A DNA stretch of 64,000 bases from positions 16,386 through 80,385 of the IMG/VR virus record IMGVR_UViG_3300005541_000007; one strand, written 5' to 3'. Made by a program: the position numbers and the translations under genes. The DNA is from a virus. The notes beneath the pieces are model-generated. The model saw only the letters and a list, made by a program, of their open reading frames with translations. It was not told the origin of the DNA and made no database searches. Below are positions 1 through 64,000 of this stretch, in pieces. Each line of letters begins with the position of its first letter. Positions within the stretch are counted from its first letter, which is position 1.

Positions 1-741
1 GCTGCTTTATCTGGTCCGGTGCTTTCTACAAGTAAACTAACATTACAATCAGCAGCGCAAGAAATTGTAGCAGCAAGTTTAGGATTAGTTACCATACCAC
101 ACAATGATCCTCCGGGAGCTACAGATGCTATTCGTCTTGAATATTTCTTAAATTTTTCTACGGCATTATTAAGATTTACTCAAATATGTCAAGTGTTGCC
201 TAAAGGAACAATGATTGAACTTTGGAATGAGGCTACTTATAGTGAGGTTCAATCGGGTACCTACAATTTAACTTGGAATTCTGTAATTACGCTTTATGAA
301 AATGCATTGCAGTTAGTTGCAATTGCCAGACAATATGGATTACTGGTTGTAATGCCCGCACCATTAGATCAATCGCCAGAACAAACTTTATTAATGCAAC
401 AAAATAATGCTTTTCCTTGGGAGCAAATGGCGGCATTAAAAGCAGATTATTTAAGTTATCACATGTATGATATTTATGGTGGATTACCGTTTCGTACACG
501 TTTAAAGACTTGTACTGATACAGCAGAAGAACTGGGTATTCCATTAATAATTACAGAAACCAATTTTGGTCCTGATCCTTGGAAAATTATTCAAACAGAA
601 AAAGAATACAAAATACAAGGAATTGCACATTCTATTTATCAATATATAATGGACCCTCCTTCAACTTCTGATTTTAGTAACACTGTTGTTCAAATAGCAA
701 TACAGTCAGCTATAAATAATCCTATTACTACAATAAATTAA
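1..741 (+). CDS. Glycoside hydrolase-like TIM-barrel protein, 5' end outside the window
   Basis: The reading frame is open from base 1, so the gene begins upstream and only the last 246 residues are visible. The segment looks like the C-terminal half of a clan GH-A glycosidase barrel. It has a WNEAT motif (Glu at about visible residue 77, the usual acid/base position) and, about 109 residues later, a strand ending ITETNFG (Glu about 186, the usual nucleophile position). The SYHMYDIYG segment fits a barrel strand between them. It lies just before a repeat-rich fibre gene, so a virion-bound enzyme that cleaves host surface polysaccharide is likely. An internal GTG at 19 could be misread as the start. 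The fold is inferred from motifs only, and the substrate is unknown. Confidence 0.55.
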   Translation, partial: AALSGPVLSTSKLTLQSAAQEIVAASLGLVTIPHNDPPGATDAIRLEYFLNFSTALLRFTQICQVLPKGTMIELWNEATYSEVQSGTYNLTWNSVITLYENALQLVAIARQYGLLVVMPAPLDQSPEQTLLMQQNNAFPWEQMAALKADYLSYHMYDIYGGLPFRTRLKTCTDTAEELGIPLIITETNFGPDPWKIIQTEKEYKIQGIAHSIYQYIMDPPSTSDFSNTVVQIAIQSAINNPITTIN

Positions 742-742
742 G

Positions 743-748
743 TATACT
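743..748 (+). promoter_or_regulatory. -10 box (TATACT) set for a leaderless transcript
   Basis: TATACT ends six bases before the GTG at 755, which puts the expected transcription start at or next to the start codon. No ribosome binding site is present. This is one of nine sites in the window with the same geometry. Confidence 0.45.
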
Positions 749-754
749 ACATAG

Positions 755-2491
755 GTGCGTATTCCTTCAGCAGCACAAATAGTAATTACCGGTAATACTT
801 CAGGAACTAATCAATTAATTCCAGTTGAATTATTGACGATTGCCGGTGGACCCAATGTTACGCTTAATCAAAGCGGTAATTTAATATCTATTAGTGGTCC
901 TTCTGCTGGTGGTGCTGGAATTCTTAGTGTTTATAATGTAGGACAAACTACAGGACAATCCTCTAGTTCTACAATTAATGGTACTGCTGTTTCATTAGAT
1001 GGTGCTGGTGGTGTTTCTGTTGGTATGTCCGCTGGTTCTATTGTTATTTCTGGTGCTACTGGTGGCGGTGGCGGTGGAGCAATGTCTTGGTATGGTCTTG
1101 GTAATACTACTCAAAATAGTTCCACAACCTTATCCGCAAATTCAATTTCACTTGATGGACTGGGAATTATTTCTGTTGGTTATAGTAATGGATCAATTCA
1201 AATTAGTGCTACCACAGCACAAAGTAATCAAACTGAAGGAAATTATTTTGTAGGTAATACAACAGGGCAAAGTTCATCATCTACTATAGATGCACGTTCT
1301 GTTTCTGTTTCTGGTTTAGGCATTGTTAGTGCTGGAATGTCGGCAGGAATGATGGTTATTTCAGCTACTACAGCAGCACAATCTAATCAATCATTAGGTA
1401 TTTATAATAGTTCAAATACAACAGGGGCAACTACTTCATCAACCTATGACGCAAGAAGTTTATCATTTGTTGGTTATGGCGCAGCATCAGTAGGACAATC
1501 AAATGGATCAATACAAATATCTGTTAATGTGGGGGCACAATCAGCACAAACATTAGGTATTTACGCTAGTTCACAAACCACAGGGCAATCTTCTAGTTCT
1601 ACTATAGATGCACGATCTATGTCTATCGTAGGACAGGGAATTATAAGTGCTGGATTATCTGCTGGCGCTATTTTAATATCCGCTACTACTGCTGCACAAT
1701 CTAATCAAACAGAAGGAAATTATTTCTTAGGTAATACTACAGGACAATCATCTAGTTCTACTATAGATGCTAGAAGTGTATCAGTTTCAGCACTTGGTCC
1801 TATTAGTGCAGGTATGTCTGCTGGTGCGATGGTAATTTCTGCTCCATCTATTTACACAGCATCACAATATCATTGGCCCAATGATTTATTAGATGTAGGA
1901 AATTCCTATGCTTTTGGAAATATAGAAATAAATTATATACCTCTTCCTGTTTATGTATCTGGTACACAAGCATGTATTTATGCCTCATTATCTGCCGTAA
2001 GCACAACAGGAACATTATCATTTAATGCATTATTTAATGCTAGTATTATGATTTATACTAGAAATGCTTCAACCTTAAGCAGTGTATCTTCTGCCAGTCA
2101 ATCATTTTTAATTTCATGGCAAAATAATTCTACATCTTCTATGGGTGGAGCAAGAGAATTTTCCTTTCCTTTAAATATTAATGCTTCTCCTGGTGACTAT
2201 TGGGTTGGTATCGGAATAAATACTTCTACTACACGAGCAGTAAATCCTATAGGTGCTAATATTTTAGTTTCTACAATAGGAGCAGGAACTATTTCTGCAC
2301 AGTATAGAAATGCTTTAGCTGTTTCTGTTGGAACAGTCATTACTAGTACAAATCAAATTATACACGGTGTTGGAGAATACTCTGTTAGTACTGCTGCAAT
2401 TCCTACAGCAATATCAATGACACAAATTACTGCTACAACTGCTGTAGGTTCTGCTCCGGGTAATTTCCATATTGCTCTAAAGAATTGGTAA
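755..2491 (+). CDS. Repeat-rich tail fibre or receptor-binding protein
   Basis: This 578-residue, Gly/Ser/Thr-rich protein starts at GTG and follows a -10 box without a ribosome binding site. Residues from about 58 to 375 are six imperfect repeats of about 53 residues. They are built on NTTGQSSSSTIDARS, a G-rich turn, a SAG or SNG motif and a short hydrophobic strand ending in VIS or QIS. The unique C-terminal domain (about 380-578) is predicted beta-rich and is the likely tip. Such repeats are typical of trimeric beta-structured phage fibres. The neighbours are a glycosidase-like protein upstream and a glycosyltransferase downstream, so it may bind or be modified with glycans. Fibre identity is inferred from composition, repeats and position. 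Confidence 0.6.
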   Translation: MRIPSAAQIVITGNTSGTNQLIPVELLTIAGGPNVTLNQSGNLISISGPSAGGAGILSVYNVGQTTGQSSSSTINGTAVSLDGAGGVSVGMSAGSIVISGATGGGGGGAMSWYGLGNTTQNSSTTLSANSISLDGLGIISVGYSNGSIQISATTAQSNQTEGNYFVGNTTGQSSSSTIDARSVSVSGLGIVSAGMSAGMMVISATTAAQSNQSLGIYNSSNTTGATTSSTYDARSLSFVGYGAASVGQSNGSIQISVNVGAQSAQTLGIYASSQTTGQSSSSTIDARSMSIVGQGIISAGLSAGAILISATTAAQSNQTEGNYFLGNTTGQSSSSTIDARSVSVSALGPISAGMSAGAMVISAPSIYTASQYHWPNDLLDVGNSYAFGNIEINYIPLPVYVSGTQACIYASLSAVSTTGTLSFNALFNASIMIYTRNASTLSSVSSASQSFLISWQNNSTSSMGGAREFSFPLNINASPGDYWVGIGINTSTTRAVNPIGANILVSTIGAGTISAQYRNALAVSVGTVITSTNQIIHGVGEYSVSTAAIPTAISMTQITATTAVGSAPGNFHIALKNW

Positions 2492-2494
2492 TCA

Positions 2495-2524
2495 TTGACT
2501 TTTATAGTTAGTTTAAGGTATAGT
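2495..2524 (+). promoter_or_regulatory. Sigma70-type promoter with leaderless start
   Basis: TTGACT (2495-2500), an 18-base spacer and TATAGT (2519-2524) form a near-consensus promoter. The ATG of the glycosyltransferase follows seven bases after the -10 box, so the mRNA would begin at or beside the start codon. Confidence 0.7.
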
Positions 2525-2531
2525 AATTTAT

Positions 2532-3260
2532 ATGACCAAACCACAAATCTTAATGCCTAATGATTGTGGGATACATAATTCTAATCTAGAAAACTCAACT
2601 ATTAGATTAAATAAAACTAAACTTTATGATAATATTTCAACTATTATAGTTGTTCCTACTCGTGGTGGTCCTTCTTTAACGCCTAGATGGGTAACTTGTT
2701 TAAATAATCTAATGAAACCAATGAATCAACAAATTTTTGGTCCTATGTTTCTTAGTGGAATGGAGGTTGGTGTTGCTTATAATGAGGCAATTCAATCTAT
2801 TTTTAATAATCCTGTATTAAATACTTGTAAATATATGCTTACGTGGGAGGATGATGTTCTTCCTCCACCTGACGGATTATTAAAATTGTATGAAGGAATG
2901 GATAAATTTGATTGTATAGGCGCATTATATTGGACAAAAGGTGAAGAAGGACAACCTATGATTTATGGCGATATTAATGATCCTGTAGTAAATTTTAGAC
3001 CACAGTTACCACAATCAGAGTGTTTACAACGTACATATGGATTAGGTATGGGATTTAATTTATTTAAATTAGATATATTTAGAAAGTTAGAATATCCCTG
3101 GTTTGAAACCGTACAACGTTGGGATGCAAATACAGGTGCAGCACAGTGGACTCAAGATTTAAGTTTCTTTCATAAAGCAGGAAGAGAAGGATTTAAATTT
3201 GCTTGTAATACTAAAGTTCGTGCGGGACATTTTTCCCATGAAACGGATATAGTTTGGTGA
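2532..3260 (+). CDS. Glycosyltransferase, GT-A type (paralog 1)
   Basis: This 242-residue protein has the features of a family 2-like, GT-A fold glycosyltransferase. It has an N-terminal strand with TIIVVPTRGG, then WEDDVLPPPDGLLKLYEGM with the acidic EDD motif (about residues 106-108) that normally binds the metal and sugar nucleotide. A later Trp/His-rich acceptor region (QWTQDLSFFHKAG) follows. It is clearly paralogous to the gene at 4869-5636, including the MKPMNQ, GPMF and YPWFET segments. It is flanked by a fibre gene and a methyltransferase. The acceptor is unknown: virion protein, host surface glycan or DNA base are all possible. It is the first gene after a promoter with leaderless geometry. 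Confidence 0.75.
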   Translation: MTKPQILMPNDCGIHNSNLENSTIRLNKTKLYDNISTIIVVPTRGGPSLTPRWVTCLNNLMKPMNQQIFGPMFLSGMEVGVAYNEAIQSIFNNPVLNTCKYMLTWEDDVLPPPDGLLKLYEGMDKFDCIGALYWTKGEEGQPMIYGDINDPVVNFRPQLPQSECLQRTYGLGMGFNLFKLDIFRKLEYPWFETVQRWDANTGAAQWTQDLSFFHKAGREGFKFACNTKVRAGHFSHETDIVW

Positions 3261-3263
3261 TAT

Positions 3264-3827
3264 ATGGAAAAAAAGATTAAAAAGAAAATTGAAAAAATTA
3301 AAGAACCTCTTCGTGTTAAACTTGGATGCGGCCAAAATAAGGTTGAGGGATTTAAAGGACTTGATATTTGTGATGGAATCGGTGCTGATTGGGTGCATGA
3401 TTTAACAGTATATCCTTGGCCTTTTGAGGATGATTCTGTGGATGAATATTTAGCCGCACATGTATTTGAACATATTCCTGCTTTGCATAGGGGTAAGTTC
3501 ATGGATGAAGTGTGGCGTACACTTAAAATGGGTGCTTCTATTAGAGTAATTACACCGGGGCATATGTGTGATAGAGCATGGCAAGATTACTCTCATATTA
3601 TGCCGCCTATAGTTCCAAGTTCTTATAATTACTTTATGAGAGATTATAGAGAATTTAATAAACTTACACATGGAGTATATGATTTAAAGTGTAATTTCAG
3701 TGTAAGTATTAATGGTGTGGTAGACGGTACATGGATTAATCGTTCTGAAGATGCCAAGCAATTTGCTTCTAGACATTATTGGAATGTTATTAATGATTAT
3801 GATGTAACTATGATCAAAATTCCTTAG
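3264..3827 (+). CDS. SAM-dependent methyltransferase, small class I (paralog 1)
   Basis: This 187-residue protein resembles the short methyltransferases often linked to glycan loci. Motif I is VKLGCGQNKVEGFKGLDI, followed by PWPFEDDSVDEYLAAHVFEHI and an EVWRTLKMGA segment, the usual post-motif order of Methyltransf_11 proteins. The C-terminal part has the YDLKCNF block shared with the paralog at 9220-9753. It starts three bases after the glycosyltransferase, so the two are co-translated, and its substrate may be the sugar that enzyme transfers. The fold is confident; the substrate is not known. Two relatives lie on the opposite strand at 7334-7882 and 9220-9753. Confidence 0.7.
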   Translation: MEKKIKKKIEKIKEPLRVKLGCGQNKVEGFKGLDICDGIGADWVHDLTVYPWPFEDDSVDEYLAAHVFEHIPALHRGKFMDEVWRTLKMGASIRVITPGHMCDRAWQDYSHIMPPIVPSSYNYFMRDYREFNKLTHGVYDLKCNFSVSINGVVDGTWINRSEDAKQFASRHYWNVINDYDVTMIKIP

Positions 3828-3846
3828 ATTTATATTCAAAATAGGG

Positions 3847-3852
3847 TACAAT
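3847..3852 (+). promoter_or_regulatory. -10-like box TACAAT before the ATPase gene
   Basis: GGG TACAAT lies 11 bases before the ATG at 3864. No good -35 or Shine-Dalgarno sequence is visible. The match to the other short-leader promoters is weaker because the spacing is longer. Confidence 0.3.
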
Positions 3853-3863
3853 ATGGCTACAAT

Positions 3864-4865
3864 ATGGACGAATATAGTAGCCTCGTCAACCTTCTTACTT
3901 TTGAATTTAAAGCATGGGTAAATTCTTATAATCTTGAAAACTTAATAGAAATAATTGTAGATTATAATCGTCCTTTAGAGTTAAGATTTACAGATAGAAT
4001 TATTCGTTCTACATTACTTGTAACCTATGCAGATATTGACTATATTCTACAATCTTCTAATTTAAGTCAATTTAGTTCTGATAATCGTGCAGGATTAAAA
4101 AATACCTTACATAGAATTTCTGTATTAAGAAATAAAAATAATAGAATTATAGGACTAACTATGCGTATCGGACGTAATATTACGTCAACTGTACCTCTAA
4201 TTGCAGATTTATTAGATGATAATAAATCTATATTATTTATTGGAAAACCGGGTACCGGAAAAACCTCATTTGTAAGACAAGCAGCATGTTACTTATCAGA
4301 TTTTTCTGAAAAACGTGTAATTATTGTAGATACTTCATGTGAAATTGCGGGAGATAATGATTATCCACACGAATCTGTGGGTTCTGCTAGAAGATTGATG
4401 GTCAAAGATCGTGAACATCAAGAGCAATATTTACTTGAAGCAGTTCAAAATCATTATCCTGAATACATTATTGTAGATGAAATTTCTACTAGAAAGGAAG
4501 CCGATAGTATTTGTTCTATTGCAGAACGCGGTGTAAAAGTTATTGGAACTGTACATGGTAGTGATTTTATTGGTGTTTTAAACAATTATAAGATTAATAG
4601 TATCTTAGGTTCTGTAGAAAAAGTTGTAATTACAGATGAAAATGCTAAGAAAAATGATGGAGTAAAAATTAAAACTGAGCGTAGATCAATACCGCCTTTT
4701 GAAATTGTAGTTGAACTTCTAGCATTTGATAAAATAAAAATCTACTACAATACACAAGAAACTATAGATACTTATCTTACAGAAAAAAGTATCTCATATG
4801 AACTACGTACACTAAAAGATGGTGAAATGTATTGCAAATTTATCTCGGGTGAGGTATTATCTTAG
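3864..4865 (+). CDS. Ycf45/SpoIIIAA-like AAA+ ATPase
   Basis: This 333-residue protein matches the plastid/cyanobacterial Ycf45 and SpoIIIAA ATPase family. Walker A is GKPGTGKT (127-134), followed by RVIIVDTSCEIAGDNDYPHE and then GSARRLMV. Walker B is YIIVDEIS (201-208), followed by AERGVKVIGTVHGSDF. The C-terminal segment (RRSIPPFEIVVE) also fits the family. The nucleic acid-binding R3H domain found in many cellular Ycf45 proteins is not visible. The gene sits between the methyltransferase and the second glycosyltransferase, four bases ahead of the latter. The family is an unusual passenger in a phage structural/glycan region and its job here is unknown. I am confident of the family, not of the function. 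Confidence 0.75.
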   Translation: MDEYSSLVNLLTFEFKAWVNSYNLENLIEIIVDYNRPLELRFTDRIIRSTLLVTYADIDYILQSSNLSQFSSDNRAGLKNTLHRISVLRNKNNRIIGLTMRIGRNITSTVPLIADLLDDNKSILFIGKPGTGKTSFVRQAACYLSDFSEKRVIIVDTSCEIAGDNDYPHESVGSARRLMVKDREHQEQYLLEAVQNHYPEYIIVDEISTRKEADSICSIAERGVKVIGTVHGSDFIGVLNNYKINSILGSVEKVVITDENAKKNDGVKIKTERRSIPPFEIVVELLAFDKIKIYYNTQETIDTYLTEKSISYELRTLKDGEMYCKFISGEVLS

Positions 4866-4868
4866 GTA

Positions 4869-5636
4869 ATGTCAGCAGAAATTTTCATGTCTCATTATGA
4901 TAATGAGGGATATTTTAATCATGGACTAAGAGAACCTACAAATCTTAATGTATTTCAAACCACTAAAGAGTACCGTGATTTATCTACTATTATTGTAACT
5001 CCTACTAGAAAAGGAAATTCCATATCTTCTAGGTGGATGGGATGTTATCTTGATTTGATGAAACCAATGAATCAAAAGGTTTTTGGTCCTATGTTTATAG
5101 TCGGTATGGAAGTAGGAGAGGCTTATAATGAGGCTATTAAGCGTATCCTTAACCATGATATTCTAAAAAATGTTACTTATTTAGTCACTTTAGAAGATGA
5201 TGTTCTTCCTCCACCAGACGGATTATTAAAGTTATATGAAGATGTTCAACACTATGATGTAGTTGGAGGACTCTATTATTCTAAGGGGGATTTTGGTTGG
5301 CCTATGATTTATGGTGATGTATCACAAAAAGAAATAGGTTGGGCACCACAAGAACCAAAAAGTTTTAAAGAGGGGGAAAATACATTACAAGAGTGTTATG
5401 GATTAGGTATGGGATTTAATATCTATAAAATGGATATATTTAAAAAAATGGAATATCCTTGGTTTGAAACATTGCAACATTTTGATAAAGATTTAGGCGT
5501 GCAAGGTATGACCCAGGACCTCCACGCCTTTCAGCAAATGTACAAGGCAGGTTATAGGTTTGCATGTGATGTGTCATTAAAGTGCGGACATTTTGATGCG
5601 AATGGTGGAGACAGCGGTTTAGGGTTTACCTGGTAA
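4869..5636 (+). CDS. Glycosyltransferase, GT-A type (paralog 2)
   Basis: This 255-residue paralog of the gene at 2532-3260 has the same domain order: TIIVTPTRKGN, MKPMNQKVFGPMF, the acidic LEDDVLPPPDGLL motif (EDD at 109-111), GGLYYSKGD, and YPWFETLQHFD followed by a Gln/His-rich end. Conservation of EDD in both copies suggests that both are active. The two enzymes may add successive sugars or differ in acceptor. The start codon is three bases after the stop of the ATPase gene, so translation is coupled. A promoter for the next gene begins just after its stop. Confidence 0.75.
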   Translation: MSAEIFMSHYDNEGYFNHGLREPTNLNVFQTTKEYRDLSTIIVTPTRKGNSISSRWMGCYLDLMKPMNQKVFGPMFIVGMEVGEAYNEAIKRILNHDILKNVTYLVTLEDDVLPPPDGLLKLYEDVQHYDVVGGLYYSKGDFGWPMIYGDVSQKEIGWAPQEPKSFKEGENTLQECYGLGMGFNIYKMDIFKKMEYPWFETLQHFDKDLGVQGMTQDLHAFQQMYKAGYRFACDVSLKCGHFDANGGDSGLGFTW

Positions 5637-5652
5637 ATATCATTTAAAAACT

Positions 5653-5681
5653 TTTTTTATAGTATTAAAACAGGGTATCAT
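5653..5681 (+). promoter_or_regulatory. Late-type promoter: T-tract -35 and TATCAT -10
   Basis: AAAAAC followed by a T-tract stands in the -35 position (5653-5658), then a 17-base spacer ending in GGG and TATCAT (5676-5681). The same arrangement precedes the major capsid gene at 21331-21359, suggesting that the two strongly expressed virion genes share regulation. Confidence 0.5.
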
Positions 5682-5731
5682 ATTAAACATCATGACTATG
5701 ATTACAATTTCTACTCTGGAGACTAAATAAT

Positions 5732-6190
5732 ATGCAGGCCCTTTTGAGTACCGCTTACACTGCTGGTCCCGGTACAACTGCTGTTAATACAGCTACCGTA
5801 AACCTTCTAAACGTCCCTAATGGATATATTGCTGGTGTTGATCCACGTCCTGTGGCTATCTTCACTCGTGGGCATATTCTTCTAAATATTCCTACTGTTC
5901 TACAGGCTTCACAAACTGTTGCTCTTGCTATCATCGGTATTGATGCTTATGGTGCTACTTACAACTATGGTGGTACTTTCTCAACCCAATCCGCTGCTGG
6001 ACAATATCTTTATGTGTTTAATGAACAGGCACTAACAACCGCTTCTGGTGGTGCTATTCCTGCTTCTGGTATTCGACAAATGCCGCTTCCTGAACAATTC
6101 CAGGTTCAACTACAGTTTGCTAACTCAACTGGTTCTGCTGCTGGTATTTCTGTTTCTCTACTCAATAACCTTTCTTACATCGCTGAATAA
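5732..6190 (+). CDS. Small virion protein, possibly decoration or fibre protein
   Basis: This 152-residue protein is rich in Ala, Gly, Thr and Gln with no charged clusters, as is usual for beta-structured virion proteins. I do not recognise a family. It has its own promoter, a leader of about 45 bases, a GGAG ribosome binding site before the ATG, and a rho-independent terminator right after the stop. It is therefore a single-gene transcript, as expected for an abundant product such as a capsid decoration protein. The codons look more GC-rich at third positions than those of its neighbours (many C-ending codons), which also fits high expression. The role is inferred. Confidence 0.55.
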   Translation: MQALLSTAYTAGPGTTAVNTATVNLLNVPNGYIAGVDPRPVAIFTRGHILLNIPTVLQASQTVALAIIGIDAYGATYNYGGTFSTQSAAGQYLYVFNEQALTTASGGAIPASGIRQMPLPEQFQVQLQFANSTGSAAGISVSLLNNLSYIAE

Positions 6191-6213
6191 GTTCTGAGAT
6201 TGAGTCATAGTCT

Positions 6214-6254
6214 AAAATCCTTTTCTGCGAATGTGGGAAAGGATTTTTTATATT
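6214..6254 (+). terminator. Rho-independent terminator
   Basis: A perfect 10-bp stem (AAAATCCTTT with AAAGGATTTT), a 14-base loop and a following T-rich tract lie just downstream of the 5732-6190 gene. Confidence 0.85.
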
Positions 6255-6271
6255 TTACTTTTATAAAAAGG

Positions 6272-6279
6272 TATATTAT
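6272..6279 (+). promoter_or_regulatory. -10 box (TATATT/TATTAT) with leaderless geometry
   Basis: GG TATATT (6272-6277), with an overlapping TATTAT to 6279, ends five to seven bases before the GTG at 6285. No ribosome binding site is seen. Confidence 0.45.
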
Positions 6280-6284
6280 CAATA

Positions 6285-6809
6285 GTGCCTAATCTTATTA
6301 CAGCTTCACCAATATTGTTTGATTATATGCCATCTGGTACGGCTGTTTCTAATACATTACTAGAATCTAGTTTAGGTGTTAATTTTACAATTCCACTTAG
6401 ATTTTTCTATACTGGTAGATGTTTTAAATATGTACTTAGAGGAATGGGTAGTTCTATTTCTGGTGTTCCGGGGCAATTAACACTAAATACTTATTTAAAT
6501 AGTACACTTTTATGTACTACAGGTCCACTTAATTTAACTTCTGGTGCTACTAATTATGGATTTGAATATATTATTGATGGCATTTGTATTACAGGACATA
6601 TAGGAAGTACATCAGGAAATGAACCAAATTCACAAGGACCCGTTATTCAAGCAGACTGTAGTATAGGCGGTTTGCAAATTCCAGGTACAACTACAGTACA
6701 ACCTGCTATTGCTGATCCTTATATTTTAAAGACTACAGCAATATTTACAGTTGCTAATGCAGGTAATTCTGTACAGGCACGTCAAGCATCCATTATGGGA
6801 ATGGGATAA
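6285..6809 (+). CDS. Virion-type protein of unknown function (174 residues, copy A)
   Basis: The protein starts at GTG with no ribosome binding site, and a -10 box sits right upstream. It has 174 residues, is low in charge and rich in Thr, Ser and Gly. Predicted beta strands alternate with turns, as in jelly-roll virion proteins. The next gene also encodes 174 residues and ends similarly (AGNSVQARQ here, AGNSAQVDQ there), so the two are probably diverged copies of one fold. I do not recognise a named family. Tail-tip or capsid-surface placement is inferred from the neighbours. Confidence 0.5.
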   Translation: MPNLITASPILFDYMPSGTAVSNTLLESSLGVNFTIPLRFFYTGRCFKYVLRGMGSSISGVPGQLTLNTYLNSTLLCTTGPLNLTSGATNYGFEYIIDGICITGHIGSTSGNEPNSQGPVIQADCSIGGLQIPGTTTVQPAIADPYILKTTAIFTVANAGNSVQARQASIMGMG

Positions 6810-6812
6810 TTT

Positions 6813-7337
6813 ATGAATTCACCACTATTTTTTAGCACAACTGATCAAACTTTTTATGATGTAACCGCTGCTGGGGTTGTGACTGCAACTGCTTCAGAAA
6901 CACAGGCGGCGGGTTGTGTACTTCCTGCTAATACTTTTTCTGTAGCAGGAAGAAATATTAGGATTCGTTATCAAGGTATTCAAACTGCTGTTAATGGAAC
7001 TGATACTCTTACTGTAAAAGTTCGGTTTGGTGCTGCCTCTTTAAGTGGTACAGTTATTGTTAATGGCGCGGCTACTACTGGTGCTGTAAATAATGTATTT
7101 AGTGGTGATGTATTAATTACTGCTCGTGCTGCTGCTGGTGCTGCTGTGGCCTGTGTAGCTGATGCTACCTACAGCGAACTTGCTTTAATTGCCTCTTCTG
7201 CATTTAAGAAAGCTAGAATGGCATCGACTAATTTTGCTACTAATGCACCATTAGTTATTGAAGTTACTCTACAATTTCAATCTGCTTCGGCAGGTAATTC
7301 TGCTCAAGTAGATCAATTTTCTGTAGAGTTTCTTTAG
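6813..7337 (+). CDS. Virion-type protein of unknown function (174 residues, copy B)
   Basis: This 174-residue Ala/Thr-rich protein begins three bases after the preceding stop and is co-translated with it. It shares length, composition and the C-terminal AGNSxQ motif with its neighbour. Its last four bases overlap the stop of the convergent methyltransferase gene on the other strand. No catalytic motif, signal peptide or membrane segment is visible. A structural role such as fibre tip or decoration is likely but not shown. Confidence 0.5.
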   Translation: MNSPLFFSTTDQTFYDVTAAGVVTATASETQAAGCVLPANTFSVAGRNIRIRYQGIQTAVNGTDTLTVKVRFGAASLSGTVIVNGAATTGAVNNVFSGDVLITARAAAGAAVACVADATYSELALIASSAFKKARMASTNFATNAPLVIEVTLQFQSASAGNSAQVDQFSVEFL

Positions 7338-7882
7338 TCATGTTGTTCATCGTACACTGGCGGCAACTTCTCTAATATAACTACAAGGTTATCTACCGAG
7401 TTAAGATAGTGTTCTGTACGCATTTTAATAACATCTTCGGTACGATTCTTAGTTTTACTATCATCATTAAATGTACCTTCTAACTTTGTAATGGCAAAAT
7501 TAGATTGCATTTGATAGTCTTTTCCTGTAAAATCATTAATCTTACGCCATGTAGCATTATACATATTATATGAATTAGGTGTAATTGGAGGCCACTGAAT
7601 CATTGGGTCTACGTATGAAATCTCATTACTCCAATAAGGGGTAATAATAGTTGCTGTACCGCCTAATTTAAGTACACGATAAATTTCATCAAAAAATATA
7701 AATCTATCATATGAATGTACATAGTGTAAGTAGTTTGCACATAGAATTTCATCTACACTTTCACAATCAAAATCCCACGGGTAGTATTCAACTTCTTCTG
7801 TGGATAGGTTGAAATATCCTTCTACATTTGTAGAATCTTTAGTGCCGACATTTAACTTAACTTTATTATATTCTTGTTCCAT
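7334..7882 (-). CDS. Methyltransferase-like protein with degenerate SAM motif (paralog 2)
   Basis: This 182-residue protein aligns along its length with the methyltransferases at 3264 and 9220. It keeps the YPWDFDCESVDEILCAN core, the DEIYRVLKLGG segment and the C-terminal pattern. Motif I reads LNVGTKDSTNVEGYFNL instead of LGCGxNKxEGFxGLD, so one of the key glycines and the SAM-ribose acidic residue are missing. The protein may bind a ligand without catalysis or serve as a partner of an active paralog. It is two bases downstream of the dNMP kinase gene on the same strand. Confidence 0.6.
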   Translation of the reverse strand: MEQEYNKVKLNVGTKDSTNVEGYFNLSTEEVEYYPWDFDCESVDEILCANYLHYVHSYDRFIFFDEIYRVLKLGGTATIITPYWSNEISYVDPMIQWPPITPNSYNMYNATWRKINDFTGKDYQMQSNFAITKLEGTFNDDSKTKNRTEDVIKMRTEHYLNSVDNLVVILEKLPPVYDEQHD

Positions 7883-7883
7883 A

Positions 7884-8636
7884 TTAATTTTCGTCTCCCA
7901 AATCTCTTCCGTTAATTATACCTTCTGTATCAAAATTTTGAAACATTAGTAAAATATTCTCTTTAAACTCAGTAGTATCATCATTCACTAAGATACAATC
8001 CCAATCATCTACACTCTTTAAATCTAAAGAAGTTTCGCTAGGATGATCCCCAGTCCATCCAATAGAAGGACGAATTACTCTAATAGTCTTACCATCAAGT
8101 GATTTAATAGTATCATACTCATTGGGAAATCGCATATCACAACAAATTGCATATTTATATTTACCAGATTCTTTTAGTTCATTCATTTTTTTAATAAATT
8201 TATTAATCCAATAATTATCATCTGATTTTCTGCGATATTCTGTTCCCCAATATTGCATTAACATTCTATAATTTTCTTTTTCTGGATTATCTGTATTAAG
8301 AATATCCTTAATTTTTTGTTTTGCGTCCTCTCTTCCGTAACCTATGTGGTAGAAATGTCGTACACCTAATTTAGAACGGCCCTGTGGGTCAACGTGGGGC
8401 CAAGAATACACCATATTCCAAATGGCATTGCCTTCTTGCTCCCCAAACATATCAATTAATTTTTCAAGTGCTGTGTATGAGGGCGTATTAACTAAAAATT
8501 CCGAAACTTCCTCTTTTAATCCATCTGCAAAATTACATTGAATAACGTCAGATCGTGTAGCCATGATTGTGTTAGCAATATATGTCTTGCCATTACACTT
8601 TTTTCCTGAAATTCCCAAAATATTAAAACTACTCAT
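7884..8636 (-). CDS. Deoxynucleoside monophosphate kinase
   Basis: This 250-residue protein matches the phage dNMP kinase family (T4 gene 1 type), which phosphorylates dNMPs to dNDPs for phage DNA synthesis. Visible features are an N-terminal P-loop (GKKCNGKT, 11-18), the LMQYWGTEYRRKSDDNYW block, and CCDMRFPNEYDTIKS, which corresponds to the conserved DVRFPNE motif. A GKTIRVIRP strand follows. The start codon overlaps the stop of the small upstream gene by four bases (ATGA type). T4's enzyme also handles hydroxymethyl-dCMP, so a link between this gene and the nearby glycosyl- and methyltransferases is possible, but it is only inference. Confidence 0.85.
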   Translation of the reverse strand: MSSFNILGISGKKCNGKTYIANTIMATRSDVIQCNFADGLKEEVSEFLVNTPSYTALEKLIDMFGEQEGNAIWNMVYSWPHVDPQGRSKLGVRHFYHIGYGREDAKQKIKDILNTDNPEKENYRMLMQYWGTEYRRKSDDNYWINKFIKKMNELKESGKYKYAICCDMRFPNEYDTIKSLDGKTIRVIRPSIGWTGDHPSETSLDLKSVDDWDCILVNDDTTEFKENILLMFQNFDTEGIINGRDLGDEN

Positions 8637-8815
8637 GATAAATTTACTATTTCTCCTTCTAAATTAACAAAAATTTGTGTAAATGGTCCATAAGGTTGAT
8701 GTTCTTCTACATTAGAAATATCACAGGGCAGATATAGTGCATTTTTATTAAAAAATCTAACTTTCATATTTGGTTCAAATTCCTCTAACTTATCTATCAA
8801 TTCCTTACATGTCAT
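8633..8815 (-). CDS. Small conserved-type phage protein
   Basis: This 60-residue protein has a short helical N-terminus (CKELIDKLEEFEPNMKVRF), then beta strands ending FVNLEGEIVNLS. This pattern is frequent in small uncharacterised phage proteins. It is the first gene of the leftward dNMP kinase unit. Its start codon overlaps the -10 region of the rightward gene at 8832, so the two promoters lie back to back. No function can be given. Confidence 0.6.
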   Translation of the reverse strand: MTCKELIDKLEEFEPNMKVRFFNKNALYLPCDISNVEEHQPYGPFTQIFVNLEGEIVNLS

Positions 8816-8819
8816 GTGG

Positions 8820-8825
8820 TATCAT
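8820..8825 (+). promoter_or_regulatory. Extended -10 box (TGG TATCAT), leaderless geometry
   Basis: TGTGG followed by TATCAT ends six bases before ATG 8832. An upstream in-frame ATG at 8814 lies inside the promoter and would not be transcribed, so 8832 is the better start. Confidence 0.55.
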
Positions 8826-8831
8826 ATCCCT

Positions 8832-9233
8832 ATGGTTGATGAATCTATTATTCCTTTTCATTATGCTGATGAAATTTATCATATTCAAATTCTTAAAATT
8901 CTAATTCGTACTCGTGGTATTACTGTTACTTTTGATTCAAATCCTACTCTAGTTTGGAAATATATTCCTGGTTCCTATAAAACTAATAAACGACGAAGCG
9001 ATCATACTTATAGAATTCTTCAGGTAAATACACAAGAAGAACTCATAACTTTCTTAAAGTCACTAAAAACTAAACAAATTAATAAAGAAGTAGATTTTGA
9101 CATTAATTCTCCTTTAATTGAATATAATAGTGTAACAAAGCGTATTATGCGTATTCATAAACATATTGAACCACCTAAGTTTTTAAAATTTCCTAAACAA
9201 TATATACTAGAAACCTGCACTATGGAATTTTAA
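8832..9233 (+). CDS. Hypothetical protein
   Basis: This 133-residue basic protein is of unknown function. The start was set at 8832, because the longer frame from 8814 would begin within the -10 box. The predicted transcript then starts at or next to the ATG. The middle part (RRSDHTYRILQVNTQEELI) is helical and charged, and no enzyme motif is visible. Its 3' end overlaps the 3' end of the convergent methyltransferase by 14 bases. It is the only rightward gene within a leftward block. Confidence 0.5.
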   Translation: MVDESIIPFHYADEIYHIQILKILIRTRGITVTFDSNPTLVWKYIPGSYKTNKRRSDHTYRILQVNTQEELITFLKSLKTKQINKEVDFDINSPLIEYNSVTKRIMRIHKHIEPPKFLKFPKQYILETCTMEF

Positions 9234-9753
9234 TAAGTGTAGCCACAATATCAGAAAAAGTATTTAAATGATGTTTAGCAAATGAGTGCATTTCTTCTTT
9301 TCCTCTATTAAGTTCTGAGTAATTATCTGAAATCATAGCTTTTACATCTACTTCAAAATTACATTTCAAATCATAAACTCCAAATGTAAGTTTATTTTGT
9401 TCTCGCCAATCTCTTACAAAATAAGCATAACTATTACCAGTTATAGCTGGAAATGCATGGCTGAAATCCTGGATAGATCTTTCACTGTTCCAAGCAGGGG
9501 TAGTGAAGGTTGCCTTTCCTCCCATTTCTAAAATACGCCATACTTCATCCATGAACTTACCACGTAGTTTACCTTCAATATGTTCAAATACGTGACAACA
9601 AATAATTTCTTCTACAGAATTATCTTCAAAAGGCCAAGGAAATTGTTCTAGATCATGTACAACATCTGTAACACCGGGAAGGTCAACAATATCTACTCCA
9701 ATAAATCCTTCTGGTTTAGATGGACCCGATCCTAACTCAACGCGTAATCCCAT
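9220..9753 (-). CDS. SAM-dependent methyltransferase, small class I (paralog 3)
   Basis: This 177-residue protein is close to the methyltransferase at 3264-3827. Motif I is VELGSGPSKPEGFIGVDIVD, followed by FPWPFEDNSVEEIICCHVFEH, the DEVWRILEMGG segment, and the shared NKLTFGVYDLKCNFEV block. All residues expected for SAM binding are present, in contrast to the copy at 7334-7882. It is transcribed leftward from a near-consensus promoter whose -10 box lies eight bases before the ATG. Having its own promoter separates it from the dNMP kinase unit. The substrate is unknown; sugar or glycolipid methylation is typical of this subgroup. Confidence 0.7.
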   Translation of the reverse strand: MGLRVELGSGPSKPEGFIGVDIVDLPGVTDVVHDLEQFPWPFEDNSVEEIICCHVFEHIEGKLRGKFMDEVWRILEMGGKATFTTPAWNSERSIQDFSHAFPAITGNSYAYFVRDWREQNKLTFGVYDLKCNFEVDVKAMISDNYSELNRGKEEMHSFAKHHLNTFSDIVATLIKIP

Positions 9754-9761
9754 GAAACTGT

Positions 9762-9791
9762 ATTATACCTTGTAGTATGTTGATTTGTCAA
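9762..9791 (-). promoter_or_regulatory. Consensus promoter for the leftward methyltransferase
   Basis: On the - strand, TTGACA (9791-9786), an 18-base spacer and a perfect TATAAT (9767-9762) precede ATG 9753 by eight bases. The predicted mRNA leader is only one or two bases. Confidence 0.75.
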
Positions 9792-9792
9792 T

Positions 9793-9996
9793 GGCGCTGA
9801 TTAATATTGGCTCAGCGCCGGAAGCCTCTTTGAATCCCTTACTTTAAGTAGGGGACACCCTAAAGTTGTACTATTTCTCATGTGTCAAACGATGTAGTTA
9901 TAGGGTATTGGTTGTGGAAGTTTATCTTAGATTAGCTATTTCCAAGATGGTCCCGGCGCTTTCTCCCACATCAGCGTTTCCGGCAATGTCGTTTTT
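9793..9996 (+). ncRNA. Candidate structured RNA
   Basis: No reading frame covers this 200-base stretch, but it is dense in complementary segments. AGCGCCGG (9814-9821) pairs perfectly with CCGGCGCT (9953-9960) and would close a multibranch structure. Inside it are CCCTTAC/GTAGGGG with a UUUAA loop, ACCCTA/TAGGGT, and TGGAA/TTCCA. GGCGCTGA (9793-9800) can instead pair with TCAGCGCC (9812-9819), giving a mutually exclusive fold. One stem contains a U-G pair on the + strand that would be a C-A mismatch on the - strand, so + is favoured. A T-run lies at about 9991-9995. No + promoter is obvious. Strand and boundaries are tentative. Confidence 0.4.
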
Positions 9997-10246
9997 AGGC
10001 GGGCGGTGTACTTTGCGTAACTAGTCCATCGCTAGTAGTCTTCAAAGTATTAACTGCCGTTTCTAGTGCAGTTGCAGACGCAAGAGCCGCAGTAAGGTCT
10101 GTGGGGCCTCCCGCTGACTCAAGTGCCTGAATCTTGGCAAGGAGTGCTGTAACGTTCGTTACAACTGAGGTAATGTCTGAAACTACTGCATTAACTGCTG
10201 TAGTAATATTTCCGAGTGCGGTGTTAAGGTCGTCCAATTGTGCCAT
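9995..10246 (-). CDS. Alanine/threonine-rich helical protein
   Basis: The protein begins MAQLDDLNTALGNITTAVN and has 83 residues. A longer frame reaching 10330 exists, but the AAAGGAAAA ribosome binding-like sequence and the sharp change in composition favour ATG 10246. Nearly the whole protein is a heptad-like Ala, Thr, Val and Leu repeat, expected to form a long helix or coiled coil. Small proteins of this type are common near phage lysis and tail genes, and their role is unknown. The stop is next to the structured RNA candidate. Confidence 0.5.
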   Translation of the reverse strand: MAQLDDLNTALGNITTAVNAVVSDITSVVTNVTALLAKIQALESAGGPTDLTAALASATALETAVNTLKTTSDGLVTQSTPPA

Positions 10247-10351
10247 TATAAGTTTTTTATTTTCCTTTGCTAGTATTTCTAAGAACCATGCTCTGATTCT
10301 AATTCGTATCTTTAAGAGAGTATGTCTCATAAATTGTCATTTTAAAAAAGT

Positions 10352-10416
10352 TTTTAAGGTTGGATTTACAGTCACTTTGTCGTGGTACCCGAGATTTAGA
10401 CCTACCAACCTTAAAA
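10352..10416. repeat. 12-bp perfect inverted repeat, probable terminator or RNA structure
   Basis: TTTTAAGGTTGG (10352-10363) is the perfect reverse complement of CCAACCTTAAAA (10405-10416), with a 41-base gap that itself holds a small CAC/GTG hairpin. On the - strand the structure is followed by a CTTTTTT run, so it may terminate the leftward transcript of 10467-10904. The large loop is unusual for a simple terminator. I see nothing else in 10331-10466. Confidence 0.5.
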
Positions 10417-10466
10417 TTTTGGGATTACGTTGAGCACGAGTCTACGCCCCCAACCACCAAATCTAA

Positions 10467-10904
10467 TTAGAATTGAAGACTAATACCGCCAATAGCCCCA
10501 AATCCAAACGTACCCTTTTGTCCACCACCACTACCAGCAAATGCCATAGTAGCGACAATCGGGCCAGCGGACGTATTCGCAATATGCCAAGAATGTCCTA
10601 AAGAAATTCCTGCTACTGCTGTCTTATACTTATCATCATACCCGGCAAATCCAGAAAGATCAAGTGAAATCTTAGAATACTTTCCTAGAAAACTAATCGT
10701 AGTCCACTTATTTGCAATAACTTCTGCAAAAGAATTTGCCTTGAAGTTAAAATAGCCAAGTCCTGACCACGTACTTCCTGGTGCGGGTGCAACCACTACA
10801 GTTTGATTAGTATTTGAATTTAGCGGCTGTGCAACTGACGTATCAGCAATTGCAGTTGAAAAAATAGCTGTTGAAGCTAGAAGTGTAATGAGTGTTTTGT
10901 TCAT
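10467..10904 (-). CDS. Exported, beta-rich protein with signal peptide
   Basis: This 145-residue protein begins MNKTLITLLASTAIFSTAIA, a clear Sec signal peptide with likely cleavage near residues 20-25. The mature part is Gly- and Ser-rich with alternating hydrophobic residues and ends GGISLQF; a C-terminal aromatic residue is typical of outer-membrane barrel proteins. It could be a small outer-membrane or periplasmic protein made by the phage, for instance to alter the cell envelope during infection. This would require a Gram-negative host. A TATTAT -10 box lies about 11 bases before the ATG on the - strand. No named family was recognised. Confidence 0.55.
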   Translation of the reverse strand: MNKTLITLLASTAIFSTAIADTSVAQPLNSNTNQTVVVAPAPGSTWSGLGYFNFKANSFAEVIANKWTTISFLGKYSKISLDLSGFAGYDDKYKTAVAGISLGHSWHIANTSAGPIVATMAFAGSGGGQKGTFGFGAIGGISLQF

Positions 10905-10922
10905 GTGTTTATTTATAATACC

Positions 10923-11129
10923 TTAAAAAGTCCAATTTGGTACAACAATATCAATCGCATACCATCCCGAAGAAACAATAACCTTTGTCCCATCTGATAA
11001 GTTAAGTCTGTGTGTTCCACTAGGTCTAACGCAAATTTCATTCACATTTTGATAAGTAATATCTCTATCTGCAAATTTATAAGTTCTAGATTGTTCTTCA
11101 ACCGTTGTAAAAACTAAATCTTCAGTCAT
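10923..11129 (-). CDS. Small hypothetical protein
   Basis: This 68-residue, beta-rich protein (SDGTKVIVSSGWYAIDIVV) has no recognised motif. It starts on the last base of the upstream holin-like gene and belongs to the same leftward unit. The -10 box for 10467-10904 overlaps its stop codon. Confidence 0.5.
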   Translation of the reverse strand: MTEDLVFTTVEEQSRTYKFADRDITYQNVNEICVRPSGTHRLNLSDGTKVIVSSGWYAIDIVVPNWTF

Positions 11130-11335
11130 TATGAAATTGCTGTCTCCGTTTTAAATAATCGCAAAAGCAAATTAGTGACTGCTAATGCTCCAGCGAAAAA
11201 TGCTAGAATGTGCGGATTTGATTGAATCCAAACATCATTTGTAAAATACTGCTCTGCTCCAACCGCGAGTGTTAGAGCGTTGACCCAAACTGTAGTACTC
11301 TGATACCAAGGCTTACTTGCTGTTACTGATCCCAT
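11129..11335 (-). CDS. Holin-like small membrane protein
   Basis: This 68-residue protein begins with SKPWYQSTTVWVNALTLAV, the pattern of small phage membrane proteins (KPWYQSKTVWxN) often annotated as holin-like near lysis genes. Two hydrophobic segments are visible at about residues 18-30 and 43-62, with the latter ending NLLLRLFK. A strong AGGAG ribosome binding site precedes the ATG. Holins form the membrane lesion that times lysis; this role is inferred from size, membrane segments and family resemblance. No endolysin is adjacent, so a lysis cassette cannot be completed here. Confidence 0.5.
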   Translation of the reverse strand: MGSVTASKPWYQSTTVWVNALTLAVGAEQYFTNDVWIQSNPHILAFFAGALAVTNLLLRLFKTETAIS

Positions 11336-11383
11336 AAAAAGTTTTTATCTCCTGAAACCTATCTATTTGCAGGTTCAGTTAGG

Positions 11384-11389
11384 TATCAT
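11384..11389 (+). promoter_or_regulatory. -10 box TATCAT with leaderless geometry
   Basis: GG TATCAT ends seven bases before ATG 11397. An in-frame TTG at 11367 lies upstream of the promoter and is unlikely to be used. Confidence 0.5.
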
Positions 11390-11396
11390 ACAACAT

Positions 11397-12023
11397 ATGG
11401 ACACCGAAAGTCAAGGGGTAGACGAAAAAACTTTTTCAACTGCTCTGCACCGTACCTTTTTTAACGTCTCTAAGCCGTATGCTTATTTGTATATAGAAAT
11501 TACTCCTTGTCAACGTTGGGATATAACTCCAACTTGTATGTATTTTTCTATTCAATGCTTAGATGAAGATTATCAAGAAGTTGCTTTAATTTGTAGAAAA
11601 GTAATGAATTTTAGAGATTGGGATGAAATTAATGCAGTAATTAAACAAATGGATGAATGTATTGATATTTTAGATGTAAAATACTACAATAAACCTTTAC
11701 AACAACCATCAAAAGGCGTAATTTATTGTATTAATGATTTTATTTCTTATTTAGTTGTAACGAAACAAATTAGATGTTTAAATCTTTATCAACAGAAAAT
11801 TCTTAGACCAAAACTTTATTCTAATTTTATAGCAAGAAAACTTCCAATTCAAATTATATTGGGAGATTATCAAGATAAAAAACCGTTCTATGATATATTT
11901 CTAAAGAGTAATTATAAACTCCATAAGAAATCCTGTCCTACTTATGAACAGATGGATGTTTATTTTACAGAATTTTTAAGAAAACAAAAAGCAATTAGAA
12001 ATCAAGAAGAATATTATGAGTAA
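11397..12023 (+). CDS. Hypothetical protein
   Basis: This 208-residue protein contains many Tyr, Phe and Cys residues (PCQRWDITPTCMYFSIQC) and a basic, helical C-terminus. I do not recognise a family, and no signal peptide or membrane segment is visible. The start at 11397 is chosen because it directly follows a -10 box. The gene overlaps the next by eight bases, so the two are co-translated. They form a short rightward unit ending in convergence with 12346-12660. Confidence 0.5.
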   Translation: MDTESQGVDEKTFSTALHRTFFNVSKPYAYLYIEITPCQRWDITPTCMYFSIQCLDEDYQEVALICRKVMNFRDWDEINAVIKQMDECIDILDVKYYNKPLQQPSKGVIYCINDFISYLVVTKQIRCLNLYQQKILRPKLYSNFIARKLPIQIILGDYQDKKPFYDIFLKSNYKLHKKSCPTYEQMDVYFTEFLRKQKAIRNQEEYYE

Positions 12024-12357
12024 ATTAATTAAACCAGAACCAAAACAAGAATTTGATGATTTAGAAGAATTACGTAGGCAAATCGCTAATGAAGAATTAG
12101 CTACTGCTTATGACAGAGAAAAACATATTAATGAAATTAAATCTAAAATTACTAAAGATTTAAATGATGAAGTTCCTGTAAAACTTACCGATGAAATTTG
12201 TGAATTAGGATTATTATCTTGGTTTAGAGAAATTACTACAAAGTATGAAAATGCTAGACGATTAAAAGCATTGTGGGAAAAAGCTAATGAAGAGAATGAA
12301 TCAGAAATTTCTAGAAGTTTTGGAATAAATGATTGTGATTTTAGATTATCGTTCTAA
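12016..12357 (+). CDS. Hypothetical charged helical protein
   Basis: This 113-residue, strongly charged protein has predicted coiled-coil segments (DDLEELRRQIANEELATAYD) and no catalytic motif. It overlaps the preceding gene by eight bases and its 3' end overlaps the convergent membrane-protein gene by 12 bases. The function is unknown. Confidence 0.5.
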   Translation: MSKLIKPEPKQEFDDLEELRRQIANEELATAYDREKHINEIKSKITKDLNDEVPVKLTDEICELGLLSWFREITTKYENARRLKALWEKANEENESEISRSFGINDCDFRLSF

Positions 12358-12660
12358 ATAAATCTTATCATAAATCTTTTGAAGCATTTCTTTCATATCA
12401 TGTAAATCCGATTGAAAAGTTGAACTTCTAGTTTCTAAAATTGATAATCTTAAAGATTGTGCTTCAATTAAAGTTTTATGTTGAACATCGGTAGCTAATA
12501 ACTCTATTGTTTTTGAAGATAGCGATTTTACGTCATTTGTTAGTGAAGCGGCTTTCCAAATTAAACCTACAACTAATCCTACACTGGTAATACAAACACC
12601 AATAATTGTAAATAAATAATCTCCCAACTGCAATGTATTAGGAACTTGTGCTAGGAGCAT
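12346..12660 (-). CDS. Membrane-anchored coiled-coil protein
   Basis: This 104-residue protein has one N-terminal membrane segment (about 16-36, YLFTIIGVCITSVGLVVGL) followed by a long helix with heptads to the C-terminus. The same architecture occurs in single-pass holin- or spanin-like phage proteins. A perfect TATAAT on the - strand (12672-12667) ends six bases before the ATG, another leaderless geometry. Its job may be in lysis together with the holin-like gene at 11129, but this is inference. Confidence 0.5.
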   Translation of the reverse strand: MLLAQVPNTLQLGDYLFTIIGVCITSVGLVVGLIWKAASLTNDVKSLSSKTIELLATDVQHKTLIEAQSLRLSILETRSSTFQSDLHDMKEMLQKIYDKIYLER

Positions 12661-12666
12661 TCATTT

Positions 12667-12672
12667 ATTATA
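12667..12672 (-). promoter_or_regulatory. -10 box TATAAT with leaderless geometry
   Basis: A perfect TATAAT on the - strand ends six bases before ATG 12660. A -35 element is not clear. Confidence 0.55.
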
Positions 12673-13021
12673 CTCAAAGTAATTCTACGAATATAAAAAG
12701 TTCTTTTTGCAATATTTTTGCGCTGCGGCGTCTGTATACCCTTGTTCTGTCTACTTAGCATTACTAGCAAGTTCTTTCCCTTTGAATTGAATATTTTTGT
12801 TCTGTAAAGTATTTTAACCCGATTTTTACAAGATAAGTTAATTTTAGTTTATAAAATTTTTAAAATTATGTTTTCTTCTGTTTAGCTCGTGTACAGCACT
12901 TTTCTTAGATTTTTCTAAGGTTTATAAGATTTTTTTATAAAAGCTTGACAAATGATTGTCTACTATGCTACACACGCGCATGTCGTGACTATAGGACTCT
13001 AAAGAGAAATGATATTATTTA
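12673..13021. other. AT-rich noncoding divergent region with a possible promoter
   Basis: No credible gene lies here. A TTGACA occurs at 12948-12953, but its -10 partner is weak. About 30 bases later comes GTCGTGACTATAG and then CTAAAGAGAA, which resembles the leader RNA at 42880-42925 (GTCGTGATTTAG and CTAAAGAGAA). The region separates leftward and rightward transcription units and may hold a replication origin or control signals. Confidence 0.35.
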
Positions 13022-13152
13022 TATAAAACTTCACTTCGTTCAGTTTTATAATATTATTCTTCGCTTTGCTCAGAATAATATGTTATTCTTAGCTTTGTTT
13101 AATTTTGTTTAGCTTTGAAAAGCTTTATTTAGCTTTGAAAAGCAAAAATAAC
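13022..13152. repeat. Tandem perfect hairpins and AGCTTTG repeats
   Basis: TATAAAACT/AGTTTTATA (13022-13050) and ATATTATTCT/AGAATAATAT (13051-13081) are perfect stems of 9 and 10 bp. Both have 11-base loops of similar sequence (TCACTTCGTTC, TCGCTTTGCTC). A third, looser pair GTTATT/AATAAC (13082-13152) encloses four copies of AGCTTTG, two of them in AGCTTTGAAAAGC. The array sits in a divergent AT-rich gap, as expected of an origin or a terminator/attenuator array. Confidence 0.55.
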
Positions 13153-13274
13153 ATAGGAAGCTAAATTTTTTATAGATGGTTTAAAAAATTATGAAGGATT
13201 TAAAAAGTTTTATATAGTAAAAATAATATAGAAGATTTATTTAAAGTAACGATGGTAAAATTTTCTGAGAGGGC

Positions 13275-13303
13275 TTGACTTTTCAGCCGGGGTGTGGTAT
13301 AGT
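13275..13303 (+). promoter_or_regulatory. Strong extended -10 promoter
   Basis: TTGACT (13275-13280), a 17-base spacer ending GGTGTGG and TATAGT (13298-13303). It is almost the same as the promoter at 56503-56531, including the GGCTTGAC start and the GTGTGG extension, and drives the rightward module. Confidence 0.8.
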
Positions 13304-13323
13304 GTCTCCAATGCACTACTTCA

Positions 13324-13767
13324 ATGGACGGGAAGCTTATGACAACTGAACAACTGTTTAAAAAATTACTTGACCTTGGGTATGAGGAAGAACGCGTAGA
13401 CTCTGGAGTGTGGTCGTATAATTCACCCGATTGTCCAGAACTAAACGGTTCATTTGAGGTTTATCTTTGTGTAAAATTAGAAAACGGGAAATTAGATCAA
13501 TCTCTAAGCGTCTATTTCAATTCAAATAATGAAACAATTCAAAATTCTAGGGTTCCTGAATCAAATGAAGAATCGGTTACACCCGATGAAATTTGGAATT
13601 TTATTGAAAATTTTCAATCTAAAAAAGTAATATTTAATGAATATTTAGTATCATGTAAAATAAATGCACCATATGATATTACTGTAGATCAAATTAAAAA
13701 TACTATTTTTGGGGGATATTATGTTAAAAAATTTAATCCTTATGATATTGCCATTGTATCTGTGTAA
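13324..13767 (+). CDS. Hypothetical protein, first gene of the rightward module
   Basis: This 147-residue acidic protein of unknown function has a helical N-terminus (TTEQLFKKLLDLGYEEE) and a beta-rich middle. ATG 13339 follows GGGAAG and could be the true start instead of 13324. A leaderless mini-frame of 12 codons begins at 13311, seven bases after the -10 box, and its stop overlaps ATG 13339, so translational coupling is possible. The strong promoter suggests early, high expression. No motif was recognised. Confidence 0.55.
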   Translation: MDGKLMTTEQLFKKLLDLGYEEERVDSGVWSYNSPDCPELNGSFEVYLCVKLENGKLDQSLSVYFNSNNETIQNSRVPESNEESVTPDEIWNFIENFQSKKVIFNEYLVSCKINAPYDITVDQIKNTIFGGYYVKKFNPYDIAIVSV

Positions 13768-13779
13768 TAAACTACATAA

Positions 13780-14625
13780 ATGATTTCTATTCCAACCACA
13801 ATGAACGAAAATCTTACCGATGTTGAATCACGAGTAGAACTTTCTCAAACCGAGAAAGAAGAAGCGTGGTTTAATGCAATGCGAAACTATTTCCTTGGAT
13901 TTCTCCCAACAGATCAAATGGAGAAAATTTACAATGAAATTAATTTTATTCCTGAAGATAAGGAAGGATTTTACAAGAGAATTTCAAAAGAACTGGAGCC
14001 GCTATATTCCCAAGAAGAAGTTTTAATCAATCAATCACTTCCATTAACCATCGAAGGATTTGTTCCTCCGCAAAAGAAATTCTTTTATTCCTGGGATATT
14101 TTTAAGAAGTTTAATCTTGCACCTTGGGTTAAAAAGAGTATGCCTGATAATTGTCTAATTAAGCGATTTAAGGATGATTACACAACCTATGATGTTCGTT
14201 GCTTTGAAGAGTGTGGATTTGTAGAAATCGGAGATTGGCTTATTTCCAGAACAGTCCAACCATACGCAATCGTAGCAGATGTACCATTCAAGAATGAAGA
14301 TGGAACCAAAGGAGTTAAGGAAGAAGTACAGGCAATCTATCCTTCCCTAAATAGTAAAACTGGACTACTTTGTGTTATTCCAAAAATGACAGAAGAGGAA
14401 TTTTTTACTAAGTGTCCTTTTGTTCCGGGGGCAGATAATATGGGGATTCAGTTTACAGGCGAATTTGAGGTAGGGATGATTAATCCCGAGTTCGCAGCCG
14501 AATATAATATTCCATGTACCACAGCGTTCATTCTAAGGCGCTACAAGAGCAAATTGAAGATGAATAAGAACGTGAGTAAACCAACGGTTGAAAGAGATTT
14601 CTACCGTGGAGCAATGGTTGGTTAA
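13780..14625 (+). CDS. Hypothetical protein
   Basis: This 281-residue soluble protein has aromatic-rich patches (KKFFYSWDIFKKFNLAPW) and an acidic N-terminus. ATG 13801 is an alternative start. I recognise no domain. The third-position base usage shows more C and G than the following gene. It lies 12 bases after its neighbour and overlaps the next frame by 38 bases. Placement ahead of the head genes might suggest packaging or assembly, but nothing in the sequence shows this. Confidence 0.5.
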   Translation: MISIPTTMNENLTDVESRVELSQTEKEEAWFNAMRNYFLGFLPTDQMEKIYNEINFIPEDKEGFYKRISKELEPLYSQEEVLINQSLPLTIEGFVPPQKKFFYSWDIFKKFNLAPWVKKSMPDNCLIKRFKDDYTTYDVRCFEECGFVEIGDWLISRTVQPYAIVADVPFKNEDGTKGVKEEVQAIYPSLNSKTGLLCVIPKMTEEEFFTKCPFVPGADNMGIQFTGEFEVGMINPEFAAEYNIPCTTAFILRRYKSKLKMNKNVSKPTVERDFYRGAMVG

Positions 14626-15016
14626 ATCAACTCTTCTAGACAAAATATCAACTAATTCTACAGTTTCCGATTATTTGGTAAACTCTGAATTAAGTAACGT
14701 TGATGAAGAGGAAATTAGAAATATTAGGGAAGTATTTACCCGGTTTCTTGGTGCTGTTAATTTCACTCATGTCGATGCGTATTATCCTGCTTATTATTCT
14801 GTCGATCTGGTTTCCAGAACTATCACAGGATTGTGGCCCTTAAATTATTTTGAACTTTTTCTTTGTGTAATGTATATTTGTAACACTTTTCAAGATAATT
14901 TAACTGAAAATGATTTAATGAGTCTTGCTAAAAAATCGTTAATAGGGTATAATATTCCAGAAGCGCAAATCAACAAAGCGCAATTACATGCTGGAATCTT
15001 ACTCGCAACAGAATGA
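14588..15016 (+). CDS. Hypothetical protein
   Basis: A protein of up to 142 residues. The frame opens at TTG 14588, but GTG 14606 or TTG 14618 are equally possible because the region overlaps the previous gene. It contains an acidic helical start and a Tyr/Phe-rich centre (YYPAYYSVDL, NYFELFLCVMY). It overlaps the next gene by 29 bases. There is no ATG in frame. The function is unknown. Confidence 0.45.
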   Translation: MKEISTVEQWLVKSTLLDKISTNSTVSDYLVNSELSNVDEEEIRNIREVFTRFLGAVNFTHVDAYYPAYYSVDLVSRTITGLWPLNYFELFLCVMYICNTFQDNLTENDLMSLAKKSLIGYNIPEAQINKAQLHAGILLATE

Positions 15017-15881
15017 ACTAATTGATATTTCTAGAAAAAAAGATGTAGTAAATTTAATAACTCATGCTCTTTTAAGCGGAATCGTAGTAGATATTATGTC
15101 TAATACATTTAAAAATTGGAGTAAGGAAGAAATTATAGATTGGTTTCCAAAATATAAGAAACAATCAGAAAGAGAAGGATCAGAGTGTGAGACAGAAGAA
15201 CCAAAAGATATTTATCCAGATAATTCATCAGAAACTTCAATAATTACAGAATATATATTCTATTTCTTAGATAAAGATAAATGGACAATAGAAAACGAAA
15301 AAAGATTTAAACAAGAAAACTTATATATTGTAGATGCAGTATTACAATCAATTTTAATTAGATTAGAAAACAAAGAATATAAATCATTTATAGGAAACAA
15401 TACCTATAATTTAATTTTACGACTTACATATACATTAATTGAAACAGGATATTTTGGTTATCAGGATTTACAAGTATTATTTGAGACATGTGATGAAAAA
15501 CTTGCACCTTATTTTGAAGATTTACTAAATAATTATTTTGATTTTGATTTCTATAATGAATTTTATAGTGTAGCAATTAAAGATAATCAAGAATTAGATG
15601 AAGATCAATTAATTTTACTTGAGGTAGTATTTTATCTTGCCCGTATTTCAACTCAATATAAAGGAATTAAATTTACCACAGTACCAAAAGAAACGCTACC
15701 AGAAGTTTTTACAACACAATCAGACATTGGACTCGTTACTTTTCTATTTGCAATATGGTGTATTTTTTCTGAACAATATGGGAAACAAAGTCAATATAGA
15801 TTAATAGTTCCAGAAAAATTATGTAAAGAAAGTCCATATGCTGAAGATTTAAAAGATTTAATAAAAACCATTATATTATGA
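14988..15881 (+). CDS. Hypothetical helical protein
   Basis: This 297-residue, acidic protein is very rich in Glu, Asp, Ile, Leu and Tyr and is predicted almost wholly helical. It shows no P-loop, metal site or membrane segment. It overlaps the previous gene by 29 bases and the metallophosphoesterase by four (ATGA). The tight packing of four genes ending at the phosphoesterase suggests one functional unit. The family was not recognised. Confidence 0.5.
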   Translation: MLESYSQQNELIDISRKKDVVNLITHALLSGIVVDIMSNTFKNWSKEEIIDWFPKYKKQSEREGSECETEEPKDIYPDNSSETSIITEYIFYFLDKDKWTIENEKRFKQENLYIVDAVLQSILIRLENKEYKSFIGNNTYNLILRLTYTLIETGYFGYQDLQVLFETCDEKLAPYFEDLLNNYFDFDFYNEFYSVAIKDNQELDEDQLILLEVVFYLARISTQYKGIKFTTVPKETLPEVFTTQSDIGLVTFLFAIWCIFSEQYGKQSQYRLIVPEKLCKESPYAEDLKDLIKTIIL

Positions 15882-17245
15882 TAAACCAAAATAAAAAATA
15901 TCTCCACAATATAGATTTATTTAATGAATTTATTGGAGATTTATACATAAAAACCAAACCAGAGATTGAAAATAAATGGGGAATATCACATTCTTCTATT
16001 AAAAGATGGAGAAAGAAGAATCCAGATCAATTAAGTATTTTTAAGCAAAGTACATTTGGTACGATTGGAACACAGTTTGTAACAGGAATGTCAGTTGCTA
16101 ATCAATATCCAAAGAATAGTACACCGTTTGGAAACTGTTCAGATACTTTCAACGGTAATCAATGGACACACGAATCAGTAAGTAAGAAAAGAATTTCCAC
16201 ACTAGCAGAACTACTAGAGCATTGTAAAGTAGATTCAACTGAATGGGAAGTAGTCAAGTGGACTCTCAAGAAGTGGGATTTTGGAATTAAAAATTCTGAA
16301 GATGCTGTTGAAGTAGAAGAGTTTTTTGCTGTAAGTGCAGTATTTAAGAAACGAGTTGAAATAATTCAAGGAAAGCAAATCTTAAATGAACTTGCTGAAG
16401 AACTTAAAGCACTATCTCCAAAAGTATCACCATTTTACTATAATAAAGAAAATTTTACAGAAAAAAGACTTTTAGAGATTTCTCCATTTGATTTACATTT
16501 TAATAAACTTTGTTGGGAAGAAGAAACTGGCGAAAATTATGATTCTGTTGAAGCTACGAAACGTTATGAAACTGCTATTAGTGATCTTGTTAATAAAGCT
16601 GTAGCAACAGGTCCAATTGATAGAATTCTTTTTATAATTGGGCAAGACTTATTTAATATTGATTCTAATTCAAATACTACTACAGGCGGTACTCCACAAA
16701 CTGCTGATTCTAGGCATCATAAAATCTTTAGAAAAGTTTTACATATGAAGATTGATACAATTCGTAGACTTAGCCTATATGCCCCAGTTGATGTGCTTAT
16801 AGTTCCAGGTAATCACGATGAAGAAACAACCTCTTATCTTGGAATGGCGCTTGAAGTAGCTTTTACTAATGATGCAAATATAGATATTAATGCTTCTGCT
16901 AAACTACGTAAATATTATCAATATGGTAAAGTGATGCTTTGCTTTACTCACGGAGATAAAGAAAAACTAACCGATCTTCCGTTGATTACTGCTGTAGAAG
17001 AACCGTATATGTTTGGTGCTACAAAATATAGGGAAGTACATACCGGACATAAACACACAACTAAAGCCTTTGGGCGTGTAGATGTTGATGAACAGCACGG
17101 AGTACGTGTACGTATCCTTCCGTCACTTACGGCTACAGATGCTTGGCATAAGGGTAAGGGTTTTGTAGGTAATATTCAAGCTTGTGAAGCCTATATTTGG
17201 GATGCTGAAAAGGGTCTAGATACCATCTTAATTCATAATATCTAA
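15878..17245 (+). CDS. Calcineurin-like metallophosphoesterase with N-terminal helix-turn-helix
   Basis: This 455-residue protein ends in a calcineurin-type phosphoesterase domain. The metal ligands are visible in order: SPFDLHF (D205, H207), IGQDLFN (D257), VPGNHDE (N312, H313, D314), FTHGDK (H358) and HTGHKHT (H391, H393). Residues about 26-48 (KPEIENKWGISHSSIKRWR) look like a helix-turn-helix. The combination of DNA binding and phosphoesterase suggests cutting or trimming of nucleic acid. It lies directly upstream of the portal gene, where many phages carry the terminase, but no terminase ATPase motif is present. Substrate unknown. Confidence 0.75.
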   Translation: MINQNKKYLHNIDLFNEFIGDLYIKTKPEIENKWGISHSSIKRWRKKNPDQLSIFKQSTFGTIGTQFVTGMSVANQYPKNSTPFGNCSDTFNGNQWTHESVSKKRISTLAELLEHCKVDSTEWEVVKWTLKKWDFGIKNSEDAVEVEEFFAVSAVFKKRVEIIQGKQILNELAEELKALSPKVSPFYYNKENFTEKRLLEISPFDLHFNKLCWEEETGENYDSVEATKRYETAISDLVNKAVATGPIDRILFIIGQDLFNIDSNSNTTTGGTPQTADSRHHKIFRKVLHMKIDTIRRLSLYAPVDVLIVPGNHDEETTSYLGMALEVAFTNDANIDINASAKLRKYYQYGKVMLCFTHGDKEKLTDLPLITAVEEPYMFGATKYREVHTGHKHTTKAFGRVDVDEQHGVRVRILPSLTATDAWHKGKGFVGNIQACEAYIWDAEKGLDTILIHNI

Positions 17246-17253
17246 AATCTAAG

Positions 17254-17275
17254 GTATAATTAATTCGGGTATTAT
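17254..17275 (+). promoter_or_regulatory. Two -10 boxes upstream of the portal gene
   Basis: GG TATAAT (17254-17259) and GGG TATTAT (17270-17275). The second ends six bases before ATG 17282, giving the leaderless spacing seen elsewhere; the first would give a leader of about 16 bases. Confidence 0.5.
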
Positions 17276-17281
17276 TGTCAC

Positions 17282-18805
17282 ATGCCTCTATCGTGGCCTA
17301 AATTTTTCCAAGGCAAAAAAATACCTGAAATTACAAAAGGTTTAGTAACCGAACTAGATATTTTAGGTGAAGGCTTCCCCTCGCAAGATCAACTTGCGAT
17401 CATGCGTACAACCTTTGGCGTACCGTACAAAGGCAAGATACGTCCGCTTACTGCTGCTCAAATTTACGCACAAATGCCTGTACTCATGGCATGTGTTGAT
17501 AAAATTTGTAACTATGCTATGCAGGTTCCTCTTAATGTTTATAAACAAAGAAGTCTTGATGATGATATTTACGATGAACAACTAGTAACTAGAGGATTTC
17601 CAGCTAACACTATAATGAATGTAAATGAGTCTATGACTCAAACAGATTTTACATCAATGATGGCATTCTATCTCTTAGTCTTTGGAAATGCTTATATAGC
17701 AATGGAACCTGCACCAGAAGAATATAAAGATATTGCAGACTTCTTCTTATATCCCATGAATCCTACGTGGTGTTCTATCGTACCAGATGAAGCAGGAGAA
17801 TCCTTATATCTTTATCAACGTGCAGGTAAACGAATCTTCTTTAAGAAAGAATATGTAATTCATATTAAAGAAAATAATCCTTATGATAACTTTCAAGGAT
17901 TTATTAAGATGAATAGTCTTGACTACGATTTATCTAAAGAACGATTTGCTAAAGGTGATCTTTCTAGATATTTTGAAAGAGCTTCCAATCTTAATGGAGT
18001 AATTACTATGGATAAGAACTCCAGAGTAAATGCCGATGAAATTCGTAAATGGAAGAAACAATTAGAACAAGATTATTCCGGCCCTGCTAATGCTTATCGT
18101 ACTCTATTCTTAGAAAATGAAATGAAGTATGAAAAGATAGAAACGCAAGGAGGGGCGCAAAAAGCAGCTATTGATGTTATAGCAGATTCAGCCAGCACTA
18201 CGCAAATGCTCTATGGTGTTCCTGCCGCACTATTTACAGGTGATGCTAGAGATATTGAAAAGGTAGAAGAAATGTTTTGGAATTCTACTGTTAAACCATT
18301 ACTTACCAGAATTCAAGCACAACTTACAAAATTTATTCAAAGAAAAGCAGGACCAAAGTGGGAATGTCGTTATAATTATGCAAATATTTCAGCATTAAAA
18401 CGACAAGACTTTACTGTAATGCGTAGTGTGGTAGCAGCCATTAATACCGGGTATATGTCAGTAAATGAAAATAGAATTGCTAATGGTATGCCTCCACTTA
18501 CAGGCGCATATAAAGAGTTTGGAGATATGCCTCAACCCATGTGGCAACTAAAGAATAATATTATAGGTCCGCTGTCTAAAGGTGGATTTGGAGAACCGGG
18601 TGGGGGTAATCCAGCACAATCAGGCAAAACAGGTCCTAGCCTCACCGTAGCAGGTTCGCAAGGCGGCAGGGATCAATCCTCGCAAGGTGAAGCACAAATG
18701 GCTGATGAACATGGAAGTAAAACAATTGAAAGTATTGAAGATTATGATATGATTGAAATAATTAGTAAGATTTTACTAGAAGATAATTTGCAAGGTAAAC
18801 TCTAA
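17282..18805 (+). CDS. Portal protein, HK97 type
   Basis: This 507-residue protein has the pattern of the HK97/lambda-like portal family. An N-terminal segment contains MPVLMACVDKICNYAMQVPLNV, then FGNAYIAMEP, the strand pair DYDLSKERF, the stem region DLSRYFERASNLNGVI, and the helical LYGVPAALFTGDARDIEKVEEMF segment followed by TVKPLLTRIQAQLT. The dodecameric portal forms the DNA channel at one capsid vertex and binds the terminase and connector. The C-terminal 80 residues are Gly/Ser/Gln-rich and probably disordered. It is followed in canonical order by protease and capsid genes. Translation probably starts on a leaderless message. Confidence 0.9.
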   Translation: MPLSWPKFFQGKKIPEITKGLVTELDILGEGFPSQDQLAIMRTTFGVPYKGKIRPLTAAQIYAQMPVLMACVDKICNYAMQVPLNVYKQRSLDDDIYDEQLVTRGFPANTIMNVNESMTQTDFTSMMAFYLLVFGNAYIAMEPAPEEYKDIADFFLYPMNPTWCSIVPDEAGESLYLYQRAGKRIFFKKEYVIHIKENNPYDNFQGFIKMNSLDYDLSKERFAKGDLSRYFERASNLNGVITMDKNSRVNADEIRKWKKQLEQDYSGPANAYRTLFLENEMKYEKIETQGGAQKAAIDVIADSASTTQMLYGVPAALFTGDARDIEKVEEMFWNSTVKPLLTRIQAQLTKFIQRKAGPKWECRYNYANISALKRQDFTVMRSVVAAINTGYMSVNENRIANGMPPLTGAYKEFGDMPQPMWQLKNNIIGPLSKGGFGEPGGGNPAQSGKTGPSLTVAGSQGGRDQSSQGEAQMADEHGSKTIESIEDYDMIEIISKILLEDNLQGKL

Positions 18806-18807
18806 TC

Positions 18808-21324
18808 ATGGAAAATTCTATTGATGGAATTCTCTACGAATTAGCATTCAAGGGTGAAATTGTAGAAAAATCTATGAAAGGCGATAAACTTGTCTTTTCT
18901 GGATATATTAGTACAGATGAAGTAGATTTAACCGGAGATAGGTGTCCAGCAGAATCATGGAGAAAATATCTTGAGTTTTATAATCGCAATCCTATTTACT
19001 GTTATAACCACGATAGAACCATCCCAATTGGAAAATGTCGTGAAGCTACTATTGATAATAAAGGACTTTTATTTAATGATATTACATTAACTCCAATTCC
19101 TTTTGTTAAAGATGTATTAATGCCACTTATTCTTGATGATGTATTAAAACAGCAATCTGCTGGATTTATGAATCTTAAACAATCAAAGAAAAGTGGAGTA
19201 ACAATTTTAGAAGAAAATTATCTTCTAGAAGGTTCTCTTGTTCCTGTTGCAATGAATCCTAATGGAACAGATATTAAAGTAAAAGGTATTGAACTATTTA
19301 CAGAAGAGGCTAAAGTATATGATCTATGGACTATGTATGATAAAGGATTAATCGAAGTTTCTTCTAAAGTTTATAGTGTTCCCGATTCAGATGTTTTTTC
19401 AGGAAGTGCAAAAATAAGTCAAAATAATGCAGACACAATTATGCCTACAAATACGTTTACACCAATGTTTAAGGGGATTGAAGTAACTAAACATATTGAT
19501 TCTTCATATGACCCGGGGGGTGTTAAGGTAGATTTTCCTAAAAATTATGCATCAACCGCTGTAGAATATACTAAGGCAGCAGAACTTACACATGCAGGTA
19601 AGCAAAAAGCTAATCGTGAAGGTGTTAAAGATAAGTATATATTCCAAATTGGGCATGTAACAGAAAAGGGGTTTGCTTATGATTGGAATATGCTTGCAAC
19701 CACTACCGCTAAAGTATTAGGTGCTAAAGGTGGAGCAATTTTTGAAGAAGGAGAACAACTAGCAGTTCTTAAACGATTAGAACAAGCATATGCAGTTCTT
19801 GAAAAGCAATTTCCACAGTATGAGAAAACTGGAGAAACTTTATCATATATTCCTGAATGGAAACTTACCGATATTAAATATGCCGAAGTAAAATTTTTTA
19901 ATGATGAAGATATTATTGTTGCTGATACTATTGCACATGAGAATATTGATAGTCTAAATAATTATATTGAAAAGAACGGTCCCGATAGAATTAAAACAGA
20001 ACTAAAATATCTTTCACATTCTGTAAATCTTAATATTTCTGGTGGTAAACATGGAGAATATGATAGTGATGGAGAAAATGATTCTAAATTAATGACTCAA
20101 GTTCTTCACCTACTTCATGGTTATCAGCAAACAAAAGATAAAGCTAAAGAAGATTTTCATAATAAACTTTCCTCTCCTGGTGAAGTAGATTACGATGCAG
20201 CACATAAAAATATGAAAGATGCTGTAGATCATTATGTCACCAATTGTCTTTCTGTAGGCGCTGACGGTCAAGGCAACGGCAATGATATGGACCTTGATAG
20301 TTCACAACTTGACTTAGATCAAGATGAAATTATTAAGGGTAAAAGTAAGAAAGAAATGCGTGAAGCAAATCCTGATGAACCAGAACCTTTAGCTGTAGCT
20401 GCTCAAACAGAAAACGATGAAGCATATCTTGATCCTGATAATATTATGGGTACTTTAGGAGCTAAAGAACCACAAGGAGAAAATGACCTTAATCCAGAAA
20501 TTAGAAATAGAAGTCGTCAAGCAGTAGAAGCCGCTGATTCAGGACACGGAATTCCCGCTAAAACTAAGGAAGAGATTGAGGCAGCTAATAAGAAAGCACG
20601 TAAAGATCAAAGTACAACTGTAAATGAAGTTTCCTCTGTAACTAAAGATAAATCTCCATCTAAATATAATCATATGGATGATAGAGGGGGGAAGGCAACA
20701 CATTATGCAGGACCACATAATTCATTTCCAATTGAAAATCAAAATGATGTTGATGATGCTTGGGATTTAAGAGGACATGCGGATAATCCTTCTCAGGTTG
20801 GCCGAAATGTACTTAGACTTGCTGCACACCTTGGACTCAATCCACCTAAAGGTTATCATCCCGGCGAAACTAAGAAAGCAAAATCACCGAAAGATGAAGT
20901 AGTTGTAGCTGAAGAATCTAACGATGGTACTACATTCCCAACCTCACCACCTTCAGTCCCTTCTGATGGTGATGCAGATGGTAAGAAAAAGAAGACTAAG
21001 TTCCTCTACTATCTATCTTGCGTAAAGTATCTCGGAAAAGATAATGATACTAGATATGGGTATGTAATCGGTACTACCGACAAAACAGCATGTCCCGTAA
21101 TTCTACGTGTAGAAAAACTTAACGATCAATTTAAGTTTACAAAACACTTTGACATTACAGATGCAGAACTTACGGAAATTCCACAATTTGATGAATTAAA
21201 TGCATTACAAGAATTAGAATCAATTGTAGAAAAAAGTAAATCTATCTTAAAAGCCTTTGATCCAATTCAAGTGATTACTAAAGATAACACCTTAGAATAT
21301 CTCGATAGACTATTTGGTTTTTAA
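18808..21324 (+). CDS. Prohead maturation protease with long C-terminal extension
   Basis: The first 180 residues are an HK97-type prohead protease: FSGYISTDEVDLTGD, the catalytic-type His in YCYNHDR (H68) and Ser in QQSAGFM (S117), close to the spacing in HK97 gp4. At 838 residues the protein is about four times the family's usual length. Residues about 240-450 form a helical region, and about 490-720 are acidic, low-complexity and probably disordered. The last 100 residues are another folded domain. The extension may act as the internal scaffold and be removed on maturation. It starts three bases after the portal gene. Confidence 0.8.
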   Translation: MENSIDGILYELAFKGEIVEKSMKGDKLVFSGYISTDEVDLTGDRCPAESWRKYLEFYNRNPIYCYNHDRTIPIGKCREATIDNKGLLFNDITLTPIPFVKDVLMPLILDDVLKQQSAGFMNLKQSKKSGVTILEENYLLEGSLVPVAMNPNGTDIKVKGIELFTEEAKVYDLWTMYDKGLIEVSSKVYSVPDSDVFSGSAKISQNNADTIMPTNTFTPMFKGIEVTKHIDSSYDPGGVKVDFPKNYASTAVEYTKAAELTHAGKQKANREGVKDKYIFQIGHVTEKGFAYDWNMLATTTAKVLGAKGGAIFEEGEQLAVLKRLEQAYAVLEKQFPQYEKTGETLSYIPEWKLTDIKYAEVKFFNDEDIIVADTIAHENIDSLNNYIEKNGPDRIKTELKYLSHSVNLNISGGKHGEYDSDGENDSKLMTQVLHLLHGYQQTKDKAKEDFHNKLSSPGEVDYDAAHKNMKDAVDHYVTNCLSVGADGQGNGNDMDLDSSQLDLDQDEIIKGKSKKEMREANPDEPEPLAVAAQTENDEAYLDPDNIMGTLGAKEPQGENDLNPEIRNRSRQAVEAADSGHGIPAKTKEEIEAANKKARKDQSTTVNEVSSVTKDKSPSKYNHMDDRGGKATHYAGPHNSFPIENQNDVDDAWDLRGHADNPSQVGRNVLRLAAHLGLNPPKGYHPGETKKAKSPKDEVVVAEESNDGTTFPTSPPSVPSDGDADGKKKKTKFLYYLSCVKYLGKDNDTRYGYVIGTTDKTACPVILRVEKLNDQFKFTKHFDITDAELTEIPQFDELNALQELESIVEKSKSILKAFDPIQVITKDNTLEYLDRLFGF

Positions 21325-21330
21325 AAACTT

Positions 21331-21359
21331 TTTTCTAAATAATATTTTATAGGTATTAT
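21331..21359 (+). promoter_or_regulatory. Late-type promoter of the capsid gene
   Basis: AAAAAC plus a T-tract (-35 position 21331-21336), a 17-base spacer ending AGG and TATTAT (21354-21359). It resembles the promoter at 5653-5681. A leader of about 50 bases with GAAGGAAAA precedes ATG 21419. Confidence 0.5.
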
Positions 21360-21418
21360 ATGAAATAGCTGGAAGCAGGGGATCAACCCGACGTTAAACG
21401 ATAGCGAAGGAAAATATT

Positions 21419-23101
21419 ATGGATAACAAAGAACCCACTATCGTCGTTGAGGAAATGTTGGCTGCGATTGCAAAAGACAAGAGTCTTTCAGTTGAAGATG
21501 TTAAAGCACGTCTTTCTGATGCTGTTAATAAAGGACAGTCTCATGAAACCCAAGTTAAACTTTATAATGAACTAAATGAAGCTGTTCAGCGTCTTACTGA
21601 AGTTTCAGTTTCCCTTGCCGAAGATAAGGTAAAGAAACTTGATGCTGAAGCATTTGAGGAAGCTGCTAAGGATCGACTTTTTGAGGTTTATAAGAATCTT
21701 CCTGACACCGATCCTCAGAAGATGCTTATTAAGTCAACTTTCCAGGTTAATAACAATCTTTCTAATTCTGATACCGATCTAATTCTTGACGGTACTGCTT
21801 ATGAAAAGGCAATGAAAGCGCCAATTTATAAGACTAATGATAGGTATGATGAACTAACGGATGCACGAAAGGCTAATGACCTTCTAGCACTTTATGTTGC
21901 GGGTAAGGGCGGTGTAGAGGAAGCACTAGAAGATGATTCTCCCTATGCACGACTTAAACCGGCAACACTTAAATATTGTTATGATCGTCTTGTTAAGGAG
22001 CAAATCCCAGGAATTGAATTTCTTGAAAAGGGCGTTAATGGTGCTATGGACACGCTCGTCAGTGGTCAGGGTCTAGAATGGGTACCTGCACAGATTCTTA
22101 GCCGTAATCTTTACGAAGATATTTGGCTTCAACTTCTAGTTGCTGGTAATTTCCAACGATTTATTGCTACAGGTCCAACCTTTAGCTATCCGATCCGAAC
22201 TGCCCGAACTCGCGGTTATTGTATGAACCAAGCAACTGCGGTTACTGATTTCTTCAATCAGTCAGTTGGTTCTAAGGTTATTCCTTCATACATGGGTACA
22301 AACCTAATTAAGTTTGTTGCACAGAAGTATGGAGTTGTGACTTACCTATCTGATGAACTTGAACAGGATGCGGTTTTCCCGATTCTTCAAGCAATCTATG
22401 GTGATCTTGCTTACGGTGCTGCTGATGGTATTGAAGATGCCGTTCTAAATGGTTCTTCAACTGCTGCACTTAATGATCTTGATAATCAGGATACAGATAC
22501 TAACCGACTTTGGGCTAATACACTTGACCAGGGCGACGGTATCCGACTCAACACTAAGACTTCTGATGCTAGATTCCTTTGGAATGGTATTCGACAAGCT
22601 ATTCTTACTCTTGGTACTGAAGCAACTATTCCGAAGTTTAATGCTTCTGGTACTCTTTCTCGTGCAAACTTCCTTTCAACTCGTGCATTGATGCTCAAAT
22701 ATGGTGTTGATCCTACTCAACTCTTTACGATTACAGGCCCGCAAAGCTATGCAACAATGCTCGGATTTACTGAAGTTGCTACAATGGAAAAATATGCTGC
22801 AAATGCTACCGTTCTTCGCGGTGAACTTGCTCGTATGGATAATATCCCAATTATTGTCTCTCCACGTATGTATGAGAATCTTAATGCTAGTGGTGTCTTT
22901 GATAACGTTACCACAACCAAGAAGTGTTCACTCTACGTGCATAAGGATGCTTATGCCTTTGCTGACAGAATGACACTAAAGGTTGAATCAGAAAGACAGA
23001 TTCTTTCTCAGCAACGAGCAGTGGTTGCTTCTATGCGATTCAGTTTTAATAAGATGTTCCTTACTACTGAACCGACTGAAGCACTAATCTACAACTATTA
23101 A
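21419..23101 (+). CDS. Major capsid protein, HK97 fold, with N-terminal delta/scaffold domain
   Basis: This 560-residue protein sits in the canonical place after the protease. The first 170 or so residues are acidic and helical (SVEDVKARLSDAV, RLTEVSVSLAEDKV), like the scaffolding delta domain of HK97-type capsid proteins, which the protease removes. The rest carries the capsid core: GPTFSYPIRTARTRGY, IPSYMGTNLIKFVAQKYGV, LSDELEQDAVF, and a C-terminal P-domain-like TLKVESERQILSQQR stretch. The gene has its own promoter, a strong ribosome binding site, a visibly different codon use (many C-ending codons, typical of high expression) and a terminator. Confidence 0.9.
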   Translation: MDNKEPTIVVEEMLAAIAKDKSLSVEDVKARLSDAVNKGQSHETQVKLYNELNEAVQRLTEVSVSLAEDKVKKLDAEAFEEAAKDRLFEVYKNLPDTDPQKMLIKSTFQVNNNLSNSDTDLILDGTAYEKAMKAPIYKTNDRYDELTDARKANDLLALYVAGKGGVEEALEDDSPYARLKPATLKYCYDRLVKEQIPGIEFLEKGVNGAMDTLVSGQGLEWVPAQILSRNLYEDIWLQLLVAGNFQRFIATGPTFSYPIRTARTRGYCMNQATAVTDFFNQSVGSKVIPSYMGTNLIKFVAQKYGVVTYLSDELEQDAVFPILQAIYGDLAYGAADGIEDAVLNGSSTAALNDLDNQDTDTNRLWANTLDQGDGIRLNTKTSDARFLWNGIRQAILTLGTEATIPKFNASGTLSRANFLSTRALMLKYGVDPTQLFTITGPQSYATMLGFTEVATMEKYAANATVLRGELARMDNIPIIVSPRMYENLNASGVFDNVTTTKKCSLYVHKDAYAFADRMTLKVESERQILSQQRAVVASMRFSFNKMFLTTEPTEALIYNY

Positions 23102-23121
23102 TACTTAGTTTAGAAGTTAAG

Positions 23122-23158
23122 AGGAATGCAGATAAAAATTTGCATTCCTTCTTTCTTT
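23122..23158 (+). terminator. Rho-independent terminator after the capsid gene
   Basis: AGGAATGCA (23122-23130) pairs perfectly with TGCATTCCT (23141-23149), followed by a T-rich run. It separates the capsid transcript from the next gene. Confidence 0.85.
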
Positions 23159-23163
23159 TATGC

Positions 23164-23169
23164 TATACT
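23164..23169 (+). promoter_or_regulatory. -10 box TATACT after the capsid terminator
   Basis: TATACT follows the terminator and is followed by AAGAAGGA as ribosome binding site, then ATG 23187. The leader would be about 11 bases. Confidence 0.4.
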
Positions 23170-23186
23170 CTCAAGAAGGAATAACT

Positions 23187-23645
23187 ATGGCAGCAACACC
23201 TAAATTTAAAGCTATTAAAAATGTTTCTAAAAAGAATGAAACTATGACTTGTAAATGTGTTTATAATCTTAAATCACATCAGTATGTAATTACTAAAACT
23301 GAAGATGCTAATGATCTACTTAGAGATTTTCCTCATTTTCTTGTAGAGTTTGGAAAGCCGGGGTGGGCTGATGAAGTTATGAAAGGTGGAACTCTTGAAC
23401 TTGGTAATCCCTACTATGATCCTGAAGACCCTGAACCGTGGGATGATGAAGTTACTGAAGTGCCAGTTTCACCTATTGAAATTGTAGGAGAAAAGGAAAT
23501 AGATAATTCTGATTATGCACATACTAAGTTAGAAGATATTCCCACAACTCCGCTTGCAGACTATACAAATATTGCAATAGCGCAACCGGTACAAGAACCC
23601 GCTACAGAGTATTCTGGTGTAGGAATAGAAACACCAACGGAGTAG
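23187..23645 (+). CDS. Small head-module protein of unknown function
   Basis: This 152-residue protein starts at ATG 23187 behind AAGGA; a frame extending to 23160 runs through the promoter and is unlikely. The N-terminal 60 residues are basic and Cys-containing (MTCKCVYNLKSHQYVI) and resemble a small beta domain. The C-terminal half is acidic and Pro/Thr/Glu-rich, probably unstructured. It lies between the capsid protein and the head-tail connector, where head-fixing or decoration proteins are common. No family recognised. Confidence 0.5.
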   Translation: MAATPKFKAIKNVSKKNETMTCKCVYNLKSHQYVITKTEDANDLLRDFPHFLVEFGKPGWADEVMKGGTLELGNPYYDPEDPEPWDDEVTEVPVSPIEIVGEKEIDNSDYAHTKLEDIPTTPLADYTNIAIAQPVQEPATEYSGVGIETPTE

Positions 23646-23648
23646 TAG

Positions 23649-24578
23649 TTGAGCGATACACTCAAAGGATATGCGTCTGCAACACAAGTAGCTAATTTTA
23701 TGGGGATAGTCCCAAATACAGCTAACTTAGCGCAAATAACAACATATCTTGGAGTAGCAGAAGAATTAGTAGAAAATTATTGTCAAACAACTTTCTTACA
23801 AGAAATTGGCGGTAATACTTCCGATCTAGCATCAACTCAAGCTTCTGGTTGGTTAGTAGTAACATCAGCAACTTATACATTTCAACCAACAGATGTAGGA
23901 CAATTTATTCGTATTGTATCAGGAACTAATTTTACTCCTGGGGTATATTTAATTGCTTCTGTAGCAGGAGGAAATGCAACACTTTCAACTGCGTGTGGAA
24001 CTACTGGAAATGCATCATCCGGTACATGGCATGAAAGTGTAAATAAGATTTTTAGTGGACATGGAAATACTACAATTTTCCCAGGTTTATATATTCAAGA
24101 TGTACTTGCTATGAATCTTCTTGATATTGATGGAGTATCAGTAATCTATACTTATATTATGAATACTGATATAACACTTAAACCAGATACACCATTAAAG
24201 ATTGCAAGTACACCAGTTTATAGATGGATTGAAAGAAAATATTATAGCGGTGGAAGTTTTGGACAACAAGGCGGCGATCAATCAGGAGTAACACCGTATT
24301 CTGTAACTCCTATCTTTATTCAAGGTTCGCAAAATATTCAAGTATTTGGAGTGTGGGGATTACCACAAATTCCTGATACCATTGTTTACGCCATATGCGC
24401 CACTGTACAGAATATGTTTAGGGCCATAGGAATTAATCCATTTATTAAATCAGAGGGCGCATACGGGCGTTCTGTGGTCTTTAATGATACAAATGATTTT
24501 GAAATGATTCCTCCAATGGCTCAAAGACTCTTGGACCCTTGGGTGAACAAAGCGATCTTCAACACCGATGGATTTTAA
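23649..24578 (+). CDS. Head-tail connector protein with inserted beta domain
   Basis: The 309-residue protein starts at TTG with CGGAG upstream. Residues 1-57 (YASATQVANFMGIV, LGVAEELVENYCQTTF) look like the helical start of an HK97 gp6-type connector, and the frame resumes after residue 131 with a beta region and the helical PDTIVYAICATVQNMFRAIG. Between them lies one copy (about 58-130) of a 75-residue module with DVGxxI, GTNFxxGxY and ACGTTGxxxSGTWxE. The same module occurs in the tail tube, the tail-tip protein and a small tail protein. The connector ring joins portal and tail. Its identity rests on position and helical pattern. Confidence 0.65.
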   Translation: MSDTLKGYASATQVANFMGIVPNTANLAQITTYLGVAEELVENYCQTTFLQEIGGNTSDLASTQASGWLVVTSATYTFQPTDVGQFIRIVSGTNFTPGVYLIASVAGGNATLSTACGTTGNASSGTWHESVNKIFSGHGNTTIFPGLYIQDVLAMNLLDIDGVSVIYTYIMNTDITLKPDTPLKIASTPVYRWIERKYYSGGSFGQQGGDQSGVTPYSVTPIFIQGSQNIQVFGVWGLPQIPDTIVYAICATVQNMFRAIGINPFIKSEGAYGRSVVFNDTNDFEMIPPMAQRLLDPWVNKAIFNTDGF

Positions 24579-24580
24579 AA

Positions 24581-24622
24581 ATGTCTGCTACACCTATTTT
24601 AACTTCATCAGGTTGGTTTTAG
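24581..24622 (+). pseudogene. Stub of the N-terminus of the gene now starting at 25712
   Basis: ATG at 24581 opens a 13-codon frame, MSATPILTSSGWF, closed by TAG one base before the TnpB start. The intact gene downstream of TnpB begins MITPLLSTSSSWF. The two share the TPxL, SS and WF positions, and the DNA is also alike. The simplest reading is that TnpB entered at this codon and the target gene received a replacement 5' end. Confidence 0.55.
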
Positions 24623-24623
24623 T

Positions 24624-25712
24624 ATGATTAATTATCAACTTAAATTAAAACTTACTAAATATCAGGAACAACAATTAGAATCCTGGTTACCAATACTTAC
24701 CTCTATTTGGAATTGGACTATAAGAAAAATTGAATTAGATGCTAAAGATAATATATATTATAATAGTAAATTTGATTTTGTAAATTTATTAGTAAATCAT
24801 AGTGAAAAATTAGGAGTATCTAGTCATACTATGATGTGTACTACTATGACTGCATATAATTTATACCAACAATATATAAAGAAAAAATGTGGTAAACCTA
24901 AATTTAAAGGACAAAGAAATAAACTTAATAGTATTCTATTTCCAGATATTATTAAACAACCACAAAATAATAAAATACAATTACGAGTAATAGGTAAAAT
25001 TAAGTATCATAAACAACAAATACCTGAAGGTAATATTAAATGTGTAAGAATTATTAAAAAAGTAAGTGGTTGGTATGCAGTATTAACTATAGATACTAAA
25101 CCTAAAAAAATATCTATTATTAGTAATAATAAAGTAGGAATTGACCCAGGATTTAAACATTTACTTACACTATCTAATGGTGATAAAATTGAACATCCTC
25201 GTGAATTTGAAATTAATGCGGAACGATTAGCACAAGCACAACGCGGGCATAATAAGAAACTTGCTGCTATAATTAATGAAAAAATTGCTAATCAACGAAA
25301 AAACAGAAATCACAAACTCTCTAGAAAATTAGTAAGTGAAAATGAATTAATAGTTTTTAGTAAAGATAATCATAAAAATGTTGCTAAAAAATTTGGTAAA
25401 TCTGTGTCCTCTTCAGGACATTATCAACTTCAAAAAATGTTAGAATACAAGTGTCGTACAGACGGTAGGCAATACATAGAAGTTGATTGTAAGTTTTCCA
25501 CCATGACCTGCTCTACCTGTAATGCTCGTACCGGGCCTACAGGTTGGGAAGGCTTGAAGGTAAGGAATTGGGAGTGTACAGAGTGTGGAACTTTACATGA
25601 TAGAGACATAAATGCCGCTATCAATACGCTTAATTCCGGGCTTGGAATAAGCCACGAGAATACCGTGAAAACGGAAATACAGAAAACTAGTAATGAATGG
25701 GGTAATATTTAA
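24624..25712 (+). CDS. tnpB: TnpB-like RNA-guided nuclease (IS200/IS605 OrfB family), no TnpA
   Basis: The 362-residue protein has a TnpB layout. It has an N-terminal helical wedge, RuvC motif I VGIDPGFKHLLTLSNG (D174), a zinc ribbon CSTCNARTGPTGWEG and CTECGTLH (C296, C299, C318, C321), and the final HDRDINAAINTL (D328). The second RuvC strand reads ELIVFSKDN where classical TnpBs have a catalytic Glu in IxIEDLN; the position holds Ser246. Glu241 lies five residues earlier. It could be one of the TnpB groups with a rearranged active site, or a nuclease-dead form. No TnpA or clear IS end is visible. It is inserted between connector and head-closure genes. Confidence 0.85.
   Translation: MINYQLKLKLTKYQEQQLESWLPILTSIWNWTIRKIELDAKDNIYYNSKFDFVNLLVNHSEKLGVSSHTMMCTTMTAYNLYQQYIKKKCGKPKFKGQRNKLNSILFPDIIKQPQNNKIQLRVIGKIKYHKQQIPEGNIKCVRIIKKVSGWYAVLTIDTKPKKISIISNNKVGIDPGFKHLLTLSNGDKIEHPREFEINAERLAQAQRGHNKKLAAIINEKIANQRKNRNHKLSRKLVSENELIVFSKDNHKNVAKKFGKSVSSSGHYQLQKMLEYKCRTDGRQYIEVDCKFSTMTCSTCNARTGPTGWEGLKVRNWECTECGTLHDRDINAAINTLNSGLGISHENTVKTEIQKTSNEWGNI
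25636..25680 (+). ncRNA. Possible omega RNA scaffold within the tnpB 3' end
   Basis: The last part of tnpB is less AT-rich than the rest and folds locally: GGCTT/AAGCC (25639-25653) and CCGT-GAAA-ACGG (25663-25674) with a GNRA tetraloop. In TnpB systems the guide scaffold overlaps the 3' end of the gene and the guide follows. Here the next gene starts on the last base of the TnpB stop codon, so any guide would lie within coding sequence. Confidence 0.35.
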
Positions 25713-26143
25713 TGATTACACCACTATTATCAACTAGTAGTTCATGGTTTGAAAATGTCACTTTTAATGTAATAGATTTAGTGTACCAAGTTTTAGATAT
25801 GCACAGTGTTCCGAGTAATACAGTTGTATACTCAGGGTTAGTAGGACATTTACAAAATGCACAATTTAGTAAAGAAGGGCAAGCAGATAAAGAAAGAAAT
25901 AGAACTTCACCGTGGATATTAACAGTAACTACTCAATATGATTTACAAATGGGACAATTTATAGTAATTACAAGTGTTAAGAATGCTTATGGTATGTGGA
26001 TTGCTAGTACCCAACCTTACGAACAATTCAAAGTAGATTTCCTCAACGCGTCATTTAGTAATTCAAACGAGAAAATTCTTAGATTATCGCGTAGGGATGC
26101 TGTGGCGAATACTAGTAACACTGCTGATGGAGTAATAAATTAA
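25712..26143 (+). CDS. Head closure or neck protein (putative)
   Basis: This 143-residue protein begins on the last base of the tnpB stop codon (TAATG). The beta-rich body (SPWILTVTTQYDLQMGQFIVI) with a flexible polar C-terminus and its place between the connector and the gp10-like gene fit a head-closure or head-tail adaptor. The first 13 residues resemble the stub upstream of tnpB, so the present N-terminus was probably supplied with the insertion. No named family was recognised; the role is based on gene order. Confidence 0.55.
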   Translation: MITPLLSTSSSWFENVTFNVIDLVYQVLDMHSVPSNTVVYSGLVGHLQNAQFSKEGQADKERNRTSPWILTVTTQYDLQMGQFIVITSVKNAYGMWIASTQPYEQFKVDFLNASFSNSNEKILRLSRRDAVANTSNTADGVIN

Positions 26144-26682
26144 TGAGTGTAGCATCCCACTTATCACAAGAACTAATTTATGTAGACATAAATATACCTA
26201 AACTTACACAACAAATTAAAGAAGTTTTAGATGAACGATCTGCTACACATCATTCTATTCAAGATTTAAAACTCAAAGTTTTAGAGGCGTTCGGTAAGGA
26301 GACAAGAAGACGTGCAAGAATTATTTTATCACAAAGTTCTAGAGGTTCAGCGTATCCTCCTGGTGGTGGAGGAACAGATACTAGATACGGCGGTATTAGA
26401 CTTTATGACACTATTACATGGAAGGTTTATCCTAATCAAAATAGGGTAAGAGTTATGGCGGGTGGAGGAATTCGCCCTGATGCTTTTATGTATAACAAAC
26501 CGCGTGGAGAATTTACTCAAATGAATAATGTAAGTTTCTTTTCATTTAAAATGAATAGACGAGTAAAATATAAACAAGTGCAACGTGAAGGAATTTATTA
26601 TTTGGGCGGGGCTTTCAGGGGAGTATTGCGGGACCTCCAAAAAATTGTGGATCGTGTAGTTAGAAAGGAGATTTCAGATTAA
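26143..26682 (+). CDS. Tail completion/neck protein, HK97 gp10-like (putative)
   Basis: This 179-residue basic protein starts within the stop of its neighbour (TAATG). It has an N-terminal helix (KLTQQIKEVLDERSATH), a helix ending FGKETRRRARIIL, a Gly-rich loop (SAYPPGGGGTDTRYGG) and a beta region, then a C-terminal helix. This resembles HK97 gp10/minor tail proteins that complete the neck. The identification rests on pattern and gene order rather than on a diagnostic motif. Confidence 0.5.
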   Translation: MSVASHLSQELIYVDINIPKLTQQIKEVLDERSATHHSIQDLKLKVLEAFGKETRRRARIILSQSSRGSAYPPGGGGTDTRYGGIRLYDTITWKVYPNQNRVRVMAGGGIRPDAFMYNKPRGEFTQMNNVSFFSFKMNRRVKYKQVQREGIYYLGGAFRGVLRDLQKIVDRVVRKEISD

Positions 26683-26716
26683 TATTCCCCATTTAACAAA
26701 ATGTTTGGCATCTAAT

Positions 26717-27418
26717 ATGTCATTAGCATCTGCTACTAGTTTTACTGAAATAGATTCTCTGACCGTCTCATTGTGGCAGAATCGTGTACTTTATACAGCA
26801 TCGCCTGTAACACAACTTACTACAATTAATCAAGCACAATACTGTATCATAGAATTTACATCGGGTGCTTGTCAAGGCATTCGTTGTGTAATCTATAGTC
26901 ATGCAGCACAACCTACTCAATTTATTTGTGCTGATGATATGAGAGGTTCCCTACAACCGGCACCAGGAGATACTTTTAGAATTTATGGTGGTCCACTTAT
27001 ATCAGGGTTATGTAATGTATTTTGGATGCAACAAGATTCATTTCAAAATATTCCAGATAATAACTTTATAATTGTAGTAAGTACAGGTGGAGGAAATATG
27101 TTTATTGATCGAATTAATGCTAATCAATTACAAGGATTAATGGCATTTAGACAACAAGCAGAAATTGAAATAATGGTTCTAGCACCATTTGTTACTGCCG
27201 ATGCTTCTAGTTTTACAAATTATAATGCTGCAATTTTAGATATTTATACATTAGTAGATCAAGTAAGAACATTTACCGCACTATTTAGAATGAGTACAGT
27301 TAATAATTTTACTGGTAAAGGGCCGATTAAATGGGATTATTTTTGGTCAGTACAGGAAGATGGTTCACTAGCAAGACAAGGATGCACAATTACATTTACC
27401 TGTGAGTCTGCGTCATAA
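26717..27418 (+). CDS. Tail terminator-like protein (putative)
   Basis: A 233-residue protein from ATG 26717; TTG 26705 would add four residues, and neither has a good ribosome binding site. It is beta-rich with many Asn, Gln and Thr residues and two Cys in SGACQGIRCVIYSH. Its place just before the tail tube gene suggests the tail terminator or a second neck protein. No family was recognised. It is followed by a promoter at 27445. Confidence 0.5.
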   Translation: MSLASATSFTEIDSLTVSLWQNRVLYTASPVTQLTTINQAQYCIIEFTSGACQGIRCVIYSHAAQPTQFICADDMRGSLQPAPGDTFRIYGGPLISGLCNVFWMQQDSFQNIPDNNFIIVVSTGGGNMFIDRINANQLQGLMAFRQQAEIEIMVLAPFVTADASSFTNYNAAILDIYTLVDQVRTFTALFRMSTVNNFTGKGPIKWDYFWSVQEDGSLARQGCTITFTCESAS

Positions 27419-27444
27419 TCTTTTTCTACAGTAAATTATTCAAG

Positions 27445-27450
27445 TATAAT
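27445..27450 (+). promoter_or_regulatory. -10 box TATAAT with leaderless geometry
   Basis: A perfect TATAAT ends six bases before ATG 27457, with no ribosome binding site between. It starts the tail tube operon. Confidence 0.6.
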
Positions 27451-27456
27451 GTATAA

Positions 27457-27753
27457 ATGCAACCAAAATGGGTGTTAGAATATGTCGCATCAGAAGGCAC
27501 TATTCTTCATAAACCTTTAAGCGATGGTCAGTGTTTATTTCAAAAAGGACAACCATTTACCGTAACCAATTTTGAAGATTATAGACGACTTGTAAATACT
27601 CACCGTGGAGAATTTGTAGAAATTAGTAATAATCTAGATGAAATTATTCCTAAAGAAGAAAATGTTACAGAACCTACAGCAGAACCTATTGGTTATCCAA
27701 TAACAAAACCCAAAGCAGAACCCACATTAGAATTAAATAAGGAAGATAAATAA
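27457..27753 (+). CDS. Small protein ahead of the tail tube gene
   Basis: This 98-residue protein has a short folded N-terminal part (QCLFQKGQPFTVTNFEDYRRL) and a Pro/Glu/Thr/Lys-rich tail that is probably disordered. Its stop overlaps the start of the tail tube gene (TAATG). It resembles in layout the small acidic protein after the capsid gene. The function is unknown. Confidence 0.5.
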   Translation: MQPKWVLEYVASEGTILHKPLSDGQCLFQKGQPFTVTNFEDYRRLVNTHRGEFVEISNNLDEIIPKEENVTEPTAEPIGYPITKPKAEPTLELNKEDK

Positions 27754-30731
27754 TGCCAAAAACTAGAGTCTTATATCCCACAGCACTATCAGGAACTAAT
27801 GATGGCACTACTTTTACAGCTAATGGTGCCACAATGGTTCTTGGTTATTCTGTTAATAGTGTAGCAAATGGTGTACAAGCTAATCTTAGATTTGATACTC
27901 ACTTAGTTGGTTGTGTTTATGATGGTACTGATCTTGCTTCTGTATCTCCTTGGACTACGGTAACATCTGCTTCTTATCAATTCCAAACTACAGACATTGG
28001 ATCAACGCTTTATATTCAAACTGCCGGTACAAACTTTACTGTAGGTAAATATACAATTACGGCTGTTTCAGCTAATGGTGCGGCTACATTAAATGCCGCT
28101 TGTGGATCAACCGGTGCTGCATCAGGCGCTACTTGGTTCTTAGGACCATTTAATACTCAACATGTAGTTGCTACTCAATTTCTTTCTACAGTTACCGCTG
28201 TTGGCGCTTCTGGTACACCGCATACTACTGATTTAACTGCCGCTACTGCTACTACAACTCCAGTTGTTTCTTCCATTTCATATACATTCTTAGCTACTGA
28301 TGTTGGCAATACAATTACAATTACCGCAGGAACTAACTGGCTTACAGGAACTTATACAATTGTTTCTGTTGCTGGTGGAAATGCTACATTAAATAAGGCT
28401 TGTGGTAGTTCCGCAACACTTACTGCCGGTACATGGTATGAAGGAACTCTCGCTGGAGCTAATCACCCATTTGCATTATGGGGAGCTAATTATCGAAGTG
28501 CATTAGGAATTGGAGAATATAATGTTTCTGCCAATAATCTTCAAACAGAATATCGTCAGCAAATTACACCGACTACTCTTCCATTAATTCCATCATTTAC
28601 TACAGCTACTTTTGCTGCTGCTGGCGGTTCACCTTACGCTGCTGTTTATGTTGTTCCTTCTAGATTCTTAAATGCTGGTGTTCCTGGTGATGCTAATATT
28701 TTCCCTGCAACTTTTGCTGGGGTTGACCTAGCTTCTTCAAATGGTACAAATGCTGCCCCATCAGTAACTTCCGCTTCACATACATTTACTCAAAGTGATG
28801 TTGGGCAACCGCTAAATATCTTAGCAGGAACTAACTGGACTACAGGAATATTTACTATTGTTTCTGTTGCTGGGGGTGCTGCTACATTAGACAGAGCGTG
28901 CGGAAGTTCTGCCTCCATTTCTGCGGGTATTTGGTATGAAGGTGGAACTTGTGACCTAGAAATTAGATTACTCGCTTCAGGAACGGTTACACAGACCGGT
29001 GATACGGTTACTGTACAAGGCCCCGCAAGCGTAGGAACTTATGCGTCAGGAATTTATTCAGGACAAACAGAAAAACCAACTCTAACAGTAGTTTCAATTT
29101 CACCCACCGAAATGTCTTCAGGACAATCTCCTTATCGAAAGGTTGCAATTGGCGCTGAAAGTTATTTTGCATATGATATTGAACCCGTAGAAGGATACGC
29201 TGTTGTAGGACAAAATATTCTTGATGTAGATTCAATTGGACTAACGCAGCAAGCAGCTAATCTTTTTGGTGCAGCACTATCTAATGAACGTGCTAGACCT
29301 CGTAAGGTAGCTATTGGAAGAACCGGTTCTGGTGGAAATATTTCATTTGAACTTACTCCCGAAAAATGGACTAAACTTCTTACTGGATTGATGAAGATTG
29401 TTTCAATTCTTGATTCTAACGGTAATGAACTTGGAAATGCAACCATCTTCAATGGTCCTGTTAGTGGAACTGATCTTACTTCAACTAATGCAACTAGTCT
29501 TAATCCGGTAGTTACATCAGCTAGTAGAAACTTTGGAATTACTGATTTAGATCAAACTATTGTTGTTACTGCCGGTACAAACTGGACTACAGGAACTTAT
29601 ACGGTAGTTGGAGTATTTGGAGCAGGAGCAGCAGGAGCGCCGCTTAATGGAGCAGTCCTAAACAAAGCCTGTGGTTCAGCCGCATCTATTTCTGGTGGAA
29701 CTTGGGTAGAAAGTGGTCCTGCACCAACTACAGCTAATACTACAATTGCACTTGCTACAGTTACCTCCAATATTACAACTTTTTCAAGTACAGGACCGTA
29801 TACATATCAATTTAGAACTTGTCAATCTAGTCAAGTAAACTCATTTACAGGAATTGTAAAGAAAGGATCATTCCGAAAGGTTTATCCAGGTCTTAAAGTT
29901 TCTTCAATGTCATTTTCTGTTGGACTAGATAATCTTGTAAGAGCTACAGTAGATTTTGCAGGACTTGATGAATTTACCTACGATCAAACATCATTCGGAC
30001 TCTCAGGTGATGAAATTGTACTTTCAACGAGTGCAGGATATGATACTATTACAAATAGTGTTTGGTCCTATGTTGATGGTGTTTGTGCCCTCGGCTCCAT
30101 GACTGATAGTTATACACAAGCTACTACAATTAATCTTTCTAATGATCTTAGAGAACGAAGAGGATTAAACGGTAAGCGTGGTCCTGTTAGTCATTATGCA
30201 CAAGGATTTAGTGCAAGTACAAACCTTACACTCTATTCTGAGACAGAACAACATCTTAGAAAATTTCTTGGTGTACAATATCAAGGATTTCCATTTAAAC
30301 CAGGAAAGGTTATTAACTTTGATGCTTATTCATTAACTTTTGGTAGGCAAGATATTTCTGATCTTCTTCAGTTCTATATGCCAAAGACAATGTTTGTTAC
30401 TCTTGCTGATCCTATTCAGGGCGAAGATGTAATTATGTTGTCTGGTGATATGATTGGAATTTATGATTATCAAAACTGGAACTCTAATATTGTAGTTACA
30501 CTTACAACCAGCGAAGTGCCATCAGCGTTCTTCCCATCTACTAATTATATTACGGTCTATCCTCCTGATACTACAGGTATTCAAACGCAGGGTAACCTTA
30601 ATTATCTTCCTGTTAATCCAACTAGTCCTATCATTGATCCTTATGCTCCCGGTGGTGCTGGTGGTGGGGGTGCAGGTAGTGGTTCTAGCGGTACTGCTGG
30701 CGGTGGTTCTGGTATTGGACCTTCTGGATAA
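27753..30731 (+). CDS. Major tail tube protein with four inserted modules
   Basis: This 992-residue protein is far longer than a usual tail tube protein because it carries four copies of the 75-residue DVGxxI/GTNWxxGxYTIVSV/ACGSxASIxxGTWYEG module (about residues 57-131, 157-231, 323-397 and 568-652). The tube-like core is recognisable in ISFELTPEKWTKLL, NSFTGIVKKGSFRKVYPGLKVSSMSF and the terminal FKPGKVINFDAYSL. The C-terminus is a Gly/Ser-rich tail. Hundreds of copies of the tube would display the modules along the tail. It follows a GGAAG ribosome binding site. The assignment rests on core pattern, position before the chaperone gene, and a terminator right after it. Confidence 0.75.
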   Translation: MPKTRVLYPTALSGTNDGTTFTANGATMVLGYSVNSVANGVQANLRFDTHLVGCVYDGTDLASVSPWTTVTSASYQFQTTDIGSTLYIQTAGTNFTVGKYTITAVSANGAATLNAACGSTGAASGATWFLGPFNTQHVVATQFLSTVTAVGASGTPHTTDLTAATATTTPVVSSISYTFLATDVGNTITITAGTNWLTGTYTIVSVAGGNATLNKACGSSATLTAGTWYEGTLAGANHPFALWGANYRSALGIGEYNVSANNLQTEYRQQITPTTLPLIPSFTTATFAAAGGSPYAAVYVVPSRFLNAGVPGDANIFPATFAGVDLASSNGTNAAPSVTSASHTFTQSDVGQPLNILAGTNWTTGIFTIVSVAGGAATLDRACGSSASISAGIWYEGGTCDLEIRLLASGTVTQTGDTVTVQGPASVGTYASGIYSGQTEKPTLTVVSISPTEMSSGQSPYRKVAIGAESYFAYDIEPVEGYAVVGQNILDVDSIGLTQQAANLFGAALSNERARPRKVAIGRTGSGGNISFELTPEKWTKLLTGLMKIVSILDSNGNELGNATIFNGPVSGTDLTSTNATSLNPVVTSASRNFGITDLDQTIVVTAGTNWTTGTYTVVGVFGAGAAGAPLNGAVLNKACGSAASISGGTWVESGPAPTTANTTIALATVTSNITTFSSTGPYTYQFRTCQSSQVNSFTGIVKKGSFRKVYPGLKVSSMSFSVGLDNLVRATVDFAGLDEFTYDQTSFGLSGDEIVLSTSAGYDTITNSVWSYVDGVCALGSMTDSYTQATTINLSNDLRERRGLNGKRGPVSHYAQGFSASTNLTLYSETEQHLRKFLGVQYQGFPFKPGKVINFDAYSLTFGRQDISDLLQFYMPKTMFVTLADPIQGEDVIMLSGDMIGIYDYQNWNSNIVVTLTTSEVPSAFFPSTNYITVYPPDTTGIQTQGNLNYLPVNPTSPIIDPYAPGGAGGGGAGSGSSGTAGGGSGIGPSG

Positions 30732-30752
30732 ATTTACTTGATTTAAAGTAGT

Positions 30753-30790
30753 AAAATGTGGTATTGTGTAATAAGCAATACCACATTTTT
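30753..30790. terminator. Bidirectional rho-independent terminator
   Basis: A perfect 14-bp stem, AAAATGTGGTATTG (30753-30766) with CAATACCACATTTT (30776-30789), has a nine-base loop and T residues on both flanks. It ends the tail tube transcript just four bases before ATG 30794. Confidence 0.85.
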
Positions 30791-30793
30791 ATT

Positions 30794-31549
30794 ATGGAAC
30801 CAACACTACCTATTCGTAAACCACAATCTTCTACACCTAACGTACCAAAACCACCCGAAAAGAAAAATATTAAAGGACAGCGATCATTTGTAAAAATGCT
30901 AGATGATCGTAAATATCTTATTGATGGTATTGAAGAATATAATGATGAAGGAGAACTTATTGATCCTTGGCGAGAAGGAAATACCTACATCCTTGTAAAA
31001 CCACTCTCAGCAGAACATTATATTAGATATAATTTAGAAAATGGAGAAACTATTGATAAAACTACAACTCTCATTATGGGATTTGAATTCTTGCAATATC
31101 AACGCTATCTAAAAAAGCAAGAAGGTGAAGATGTACCCATGATTGAAGTTAATCAAGATGGTGCATATCTAATTCCAGAAGTAGGTTATCTTTACGGTGA
31201 TCCTGCTATTGCTAGGTTAAATCTTTGTGCTTATATTATGTCCTGTCATGGTAAGATTGTAGGATTTGATGAATTTGGTAAATATATTCTACATCCAATT
31301 TCACAAAAAGAAATTCTAAATCTTTTACCTGGAAACTTTGCAAATATTGTAGTTAATGAAGAAACTCAAGAAACAGTATTCTACGAACTTCTTAAAGTAT
31401 CAGCAGTTTTTAATTCAGATACGATTGAAAAGGAACTTGTTAAAGATGCAGAACTAAAGGAAGATGAACTAAAAAACTTACCCAGCAAGAACGGGAATAC
31501 CAAATCAGGCAAAAAGCCCTCAAAAACTCAAAACGAAATAATCGAATAA
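30794..31549 (+). CDS. Tail assembly chaperone, short (G-type) product
   Basis: This 251-residue protein lies between tail tube and tape measure, the standard place of the tail assembly chaperone. ATG 30794 is chosen since the longer frame from 30758 runs through the terminator. The body is mixed alpha/beta (ILVKPLSAEHYIRYNLENGE, EVGYLYGDPAIARLNLCAYI), and the C-terminus is Lys/Glu/Asn-rich. A canonical -1 slippery heptamer, A AAA AAC, sits at 31471-31477 in its frame, with the second frame open from there to 31761. The long and short products together would guide the tape measure into the growing tail. Confidence 0.8.
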   Translation: MEPTLPIRKPQSSTPNVPKPPEKKNIKGQRSFVKMLDDRKYLIDGIEEYNDEGELIDPWREGNTYILVKPLSAEHYIRYNLENGETIDKTTTLIMGFEFLQYQRYLKKQEGEDVPMIEVNQDGAYLIPEVGYLYGDPAIARLNLCAYIMSCHGKIVGFDEFGKYILHPISQKEILNLLPGNFANIVVNEETQETVFYELLKVSAVFNSDTIEKELVKDAELKEDELKNLPSKNGNTKSGKKPSKTQNEIIE

Positions 31550-31761
31550 ATAATAACTCTATCCAAAATCCATTAGCTAAATCATTTGATGAACAAATGG
31601 AAGGTGAAGATTGGGGTAGAGTTTTATATTTAGTTGCTAATAAATGTGGTATTAAATGGCCTGAAGTTCTTAAACTAGAACAGTATATGCTAATTGCATA
31701 TTATGAAGAAGCGGTTTATGATGAACAATTACAAATATATAATCGTGCAAGTAGTTTATAA
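31465..31761 (+). CDS. Tail assembly chaperone, -1 frameshift extension (T-type)
   Basis: The -1 frame is open from 31465 to the TAA at 31759-31761 and has no start codon suited to independent expression. After a slip at 31471-31477 the G-type protein would gain about 95 residues. They run through LTQQEREYQIRQKALKNSKR and SFDEQMEGEDWGRVLYLVAN to QLQIYNRASSL. The helical KWPEVLKLEQYMLIAYY segment is typical of the T domain that binds the tape measure. No other gene occupies 31550-31782. Confidence 0.75.
31471..31477 (+). promoter_or_regulatory. -1 ribosomal frameshift site (A AAA AAC)
   Basis: The heptamer is in the correct register of the upstream frame (CTA AAA AAC). It lies seven bases after the last stop in the -1 frame, so both frames are open at the slip point. 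Confidence 0.75.
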
Positions 31762-31782
31762 GGTATACATAAATAAGAAGAA

Positions 31783-34700
31783 ATGGCTGGTAACGAACAA
31801 GTATTTGTTGAATTAGGAATAGGTTTAAATCTACAAGAAGCCGAAAAGGTTAAAAAGGGTCTTCGTGACATTCTTTCAGAAGGAATGGCTACTAATGCAT
31901 TTTATAGACAAAATGCAGCAGGACAGTTTATTAATCAAAGAGGACAATTTGTTTCTCACAGCGAGGTAGGTACCTATGTAGGGCGTCAAATGGCGCTAAG
32001 TGCTGCGGCGAGTACCGGACGTATAGACTCATATATTCCAGGATCAGGTAGAGGTCCTAATTTTACTAATGTATATGGACAAAATACACAATCCGCAGAT
32101 CAAGCATATAAAGTTGCAATAAGAAATGCAGAGAAATTACAAAAAGATTTAGATAAATTACAGCAACAAACCGCAAATAGGGTAAATTCTTCCATCAATC
32201 AACAAGTAAAAGATTTTGAAAAAGCAGAAAAACTTAAAACACAAATAGCAAAAGCAGAATCTAATGCACGAATAAAACAAGAGGAATTAGAAGCTGCTAA
32301 AAAATTAGAAATACAAAAAAAGTTTCAAGCACTTTCTCCACTAGGAAAACTAAATGCATGGATGCACGGCGGTACTCCACAAGCCATAGAAAATGCAGGA
32401 CGTGCAGGTTCACCACCAATCGTACCTTTTGGAAGAGGAAATAATTCTCTATTTAATGAGTTTAATCATCGAACTACAAATGTTGCACAACTTGCTGGAG
32501 TATCTTTATATGGATTAGGTGCTGTAGGTGCTGGAGTATACGGAGTAAAACAATCTTTTGATGCTGCTGCTGAAATGAAACGTTCAGAACTTGCACTGAC
32601 GGGAATTGTAAATACTTATTATAAATTTTTAGATGCACAAGGTAAATCAGTATCTAATGCAGAAAATCTAAATCGTGCAGTTCAACACAGTCACGAATTA
32701 TATCAAAAAATTGCACAAGTAGCACCTAAAGCATTAATGTCAACACAAGATTTGGCAGATGTTTATACTGCTAATTTAGGATTACTTGCATCTAAACGTG
32801 GAGGGATTACATCGGGAAATAAAGCGGGATACAATGAAGATCAAATGCTTGAAATTATATCTAAGGTTGCTGAACTTAGAGGATTATTTGGTGACCAAGC
32901 AGGATCATTAACAGCTAATTTACAACCTTTTGGTACGGGCGTATTAAATAGACGTTCTGCTAGAACTCTACAAAATATCGGACTATCAACAGATACATGG
33001 CAATCTACTGCTAAAACAGAAGGTCCACAAGGACTATTTAATTTATTTGAAAAAGCAATAGAAAAGTTTAAACCAGTTCTAGATTCAATTGCTAATTCTC
33101 CCGAAGGTAAGATGAAGGAATTAGATGCTGCTTTTGTAAAAATGAAGCAGACTATTGGCGTAGAACTTATGCCAGTAATTCTTCCTTTTATGGAACGATT
33201 GTCTGCATCAGTACAACGATGGGTTTCATCCGGGGCGGCTAAAAGATTTGGGGATGATGTAGCGGGAGTATTAGCAGCACTAGGTAAAGTAGCAACCGGC
33301 ACTATTTCTATTCTTTCAGGGTTTAAAGGAAATTTGGCTGAAGTATTAGGTCTAGCGGGTTTTCTAGGAGTAGTAGGAGTATTTGTAAAAGGAATGGCGG
33401 TTAAAGCTGTAGAAGCTAGAGCCGGGGTAGTAGGATTTCTTGGAGTTATAGGATTATTAGTTACTGGATTATTTACTTATATACAACAAGTAAGAGAGGG
33501 CCAACAAGGAATTGAAAAAGGTGCTATTGGACTTAGTGGACAACTATCTGGAGTAAGTCCTATGCAAATAAATGCTGCTGGTATGCAATTAAATCAAGAC
33601 TTTCCCGGGGGAACAGGATTTTTACCACAAGCACAATTAGCAACTGAATATTTAGGGGTTACAAAGGCGTATAATCAAGCAGCTAGGCAAGCGTATAATA
33701 AAGAACAACAGTTATTTAAAGGTGTACCTGGAGCAGGAAGAGAAAGTTTTGAATCATGGCTAAATAGGCAATCTGGTAAGACACGCGGGGAAGAGGCTAT
33801 AGGACCATATGTAGCAGCACTTAGAGAAACAGGAAAATACTTTATAGGGCAAGAACCGAATGATGCCGCAGTTGCCGCAGAGTGGAATACATATTGGTCT
33901 AGTGAACATGCAAATTTAAATAAACAACAAGATGCGTTAAGTGCATTTGAAAAAAATAATGCTGGATTTATTTCAGGATTACCCCTAACAAATAAAGCAG
34001 CATATCTTTTAGCTATGTCTCAACGTGGTAAAAATATTAATTCCGCTATATCCTCCGCTAATTCATCAGTTGTAGGTACTGGGGGAGTAGGGGGAGCAAG
34101 TGGAATTATTGGAGCAGCTTTTCGAGGAACAAAACCTTTTAATGTGGTTGGTAATACTGATTTAACCCCCCCACCTAAAGTCACAGGCGGTGACCCAGGA
34201 ATACAATATACTACACCAGATCGCTCAGATACTATTATGGCGATTGCTAAAGCACAAGCAGATGTAGCATTTAGTCAAGAATACATTGATGCAATGCCAA
34301 CCAATACACCGGCAGATCGTATTGCTAAAGCTTCTGCAATTATGCGGTTACAACAGAAACAAGAAATACTAGCTAGGGCGCAATATAGAGATAAAATGCA
34401 GGGATTATCGGGTGATCCCGTAGCATTTAAGAAAGGGTTACAAGTATCTCCACTACCTGATGATCCCGCTACTGCTTTTAAACTATTATCACATAATACT
34501 AAAAATCAAAATGAAGCATTACAAGCATATAAAGATGAATTAAATAGACAAGAAATATCTAAACGTGCAGCATTACGAGGGTCAAGAGAAGAATTACAAG
34601 CGGGATTTTCAGAATATTCGCGCTTAGCTACAGCGGGAGCAGCAGGAGTAGCAGATAGTTTTGCATTACGTGGAACATTAGCAGCAGGAACAGGTGGAAG

Positions 34701-36222
34701 TGCTACTGCTGTTTATAGTGCTAAGATGCAAGAATTAAATCAACGAGAAGTTGAAGCACGTATTAGACTTAATGAATCGCGTAAACTACAATATATGGGA
34801 GCATTTATTTCTGGTAATGGTCCCGCCACACAAGAAGCAACTAATGCTATGAATGCAGAACTTGCTAAAATAGCAGTAGAGAAACAAACAGTAAAGTTTG
34901 CATATAATAGAGAACAGGCACAATTTACTACAGAAATGGCCTTTAACGCAGCACAGCGAGGTATAGGAATATCCTCGCTGGGAATGAGTAGTCTTAATTT
35001 CGCGGGACGTAGAAGTATTGCAGAAGCTACATTTAATGCAGAGATAGCAAGAGCTAACGGTACATATAGCCCACAGGAGCGTCTAGGTAACCCACAGACA
35101 GCCGCAAGATATATAGATGCAGTAAACTCAGCACGAGCAGCATACACTAAAAATTTATTTGAAATTAATGCTTCCGCAGGACAAAACGAAGTAGAAATGT
35201 TTATGGCCGCACATGCTGAAGGGATGGGCCAATCAGGACCACAAGGACAAATAGCATTAAAGAATTATAGAATTGCTTTAGCTAATCAAAGAATTAAGGG
35301 CGCTAATCTATCAACACCAGAAGGAGTAAAAAGTGCCGAATCAGATTCCTTATTAATTCAAGCAATAGAAAAGCAAATTAAAGCTATTGAAGCAAATACA
35401 GTATATCTAGGAATATTATCAGGTAAAAGCTTAGAAGCAGCAAAATCTGCTGCATATGGAAGTGCGGCACCTGGATTTGTCGGTTCAATGGCAGACACAT
35501 TTAATACTCAGGCTGCATATTATACAAGTTTACAGGGGGATGATTTAACAAAGTTTGCAGCAGCTAGAGGCGTTAGAACTGTAGGAAGAACACCTGAACA
35601 AATACGAAATGATTTACAGATTCAAGATTATGGTTCAGCGCATAAAGGATTTCAATTAGGTGCAGCAGCAGATGCCGCTGTAGGGGCGTTGATGGGACCA
35701 AAACGAAGTCTTACTATTGGAAGTGTAATTGAAGCCGTAGGAGGAAGTCAAAACTCATTGTTAAATAATGCATTAAGAGATATTCAACGACAAGGAACAT
35801 CAGTAACTAAAAATGGAGTAACCCTTCCAGGTAAATTAATTAATGGCGGTAATATCGGAGATTATGGACAAATACTTGCATCAGTGATTGGTGGTAATCT
35901 TGGTGGAGATTCTAGATCGGGATCAAGTATTGGTGGTGCAATTGGCTCAGGAATAGGAAGTATTATTCCAGGATTAGGAACGGTTACTGGTGGAATTTTA
36001 GGTACATTAGGTGGTGGACTTATTGGTTCATTATTTGGTAGACAAGAAGACCCCGCTACAGCCGCTTATCGAAGAAAGATCGCAGAATTACTTACTAGAA
36101 TTGATAAATCTTTACGTCCCGTAGGAGATTACTATAGAACTAAGGTTAATGTTTATTCTGCTGCTTCAGCTTACGTGGGCGGTAGAGCATTAGGCGCGGG
36201 TGATCGGTTAGGTGCTATTTAA
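31783..36222 (+). CDS. Tape measure protein
   Basis: This 1479-residue protein is the longest in the window and directly follows the tail chaperone. It has N-terminal coiled-coil stretches (NAEKLQKDLDKLQQQTANRV), an amphipathic and hydrophobic region near residues 510-570 (LAEVLGLAGFLGVVGVFVKG, VVGFLGVIGLLVTGLFTYI), long Ala/Gln-rich helical segments, and a Gly-rich C-terminus (GSGIGSIIPGLGTVTGGIL) that could insert in membrane. By the general rule of about 1.5 angstrom per residue, the tail would be about 220 nm long. No peptidoglycan hydrolase domain is evident. AAGAAGAA precedes the ATG. Confidence 0.9.
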   Translation: MAGNEQVFVELGIGLNLQEAEKVKKGLRDILSEGMATNAFYRQNAAGQFINQRGQFVSHSEVGTYVGRQMALSAAASTGRIDSYIPGSGRGPNFTNVYGQNTQSADQAYKVAIRNAEKLQKDLDKLQQQTANRVNSSINQQVKDFEKAEKLKTQIAKAESNARIKQEELEAAKKLEIQKKFQALSPLGKLNAWMHGGTPQAIENAGRAGSPPIVPFGRGNNSLFNEFNHRTTNVAQLAGVSLYGLGAVGAGVYGVKQSFDAAAEMKRSELALTGIVNTYYKFLDAQGKSVSNAENLNRAVQHSHELYQKIAQVAPKALMSTQDLADVYTANLGLLASKRGGITSGNKAGYNEDQMLEIISKVAELRGLFGDQAGSLTANLQPFGTGVLNRRSARTLQNIGLSTDTWQSTAKTEGPQGLFNLFEKAIEKFKPVLDSIANSPEGKMKELDAAFVKMKQTIGVELMPVILPFMERLSASVQRWVSSGAAKRFGDDVAGVLAALGKVATGTISILSGFKGNLAEVLGLAGFLGVVGVFVKGMAVKAVEARAGVVGFLGVIGLLVTGLFTYIQQVREGQQGIEKGAIGLSGQLSGVSPMQINAAGMQLNQDFPGGTGFLPQAQLATEYLGVTKAYNQAARQAYNKEQQLFKGVPGAGRESFESWLNRQSGKTRGEEAIGPYVAALRETGKYFIGQEPNDAAVAAEWNTYWSSEHANLNKQQDALSAFEKNNAGFISGLPLTNKAAYLLAMSQRGKNINSAISSANSSVVGTGGVGGASGIIGAAFRGTKPFNVVGNTDLTPPPKVTGGDPGIQYTTPDRSDTIMAIAKAQADVAFSQEYIDAMPTNTPADRIAKASAIMRLQQKQEILARAQYRDKMQGLSGDPVAFKKGLQVSPLPDDPATAFKLLSHNTKNQNEALQAYKDELNRQEISKRAALRGSREELQAGFSEYSRLATAGAAGVADSFALRGTLAAGTGGSATAVYSAKMQELNQREVEARIRLNESRKLQYMGAFISGNGPATQEATNAMNAELAKIAVEKQTVKFAYNREQAQFTTEMAFNAAQRGIGISSLGMSSLNFAGRRSIAEATFNAEIARANGTYSPQERLGNPQTAARYIDAVNSARAAYTKNLFEINASAGQNEVEMFMAAHAEGMGQSGPQGQIALKNYRIALANQRIKGANLSTPEGVKSAESDSLLIQAIEKQIKAIEANTVYLGILSGKSLEAAKSAAYGSAAPGFVGSMADTFNTQAAYYTSLQGDDLTKFAAARGVRTVGRTPEQIRNDLQIQDYGSAHKGFQLGAAADAAVGALMGPKRSLTIGSVIEAVGGSQNSLLNNALRDIQRQGTSVTKNGVTLPGKLINGGNIGDYGQILASVIGGNLGGDSRSGSSIGGAIGSGIGSIIPGLGTVTGGILGTLGGGLIGSLFGRQEDPATAAYRRKIAELLTRIDKSLRPVGDYYRTKVNVYSAASAYVGGRALGAGDRLGAI

Positions 36223-36933
36223 ATGTCAGTTTCCGGCTTATTTAACATTGAAGATAGATTTATCGTTCAAGGTGTGCAATTTGGTTGTACACCAGGATCA
36301 TTTGAACCAGTACAACAATCTATGTATCAAGTAAGGTCTAGAACTACTCCTATGCTTTATGGGCGTAATTTAACTGTAGTGCAACGGCCTGAAGATGTAG
36401 GAGGAAATGATATTAACTCTAGACAAATATATCATCAAGCATGGGAAGCTACATGGGATGCAGATTCTTTTATGTATGCAGATATGAAAGATTTTTTAAT
36501 GAATTTACAAACTACCAATACTTCCTTCTGGTTACAATATGACGACCATATGAGTAGAGTAGGAGGATATTTAATTCCCGTAGATACAACTTATCTTACA
36601 TATGCAACACCCACCTATCCAATAGAACCATTTGCTAATACTCCTACTACACCACAATCTTATTCAAATCATATCTATGTAGACGGTGTACCTATATCAG
36701 CAGGGTATACTGTAGATAATGAACGGGGTATAGTATTGTTTGGTACACCTTATACCTCTAGTAATGTATTAACTATGGATTATACATGGAAGTGTTATTG
36801 TAGAATTTCTGAATGTGTGTTAGAACCTGTGGATTATCCTCAAGGAATATATGTTGGTAAGGTACTTTTTCAGCAGATGCCGCCCAACAACTCAGATACC
36901 GCGTGGAGTATACAAATTCCTCTGAACAGGTAA
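36223..36933 (+). CDS. Distal tail/baseplate protein, copy A (putative)
   Basis: This 236-residue protein begins right after the tape measure stop. It shares length, order and many positions with the next gene: FIVQGVQFGCTPGSF here and FIVRGVQFVTSPGKW there, then TTNTSFWLQYDDHMSRV and ETNTPFWLQFDDEMSRT. Both continue into a region with GYTVDNERGIVLF-like turns and a CRIS/CRIT strand. The position after the tape measure fits the distal tail (Dit) ring, where host-facing tip proteins attach. The role is inferred from gene order. Confidence 0.6.
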   Translation: MSVSGLFNIEDRFIVQGVQFGCTPGSFEPVQQSMYQVRSRTTPMLYGRNLTVVQRPEDVGGNDINSRQIYHQAWEATWDADSFMYADMKDFLMNLQTTNTSFWLQYDDHMSRVGGYLIPVDTTYLTYATPTYPIEPFANTPTTPQSYSNHIYVDGVPISAGYTVDNERGIVLFGTPYTSSNVLTMDYTWKCYCRISECVLEPVDYPQGIYVGKVLFQQMPPNNSDTAWSIQIPLNR

Positions 36934-36936
36934 ACC

Positions 36937-37701
36937 ATGTCTACTACGCTATTTCCAAACGTTTTCATCGTAAGAGGCGTCCAATTTGTAACTTCCCCCG
37001 GCAAATGGACTGCTATTAATCAATCTCCTTACGGCGTTAGAGAATCAGTTGTAGGTACCGCCGATGGTTCTAATTTAGTAACTGTGCATACTCCAGCAGA
37101 TATTCTTAATACCGGAATAGGAATATCACAAAGAGTAAATAAAAACCAAGCATTTACAGGTACTTGGGAACAAGGATCATGGATGGATAATACAATGTAT
37201 AATTACTTAAAACAATTGTATGAAACTAATACTCCTTTTTGGCTACAGTTTGATGATGAAATGTCTAGAACTGCTAATCCTGTGATGTTTGCTAATCCTA
37301 GTGGAGATTTACAAACATTTTTCTCTCCGACATATCCAGCATTTCCGTATGGATTTACGCCTTCTAATATTGCTTTTCATTCTGAATCTATGGTCTACGA
37401 TACGACTAAGTTTTTTATAAATAATGTATCAGGTGTAGGTGCTTTAACCCTATTATACAACCAAGAATTTGGGATATATAAAACTAGCGCACCACTCTCA
37501 GCAGGAGCAATTTTTTCAGGATTATATACTTGGAGACTATATTGTAGAATTACAAGTTTTATTATGCATGGTTTCGGGCTTGCGGACCATGTTTACAGCG
37601 GGTCCGTAACGTTCGAGGGTTTGAAATTTCCATACTTAGACGTGGATTATTATAACATAATTATCCCCGGACTAACTACAAATGTATGGGAGAATAATTA
37701 A
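36937..37701 (+). CDS. Distal tail/baseplate protein, copy B (putative)
   Basis: This 254-residue paralog of 36223-36933 diverges most in the C-terminal third. Two different Dit-like subunits could form a hetero-ring or two stacked rings between tail tube and tip. The stop overlaps the next start (TAATG), so it is co-translated with the tail-tip gene. No enzymatic motif is visible. Confidence 0.6.
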   Translation: MSTTLFPNVFIVRGVQFVTSPGKWTAINQSPYGVRESVVGTADGSNLVTVHTPADILNTGIGISQRVNKNQAFTGTWEQGSWMDNTMYNYLKQLYETNTPFWLQFDDEMSRTANPVMFANPSGDLQTFFSPTYPAFPYGFTPSNIAFHSESMVYDTTKFFINNVSGVGALTLLYNQEFGIYKTSAPLSAGAIFSGLYTWRLYCRITSFIMHGFGLADHVYSGSVTFEGLKFPYLDVDYYNIIIPGLTTNVWENN

Positions 37702-40439
37702 TGTCCAACATTCCGAACATAGATGCCTATCTAGCCTCTGGCAACTTGGAAGTCACGGACACATTCAACGCGTATTCATTAACTATTAATCCTTGTTATG
37801 CGAACCTGCTGGACGAAAGCGTTGACACCGATGATATACCATACGCACTCGGCACCACATATGAAGCAGTAGTATCAGCACAAGGACCATTACATTATTA
37901 TAGACTAGGCGAAACAACAGGAACCTCTGCTGCTGACATAGGAAGCAATCCACAAGCAGGGACTTATACAGTTACCATTACTGGAGCAAATAACTTTTCT
38001 AGTTCTTTACCGGCTGAAGTAGGAACAGACTACTCTAAATACATGAATTTTTCTCCACTAGGTAATCTAATACTACCACCAGGAATAGCAGATGACTTTC
38101 TTCTTAATGCAGAAAATAATAATCCGTGGTCAGTAACATTTTGGATTAGATTCCCATCTTCAGTATATGGAATATTAGGAGCAGATAGATTATTTGATGT
38201 TTATTATTCCAATCCTTATGGTGGAACTGCTGCATTTAACCTTAATGGTAAATATAAACACATCACTAATACAGTAATTTTAACGCAAGGCGGTGTAGGA
38301 GACTTAACCGCCGATTCTGTACAGTGTGGAGATATGCAATTAGATACTTGGTATCACGTTGCAATGGTAAATAATAACACTGGTAATTCTACAACATCTA
38401 CAGGAACTATATTCGTAAATGCTGTAGTAGGACAACAAATTGCAATTCCTACAACTATATTTAGCCGTGGTGCTATTGGAGGAAGTAGAATTTTTTGGTG
38501 GGGCGCTGATACTACAGATCATTTAGCTCCCGCAATGTATATAGATGAAATTGCCTTATTCAATAGAGCATTACTTCCATCTGAAGTTACCCTACAACAT
38601 TCTACAGGTGCAGCATTATCTGCTACAACTACAGGAGGGCAAACAGTTACAGTAGGTAGTCAAGCTGCTACATCTACAGTGTTGAATGTTATGTCCACCA
38701 CAAATATACTTAATCAAAATGGTGGAATAGGAATTGAATTATATATTGGAACTAATCCTGCACAAGAAGTGGAAACAAGCAATGTATTAAATTCTACGCA
38801 AACAACACTACTTACGGGGCTAACAACGGGCACAGGAACGTTTATGGGCCTTACCGCGCCTCTTAGTGGTACAGACCTTGCATCAACTAATTCAACAAAT
38901 GCTGCACCCGTAGTTACATCAGCAACACACAATTTTGTTGCAGCAGATGTAGGGCAAGCAATTGATATTACAGTCGGGACAAACTGGATACAAGGTATTT
39001 ATACAATTATTAGTTGTGCTGCTAATGCTGCTACTCTAGATCGTCCGTGTGGTACAGTAGCATCAATTACTTCAGGCACATGGAATGAAGGCGCATTAGT
39101 TAGAATTAACTATATTCCACCATTGCAATATGGATCGTGTAATCCCTATACACTTCCAACATTTAATGCAGCAGTTGATATTACGGGATATGTAGCAGAG
39201 GATTTTTCAGTAACCTATTCTAGAAATAACGTTACATCATCCGCTACCCTAAATGGAGTAGATCAATATGCATCAGAATATTTAGCTAATCTATTACAGC
39301 CAAATACTATGGTTAGATGGCAACGTAGAGTTATAAATAAAACAGAAGGACTAGACACAGGATTTGTAACCTATGCAACATTATATGTTAATGGACCTAT
39401 AGGGGAAGCAGTAGATGCTACTACGGGGGAAAAGAGATTACCCATTCTACTTTCAGGCGTAACTAAACTACTTAGTTTTGATATTGTTAATTATCCAGTT
39501 ACACCAGATTTAATTCATGTTCCACGTACAGCAATGGTACAAACTTACTCTGATGGAAATATTACAATCTATCAAGTATTAAGAGCAGGATCAACTAGCG
39601 CATATTATTACAACTGGGCAACAGCGCCTACACCTAGAATGTGGGCATTAAAATTTAGTCATGTAGGTAATGACGTAGTTTCTGTTGGAGATACAATTCC
39701 CATTACTACATCTAATGGAAATATACAAACTGTCGGTGGAGCAGGAGAGGTAATTTTCAATACTAATTACCTTACATCAGCATTTTATGATTCATCACTT
39801 AAAGCAGGATTTGGATTAGGCAATCCTCAAGAAATTGATATTGATTTTTATCGCTATGCTACTTATGAAGATATTACAGTAGCACCGTTTGTAAGTGCTG
39901 CTGTTGTAAAGGTAGGAACTCTTATTTCACAGGCTACTTTTACGGTTAATAATGCTACAGTAAATGGAATTACTCCTTTAATGGCGGGGCAAACATACGC
40001 AGGAAGAACTATTTTTATTAAATCAGGAAATAGTTTAGGACGTAGTTTTAAAATAGTTACAGAACCCGTTACAGCAGGAGGAAGTAATATGAAATTTAAT
40101 GTAAAAACTATTGATAATCAATTATATGATATTACTACAATGTCTATGACAGCGGGAGACTTAATTCAAATTACTGACGCTAATATGATTCAAGATGCAT
40201 TATTAAAAGTATTAACTAGAGCAGGATTTCAATTTCAAAATTCTTCTGATCCTTTTTATGCAGTAATTACACCACCACCAATTCCAGTGCAAGTTCCCCC
40301 ATTTGATTATGTGTATAATAATAACATTAGAGAAATGGATTTATTTAATGAAATTATACAATATGGACCTCCCAACTATTTTCCAAGAGAAGAAGCGGAT
40401 GGTTCTTTAACAATCGCTTCAAGAGTACAACTAGTTTAA
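37701..40439 (+). CDS. Tail-tip hub protein with LamG-like lectin domain
   Basis: The 912-residue protein is modular. Residues about 55-305 resemble a concanavalin/LamG-type domain (HYYRLGETTGTSAADIGSN, WSVTFWIRFPSS, DTWYHVAMVNNN, MYIDEIALFNRALLPSEV), normally a carbohydrate-binding sandwich. About residues 390-465 form one copy of the 75-residue module shared with connector and tail tube. The remaining C-terminal part looks like a baseplate hub (ITGYVAEDFSVTYSRNN, NIREMDLFNEIIQYG). The lectin domain could grip host glycans. The gene ends directly at the ATG of the next, which may carry the rest of the hub. Confidence 0.65.
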   Translation: MSNIPNIDAYLASGNLEVTDTFNAYSLTINPCYANLLDESVDTDDIPYALGTTYEAVVSAQGPLHYYRLGETTGTSAADIGSNPQAGTYTVTITGANNFSSSLPAEVGTDYSKYMNFSPLGNLILPPGIADDFLLNAENNNPWSVTFWIRFPSSVYGILGADRLFDVYYSNPYGGTAAFNLNGKYKHITNTVILTQGGVGDLTADSVQCGDMQLDTWYHVAMVNNNTGNSTTSTGTIFVNAVVGQQIAIPTTIFSRGAIGGSRIFWWGADTTDHLAPAMYIDEIALFNRALLPSEVTLQHSTGAALSATTTGGQTVTVGSQAATSTVLNVMSTTNILNQNGGIGIELYIGTNPAQEVETSNVLNSTQTTLLTGLTTGTGTFMGLTAPLSGTDLASTNSTNAAPVVTSATHNFVAADVGQAIDITVGTNWIQGIYTIISCAANAATLDRPCGTVASITSGTWNEGALVRINYIPPLQYGSCNPYTLPTFNAAVDITGYVAEDFSVTYSRNNVTSSATLNGVDQYASEYLANLLQPNTMVRWQRRVINKTEGLDTGFVTYATLYVNGPIGEAVDATTGEKRLPILLSGVTKLLSFDIVNYPVTPDLIHVPRTAMVQTYSDGNITIYQVLRAGSTSAYYYNWATAPTPRMWALKFSHVGNDVVSVGDTIPITTSNGNIQTVGGAGEVIFNTNYLTSAFYDSSLKAGFGLGNPQEIDIDFYRYATYEDITVAPFVSAAVVKVGTLISQATFTVNNATVNGITPLMAGQTYAGRTIFIKSGNSLGRSFKIVTEPVTAGGSNMKFNVKTIDNQLYDITTMSMTAGDLIQITDANMIQDALLKVLTRAGFQFQNSSDPFYAVITPPPIPVQVPPFDYVYNNNIREMDLFNEIIQYGPPNYFPREEADGSLTIASRVQLV

Positions 40440-41882
40440 ATGGCATACGATCACGATATTTCACAATCTACAGCGGCTACCTCTAAAGATAGTTCAGATT
40501 ATGGTATTTACACAAGAGTAATTTGTCAAGGACAAGGAACAGGTAATTATAATGTAGGAACTAGTGCCGCTTATAGTGCTACAGGTGGAGGATCATATGC
40601 AGGATCATATAAAACAGATCAAGTATATCGTGCAACTACAGGAATATCTACTACTGTAACAGGCGTTAACACCGCAGGAAGTAAAATCCTAAACATGGGA
40701 AGTACTACAGGAATATTGCCTGGAATGTCTCTATATATTAATATCGGTGTAGGTCCAACATTTCAAGTATGTGTTGTAGATTTTATCAACTCTACTACTC
40801 AGGTAGGACTCATAAATGCATTATCATCTACTACAGCAGGAACAGAAATTATTCATGTCTTCAATACAGCACCACAAGGAAATGCTTATACAGCCGGGAC
40901 AGTAGATTATTTCATCAATCAAATTTTTGATACACAAGCAACTACACCTGAAGTAACGTTTAATGGTAATACTACACCGCCTTTTGATTATGGAAGAATA
41001 TACGATTCAGAAAGTTCTCTATACACAAGATCATGGACGATGGCTGATTCTGATATATTTTGGGTAGATTTAGGCCGTAATCCTGCTACTGGTAATGCTT
41101 GGTTAATTGATTTTCTACAAATAACAAGTTTTAATCCTTTTAAAGATAATACTACAACACCTACAGTACCACAAACTGTTTATATTTACTATATGACAGA
41201 AGAGGATTTTGTGGCACAAACAGGCTATTATCCTCCTGTTAGTCCTGCTACTGTAGTGAGTGGTAAAGCCATTGTTGATCCTATTTTATACAATTGGATG
41301 GGAGGATTTTTTATTAGAGATTCATCCGCGTGGACACTTCTTACAGATGTTATACAAATGCAAGATGGACAAACTAATATAGATGTATCACAATTTATAA
41401 AACAACGAGCGACAAAACTAAGATTTTTAAAGATAAGATGTACACAACCTTGGTATCAATTTCCTAATTCTGGAATTACTGGGGGTAGAGCAGCATTTGT
41501 TATGTCCGGTTTTAATGTATGGCTATCTAGAAATATTGTAAGAACTGCCGAATATGGATATTCACCTAATTTTAATTCCACTGCTAATCTTGCTACAAGA
41601 GCAACTTTAATGCGTAGAACAATGGTGCTTGAAAACAATATTGCTATTACTGACGGTACTACAGCAGCACAATTTGCATTAAACGATCTAACTGAAATGG
41701 TTACAGACTTTGTTCCAATTAATTTTGCTGTAGAAGTTTCTCCATTACAACTTTTCGATACGGTACAATATATAGATGCTGAAACAAATATTACTGAAAA
41801 ATTCTTTGTTTCAGAAATTACTCTTAATCGTAATGGACCGCATACATGTACAGCAATTGACTACTCGGCTGTTCTTCAGTAG
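40440..41882 (+). CDS. Tail-tip/baseplate protein
   Basis: This 480-residue protein starts with zero spacing after the hub gene. Its C-terminus (FVPINFAVEVSPLQLFDTVQ, FFVSEITLNRNGPHTCTAI) resembles the last domain of phage hub proteins, where ring subunits close the tail. It may be the second half of a hub that is one protein in other phages. The middle contains DPILYNWMGGFFIRDSSAW and LRFLKIRCTQPWYQF, predicted beta-sandwich. AGGAG overlaps its stop and serves the next gene. Confidence 0.55.
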   Translation: MAYDHDISQSTAATSKDSSDYGIYTRVICQGQGTGNYNVGTSAAYSATGGGSYAGSYKTDQVYRATTGISTTVTGVNTAGSKILNMGSTTGILPGMSLYINIGVGPTFQVCVVDFINSTTQVGLINALSSTTAGTEIIHVFNTAPQGNAYTAGTVDYFINQIFDTQATTPEVTFNGNTTPPFDYGRIYDSESSLYTRSWTMADSDIFWVDLGRNPATGNAWLIDFLQITSFNPFKDNTTTPTVPQTVYIYYMTEEDFVAQTGYYPPVSPATVVSGKAIVDPILYNWMGGFFIRDSSAWTLLTDVIQMQDGQTNIDVSQFIKQRATKLRFLKIRCTQPWYQFPNSGITGGRAAFVMSGFNVWLSRNIVRTAEYGYSPNFNSTANLATRATLMRRTMVLENNIAITDGTTAAQFALNDLTEMVTDFVPINFAVEVSPLQLFDTVQYIDAETNITEKFFVSEITLNRNGPHTCTAIDYSAVLQ

Positions 41883-41888
41883 GAGAAT

Positions 41889-42470
41889 ATGGCCGGTAAT
41901 TTAATTGGTAATAGTAGATACCCAAGAATTAGAAAACTTGATAATAATACAGTTATCACACGAAAACTTATAGATCAAGCTAATGTTACCACAACTGTAG
42001 TACAACAATTTGGTGGAGGAATATCTGGTGGTGGAGTAGCACCATCAAGTAATACCGGAGGATCGGGAACTACAGGACTTGCTTATGCACAAGTTACAAC
42101 AGTATATACTGATTTAGCTACAACTAATGGTAATAATGCAACTCCTACTGTAACATCTGCATCATATACATTTACAGCAACAGATGTAGGAAATTTTATA
42201 ACAATTACATTAGGAACAAACTGGTTCCCAGGAACATATAATATTAGTAGTATTTCTGGTGGTGGAGCGGTATTAAATGAATCTTGCGGAAATACAGCGT
42301 CTTTAACATCAGGAACTTGGTTTGAATTTGCTTCTACTGCAACTAATACATTAGAGCCTTTTATTACTGGGGATACAGGTATAATAGTAATGAATAATGC
42401 CGCAGCAACACAATTAATTTTAAGATATGAACCTATTAATAATCCCCTATTTATGTTGGAGTGTTTCTAA
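41889..42470 (+). CDS. Small tail protein built around the shared beta module
   Basis: This 193-residue protein has a basic N-terminus (RYPRIRKLDNNTVITRKLID), a Gly/Ser linker, and one copy (about 73-148) of the 75-residue module found in connector, tail tube and hub. Its C-terminal strand region ends IINNPLF-like. It is probably a minor tail or fibre-attachment protein. It directly abuts the next gene (TAAATG). Confidence 0.55.
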   Translation: MAGNLIGNSRYPRIRKLDNNTVITRKLIDQANVTTTVVQQFGGGISGGGVAPSSNTGGSGTTGLAYAQVTTVYTDLATTNGNNATPTVTSASYTFTATDVGNFITITLGTNWFPGTYNISSISGGGAVLNESCGNTASLTSGTWFEFASTATNTLEPFITGDTGIIVMNNAAATQLILRYEPINNPLFMLECF

Positions 42471-42836
42471 ATGGCACTAGCCCTTACTTCAATAAAACCA
42501 GTAAATACCACAACTTCTATTGGAAATTCCCCAGTTACCGTCTATACTTGTCCTGCTAATACTTATGCTACGATGCAATATATTACAGTTACAAATATTA
42601 CTACAGCATTAACCGTTAATGTTACTGTGCAAATGTGGAGAGTACCCAGTGGAGGAAGTGCAGGAACTACTAATTTAATTTTACCAGGATATATAATTCA
42701 AGCAAATGATCCAACATTAACTTTATATTATAATTCTAAAATTCAATTTAATCCTGGCGATTTTCTAGTAGTGGAAGCTAGTGTAGCGGCCTCCTTAAAT
42801 TTTGGTGCTATAGTCAACGAATTCCAGGCACTTTAG
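42471..42836 (+). CDS. Small virion protein
   Basis: This 121-residue Thr/Val/Asn-rich protein reads as a single beta-sandwich (NTYATMQYITVTNITTALTV, IQFNPGDFLVVEASV). Similar small proteins at the end of tail modules are often tip or decoration proteins. It is the last gene of the tail block; the replication module begins with the promoter at 42847. Confidence 0.5.
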   Translation: MALALTSIKPVNTTTSIGNSPVTVYTCPANTYATMQYITVTNITTALTVNVTVQMWRVPSGGSAGTTNLILPGYIIQANDPTLTLYYNSKIQFNPGDFLVVEASVAASLNFGAIVNEFQAL

Positions 42837-42846
42837 TACCTATGAC

Positions 42847-42875
42847 TTGACAAACTCTTCTATATGTGGTAAGGT
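42847..42875 (+). promoter_or_regulatory. Extended promoter of the replication module
   Basis: TTGACA (42847-42852), 17-base spacer ending ATGTGG, and a weak -10 TAAGGT (42870-42875). The consensus -35 and the GTGG extension match the promoters at 13275 and 56503. Confidence 0.65.
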
Positions 42876-42881
42876 GTGCAA

Positions 42882-42940
42882 GCGTCGTGATTTAGACTTC
42901 GCAACGTTCCACCCTAAAGAGAACGGCTAGGTTACGACGC
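42882..42940 (+). promoter_or_regulatory. Structured 5' leader RNA of the helicase gene
   Basis: GCGTCGT (42882-42888) pairs with ACGACGC (42934-42940), enclosing a CGTTC/GAACG hairpin (42905-42925). The leader contains GTCGTGATTTAG and CTAAAGAGAA, blocks also seen at 12985-13012. It could be a protein- or ligand-responsive element; no known riboswitch class was recognised. Confidence 0.45.
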
Positions 42941-42964
42941 ATTCTATATTTGCGAATAGAGAAT

Positions 42965-44353
42965 ATGAAATTTGAAATTCATACAAAAAATAATAGAGCT
43001 AAACTAATCGGAGATATTTCTGAAGAAATTGAATATAAACTTCAATCAGAATGTTTGTGGACGGATGAACTCAACTTCGACCATCAAATTTTATTCTATG
43101 CAGATGGAATTTTATACCCCGGGGTATCTTATCGCATTAAAAACATTCTAGAGGAAATGGGGCATGAGTGTAAAATTGTATTACCAGAACTACCTAAACC
43201 ACAATATAATTGGCCTTTTACTTGGAAATATAGATATAAGCAAGAAGAATTTGCAGATGAATTAATTAAGAAAAGATATGGAATAGGTCAAGCAAGTGCT
43301 GGATTCGGTAAATCTGCCGGATTTGCGAGTATTATTTGTAAAGTAGGACTACCTTCTGTTGTTCTCGTGATGGAAAAGGAGCCACAGGATCAAGCAATTG
43401 AAACTCTTACAGACATTATTGGTGAAGAATATATTGGAATTATTGGAGACGGAGTTTATAAACCAAATGTAGTTAATGTTTGTATGATTCAAACACTAAT
43501 GCAATTAATAGAAAAGAATGATCCATTTATTGAATTCTTAAAAAATAAAGCTAAAATTGTGGTTGTAGACGAGGCCCACGCCTTTACAGGTGATATGGCA
43601 TGGAAGATATTTTCAATTTTAAACAGCGTAGAAATATTGGTGGGCGTTTCGGCCACTCCGTTACCCTCGCACAGCAGAGCGCCCTTTGTAGAGGCATTAA
43701 TAGGCCCTGTACATTATAACATCACCTACTCAGAATTAATAAACGAAAAAGTTTTGTGCCCGCTAACACTTTATACTGAAAAGATGCCGCTTAAGATGTA
43801 TAAAATCCCAGGTTCTCAATTTGCAAGAAATAGAAAATATAGAGAAATTGTAGATGATTATATCGTCTATAATAAAGAAAGACATAAATACATTAAAGGA
43901 TTTGTAGATGAAATGTTAGAGGAAAATATCTCTGTAGCTGTAGTGTGTCAACAAGTAGAACATGCTAAATCTTTACATGAAATGATGCCTTATGGAGTTG
44001 TATTGACAGGTAGAACACCAAAGAAACAACGTGAGGAAATTGTACGTAAATTAAGAAATAAAGAAATAATGTGTGTAATTACTACAGTTTTTAATCAAGC
44101 AGTAGATATTCCATCATTAGGTGCAGTTGCGATTGTAGCAGGAGGAAAGTCGTATGTAAAATTAATACAGCGCATCCGCAGCACCCGCACTTTTTCTGGA
44201 GAAACTGCTACAGGGCACTTGACAAAGACAGAGGGGATAGTGTACTATCCTTATGACAGGGCACCCTGGCTTCAGAATCACTCGGTAGCAGCACTAAAGA
44301 TTTTTTCTGAACTTATTGCCCAACATTCTTTGAATAAAATGGTGAGCGTTTAA
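42965..44353 (+). CDS. SF2 DNA helicase, UvsW-like
   Basis: This 462-residue protein has the helicase motifs in order: Walker A ASAGFGKS (about 110-117), motif II VVVDEAH (about 199-205), motif III VSATP (about 228-232), a second RecA-like domain with VVCQQVEHAKSL and GRTPKKQRE, and motif VI LIQRIRSTR. The short N-terminal domain before the helicase core resembles T4 UvsW, which unwinds branched DNA and regresses forks. ATG 42965 is preferred over TTG 42950, though its ribosome binding site is weak. It is the first gene after the promoter and leader at 42847-42940. Confidence 0.8.
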   Translation: MKFEIHTKNNRAKLIGDISEEIEYKLQSECLWTDELNFDHQILFYADGILYPGVSYRIKNILEEMGHECKIVLPELPKPQYNWPFTWKYRYKQEEFADELIKKRYGIGQASAGFGKSAGFASIICKVGLPSVVLVMEKEPQDQAIETLTDIIGEEYIGIIGDGVYKPNVVNVCMIQTLMQLIEKNDPFIEFLKNKAKIVVVDEAHAFTGDMAWKIFSILNSVEILVGVSATPLPSHSRAPFVEALIGPVHYNITYSELINEKVLCPLTLYTEKMPLKMYKIPGSQFARNRKYREIVDDYIVYNKERHKYIKGFVDEMLEENISVAVVCQQVEHAKSLHEMMPYGVVLTGRTPKKQREEIVRKLRNKEIMCVITTVFNQAVDIPSLGAVAIVAGGKSYVKLIQRIRSTRTFSGETATGHLTKTEGIVYYPYDRAPWLQNHSVAALKIFSELIAQHSLNKMVSV

Positions 44354-44518
44354 ATGTCTGTACAGGAAGTAATTGACAATTTACTAAAAGTAGAAGATAA
44401 AACAAAAGATATTATAGTTTGTGTAAAAAGACATTTTCCACACGAAGAAGAAAGTTTTAATATTACAAAGATAACTAGTGATTGGGTATATGTAGAACTA
44501 TATTGTGGCTTTGAATGA
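44354..44518 (+). CDS. Small hypothetical protein (54 residues)
   Basis: ATG directly follows the helicase stop (TAAATG). The product begins MSVQEVIDNLLKVEDKTKD and ends YVELYCGFE, an acidic alpha/beta mini-protein. It overlaps the next small gene by four bases (ATGA). The coupling supports that it is real. Confidence 0.5.
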   Translation: MSVQEVIDNLLKVEDKTKDIIVCVKRHFPHEEESFNITKITSDWVYVELYCGFE

Positions 44519-44631
44519 AAGAACGACAAGAATTCACCGAAGCGTGGGATCAATTTGTAAATGAAATTTACAAAATATTTTTACCTATGACAACTTGGAT
44601 TGTAGAGAAAATTAATGCCCGCTTTTTCTAA
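44515..44631 (+). CDS. Small hypothetical protein (38 residues)
   Basis: It is coupled by an ATGA overlap to the upstream gene, begins MKERQEFTEAWDQFVNEIYK and is predicted helical with a hydrophobic end. Its 3' end overlaps the next gene by 17 bases. It is accepted because it bridges the gap between two real genes. Confidence 0.4.
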   Translation: MKERQEFTEAWDQFVNEIYKIFLPMTTWIVEKINARFF

Positions 44632-44998
44632 TATTGGATTTTATATCAACACCTATGCAATTATTGCAAAACGTCCAGTTCCAAAACTTCAAAAACCACA
44701 AATACTTAGTTTACAAGCAGTTTTTAGAAGTATTAAAGATAGATATGAAATTCCAAATAATGAAATACGCTATTTAATCTCATATTCATTTCTTCATAAT
44801 CCGTTAAAGTTAGAAAATATATCTGAATATGGACAAATAGGCAAATTAATTCCTTGTGCTATTTTCTATAATAGTTGGAAGAAATATAATAGACAGCTTA
44901 TACAACAACAAGGATTGCAAAAAGCAATTCTTAATACTCGTCCAAACGATCAGACAGCAGAAACAGAACTGCTAAAGGAAATATTTAGTGAACAATAA
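44615..44998 (+). CDS. Hypothetical replication-module protein
   Basis: This 127-residue, basic, helical protein (LQAVFRSIKDRYEIPNNEIR, FYNSWKKYNRQLIQQ) overlaps both neighbours. It has no clear motif. The position between the helicase and the loader-like gene suggests a DNA replication accessory role, but that is only context. Confidence 0.5.
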   Translation: MPAFSNIGFYINTYAIIAKRPVPKLQKPQILSLQAVFRSIKDRYEIPNNEIRYLISYSFLHNPLKLENISEYGQIGKLIPCAIFYNSWKKYNRQLIQQQGLQKAILNTRPNDQTAETELLKEIFSEQ

Positions 44999-45173
44999 AA
45001 CAGCAGCAACACTTAATAATGGTGATAAGGTATCTATCTTGTCAGGTGCGTGTAAAGGATATTCAGCTAATGTAGTTGATAAGAACTTTTCTGATACAAT
45101 GATTCAAGTAAAGATTAACGATAGCAATACCCTTATTAAGAAGACTACACAAGTTACAGTAATTAATACTTAA
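44988..45173 (+). CDS. KOW-domain small protein
   Basis: This 61-residue protein starts at GTG. Residues 12-32 (GDKVSILSGACKGYSANVV) match a KOW motif, the small beta-barrel nucleic acid- or ribosome-binding unit of NusG/ribosomal proteins. It ends one base before the next ATG. In a phage replication operon it might modulate transcription or translation. The KOW pattern is visible; the role is inferred. Confidence 0.5.
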   Translation: MNNKTAATLNNGDKVSILSGACKGYSANVVDKNFSDTMIQVKINDSNTLIKKTTQVTVINT

Positions 45174-45962
45174 ATGTACAGTCAAGTTCTTGATTATTTA
45201 TATGAAGCACAAGAAGTAGAAAATCTTGTAGCCGAAACTTGTAAAGAAGCATCGGCTATTAATTTAATGCAACTTGATATTCTGTATTCTCAAGATAGAT
45301 TATGTGATAAGTGCGTTACATTGCCTAATACTTCTATGCTTTGTGGGGGTATTAGGCTTGTGTTAGATGTTAACGCAACACAACAGTATAAAAAGCCAAT
45401 TCTTTTAGATCGTGCATGTTCTAAATTAGAACAACAACAAGATACCCAATTTGGAGATTCTAGAATGAAAAGAACAGGAATACCAAAACATTCCTATTTA
45501 TCTACGTTAGAAAATTTAAAATTCGATTATGATATTGACGAACACTCTATGCAAGTGTATAGAGTAGGACCAAATGAAGATGATGATGCAGATTATTATC
45601 CTTTACTTGATGTAAATAAACAATCGCTTAAAAATATTAGAGATAGTATGGATGCGGTTGTTAGTTTAGCGGATAAAGGTTTTGAAACTTATTTTTTCCA
45701 TGTAGAGAAAGAGTACGCAAAATCTATAGATTGGGACATAGAAAGGCTTACAGTACTTGACTTTATACACTTTGAAGGGGTAAACAGTAGGAGTGGTACA
45801 GACTACAGTAGACAGAGGTTATTTGAAATTATAAAAATGAGAATTGAATATGAATTACCAACAAGTATTTCAATGTTGGCAGATGTACAGGGACGTAATG
45901 AAGAAGAAACAGAATTTTTCAAGATGTTAGAGGAAAAGATTAATGAACGAACAAATCCTTGA
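45174..45962 (+). CDS. DnaI/DnaC-like helicase loader without a P-loop (putative)
   Basis: This 262-residue protein has four cysteines in a DnaI-like N-terminal zinc pattern (C44, C47, C57, C82). Its C-terminal half follows the order of DnaC/DnaI AAA+ loaders near Walker B and sensor 1: TVLDFIHFEGVNSR, DYSRQRLFEIIKMRIEYEL and PTSISM. No Walker A is present where it should be (about residues 115-150), so ATP binding seems lost. It lies two genes before the DnaB-like helicase, as expected of a loader. The family call is tentative and rests on weak, ordered similarity. Confidence 0.45.
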   Translation: MYSQVLDYLYEAQEVENLVAETCKEASAINLMQLDILYSQDRLCDKCVTLPNTSMLCGGIRLVLDVNATQQYKKPILLDRACSKLEQQQDTQFGDSRMKRTGIPKHSYLSTLENLKFDYDIDEHSMQVYRVGPNEDDDADYYPLLDVNKQSLKNIRDSMDAVVSLADKGFETYFFHVEKEYAKSIDWDIERLTVLDFIHFEGVNSRSGTDYSRQRLFEIIKMRIEYELPTSISMLADVQGRNEEETEFFKMLEEKINERTNP

Positions 45963-46350
45963 AGCTACAGTAGTAGGAGTACAATTTTGTAAAAATCGTG
46001 GTACTGCACTACTTGAAACATATCTAGCAGATAAAAAGAATGCTGATCTTTCATTACAGGAAAAACCAGACAATGAATATAATCCTAGAGCAGTAGCCGT
46101 TAATATTAACGGATATGACGGAGAGGTATTTCAACTAGGTTGGATTCCTGATGATGATTTAGATGAATATTATGATTGGAAGGAAAAGTGCATTAATGAA
46201 TGTATTGAGGAAGATTTAGACCCAAATGATTTAGATTTTTATATTTCTAGTAATCTTTATGATGAAGATGGAGAACCTTTTTGTGTGAATTATATTAGAA
46301 GCAATCTTCTAAGATATTTTGCAGTAGATTTTATTTTTAGGATTAAGTAA
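45943..46350 (+). CDS. Stand-alone HIRAN-domain protein
   Basis: This 135-residue acidic protein carries a HIRAN-type pattern: an N-terminal strand ATVVGVQFCKNRG, then LSLQEKPDNEYNPRAVAVNI and QLGWIPDDDLDEYY. HIRAN domains bind 3' ends or damaged DNA and are usually fused to helicases such as HLTF. Here the domain stands alone between a loader-like gene and the replicative helicase. It overlaps the preceding gene by 20 bases, and its stop codon overlaps the ATT proposed as the helicase start. Confidence 0.6.
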   Translation: MNEQILEATVVGVQFCKNRGTALLETYLADKKNADLSLQEKPDNEYNPRAVAVNINGYDGEVFQLGWIPDDDLDEYYDWKEKCINECIEEDLDPNDLDFYISSNLYDEDGEPFCVNYIRSNLLRYFAVDFIFRIK

Positions 46351-47810
46351 TTAACGAGAATTTTGCTAGATTACTACGTCATGTAATTGATGTAGATGGT
46401 TCTTTAGTATCTGATTGCTATTATACTGTATTTAATTCTCAACTTAAAGAAGAACATTTTCAATTCTTTGATTTAAAAGATAATGTATTTGATATAACAG
46501 CAGAAAGTCTAATCTTTCGTGCAGCTAAAAATCTATTTGATCGCTATAATAATCCTTGTACTATTGATACAATTGCAGAAGAAGTCAATAAAGAACAAAA
46601 ATTACTTGCTAGTGAAAAACAAGATGTAATAGATGCACTTAAAGATATTTCTGAATATGAAGCAAATCCTAATGAAACTAAGTATTTACTAGAACTTGTA
46701 TTAGAAGATTATAAAGATTCAAGACTTAATCAAGTATTTCAAACTGCAATAAAACTAAAGGAAAACAATCTTGAAAAGTCAATCAATTATTCTATTAAAA
46801 CATTAGCAGAACTTAAACAGCTAGGAAATTCTATAAATAATGATGATCCTGCTACTATTTCATTAAAAACAGCATCAGAAACACTACTTAATAAAATAGA
46901 ACAAGGAAAAGAATTAGTAGAATTTGCATGTCACTATGGCGTGAATGAAATTAACCAAAGATTAGACGGTATTAAAAGAAGAGAATATATTGTACTGTGT
47001 GGACCGGCTTCAGCGGGCAAGTCATTTTTATCACAAGAATTTGCATATCAAGCAGCACTTAATCAAAATAAACGAGTTGTAATAGCCTCTACTGAAATGA
47101 ATACTGAAGATATTTTACTTAGGCTAATGTCTAGGCTTACTAAAATTCCTTCACGTAAATTACAACGTCCTGACACATTAACACCAGAAGAATTAGAACG
47201 ATTTAAAGTTTGTATTACAGAATTTCAGAAAGAAGAATTTAATGATAGATTAATCTTTGTACAAAAAGGTAAGTTTTCTACAATAGAACAACTAAAACAA
47301 ATTATCCTTCAACAATTAGGAGATAAACAATTAGATTTACTTGTACTTGACTATATTGAAAATTTAATTCCATCGTTTAAAACTGGTAGTCAACAATGGG
47401 AACAAAAGAACGCTATTTCACAAGAGTTTAAGCATTTACTTGATGAATTAAATTGTGGGGGTATTACTCCTGCGCAAAATAATGCAAGAGGTATGGTTAA
47501 TGGTGGTAACGGTGCAGGTATCGGAGAAATATCATTTAAACAATTATATAAAGATGCAGATACATTCTTAATGGTATCAGAAGATGAAACTATTCCACCA
47601 GGACCGCCAGCATCATTTGATTTGCCGGGAACACCTGGAATTATTTATCTAAACGTAATTAAAGGAAGAAACGTCGCAAAAGGTGGAGAGAAAATTCCTC
47701 TCACATGTGAGTTTTCCACTGCCTCTATATCAGCAACAGGACAATTACAAACTACAACAACAGTTAAAGAACAACGTCGCAGCCGTATGGAGAAAAAAAA
47801 TTATGACTAA
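46350..47810 (+). CDS. Replicative DnaB-like helicase with probable AUU start
   Basis: The C-terminal half is a RecA-like SF4 helicase: Walker A GPASAGKS (about 218-225), VVIASTEMNTEDILLRLMSR, Walker B LLVLDYIENL (about 331-340), then QEFKHLLDELN and GEISFKQLYKDADT. A GTG at 46941 would give only this domain. The same frame is open back to 46347 and encodes a 197-residue helical N-terminal domain (FFDLKDNVFDITAESLIF, NLFDRYNNPCTIDTIAEEV) like the DnaB N-domain, but with no ATG, GTG or TTG. ATT 46350 lies seven bases after AGGA and overlaps the HIRAN stop. I place the start there. The helicase unwinds DNA at the fork. Confidence 0.75.
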   Translation: MNENFARLLRHVIDVDGSLVSDCYYTVFNSQLKEEHFQFFDLKDNVFDITAESLIFRAAKNLFDRYNNPCTIDTIAEEVNKEQKLLASEKQDVIDALKDISEYEANPNETKYLLELVLEDYKDSRLNQVFQTAIKLKENNLEKSINYSIKTLAELKQLGNSINNDDPATISLKTASETLLNKIEQGKELVEFACHYGVNEINQRLDGIKRREYIVLCGPASAGKSFLSQEFAYQAALNQNKRVVIASTEMNTEDILLRLMSRLTKIPSRKLQRPDTLTPEELERFKVCITEFQKEEFNDRLIFVQKGKFSTIEQLKQIILQQLGDKQLDLLVLDYIENLIPSFKTGSQQWEQKNAISQEFKHLLDELNCGGITPAQNNARGMVNGGNGAGIGEISFKQLYKDADTFLMVSEDETIPPGPPASFDLPGTPGIIYLNVIKGRNVAKGGEKIPLTCEFSTASISATGQLQTTTTVKEQRRSRMEKKNYD

Positions 47811-47985
47811 AAAAGAATTACAAGAAGCGTATCAAATGGCATTAGATTGTATTGAAGAACAACAAAGACAAATATCTTTGAAAGATATTACAATTGAGAA
47901 CCTTGAAAGAGAATTAGAGGAAGTGGAAGATAAATATTTTAATGCGTATACATTAGTAGATAATTGTCATAAACCTGAATTTTAA
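47803..47985 (+). CDS. Small coiled-coil protein
   Basis: This 60-residue protein starts at ATG 47803 behind GGAGAAAA; a longer frame to 47683 lies within the helicase gene and is spurious. The sequence (EEQQRQISLKDITIENLERE) is a coiled coil. It overlaps the helicase stop by eight bases and abuts the zinc-finger primase gene. Confidence 0.55.
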   Translation: MTKKELQEAYQMALDCIEEQQRQISLKDITIENLERELEEVEDKYFNAYTLVDNCHKPEF

Positions 47986-48480
47986 ATGAAAAAGAAAGAA
48001 ATTGAAAACACTCCATTCGATAAACCACTATTTGAAGACATTATTAACTTATGTGATTTAAAAGAAGTAGAGTTTCATCCATATTCAGCATCACCATATA
48101 TTACTGCATGTTGTCCTTTTCACGATGACCATGCCCCGAGCTTTATCATATTTCAAGAAATTCAACAATGCCATTGTAGAACATGTCATACAGCCTACAT
48201 GGATGTAATTGCTTTCTGGAAATTATTAAAGAATAGAAGTTTTGCACAAACTGTTAAAGATATTTGTAAACCAACTACGGTTGAATCTTCTTTAATTAAG
48301 AAACTAAATAAACCTAGATTAATTTATGTAGACCTAGCCTTCCTAGCCCAACGTGTAAGAAAAGTGTGGTCTACCGTAGACTTTGATAGCGGGGTTAGGG
48401 TAGTATCTGAAGTGCTAAGACTGCTACAGGAGGAAAAATATTCTCTTGTAGAAAAGTTATTAGTAAGGAGTGGAATTTAA
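47986..48480 (+). CDS. CHC2 zinc-binding domain of a split DnaG-type primase
   Basis: This 164-residue protein starts right after the coiled-coil gene. Residues about 25-85 match the DnaG zinc domain: CCPFHDDHAPSFIIF (C43, H46) and CHCRTCH (C64, C67), then YMDVIAFWKLL. This domain reads the template and sets primer initiation. The polymerase core normally fused to it is absent and is found instead at 61603-62154. The C-terminal half is helical and unassigned. It sits next to the replicative helicase, its usual partner. Confidence 0.8.
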   Translation: MKKKEIENTPFDKPLFEDIINLCDLKEVEFHPYSASPYITACCPFHDDHAPSFIIFQEIQQCHCRTCHTAYMDVIAFWKLLKNRSFAQTVKDICKPTTVESSLIKKLNKPRLIYVDLAFLAQRVRKVWSTVDFDSGVRVVSEVLRLLQEEKYSLVEKLLVRSGI

Positions 48481-48481
48481 A

Positions 48482-48679
48482 ATGTTTGGACGTAGAGAAA
48501 TTTTAGAAAATAGAAGCGAAGAACCAGAATCATCAGAAGATATGCAATATGAATTAATTTATGATGCACCAGATGAAATGTTTCATTTGTATGTATTAGG
48601 ACAAGATAGGCCGTGTTCAACGCTTAGTACAGAATATATGATTAAGTTAATTCTTAGAGATAGGGATGGATCGCTTTGA
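48482..48679 (+). CDS. Small acidic hypothetical protein
   Basis: This 65-residue protein starts at ATG 48482 after AAGGAG. It is acidic at the N-terminus (NRSEEPESSEDMQYEL) with a small beta region. It overlaps the next start by four bases. No function is recognised. Confidence 0.5.
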   Translation: MFGRREILENRSEEPESSEDMQYELIYDAPDEMFHLYVLGQDRPCSTLSTEYMIKLILRDRDGSL

Positions 48680-48873
48680 AAGATAAACAATATATTACAG
48701 GAATTGTAACAGGTTATCAATTACAAGAAGCAAGAGAACAATTACGTGAATTAACTAACTACGGAGATTGTCCTGAAGATTGGTATATTAATGAAGAGTT
48801 TTGTGATCTATTACGTGTGAAAGCAAATAGTGATACGAAATTTAGACTAACATTAGAAGAGATTGATGAATAA
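48676..48873 (+). CDS. Small hypothetical protein
   Basis: This 65-residue protein starts at TTG overlapping the previous stop (TTGA). It is helical and acidic (QLQEAREQLRELTNYGDCPE). The tight coupling supports it. The function is unknown. Confidence 0.45.
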   Translation: MKDKQYITGIVTGYQLQEAREQLRELTNYGDCPEDWYINEEFCDLLRVKANSDTKFRLTLEEIDE

Positions 48874-48882
48874 AATTAGACT

Positions 48883-50838
48883 ATGATTGTGGATAAAAAG
48901 TACGGAATGGGGGATTTTGAGTTAAACCCCCTTCAGGAAATGTGCTGGCCGCATAGAGAATCGGAAAATAATCTTCTGATTTGCGGAAAAACATCATCTG
49001 GTAAATCTCAATGTGCAATTATTCTTGCTACAAAGTATCTGCACAACTCGGATGAAGATGTAGTTTTATATTGTGGTTCATATAAATCATTGTGTGATGA
49101 AAAATGGGAAGACCTTACACACGAAGATCATGCATGGAGTAAATTTAAATCAACAGCAATAACAGGCGATTATTTCTACGATATGGCTAAACTAAAAGAC
49201 ATAGCAGAGGCTAGAATAATTCTCGCTACACCTGAAATGATTTTGTCAACAGCAACCAATATAAATTCCGAACGTTCTAGTTTTATTCCCCGTATAAAAT
49301 GCGTGATCTGTGACGAAATCCACGAAATTTCTAATGGTGATCGCGGTCCTAATTATGAGAACGCTATTATTGAACTTGCGCGAGAAAATCCTTCGATACA
49401 GTTTATCGCCCTCAGCGGAACGCTACCCAATTCACAAGACTTTGTTAAATGGTTTTCTGTTTTGAATGGGAAAGAAACAATATATATCGAATCGGACTAC
49501 AGGCCCGTTGAATTAACCCACAATTTCATCCCAACTAAAAAAGATAAAACTATAGCTGATACTGAACTTAATATTATTAATCAAGTAGTACAACTTCATA
49601 AACGACCAGATAAAGCAAATCAACAATTTATGAATTGTGTTTTTAAAAAGACACTTGGTACTAAGATTACTAACGCACTTGTTAAAGAAGGAATTGTTTC
49701 AGAGTTTCATAATGCTAATGCTACTAAACCACAACGTAATAAAATGGAGAAAGCATTTAAAGGCGGTGGAATACGTTCTTTAACTTCTACCTCTACTCTT
49801 TTTACAGGAGTTAATTTACCTGCCCGTAACGTCATTATTACTTGGCCTGTTGCTGGTGGAGGCGATATACCGGCATATGTTATCCAACAAGCCGCAGGGA
49901 GGGCAGGTAGACCTAAGTATGACACAGAAGGCGATGTTTATTACTTACTTCCGCACAATGATTTTGAACGACATAAAGAAAGAATCCTAAAAGGTGAAAA
50001 TATTATGTCTAATATGGGTTATAAAGATGTAATCCAATCACACTTTATTAGAGCGATCTATAAAGGTAGATTAAATTTAGTAACGGATTTTGAAAAATGG
50101 TATCAGCTAACCTTGGCTTATTTACAGTACAAATATACAGCCGTGCAATGCCATGAACTTGCTGTAGAACTTACGGAGGAATTACGTAAATGGGGATTTT
50201 TACTAAATACTGCTGATGATAATGTTTTGAAAATTTCTCATAGAGGAAGAATAGCAGCACAGCTACTATTAGAACCGAGAAGTTTCCACGCACTTATTTC
50301 TAATGCATATAAATATTTCTCATTAAATAATGCGAATGACCTTGATCTTGCCAAAATGTTTGCACAAATTCCACTCTACGAGGCCGATTACCTCAGCTTT
50401 GCCGAGAAGGGGCTTATAAATAATCTGGTGAGGGCAAACGTCCCTGACACCCACGCTAAGGCTGTACACGTCGTTTACACGCAATTAACGGGGCAAGAGC
50501 TAGATGGCTTGTTCTTTTCTACTTTATGGGAAATCAAAGACAGTACGCCTAGATACGGGCAAGGATTATTAAGGGCGCATAATGAGTGTGAGCATTGGAC
50601 TGAAAAGAACGGATTAGGAAACTCTGTAGATGCTGAAGAAAGAATTCGATTAGCAATAATTAGAGTTATGAAGGGAATGACGTGGAACCAGGCACGGCTT
50701 GCCGTTTCAAAATTTAGCAAGAGTGAAATAAAAGCATTAGGCGATGTTGGACTTCTCACGGAAGCGGATGTAAAAGCAAATCCAATGCTTGCCAAATCTG
50801 TTTTGAAACCGAAGAGAATATTGGAGTTGAATATTTAG
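48883..50838 (+). CDS. SF2 helicase of Hel308/Ski2-like type
   Basis: This 651-residue protein has the Ski2/Hel308 motif set: LNPLQEMCWP (Q-like motif), Walker A GKTSSGKS (35-42), ATPEMILS, motif II VICDEIHEI (DEIH at 144-147), motif III LSGTLPN, FTGVNLPARNVIIT, and motif VI QQAAGRAGRP (335-344). After the core comes a winged-helix-like and helical region (LLLEPRSFHALISNAYKYF). Hel308 enzymes unwind forked DNA with 3'-5' polarity and are best known from archaea and eukaryotes. It is the second SF2 helicase of this module. Its role may be in fork restart, which is inference. Confidence 0.8.
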   Translation: MIVDKKYGMGDFELNPLQEMCWPHRESENNLLICGKTSSGKSQCAIILATKYLHNSDEDVVLYCGSYKSLCDEKWEDLTHEDHAWSKFKSTAITGDYFYDMAKLKDIAEARIILATPEMILSTATNINSERSSFIPRIKCVICDEIHEISNGDRGPNYENAIIELARENPSIQFIALSGTLPNSQDFVKWFSVLNGKETIYIESDYRPVELTHNFIPTKKDKTIADTELNIINQVVQLHKRPDKANQQFMNCVFKKTLGTKITNALVKEGIVSEFHNANATKPQRNKMEKAFKGGGIRSLTSTSTLFTGVNLPARNVIITWPVAGGGDIPAYVIQQAAGRAGRPKYDTEGDVYYLLPHNDFERHKERILKGENIMSNMGYKDVIQSHFIRAIYKGRLNLVTDFEKWYQLTLAYLQYKYTAVQCHELAVELTEELRKWGFLLNTADDNVLKISHRGRIAAQLLLEPRSFHALISNAYKYFSLNNANDLDLAKMFAQIPLYEADYLSFAEKGLINNLVRANVPDTHAKAVHVVYTQLTGQELDGLFFSTLWEIKDSTPRYGQGLLRAHNECEHWTEKNGLGNSVDAEERIRLAIIRVMKGMTWNQARLAVSKFSKSEIKALGDVGLLTEADVKANPMLAKSVLKPKRILELNI

Positions 50839-51027
50839 ATGGCTAAAACTAAGAAAATTGCATACGAGAAAAGACCTACCGAAACTAAAGAACAGCGGCA
50901 ATGTTTGCGTAAGGTCAGGTATGATAGTGTAGAGGCCGCTAGATTTTTTGGTAAGGTGAACCTACAAAGAATCTATTATTGTGAGTTCTGTAAAGGTTAC
51001 CACAGCACAACAAAAGGAAAATTATAA
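50839..51027 (+). CDS. Small zinc-ribbon-like protein
   Basis: This 62-residue basic protein abuts the helicase stop. It has a Cys in EQRQCLRKVRY and the YYCEFCKGYH motif near the end, a pattern common in small phage proteins that probably bind one zinc ion. The function is unknown; nucleic acid binding is plausible. Confidence 0.6.
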   Translation: MAKTKKIAYEKRPTETKEQRQCLRKVRYDSVEAARFFGKVNLQRIYYCEFCKGYHSTTKGKL

Positions 51028-51028
51028 T

Positions 51029-51742
51029 ATGTCCGGTAAGTTACCCGTGGACTTGTGCAAAATCCCACTAGCAAAGGGAAATGTACTTGATTATACACAA
51101 ATTAATAGTATTGGTGTAGAAGAACGTTATCTATTTAAAATATTAGAAGTACGCGGAGATATTGCAGGAGAACGTGAAATTGACGTTAAGAAGCTTTCTG
51201 CTACTACTGATAATGCAGTACCGTTTATTTCTACACTAAAACTTAATCCTTCTTTAGAATTAAAAGCATATGTAACCAATACCGAACCCGATCCCGATAC
51301 TAAACCTTCTACTCCTGAAGAATGGAATAAACAAATTGTTTCAGAACTTGCTAAATGGCTACAAACATTTCCACACGATAATTTTAGAAAACCTTTTCCG
51401 GTATGTTTAGATTATTTAGTTAATTTAGGGTTATATCCAAAATTTGATAAAGAGGTTAAATATCAGAAAAAGAAACATACAGCGGTTTTACGTGGGATTA
51501 TTAAACGCAGTAATGGAGTTTTAGTATCTACAGCGGGTTGGATAACCTATGTTAAGGGCGTAGACGAATCTAACGCGGAAGCACATAAAATGACTAATAG
51601 AGTTATTGCTAATGCTAAGTCTCATACAATTTACATGTATCACGTAATAAAATGCATAGAAAATTTTTGCCTGTCGGGGCTGCTTTATGATTCTGATACA
51701 ATAACTATAGATTATGGGAAGAATCCTAATTATAAGGAATAA
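51029..51742 (+). CDS. Hypothetical replication-module protein
   Basis: A 237-residue protein from ATG 51029, which follows AAGGAAAA; the frame extending to 50981 lies inside the zinc-ribbon gene. The N-terminal half is beta-rich (ERYLFKILEVRGDIAGEREI), and the middle has WNKQIVSELAKWLQTFP. No motif is recognised. It lies between a helicase and the DNA polymerase, within coupled genes. Confidence 0.5.
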   Translation: MSGKLPVDLCKIPLAKGNVLDYTQINSIGVEERYLFKILEVRGDIAGEREIDVKKLSATTDNAVPFISTLKLNPSLELKAYVTNTEPDPDTKPSTPEEWNKQIVSELAKWLQTFPHDNFRKPFPVCLDYLVNLGLYPKFDKEVKYQKKKHTAVLRGIIKRSNGVLVSTAGWITYVKGVDESNAEAHKMTNRVIANAKSHTIYMYHVIKCIENFCLSGLLYDSDTITIDYGKNPNYKE

Positions 51743-51745
51743 ATA

Positions 51746-51934
51746 ATGGCAAGTAAATATACAGGGTTTCATTACAGTGCTTTTTATACAAAAGATTTAG
51801 ATAAGTTTATTGAAGAACTTACAGTTATTAGAAATAAGGCAACTAAAAAAGGATATAAAAAGGTACGAGTACATGCGCTATATATGATGGGAGCATGTCT
51901 TAATTTTGAGGTTTTAAATGAAAAAGAAAGGTGA
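51746..51934 (+). CDS. Small hypothetical protein
   Basis: This 62-residue basic protein (DLDKFIEELTVIRNKATKKG) is predicted alpha/beta. It overlaps the next gene by 17 bases. Unknown function. Confidence 0.5.
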   Translation: MASKYTGFHYSAFYTKDLDKFIEELTVIRNKATKKGYKKVRVHALYMMGACLNFEVLNEKER

Positions 51935-52136
51935 TTTTGTAAAAGTTTCTGGTTTTGAAGGAATTGTAATTAATGAAATTTTTGATTATGATTTCTTTAA
52001 TAAGGATGGATCAATACGTAAAAAGGCTATAAAGAACTATACAGGAGTTCGTTGTTCCTTTACAATGCCAGATAAGACAAAATATTGGATTGTAGTTCCA
52101 TACGAATTAATCTTAGAAAGAAAACCACGAGAATAA
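51918..52136 (+). CDS. Small hypothetical protein, SH3-like
   Basis: This 72-residue protein has a KGDFVKVSGFEGIVINEIF start, reminiscent of small SH3-like barrels. Its stop overlaps the polymerase start (TAATG). No specific family is recognised. Confidence 0.5.
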   Translation: MKKKGDFVKVSGFEGIVINEIFDYDFFNKDGSIRKKAIKNYTGVRCSFTMPDKTKYWIVVPYELILERKPRE

Positions 52137-55093
52137 TGTCAAATAATCTTCTTAAATACCGTAAAGTTTGCCCTGTAAAGCCTATAGGCCCTATTAATGC
52201 ACCTATCGTAGTATTAACGGATCAACCTTCTAGACAAGAACATGATTCTAAAGAACTTCTTACTAATGGTGCTAAAGAAGTCTTTGATAATATTCTAGAA
52301 GAAGCAGGATTTGACTTATCTAAGATTTTTTATATTCCTTGTTGTACGGAGCAAAAACTTTATTCAGATAAACTTACTCCGCAACAATTAAAAGAAAATT
52401 TTAATGAGTATATCCTACCGATTATAAACGAATATCCTAGACAACTTATTATTTGTCTTGGTAATAATTCTATTTGTGCAACAGGAGTATCAGATAAACC
52501 AGAAAAGATTAATTCATTTAGGTCAAAGTTATTAGAAGTAGATAATATAGATGCACCTATTATCGCTACCTTACATCCTTGGTTATTAATGCGAGAACCA
52601 GATGCTAATTATTTAGATGTACTTGGTGATTTGAAGATTGGTTATAGATTCTTTAATGAAGATTTTGAAGAACAAGTTCCTATAGTAGTTGAACGATTAG
52701 AAACTTTAGATGATCTTGAAGAATTTGCTATATATATACATCAATTTAAAAATTGCTTTTTCGATATTGAAACCACTGGTTTAGACCCATACAAAGATAT
52801 TTCTGTTAGTATAGGTTTTTATTTAGGAGAACAAACAGAAAAAGGAGAATATATTGCGTATGTATGGAGTAGTCACGATAAACTAATATCTAGATATACC
52901 GATAGTGAAATTGAACAGTTTAAAGATTTATTTACTCAGATTTTTAAAATTCCTATTAATTACGTGGGCCAAAATTCGTACTCTTTCGATGATGTTATGC
53001 TGGCACATTGGTTAGATGCACCTGAATTAATTGGTAATCTTTCTACTACTGACACGATGTATCAGCGATGGGTTGTAAGTAAGAATGGTGGTAAAGGACT
53101 AAAGGAAAATGTAACTACTTATCTAGGATACTGTGATTACGATAAAACTGTTAGAGACTTAGTATCAGAAATTGCAGCACGTAGAGGTAGGGTTATGTAT
53201 AAAGATGATCCTAACAATGCTGATGATTTTAGAACTTTAGAATGGTACAACGTAAAACCAGAATTAGCATCCCTAAACAAAACGAAAGGACAAGGGTATA
53301 AATGGCCTGAAAAGCATATTCTAGATAAGAAAGCCGCTGCTTACGCGCTTATTGATTTACCTGTCCTTGAAGAATATCTTGGTTATGATTGTGTATACAC
53401 AGGACTATTATACGAAGAATATAATAAGCAAATTTTACAAGAAGAAAGTTTAATTACTAGTAATACTTGGAGACATGAGTTTGGAAAATTACTTATTAAA
53501 GCAGAAGATCGCGGGTTTATTTTAGATGAAGAATGTAATAAAGATTTCTCAGAAAAACTTAATAATGTAATTGACCAAACCGATACTAAAATTAAAGATG
53601 AAGTATTTAATCTTGATCCTGATATTACAGATTTTAATCCACAGTCAACACAACAACTTTCTAAGATATTATTCGGTAGTCCTACACTAATTCCTATTAT
53701 AGATGAAACTTCCTTGTACGACCAATTTAACGAGATTTGGAGTATACACGAAGCATTAGATTCATTTCATGAAAACTTTTATGGGGATTTTTCTTCCATC
53801 AAAGAATTAGTAGTGAACAATTCATATGCATTAGACTTTATTCAACTAAAATTAGAAGATTCGTTTGTAAGACAGTACGGTAAAGATTTAAAATACAAAG
53901 TTAAATATGTAAATAAATATTTAAAAGGACTTTACGAACCTTTGCCGGATCAAGTGTCCAAGAAAACAGGCATTGCTAGTGTGGGTTCTGCTATTTTAAC
54001 TTCTTTATATGAACGAAATCCTATCGAACTATTAAAGTATGTGATAATGAATAAGAAAGCAAGAAAACTTCTTTCTACATTTGTTGATCCATTACCTAAA
54101 TATATTAAATCAGATGGTAGAATTCATCCTCAGATAAACGTGGTAGGAACGCGCACTGGAAGAATTTCAGGACGTAACCCCAACTCATTGAACTGGAATA
54201 AGTATACTAGAGGACAATGTATTGCTGCGCCAGGATATACTTTTGTTAATTTTGATTTAGGACAAATTGAAGCAAGAATAGTAGCTGCTTTTGCTAACGA
54301 TGATAAGATGTTAGAGGCATTATATGCGGAAAACTTTCATCGTGCAACAGCCTCTATGATGTATGATATTCCTGTTAGTGAAGTAACAGAACCACAATAT
54401 AAAGCAGCTAAGATATTTAATTTCGCTATTTTATATGGTGCGTCACCGTTTAAACTTTCTGTAATGCTTGGGCGTAGCGTACAAGAAACTACAGAAGCTA
54501 GAGATATTTACTTAGATAGATTTGAAAAACTAAAACAATACATAGAAGAAGAAATTGAAAAGATTAAGAATCCTCCGCATTCGGTTTATACTATTTTTGG
54601 AACTAAGATTACACTATATAATGTGTTATCTACAGACAAAGGTATTGCAAGCCATGCGGAAAGAGTTGCAATTAATGGAAGAGTGCAAGGAAGTGCAGGA
54701 GAATTAACTTTATGGTATTGCTGCAAAATTAGAGATAGAATAGAAGAAGAGTTAAAAATTCCTTGTGGTCTAGTTAATTCAACATATGATTCGGCTACCT
54801 GGGAAATTCCAAAAGAATATGCAGATAAAGTAGCAGAAATTATTAGAGATATTATTGAAGATACTCCTGTGCCGTTTGATCCTTTGCAAGATATTAAGTT
54901 TAAATGTGATATTGATATAAGTGATTATTGGTATGGTAAACCTTCTATCGAAAAAGCGTTGGATGAAAATTTCTATACTGGTAAATCACAACTACCCTGG
55001 CACCTTATTACACTAGAAAGAGAACAACTTAGTAAAGATGAAAAAGATGAAGCAGAAGAACTTGATGTATTAGAGGAAGAAAATAGGGTATAA
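52136..55093 (+). CDS. Family A DNA polymerase with N-terminal uracil-DNA glycosylase-like domain
   Basis: A 985-residue protein from ATG 52136. Residues about 20-170 resemble the uracil-DNA glycosylase superfamily (PIVVLTDQPSRQEHDSKELL, YPRQLIICLGNNSI, IIATLHPWLLMRE), as in SPO1-type phage polymerases. A 3'-5' exonuclease follows from about 207 (FFDIETTGLDPYKD) and then the PolA palm. Palm features are TRTGRISGRNPNSLN, motif A FDLGQIEARIVAAFA (about 704), the O-helix AAKIFNFAILYGAS (about 756), and motif C reading STYDSATWE. The usual HDE of motif C is YDS, keeping the catalytic Asp. It is the replicative polymerase of the phage. Confidence 0.9.
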   Translation: MSNNLLKYRKVCPVKPIGPINAPIVVLTDQPSRQEHDSKELLTNGAKEVFDNILEEAGFDLSKIFYIPCCTEQKLYSDKLTPQQLKENFNEYILPIINEYPRQLIICLGNNSICATGVSDKPEKINSFRSKLLEVDNIDAPIIATLHPWLLMREPDANYLDVLGDLKIGYRFFNEDFEEQVPIVVERLETLDDLEEFAIYIHQFKNCFFDIETTGLDPYKDISVSIGFYLGEQTEKGEYIAYVWSSHDKLISRYTDSEIEQFKDLFTQIFKIPINYVGQNSYSFDDVMLAHWLDAPELIGNLSTTDTMYQRWVVSKNGGKGLKENVTTYLGYCDYDKTVRDLVSEIAARRGRVMYKDDPNNADDFRTLEWYNVKPELASLNKTKGQGYKWPEKHILDKKAAAYALIDLPVLEEYLGYDCVYTGLLYEEYNKQILQEESLITSNTWRHEFGKLLIKAEDRGFILDEECNKDFSEKLNNVIDQTDTKIKDEVFNLDPDITDFNPQSTQQLSKILFGSPTLIPIIDETSLYDQFNEIWSIHEALDSFHENFYGDFSSIKELVVNNSYALDFIQLKLEDSFVRQYGKDLKYKVKYVNKYLKGLYEPLPDQVSKKTGIASVGSAILTSLYERNPIELLKYVIMNKKARKLLSTFVDPLPKYIKSDGRIHPQINVVGTRTGRISGRNPNSLNWNKYTRGQCIAAPGYTFVNFDLGQIEARIVAAFANDDKMLEALYAENFHRATASMMYDIPVSEVTEPQYKAAKIFNFAILYGASPFKLSVMLGRSVQETTEARDIYLDRFEKLKQYIEEEIEKIKNPPHSVYTIFGTKITLYNVLSTDKGIASHAERVAINGRVQGSAGELTLWYCCKIRDRIEEELKIPCGLVNSTYDSATWEIPKEYADKVAEIIRDIIEDTPVPFDPLQDIKFKCDIDISDYWYGKPSIEKALDENFYTGKSQLPWHLITLEREQLSKDEKDEAEELDVLEEENRV

Positions 55094-55163
55094 TGCTAAA
55101 TCGAAGGCCCTGTTAAGAGACGGATAAAGTGTCAATCACAACACTCCTAACCTCAGACAGGGC
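55089..55163 (+). promoter_or_regulatory. Promoter and structured leader of the GroES operon
   Basis: GGG TATAAT (55089-55094) overlaps the polymerase stop. The leader then holds GCCCTGT (55107-55113) paired with ACAGGGC (55157-55163), with an internal GTGT/ACAC hairpin and the block TCCTAACCTCA, which also occurs in the leader at 56633-56643. Confidence 0.5.
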
Positions 55164-55206
55164 AAGATTTTGTTCGATGGTGAACTAAAAAACACAAGAG
55201 AACAAT

Positions 55207-55269
55207 ATGACTTCAGAAGAAATTAAATCACTTATCGACGCCTTGAAAGCTGAGCCATTAGATGAATAA
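55207..55269 (+). CDS. Leader-type small protein (20 residues)
   Basis: ATG 55207 opens a 20-residue frame beginning MTSEEIKSLIDALKAEP and its stop overlaps the GroES start region by eight bases. It may be a small peptide that couples translation to groES. Upstream lies AGAGAA as a weak ribosome binding site. Confidence 0.4.
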   Translation: MTSEEIKSLIDALKAEPLDE

Positions 55270-55555
55270 CTACCGATTATTAGAAGATCAGGTTTTAGTA
55301 GAGCCCGATGATTTTAAAACTACTACCGATTCAGGAATTATTATTGTAAATCAATATCAACAAGCATTCCCGTCTAAAGGCACGGTTATAGCAACAGGCC
55401 CAGGTAAACTTTCCAAGAAGGGATTACTACTACCAATGGATGTTAAAGTGGGGGATAAAGTACACTTTGATAAGTATGGACTTAATGAAAAAGAACTTAA
55501 TGGAAAGAAAATGCTCTTTATGGATCAAAATAAAATTTTATTGGTAGTTGAATAA
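55262..55555 (+). CDS. GroES-like co-chaperonin
   Basis: The 97-residue protein has the family length and pattern: NYRLLEDQVLVEPDD, then TTTDSGIIIVNQYQ, GTVIATGPGK, VKVGDKVHFDKYG and NKILLVVE. GroES caps the GroEL cage, and phage versions such as T4 gp31 replace the host cap to fold large capsid proteins. No GroEL gene is present, so the host chaperonin would be the partner. The mobile loop (DFKTTTDSGIIIVNQ) lacks the usual Gly-Gly-Ile, with Ser-Gly-Ile instead. It has its own promoter and leader. Confidence 0.9.
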   Translation: MNNYRLLEDQVLVEPDDFKTTTDSGIIIVNQYQQAFPSKGTVIATGPGKLSKKGLLLPMDVKVGDKVHFDKYGLNEKELNGKKMLFMDQNKILLVVE

Positions 55556-55596
55556 GGTATATTGAATTTACAGTAGAAATACGAAGGAATTAATTT

Positions 55597-55848
55597 ATGA
55601 ATAAAAACCCCGGCCATGTTGTCCCTAGCGATGGAGTCCCCCGTACGCTCGATGCTAACCCTAATGGGGGTAGTTCTGATTCAGGGCTTACTAATAGGAG
55701 TTCTATTTTTACCGCTGATCCTCATTTAGTGGGTGGAACTGATACCGCGCGTTATGTCTCAGTAGATGATGGTACTTCAGAACAAGTTGATTCAGATCAT
55801 CCCGGCTCCGTGCGTCCTCCAATTACTGCTAATTCTGATCCTGCGTAA
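55597..55848 (+). CDS. Small disordered protein, copy A
   Basis: This 83-residue, Asp/Ser/Pro/Gly-rich protein is probably unfolded. It starts behind GAAGGA. It contains NGGSSDSGL and IFTADPHLVGGTDTARY; the protein at 55961-56266 has NGGSSGKPAIYTAD and DTAKY in the same order, so the two are diverged duplicates. Function unknown; low complexity and a strong ribosome binding site suggest an abundant product. Confidence 0.5.
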   Translation: MNKNPGHVVPSDGVPRTLDANPNGGSSDSGLTNRSSIFTADPHLVGGTDTARYVSVDDGTSEQVDSDHPGSVRPPITANSDPA

Positions 55849-55853
55849 GTGTA

Positions 55854-55958
55854 ATGGCAAAAAACAAAGATAAAAGAAAAGGAAGTAAAAATCCTTCAAA
55901 ACCTAAAGATTCTCCAGAGTACAAATCTCTTGGCCCCAAGAAACAGAAGAGTAAATAA
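55854..55958 (+). CDS. Small lysine-rich protein (34 residues)
   Basis: ATG 55854 opens MAKNKDKRKGSKNPSKPKDS and ends KKQKSK, almost entirely Lys, Ser, Pro and Asn. It fits exactly between two related small genes. It may bind nucleic acid. Confidence 0.45.
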   Translation: MAKNKDKRKGSKNPSKPKDSPEYKSLGPKKQKSK

Positions 55959-55960
55959 TT

Positions 55961-56266
55961 ATGGCAAAGAAAGCATCAGCAAACGCAAACGCAAATGGAA
56001 CTAGTTCAAATGGTGGAAGTTCAGGAAAGCCAGCAATTTATACCGCTGATGGAGAGGGCTCCAAAAATGACACAGCGAAATATCCCCAGGTGCCCGCAAA
56101 AAGTAAATCTTCAGATATTAATCTTAAAGATGATGTAGAAGCATTAAAGGCCGTTGCGGGTATTGATGGTGATGATATGGCGACGTATATCAAGCATCCA
56201 GAATATGCGGATTTAAATTCTCATTCTACGATGGATTCAAGGCGCTACGACTCAAGCCAGTTCTAA
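55961..56266 (+). CDS. Small disordered protein, copy B
   Basis: This 101-residue paralog of 55597-55848 has an Ala/Asn/Ser-rich start (KKASANANANGTSSNGGSS), the shared IYTAD and DTAKY motifs and a C-terminal helical part (DDVEALKAVAGIDGDD) that copy A lacks. No known domain is present. Confidence 0.5.
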   Translation: MAKKASANANANGTSSNGGSSGKPAIYTADGEGSKNDTAKYPQVPAKSKSSDINLKDDVEALKAVAGIDGDDMATYIKHPEYADLNSHSTMDSRRYDSSQF

Positions 56267-56268
56267 CT

Positions 56269-56430
56269 ATGGGTTTAATCTGTTATATTTTTTCACTAAT
56301 TCTATTTCTAGCATCTGCTTTTAATTTTCAGATTTTTAAATCAGTACAACAAGTTCCCTTGGGATTATTCTTCTTAGTTTTAGGAATGTTACTCGGAAGT
56401 AGTTGGCCTAATTTTACTAGACCTTCTTAA
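56269..56430 (+). CDS. Small membrane protein (53 residues)
   Basis: ATG 56269 opens MGLICYIFSLILFLASAF, a first membrane segment, and after a short polar turn VPLGLFFLVLGMLLG, a second. It starts two bases after the previous stop and is followed by a terminator. It could be a holin-like or superinfection-related membrane protein; nothing specific is recognised. Confidence 0.5.
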   Translation: MGLICYIFSLILFLASAFNFQIFKSVQQVPLGLFFLVLGMLLGSSWPNFTRPS

Positions 56431-56451
56431 TCTATTTTTCTAACTAAAATT

Positions 56452-56482
56452 ATTCCCTCTACCCGCCCTAGAGGGATTTTTC
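56452..56482 (+). terminator. Rho-independent terminator
   Basis: CCCTCTA (56455-56461) pairs with TAGAGGG (56469-56475), a seven-base loop, followed by ATTTTT. It ends the GroES operon. Confidence 0.85.
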
Positions 56483-56502
56483 GTATATAGTGCTGCTAGG
56501 GC

Positions 56503-56531
56503 TTGACAGGGGCGTACAGGTGTGGTATAGT
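56503..56531 (+). promoter_or_regulatory. Strong consensus promoter
   Basis: TTGACA (56503-56508), 17-base spacer ending GGTGTGG, TATAGT (56526-56531). Its sequence is very close to the promoter at 13275-13303. Confidence 0.85.
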
Positions 56532-56538
56532 AGTAAGC

Positions 56539-56644
56539 GTGAGGGAAAGACGTGGCTTCAAAGTCAATAGGAGTGATTATCCTGTGAATGGCTCGTTTCA
56601 TACCACACTCGGAATTTAAGAAGCGTAAGAATTCCTAACCTCAC
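56539..56644 (+). promoter_or_regulatory. Structured leader with possible 16-residue leader peptide
   Basis: GTGAGG (56539-56544) pairs with CCTCAC (56639-56644). Inside lie GGAATT/AATTCC and the TCCTAACCTCA block shared with the GroES leader. ATG 56588 opens a 16-codon frame, MARFIPHSEFKKRKNS, whose stop falls in that block. Attenuation or translation-linked control is possible; the small frame may be chance. Confidence 0.4.
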
Positions 56645-56664
56645 ACAATTTAGGAGGATATATT

Positions 56665-57084
56665 ATGAAAACAATTGAACAGTGGAATAAAGCAACCCCG
56701 CAAGAGCGTCTTGTGGAAGCAATTAAACTAATGCTACGTGGTGAATTCGCTATGATTGCGTATCAACTAAAGAATAGTGATTCAACATGTTTCTGTTTTG
56801 AAGGAGTATTTTGCGAATTGTACGCACAGTACAATAAAGAACATCCTTTAATGGTTTGGACAAATCAATTTTTTGGTCTAGCGAATAGAAGGCGAGGATC
56901 GGATAAAGTCATGCCAAAAGCGGTTCGTGAATGGTTTGGATTGCCTAAGAAAAACTATTACAATATTCATGATAAGCATTGTCATAGTTATTCAAAAGAC
57001 TGGACTAAAATCTTAAATTTAGAAGCTGAAAAGTATCAAGAAATTAGAACTGCATTAGAAATTGCTAAGTCCGCAATTACATAA
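56665..57084 (+). CDS. Conserved-type phage protein of unknown function
   Basis: This 139-residue protein has the strongest ribosome binding site in the region (AGGAGG). It begins with helices (EQWNKATPQERLVEAIKLML), then a Cys pair in TCFCFEGVFCELYAQY, and later His/Cys residues (HDKHCHSY). It resembles a set of small phage proteins with a CxCxxGxxC-like centre of unknown role. Strong promoter, leader and ribosome binding site point to high early expression, perhaps host takeover. Confidence 0.5.
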   Translation: MKTIEQWNKATPQERLVEAIKLMLRGEFAMIAYQLKNSDSTCFCFEGVFCELYAQYNKEHPLMVWTNQFFGLANRRRGSDKVMPKAVREWFGLPKKNYYNIHDKHCHSYSKDWTKILNLEAEKYQEIRTALEIAKSAIT

Positions 57085-57102
57085 TTTTAAGGAGAATATT
57101 TA

Positions 57103-57393
57103 ATGACTATTTGGAAATATAAAGTTCCTATTCAGGATGAATTTAGTATTGAATTGTACGAAGGATATAAAATCCTATCAGTTCAAACACAAGGAGCAGA
57201 TCAACAATTTGGAGGACAAACAGAAGGAGTTTATATTTGGGTATTACTTGATCCTAATGCTAATCCTGTAACAGTTGAATTTAGTTTGTACGGTACAGGA
57301 CATAGAATTGAAATGTTAAATGAACAAGAATTTATTGGTACATTTCAAATGCTAGATGGACGATTAGTATATCATTTGTTTAAATGCTTATGA
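57103..57393 (+). CDS. DUF7352-like small phage protein
   Basis: This 96-residue protein matches a common phage family: WKYKVPIQDEFSIELYEGYK at the start, ILSVQTQGADQ, WVLLDPNANP, YGTGHRI, FIGTFQMLDGRLVYHLF at the end. The function of the family is unknown. AAGGAGAA precedes the ATG. It is coupled to the next gene by an ATGA overlap. Confidence 0.65.
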   Translation: MTIWKYKVPIQDEFSIELYEGYKILSVQTQGADQQFGGQTEGVYIWVLLDPNANPVTVEFSLYGTGHRIEMLNEQEFIGTFQMLDGRLVYHLFKCL

Positions 57394-57680
57394 AACCACT
57401 ACAAGAATTAATTAATAATTACGTTTTAAAAAATTTAAAACTTGAAGATAATAAAACAAAGAAAAAATTTGAAAAGGCGGTAACTTTTGAAGTAAATTTC
57501 GACTATGAAGAGGGAGCGCAATATAGCGAATATACTCGTGATAGTGGGTATGCTTATCTATCAGCGAGTGGATATGATGCAGAAAATACGTATTTAGGAG
57601 ATTTTAAAATAGATAATATTATGTATAGATCATTACAAAATTTTCTAAAAGAATTATTTGAACTAGAAGATGAAAATTAA
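57390..57680 (+). CDS. Hypothetical protein
   Basis: This 96-residue protein starts at ATG 57390 in an ATGA overlap (57384 would add two residues). It has a basic helical start (ELINNYVLKNLKLEDNKTKK), an acidic beta middle and an acidic end. It overlaps the following short frame by 11 bases. Unknown function. Confidence 0.5.
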   Translation: MKPLQELINNYVLKNLKLEDNKTKKKFEKAVTFEVNFDYEEGAQYSEYTRDSGYAYLSASGYDAENTYLGDFKIDNIMYRSLQNFLKELFELEDEN

Positions 57681-57825
57681 ACTAGAACACGTTCAAGAAC
57701 TTATACTTGAACTTTCACTTTTAACAGAAAATAATAAAGAATCTCCTAGAATTAATGAAATTAAAAATCCAACCGTTAAAACTACAAGTTTACTTTGTAC
57801 TATGCTGGAAGATAATGAAAAATAA
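57670..57825 (+). pseudogene. Truncated copy of the N-terminus of the gene at 58485
   Basis: A 51-residue frame beginning MKIKLEHVQELILELSLLTE. The gene after the GIY-YIG endonuclease begins MKTRIDDLRDNIVLLAFLTE, matching at M, K, I, L, LTE and with conservative changes at most other positions. The short frame then loses similarity and overlaps the endonuclease start. It looks like the displaced 5' end of the gene invaded by the endonuclease. Confidence 0.5.
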
Positions 57826-58504
57826 TATTCCTACAAAATCAGGAATATATCAATGGAGAAATTTAATAGATGGTAGAATTTATGTAGGTTCTGCTTTAAA
57901 TTTTAGACAACGTAATTATTCCCATACTTCAGATTTAAATAGAAATAATCATAAAAATCAATATTTACAAAATGCATGGAATAAGTACGGTAAAGAGAAT
58001 TTTGTATTTGAAATTTTAGAATATTGTGCATCTACTTTTCTATTAGGTAGGGAACAATATTATATAAATTCATTAGAAGTAATGTATTATCAAAAAGGAT
58101 ATAATATTGCTCCACAAGCAGGAAGTAATTACGGTTTAAAATTTTCAGAAAAAGGAAGAGAAAATGTAAGTAAAGGACGTATCGGCAATAAAAATAGATT
58201 AGGAATACCACATACAGAAGATGCTAAAAAATTAATTAGTGAAAAAACTACGGGATTACCAAGTGCGTTAAAAGGCACAAAATTATCAGAAGAACACAAA
58301 GAAAAAATAAGTAGGCATTTAGAAGGAAATCAGTATGCAAAAGGATATAAACATTCTGATGAAACACGAGAAAAATTGCGCCAAGCTGCGAAAAATCGTG
58401 ATCCAGGAAAAGAAGCTTTAAGAAGAGAACGTTTAAGTTTAGCAACTAAAGGAAAACCTTGGTCAGCAGCAAGGAGAGCAGCACATGAAAACAAGAATAG
58501 ATGA
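57815..58504 (+). CDS. GIY-YIG homing endonuclease with NUMOD3-like repeats
   Basis: A 229-residue protein from ATG 57815; a longer frame to 57755 runs through the upstream stub. The nuclease domain shows GIYQWRNLIDGRIYVGSALN (GIY 10-12, YVG 23-25), arginines RQRNYSH, and NAWNKYGKENFVFEILE. The C-terminal half has DNA-binding NUMOD3-type segments (HTEDAKKLISEKTTG, LSEEHKEKISRHLEGNQY, HSDETREKLRQAA). Free-standing enzymes of this type cut an allele lacking them and spread by repair. It overlaps the upstream stub and the downstream gene, consistent with recent insertion. Confidence 0.85.
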   Translation: MKNNIPTKSGIYQWRNLIDGRIYVGSALNFRQRNYSHTSDLNRNNHKNQYLQNAWNKYGKENFVFEILEYCASTFLLGREQYYINSLEVMYYQKGYNIAPQAGSNYGLKFSEKGRENVSKGRIGNKNRLGIPHTEDAKKLISEKTTGLPSALKGTKLSEEHKEKISRHLEGNQYAKGYKHSDETREKLRQAAKNRDPGKEALRRERLSLATKGKPWSAARRAAHENKNR

Positions 58505-59126
58505 TTTAAGAGATAATATAGTTTTATTAGCCTTTTTAACCGAGGATAAACAAGATGAAGAAGGTATTAAAAAATTAAAAGAAATTCGATTAGATATTCA
58601 GGATAATTTTAGAGAATACTATAATGCACTTCTTAGAAATGAACTTCAAGAAATTGAAAGTATAACAGATATATCATTTCATCAATACTCTGAAATAGAC
58701 ATTAATTGTACTATTCCAAATATTCCTCAACACGAGTTAAATAGAGAAACATTAGAAAAAATAGACCGTGAACTTGTAAAATCATACAATAGTATTAGCG
58801 GAGCGTATGCTGAATCAAAAGCAATATTAACTAATTGGACTTCAAAATTAGATAGATGTGAAAGAATTTTCCGCGCCCTCACAGGTTTTCAAACCGCTAC
58901 TAAATCAAAAGCACTTTTTGATGCTACATTAAGTAGAACATTAACGCAAAGATATGATGAACTATCTTATTATGTAACATTATTTGAACAGCGTATTAAA
59001 GGATTGGTAACTACAAAGGAACTACTAGGACAAATGGTTCAACTCTATATTTCAGATATTAAAAACGAGAATTTTACATCAAAAAGCGGACTAAAAACTC
59101 ACGAAACTAGACATTTTGGACACTAG
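58485..59126 (+). CDS. Hypothetical helical protein interrupted-and-restored by the endonuclease
   Basis: This 213-residue protein is mostly helical (EGIKKLKEIRLDIQDNFREY, SKLDRCERIFRALTGFQTAT, RYDELSYYVTLFEQRIKGLV). No motif is recognised. It starts within the last 20 bases of the endonuclease, and its first 20 residues resemble the stub at 57670. It lies just before the SSB/RecA genes, so a recombination accessory role is possible. Confidence 0.55.
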   Translation: MKTRIDDLRDNIVLLAFLTEDKQDEEGIKKLKEIRLDIQDNFREYYNALLRNELQEIESITDISFHQYSEIDINCTIPNIPQHELNRETLEKIDRELVKSYNSISGAYAESKAILTNWTSKLDRCERIFRALTGFQTATKSKALFDATLSRTLTQRYDELSYYVTLFEQRIKGLVTTKELLGQMVQLYISDIKNENFTSKSGLKTHETRHFGH

Positions 59127-59184
59127 TTGTGGTATACTACATAAGTAGTTTGAACTACAACCTATAAACAGTATCGGATGATAC
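59110..59184 (+). promoter_or_regulatory. Extended -10 promoter and hairpin leader of the SSB-RecA unit
   Basis: TGTGG TATACT (-10 at 59133-59138) with a weak -35 (GACATT at 17 bases). The leader has GTAGT-TTGA-ACTAC (59145-59158) and GTATC-GGAT-GATAC (59171-59184), then AAGGAT as ribosome binding site for ATG 59208. Confidence 0.6.
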
Positions 59185-59207
59185 GCTATTAAGGATAAAA
59201 ATATAAC

Positions 59208-60128
59208 ATGCCATATAAAGCACCACAAAACACTACGTCAATTGCAGCTAATAGCTCCTATTCCAAAAACACTAATCCTTATGGATTAATTCCCAATGAT
59301 TATGCACACGATCTTGATGATAAGATTCGTTTTCGTATTCTATCGCTAGAAGCCGATCAAGGTAGAACTATTTGGGGAAAGAAACTTGAAATGCAGTCTA
59401 AAAAGACTGGAAAAGTTTTCTCTAAGCTTCTAGAAACTTCACTTTTGCAGGGTGATCCTAATACTCCCGGTCAAAACCTTACATTAAAGGAAAATAACCT
59501 TAATCAGCTTCCAAATCAAGGTGATGATCTAAAGAGTTCGTGTTATTACCGAATTCCTGCTTGGATTTATTCTGTAAAGAATAAGAAGGGTGATGATGTT
59601 TGTGATAAGGATAATAACCCTTTGATTGAAGAAGGCGGTATGCTTATGTACCTTCAACTTTCTTGGGGATTATTTGATACTATCGTTAATAAGCTTGCCG
59701 AAGATAAGAATGTTGACTTTACTTTTAATGAAAAGACAGGACTCCCCGATTATGATATTGTAATTCATCGTGCAGGTTCTAAGTTAGATACTTGGGATAT
59801 TTACGGTGTCTATATGCAAGATGATAAGAAGACTATTGATCCACATTATGGTAAAGAAGTTCCAGTTGTGCTAAAGAAGCATATGGAAAACATTGATCTA
59901 GAATGGGATGATCTACAAGAATCAATGAATGATTTTATGTCTCAAGAAGAGATTAATAAGACAATCAATTACTCTCGTGGTAATAAGTCTGGTGGACGTA
60001 CTGCTATGGCTTCACGTCCTACTGATAATTCTGCTGAAGATGTAGAAGTTGAAGAAATTGATGATAATGCGGCTGATGAAACCGTAGAAACTCCTGTGCG
60101 AACAAGCAAGTTTAGGAGCCGAAAGTAA
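59208..60128 (+). CDS. Single-stranded DNA-binding protein (putative)
   Basis: This 306-residue protein has a polar N-terminus (residues 1-30), then an OB-like core (IRFRILSLEADQGRTIWGKK, YYRIPAWIYSVKNK, YLQLSWGLFDTIVNKLAE, YDIVIHRAGSKLDTWDIYGV). The acidic low-complexity tail (EDVEVEEIDDNAADE) is followed by a short basic end. An acidic tail and a place just before RecA are typical of phage ssDNA-binding proteins (gp32-like). Codons are less AT-rich than in its neighbours, consistent with high expression, as are its own promoter and leader. The family was judged by pattern. Confidence 0.6.
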   Translation: MPYKAPQNTTSIAANSSYSKNTNPYGLIPNDYAHDLDDKIRFRILSLEADQGRTIWGKKLEMQSKKTGKVFSKLLETSLLQGDPNTPGQNLTLKENNLNQLPNQGDDLKSSCYYRIPAWIYSVKNKKGDDVCDKDNNPLIEEGGMLMYLQLSWGLFDTIVNKLAEDKNVDFTFNEKTGLPDYDIVIHRAGSKLDTWDIYGVYMQDDKKTIDPHYGKEVPVVLKKHMENIDLEWDDLQESMNDFMSQEEINKTINYSRGNKSGGRTAMASRPTDNSAEDVEVEEIDDNAADETVETPVRTSKFRSRK

Positions 60129-60544
60129 TGGATAAATGGACAGTTTATTTCCTTGATACACCGTGTGAAGGATCAGATGAACAAGTTGAATACCTTGAAA
60201 ATACTTTTGATGAATATGCACACGATGATCTAGGAATGATTGAATTCGATAATAAGGAAGATGCAAGTATTTATCTGTACCGTAGATGTTATGGTCCTGG
60301 TGGAACGTGTAAACTTTCTGATTACCGTGTAACTAAAGTTGAAGCACCAAAACAAGTGTGGAAGACTTATTTGGTATTAGGTAGCGATCTATTAGAAACA
60401 GATAAGTTCTATGGAATTGTTCATAGGAATGGATCATTTTCTACTTGTACAGATACTAACGGTTTTCCTGTACCCGACAAATGTATCTATAGAAATAGGA
60501 GAAATGATGGTTATTACTTAGTTTCTCAGCTAGTCAATGAGTAG
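60128..60544 (+). CDS. Hypothetical protein between SSB and RecA
   Basis: This 138-residue acidic protein overlaps its neighbour by one base (TAATG). It contains Cys and Gly-rich parts (RRCYGPGGTCKLSDYRV) and aromatic residues, without a clear motif. It overlaps recA by eight bases. Its place suggests a recombination mediator, but no such similarity is visible. Confidence 0.5.
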   Translation: MDKWTVYFLDTPCEGSDEQVEYLENTFDEYAHDDLGMIEFDNKEDASIYLYRRCYGPGGTCKLSDYRVTKVEAPKQVWKTYLVLGSDLLETDKFYGIVHRNGSFSTCTDTNGFPVPDKCIYRNRRNDGYYLVSQLVNE

Positions 60545-61646
60545 ACCAAAGAAATCAGCGGAGGTTGCACTGCAAAGTGTGGCCTCCGAATTAAAAGGAA
60601 TCGCAGGATTCTCTACAGCTACTTCGGTATTAAAACCAAAAGAGTTTATTTCAACCGGGTTTGATTCACTTGATGAAATGCTTTATGGTGGATTCCCCTT
60701 GCGTAAAGTAATTCATATCTCAGGTAATCCCTCACAAGGTAAATCTCTAATGTGCTATAGATTGACTGCTATGGCACAGAGACAGTATCCGAATAAATAT
60801 GTGGTCTATGTAGACACTGAATATTCTTATGACGCTGATTGGGCAACTAGACAAGGAATTAATAATTCTCAAGTCTTACTTGTACAAAATAATATTGCAG
60901 AAGAAACGCATAAGAAGATTGTAGACGCTATTAAATCAGACAAAGTTTCAGCAGTAATTCTTGATTCAGTGGGTAATGAACAAATTGAATCACAAAGTTG
61001 GATAGCTGAAAAGAGAAATATTCAACCAGGACAATTTGCTAAAGCTATTAAAGCATTGATGCTTGATGTAGTTCCGCTTATTCACGAAAAGGATGTATGC
61101 TTTGTAACTACAAATCAAATTTCTTCTAAAATAGGGGGCAATAATTACGGTCCAACCACAGATAATCCTGGTGGACATAATCTTAAACATAATATCCAAC
61201 TTAATCTTTCGCTTAGAAAGATTGAAGATGTATTAGACTCTTCTACTAAAGAAATTATTGGAGTTAAAGTTGCTGTTACGGTAAATAAGATTAAATATGG
61301 AGTAGTTTCTAAAACAGATGAATCAAACCATCCAATTTTTTATAATGATAATGGAATTGAGAAAGCTAGAGTATTAAATCTTTATGATGATGCGGTAAGA
61401 GCAGATATTGTAACAACAGGTACTTGGATTAAGGTACAAGATAAAAATCAAAATGTTTTGCTTAGAATGCAAGGACTTAATAAATTTAAAGAAAGATTTT
61501 TAGAACCAGAATTTTATAATGCAATCAAACAACTTATCAATGGATCAACCACGGTGGAGTTACCACCAGAGCCTATTACGGTCGCCAAAAGCAATGCAGG
61601 AAATGAAGAAGAGGAAAATCTCTCTTCCGACGATGAAGAAGTTTGA
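60537..61646 (+). CDS. RecA/UvsX-type recombinase
   Basis: This 369-residue protein has the RecA core: FISTGFDSLDEMLYGGFP, Walker A GNPSQGKS (63-70), VVYVDTEYSYDADWATRQG, AVILDSVGNEQ (Walker B), CFVTTNQISSKIG and a later Lys-rich segment. It forms filaments on ssDNA for strand exchange, phage recombination and recombination-dependent replication. The C-terminus is acidic (EEEENLSSDDEEV), a common regulatory tail. The primase core gene starts within it in another frame. Confidence 0.85.
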   Translation: MSRPKKSAEVALQSVASELKGIAGFSTATSVLKPKEFISTGFDSLDEMLYGGFPLRKVIHISGNPSQGKSLMCYRLTAMAQRQYPNKYVVYVDTEYSYDADWATRQGINNSQVLLVQNNIAEETHKKIVDAIKSDKVSAVILDSVGNEQIESQSWIAEKRNIQPGQFAKAIKALMLDVVPLIHEKDVCFVTTNQISSKIGGNNYGPTTDNPGGHNLKHNIQLNLSLRKIEDVLDSSTKEIIGVKVAVTVNKIKYGVVSKTDESNHPIFYNDNGIEKARVLNLYDDAVRADIVTTGTWIKVQDKNQNVLLRMQGLNKFKERFLEPEFYNAIKQLINGSTTVELPPEPITVAKSNAGNEEEENLSSDDEEV

Positions 61647-62154
61647 AATAGGCTACTATATTGAAAATGAATTCAATAAGTTCTATGATCGAATAATGTT
61701 TCCATTAAGAGATATTAATGGAGACTTTATTACCCATCAAGGTAGAACACTTGTAGAAGATTTTAAAGCAAAAGGATTAAAGAAGTATCAACACGGTGAA
61801 TACGAGAAAAATAAGTATTTGTATGGTTTATATGATGTTGGGAGATTAATTAAAGAAAAAGGGTATGTAGTTTTAACAGAAGGACCGTTTGATGTGTTAG
61901 CAGCTTATGAGCAAGGTATACCCGCCGTGTCGGGGTTTGGTGTGACGTTTTCAGCCCACCAAGCCATGTTGACAGCGATGTACACTGATAAGGTATACTT
62001 GGCTTACGATGCTGATGAAGCAGGGCTAGGCGGCGCAAAGACAGCTAAAGCTAATTTAAAACCATTTTTACTAAAAGTAATTGATTTGAAACTAAAAAAA
62101 GATCTTAGCGATTTGCATATGGAGGATTATAATTTATGCCAACTAATTTCGTAG
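61603..62154 (+). CDS. Primase RNA polymerase core with TOPRIM fold, second part of a split DnaG
   Basis: A 183-residue protein from ATG 61603 within the recA 3' end; ATG 61633 is an alternative, but the upstream KKRKISLPTMKKFEIGYY matches the DnaG consensus around KRGIS...KKFxLGY, so the longer form is favoured. It continues DRIMFPLRDINGDFI, HQGRTL, KYLYGLYDVG, then TOPRIM: VVLTEGPFDVLAAYEQGIP and VYLAYDADEAGLGGA. It makes RNA primers together with the zinc protein at 47986-48480. The rest of DnaG, including part of the basic subdomain and the helicase-binding C-terminus, is absent. Confidence 0.8.
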   Translation: MKKRKISLPTMKKFEIGYYIENEFNKFYDRIMFPLRDINGDFITHQGRTLVEDFKAKGLKKYQHGEYEKNKYLYGLYDVGRLIKEKGYVVLTEGPFDVLAAYEQGIPAVSGFGVTFSAHQAMLTAMYTDKVYLAYDADEAGLGGAKTAKANLKPFLLKVIDLKLKKDLSDLHMEDYNLCQLIS

Positions 62155-62603
62155 ACGCAGAAACCATTATACGCGGATATTACACTTTTATTGAATTTGT
62201 CCAAGAACAGATGCTTAAACATCCTTGGCTTAATCAATCTTACACACCATTTTTTAGTTTTACACCGGATAAACTGTACGGCATTACAAGAGCATTTTCA
62301 GAAGAACCACAAGAGTTAGAGGTAGATGGAATTAAACTAATTTATGCTTGGATTTTAGCATCACAAATTCTTTCACTAGTTTCTTATTTAGAATTAACAG
62401 ATGAAAGCGCGGAGCTACTTGCTAAAACATTAGGTCCACTTGCTGATAGAAATGGTGATGATGAAGTTACAAAGGTATGGGTAAAGGAAGTTAATAAAAC
62501 TTGGCGTAAATTTGCTGAAAGTACGTATAATTTGATTGATACATTGTTAGTAGCGGATATGGAAAAGGAACAAACACCAAAGATTTTGTTACCGGGAGAT
62601 TAA
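62136..62603 (+). CDS. Hypothetical helical protein
   Basis: This 155-residue, mostly helical protein (TIIRGYYTFIEFVQEQMLKH, LIYAWILASQILSLVSYLEL) overlaps the primase core gene by 19 bases and ends one base before the Rad50-like gene. It could be the missing helical part of the primase or a partner, but no family is recognised. Confidence 0.5.
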   Translation: MPTNFVDAETIIRGYYTFIEFVQEQMLKHPWLNQSYTPFFSFTPDKLYGITRAFSEEPQELEVDGIKLIYAWILASQILSLVSYLELTDESAELLAKTLGPLADRNGDDEVTKVWVKEVNKTWRKFAESTYNLIDTLLVADMEKEQTPKILLPGD

Positions 62604-62604
62604 T

Positions 62605-63717
62605 ATGAAACAAATTCTTAGATTAACCTTAAATAACTTTGGCCCTGCTAAAGATTTAACCGTTGAATTTTCCCAACTTTCTTCTATTAGAGGACAAAAT
62701 TCTACTGGAAAGACTTTTTCAATTTTCAACGCGCTAGAGTGCGCCCTTCTTAACGAAGAATTCCCCGAACAATATATTAATCATAATGCTAAATTTGCTT
62801 CTATTAAAGTAGAATTTACTGATGGTTCTTATATTTTTAGAGAAAGAATCGGTAATAAGCAATCACTTACTCTTGGTGATAAGGATAACATCTTTTTCCA
62901 ATCTAAAGATAAAGTATCTGATTGCGGCGATATTGTAAGAAAGTTCACTCAATTTGATGTAGTTAAGTTTGATGGTAAAACACCAGAATCCCTACAATTC
63001 GTTCCTATTGATGCTGCACAAACATACCTTATCTCGGGGTTATCACCAGAAAACGTATTAAAGCGTATTTCTACTATTATGTGTGGTGGAGAACTAGAAC
63101 AGGTTTTACAGAAACTTATCTCTAGGATGCTCTCTAACACTAAGGAATATAATCTTAGGGTTCAAGACCTAAAACAATTACAAGAAGCCGCAGATAAGCA
63201 ATTTAACACCCTTCCGTATGCACAATATGTAATGGAAAAGCTTGATAAAGCAACAGAGGAAGTGCAGAAGGTAAGACAAGAACAAGAAGTATTAAACACA
63301 CTAATTAATACTTTTAATGAACTTGCCGGTATTGATGAATTACATGAAAATCTAGATGCTGTACAGTCTTATTTAGTAGACCTTGATGAATTTCAACAAA
63401 CTCTAGCAGGATATAGTGCAAATTTTAGTTATTTGAACACATTAATACAACGTGATTGCAATACTACATCATTAGATTCGATAGAAGACAGTTTATCTAC
63501 AGTAGAGCAATATTTCGATCAATTAAATTGTATTAAAGAAAAAGTAGAAGATGCAACTAATAATCTAAGAAGTCTAGAAATTTGGATTAATAACAGCAGA
63601 AAAAGTTTAGAGCAATTAGAATATTTAGAAATAGAAAAAATAGAAATACAAAAAGAAATAGATGAATATCAAGAAAAACAACCAGTATGTGAAAAGTGCG
63701 GGAGAATTTTAGAATGA
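62605..63717 (+). CDS. N-terminal half of a Rad50/SbcC-like ATPase ending at the zinc hook
   Basis: This 370-residue protein begins like RecF/SbcC/T4 gp46: LRLTLNNFGPAKDLTVEFSQ, Walker A GQNSTGKT (30-37), then KVEFTDGSYIFRERIG. A long coiled coil fills residues about 190-355. It stops at PVCEKCGRILE (C362, C365), the CxxC of a zinc hook. The second coil, signature motif and Walker B half are missing. The next gene starts in an ATGA overlap and is a different protein, so truncation is real within this window. It may dimerise by the hook. Confidence 0.75.
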   Translation: MKQILRLTLNNFGPAKDLTVEFSQLSSIRGQNSTGKTFSIFNALECALLNEEFPEQYINHNAKFASIKVEFTDGSYIFRERIGNKQSLTLGDKDNIFFQSKDKVSDCGDIVRKFTQFDVVKFDGKTPESLQFVPIDAAQTYLISGLSPENVLKRISTIMCGGELEQVLQKLISRMLSNTKEYNLRVQDLKQLQEAADKQFNTLPYAQYVMEKLDKATEEVQKVRQEQEVLNTLINTFNELAGIDELHENLDAVQSYLVDLDEFQQTLAGYSANFSYLNTLIQRDCNTTSLDSIEDSLSTVEQYFDQLNCIKEKVEDATNNLRSLEIWINNSRKSLEQLEYLEIEKIEIQKEIDEYQEKQPVCEKCGRILE

Positions 63718-64000
63718 AAATTTACAATAGATTCGATTCAACAAAAGTAGTATTAGATTATCCTAGCGATAGTTTAGTCGGTGCTGATCTTCGCAATGCT
63801 GATCTTAACTATGCTAATCTTTACAATGCTGATCTTCACAATGCTGATCTTCGCTATGCTGATCTTCGCTATGCTGATCTTCGCAATGCTGATCTTCGCA
63901 ATGCTAATCTTCGCTATGCTAATCTTTACAATGCTGATCTTGGCTATGCTGATCTTCGCAATGCTGATCTTTGCAATGCTAATCTTCGCTATGCTTATCT
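63714..64000 (+). CDS. Pentapeptide-repeat protein, 3' end outside the window
   Basis: ATG 63714 overlaps the previous stop (ATGA). After about 22 unique residues (MKIYNRFDSTKVVLDY) the frame is an unbroken run of A(D/N)Lxx units: GADLRNADLNYANLYNADL and so on to the window edge, at least 14 units. Such repeats form a right-handed beta helix; some (MfpA, Qnr) mimic DNA and bind gyrase. The DNA shows near-identical 15-bp units based on AATGCTGATCTTCGC, so the array may change length by slippage. The end is not seen. Confidence 0.8.
   Translation, partial: MKIYNRFDSTKVVLDYPSDSLVGADLRNADLNYANLYNADLHNADLRYADLRYADLRNADLRNANLRYANLYNADLGYADLRNADLCNANLRYAY

Follow-up and report, generated by a model that had tools for sequence, protein, structure and literature searches.

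A predicted GIY-YIG homing endonuclease of this virus is flanked by what appear to be two copies of the 5' end of one gene, one old and one new. We interpret it as a homing element that sits in coding sequence near the gene's 5' end and is tolerated there through a fused, diverged substitute end, a reading to which we give a probability of roughly 0.72. The window analyzed here is a stretch of 64,000 nucleotides, comprising bases 16386 to 80385 of the 80,385-base IMG/VR virus record IMGVR_UViG_3300005541_000007. The first-pass annotation of the window had described a 51-residue frame before the endonuclease and a gene overlapping its 3' end, and both frames exist as claimed. Its suggestion that the endonuclease stands between an old and a new gene start is supported as well, and the arrangement recurs with TnpB and in independent contigs, in genes for a primase, a DNA polymerase, a head protein, and an integrase. 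Four frames at the locus form an overlapping chain (Table 1), which lies in a replication module with the DNA polymerase on one side of the 213-aa gene and the RecA and primase genes on the other. The stop of the 98-aa upstream gene overlaps the start of the 51-codon stub by 11 nt, which is the coupled-start arrangement expected of an original gene start, and the AAGGAG of the second start sits 8 nt 5' of its ATG, within the endonuclease coding sequence. Judged from these positions, with one start overlapping the preceding stop and the other overlapping the endonuclease, the stub would be the old copy. A near-perfect palindrome within the stub (57691-57712, GTTCAAGAACTTATACTTGAAC), which had been marked as resembling a terminator, may be a binding site or may have arisen by chance.

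The N-termini of the stub and of the 213-aa gene (MKIKLEHVQELILELSLLTENNKESPRINEIK and MKTRIDDLRDNIVLLAFLTEDKQDEEGIKKLK) match without a gap up to residue 32 and then break, which would put the insertion point in the stub at about 57766. The earlier claim that the similarity stops after the N-terminus holds to the extent that it does break, but not at residue 20. Nine of the 32 residues are identical (28%) and the remainder are mostly conservative, whereas at the DNA level 56 of 96 positions agree (58%; z 5.4). Only 2 of the 24,271 codon-aligned windows in the 80-kb genome reach 56 of 96, including the 213-aa gene start itself, a tie for best (mean, 30; sd, 4.8). Anchored at the two starts, the first 20 residues give a BLOSUM62 score of 36, compared to a shuffle mean of -6.2 (sd, 10.1; z 4.2). 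When the 700 open ATG N-termini in the genome are compared with the 213-aa gene, the stub ranks first; conversely, when 243 frames of at least 60 aa are compared with the stub, the 213-aa gene does (49, with the next at 38; shuffle p 0.0015). When each gene start in the whole genome was compared with every ATG up to 2 kb upstream, and tandem paralogues and repeat proteins were set aside, the two leading pairs were the stub with the 213-aa gene (37) and the pair flanking TnpB (36). On these sequence comparisons, the two N-termini are very probably homologous; homology is likely rather than certain because the identity is only 28% and the pair shows no excess of synonymous change. Both peptides are also helix-forming and alike in composition, which counts against homology, and the pair ranks among the weaker of the cases described here. 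The stub belongs to no family in Pfam or PHROGs, and tblastn against 50,697 phage records gave nothing significant (best E = 3). We therefore rejected the idea that it is an independent small gene, and the stub family that the first-pass annotation had named as evidence against its own reading was not found in these collections.

The endonuclease most likely starts at ATG 57815 (MKNNIPTKSGIYQW...) and not at the first ATG of its open reading frame (57755). The GIY-YIG domain is reached from this start, which lies 11 nt inside the end of the stub. The protein matches PF01541 (GIY-YIG) with 38.6 bits (cut-off, 22.6) and PF07460 (NUMOD3) with 33.6 bits (cut-off, 20.4), the latter in three stretches, and the nuclease residues G10 I11 Y12, Y23 G25 (YVG), R33, E80, and N97 are invariant in alignments. 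Relatives of this endonuclease are present in 208 phage records.

Table 1. Coordinates of the features discussed (window numbering, except for the last two rows, which use the numbering of the contigs named)
Feature	Position	Strand	Basis or remark
98-aa upstream gene, no assigned function	57384..57680	+	weak PHROG matches only
51-codon stub, putative former 5' end of the interrupted gene	57670..57825	+	matches codons 1-32 of the 213-aa gene; no family
Part of stub probably homologous to codons 1-32 of the 213-aa gene	57670..57765	+	56/96 nt identical, z 5.4
Predicted GIY-YIG homing endonuclease with NUMOD3 motifs, 229 aa	57815..58504	+	Pfam domains, conserved nuclease residues
AAGGAG ribosome-binding site of the new start	58471..58476	+	read from sequence
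213-aa all-helical gene, complete	58485..59126	+	proposed replacement 5' end is codons 1-32, 58485-58580
Stub before TnpB (MSATPILTSSGWF, then stop)	24581..24622	+	second case
TnpB (OMEGA RNA-guided nuclease), 362 aa	24624..25712	+	PF07282, 73.9 bits; PF01385, 36 bits; PHROG 506
Gene restarted after TnpB (MITPLLSTSSSWF...)	25712..26143	+	start overlaps TnpB stop by 1 nt
L096: phage-type DNA polymerase, 59-residue replacement C-terminus, endonuclease, orphan C-terminus	1050-3739		Patescibacteria contig
L186: integrase with replaced C-terminus, TnpB, orphan C-terminus about 95 nt past the TnpB stop	1797-4038		IMG/VR phage contig

The first-pass annotation had also spoken of the same stub-and-restart architecture elsewhere, and this was borne out by TnpB in the same genome. 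Its stub is preceded by a head-tail adaptor gene (23649-24578), the restarted gene begins MITPLLSTSSSWFENV, and the Cas12f1-like TNB and OrfB domains of TnpB score above the cut-off. No TnpA transposase was seen beside TnpB (24581-26143). The guide of this TnpB may fall in the first codons of the restarted gene.

The same pattern is found in other genomes. We collected loci with related endonucleases, 80 from IMG/VR, 34 from bacteria and archaea, and some from annotated phages, and at 119 of them the translated flanks of the endonuclease were tested against each other on both strands with shuffled controls. Eight of the 119 reached z > 5 in the coding-strand set, three of them with z of at least 19, compared to 7 of 400 control genes on these contigs that do not encode nucleases (about 2%). 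The strongest of these seven (L095) is an ordinary tandem pair of tail genes, and the others resemble repeats or compositional matches. Verified on the coding strand were L096 (59 residues, z 38.7), L105 (z 20), and L051 (z 19), followed at lower scores by L047 and L052 (z 7; one element on two contigs), the window locus (z 6.2), and L082 (z 5.1), so that only about six distinct events were recognized among the 119 endonuclease loci. L012 was rejected since its downstream match does not lie in the coding frame, and L011 since its frames are not recognizable genes; tail-fibre repeats (L010), L177, and the PRPxGRGF repeats in the vicinity of TnpB loci were excluded as repetitive sequence. Among 80 TnpB loci, one further case was found, in an integrase gene (L186, z 16).

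These cases fall into two mirror-image types. The 5' type consists of a stub, then an endonuclease gene, and then a complete gene whose start the endonuclease overlaps, as in the window, in a primase gene (L051), and in a phosphatase-like gene (L082). In the 3' type, a gene comes to a normal end right before the endonuclease, beyond which lies an orphan second copy of the gene's last codons, as in a head protein (L047), a phage DNA polymerase (L096), and a zinc-ribbon protein (L105). The C-terminus is replaced only in these three and in the integrase, whereas it is the 5' end in the window, in the TnpB case, and in the primase and phosphatase-like genes. The new end overlaps the nuclease gene in the window and in the TnpB, primase, phosphatase-like, zinc-ribbon, and integrase cases; it lies at most 2 nt away in the polymerase and 78 nt away in the head protein. 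Homologues without a nuclease are uninterrupted where such a break occurs. The stub of the primase (...LLFYCPKCKHHKPK) breaks within a motif that is intact in Flavobacterium phage immuto, whose homologue reads across the break (...CPKCNHHKPKLEVN). In the phosphatase-like gene, the break between the stub (MNTIEINIDFDG) and the restart (...TIECNIDFDGTVVTHD) falls within the DxDGT motif, which is intact in phage PAU (IDFDGTCVTHD). The polymerase is the clearest case of the 3' type, and phage Pfeifenkraut, which lacks the nuclease, has a single polymerase C-terminus. For the polymerase and the zinc-ribbon protein, endonuclease-free relatives were sought in their own classes of genomes and none were found.

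In these cases the duplicated segment runs from the insertion point to the end of the gene, and in most of them, though not in the GIY-YIG pair of the window, the protein was kept while codons changed. The zinc-ribbon copies share 15 of 18 residues, and different codons are used at 12 of the 14 shared positions where the codon could change; 11 of 13 residues are shared in the head protein (7 codons changed), 9 of 10 in the phosphatase-like gene (6 codons), 16 of 28 in the primase (12 codons), and 35 of 58 in the polymerase (15 codons), although these pairs had been chosen by their protein similarity, which makes the P values of the codon comparisons optimistic. Differences that are mainly synonymous suggest that the copies diverged in separately working genes and were joined from separate lineages. 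In the head protein, GC3 is 0.875 for the orphan tail and 0.79 for the gene body, while it is 0.64 for the replacement end and 0.54 for the endonuclease. This pattern indicates that the orphan tail is probably the native one there, on the small numbers of 16 and 22 codons.

We propose that the endonuclease came from a donor phage in which it stood directly 5' of the gene, with its 3' end overlapping the ribosome-binding site and start of that gene. In a recipient without the endonuclease, the gene would have been cut around codon 33, and repair would have copied in the endonuclease together with the first approximately 32 codons of the donor and joined them to the recipient gene downstream. 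The first approximately 32 codons of the recipient would then be left as the stub, read from the coupled start of the upstream gene, and the gene would now be made from the new start by means of the AAGGAG inside the endonuclease gene. With the old site split by the element and the substitute start diverged, the occupied allele should escape cutting. In the 3' type, the recipient's own end would be left outside as an orphan tail after recombination within the gene. Homing with a replacement end predicts that the duplicated length extends from the break point to the end of the gene, as was observed.

Several other explanations have to be weighed against this proposal. The resemblance could be a coincidence between helical N-termini rich in K, E, and L, with the stub being an unrelated short frame or a leader peptide of the endonuclease itself. 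The identity of 28%, the lack of a synonymous bias, and the AT-rich genome all fit this, as do one unrelated frame with an equally high score across the first 20 residues (38 versus 36) and one unrelated DNA window that ties. Still, chance would have to place at the top of both the protein and the DNA scans of the genome a start-to-start match between precisely the frames on either side of the endonuclease, the TnpB pair is alike in the same genome, and related endonucleases elsewhere show the pattern unmistakably, so we consider coincidence unlikely. A local gene duplication or a decayed neighboring paralogue, with the endonuclease entering later and bringing no gene end, seems to us quite improbable. 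Tandem paralogues do occur in this genome (36223 and 36937) and at the control loci (L095), but in the clear cases only the piece from the insertion point to the end is duplicated, it is fused to the nuclease, and it has diverged under selection at the protein level; a dead leftover would not retain its protein while its codons change.

The overlapping chain of frames is also what would be expected if the stub were a functional leader, of whatever origin, whose translation regulates, through coupling, either the endonuclease or the gene downstream. This would leave unexplained both its likeness to the start of the next gene and the cases of the 3' type, and its probability is very low. GIY-YIG enzymes are often encoded in introns, which counts for a self-splicing intron or a split gene, in which the stub and the 213-aa gene would be exons or cooperating halves, as for mobE in nrdA and mobA in the T4 topoisomerase genes. 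A T4 review does describe endonuclease insertions that split phage genes (PMC2988022). However, Rfam searches gave no match at the gathering threshold or, for 57300-59000, at permissive thresholds up to E = 1, and there is no space for an intron core because the stub, the endonuclease, and the next gene all overlap. Moreover, the downstream part repeats the stub instead of continuing it, both parts being N-termini, which makes this the least probable of the explanations, with only a slight chance of being right. We therefore retain homing with a replacement 5' end as the preferred reading.

The order of events at the window locus is a matter of inference because no close endonuclease-free relative of the 213-aa gene was found in the collections searched, whether by tblastn in phages and IMG/VR, by alignment-based scans with the polymerase and RecA, or by degenerate DNA patterns and in bacterial genomes and the contig with the nearest TnpB. 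Only a distant counterpart was found, in Microcystis phage Mvi-JY20, at the same place right after the polymerase and without an endonuclease (E = 0.024 among 21 proteins). Its N-terminus shows no significant likeness to the stub or to the N-terminus of the 213-aa gene. The fold prediction for the 213-aa gene is a low-confidence helical model (mean pLDDT, 67), and a PDB search with it gave no match below E = 0.001. The DNA polymerase of Mvi-JY20 (L003, 13995-17360) carries an unannotated intein-like insertion (CVRAGTLVETSEG...QGFVHHN), which is absent from the polymerase of the window. In our genome the Toprim-like gene and the RecA gene share 128 nt, and in Mvi-JY20 they likewise overlap, by 44 nt. 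Separate genes encode the replicative helicase, a primase zinc-finger protein, and the Toprim-like primase piece, which lies about 13 kb from the other two (46941-48480 and 61519-62154). Upstream of the window in the same genome (L002, 6092-7885), a papain-like protease is apparently interrupted by an HNH-endonuclease intein (GGHCLGGNTKISLLDGRE...FVHNC), and at 55262-55555 there is a 97-aa protein resembling a GroES co-chaperonin (MNNYRLLEDQVLVEPDDF...), both judged by eye only. Two paralogous PHROG 1574 genes (2532-3260 and 4869-5636) stand on either side of one methyltransferase-like and one AAA-ATPase gene.

The closest match among known systems is the group of gene hybrids of fungal mitochondria, found in atp6 of Allomyces macrogynus and in atp6, atp9, cox2, and nad3 of Glomus (PMC3630166). 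There too, an endonuclease and a diverged copy of a gene end are inserted in coding sequence, the old end lies beyond, and the protein is conserved; compared to a relative, the native end is 91 to 98% identical in DNA and the inserted end 64 to 81% (PMC3630166). The head protein, polymerase, zinc-ribbon, and integrase cases are nearest to this form. The mitochondrial hybrids have a replaced C-terminus. In the window, the proposed replacement concerns the 5' end and comes with a new ribosome-binding site and start; the hosts here are phages, and TnpB is involved as well. In mitochondrial introns of Tremella fuciformis, fragments of the host gene are likewise duplicated, with a length set by the insertion position, and partial replacement of the gene by a foreign copy has been proposed, but these are mostly treated as mitochondrial introns (PMC7315562), whereas splicing is neither needed nor detectable here. 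The Seg family of T-even phages belongs to the same nuclease superfamily, is intron-free, and homes with co-converted flanks. The T-even enzymes, however, are intergenic and act away from their cut sites, and the accessible part of the T4 review, which covers intergenic endonucleases and gene-splitting insertions, describes no leftover or duplicated gene ends (PMC2988022). With mobE in nrdA of Aeh1 and mobA in T4 gene 39/60, the endonuclease also lies within a conserved gene, but both halves are used as separate polypeptides, whereas the downstream gene here regains a full 5' end. The part available of a survey of nuclease boundaries in phages likewise contains no duplicated gene ends (PMC10448857), and we found no phage report of a nuclease with a replacement gene end in the open-licence literature. 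In their logic, engineered HomeR drives are similar, in that they occupy an essential gene that they cut and supply a recoded replacement for the destroyed part, but the phage case is natural and the replacement is short (PMC7968924).

A homing nuclease is commonly assumed to require an intron, an intein, or an intergenic gap if the gene that it targets is to survive, and a spare gene end would be a third solution. This trick has been described mainly in fungal mitochondria, and its occurrence in phages, at either end of a gene and with GIY-YIG as well as TnpB nucleases, suggests a common route into conserved coding sequence. It is possible, but in our view rather doubtful, that prokaryotic viruses harbor a general natural "home-and-rescue" class, including both GIY-YIG and TnpB nucleases, that works without an intron or intein and in which selection favors recoded ends that escape the nuclease. 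Short N- or C-terminal stretches beside phage nucleases may be foreign, and this would affect annotation, phylogeny, and recombination maps. The spare ends of phages would then be a natural parallel to the engineered home-and-rescue drives.
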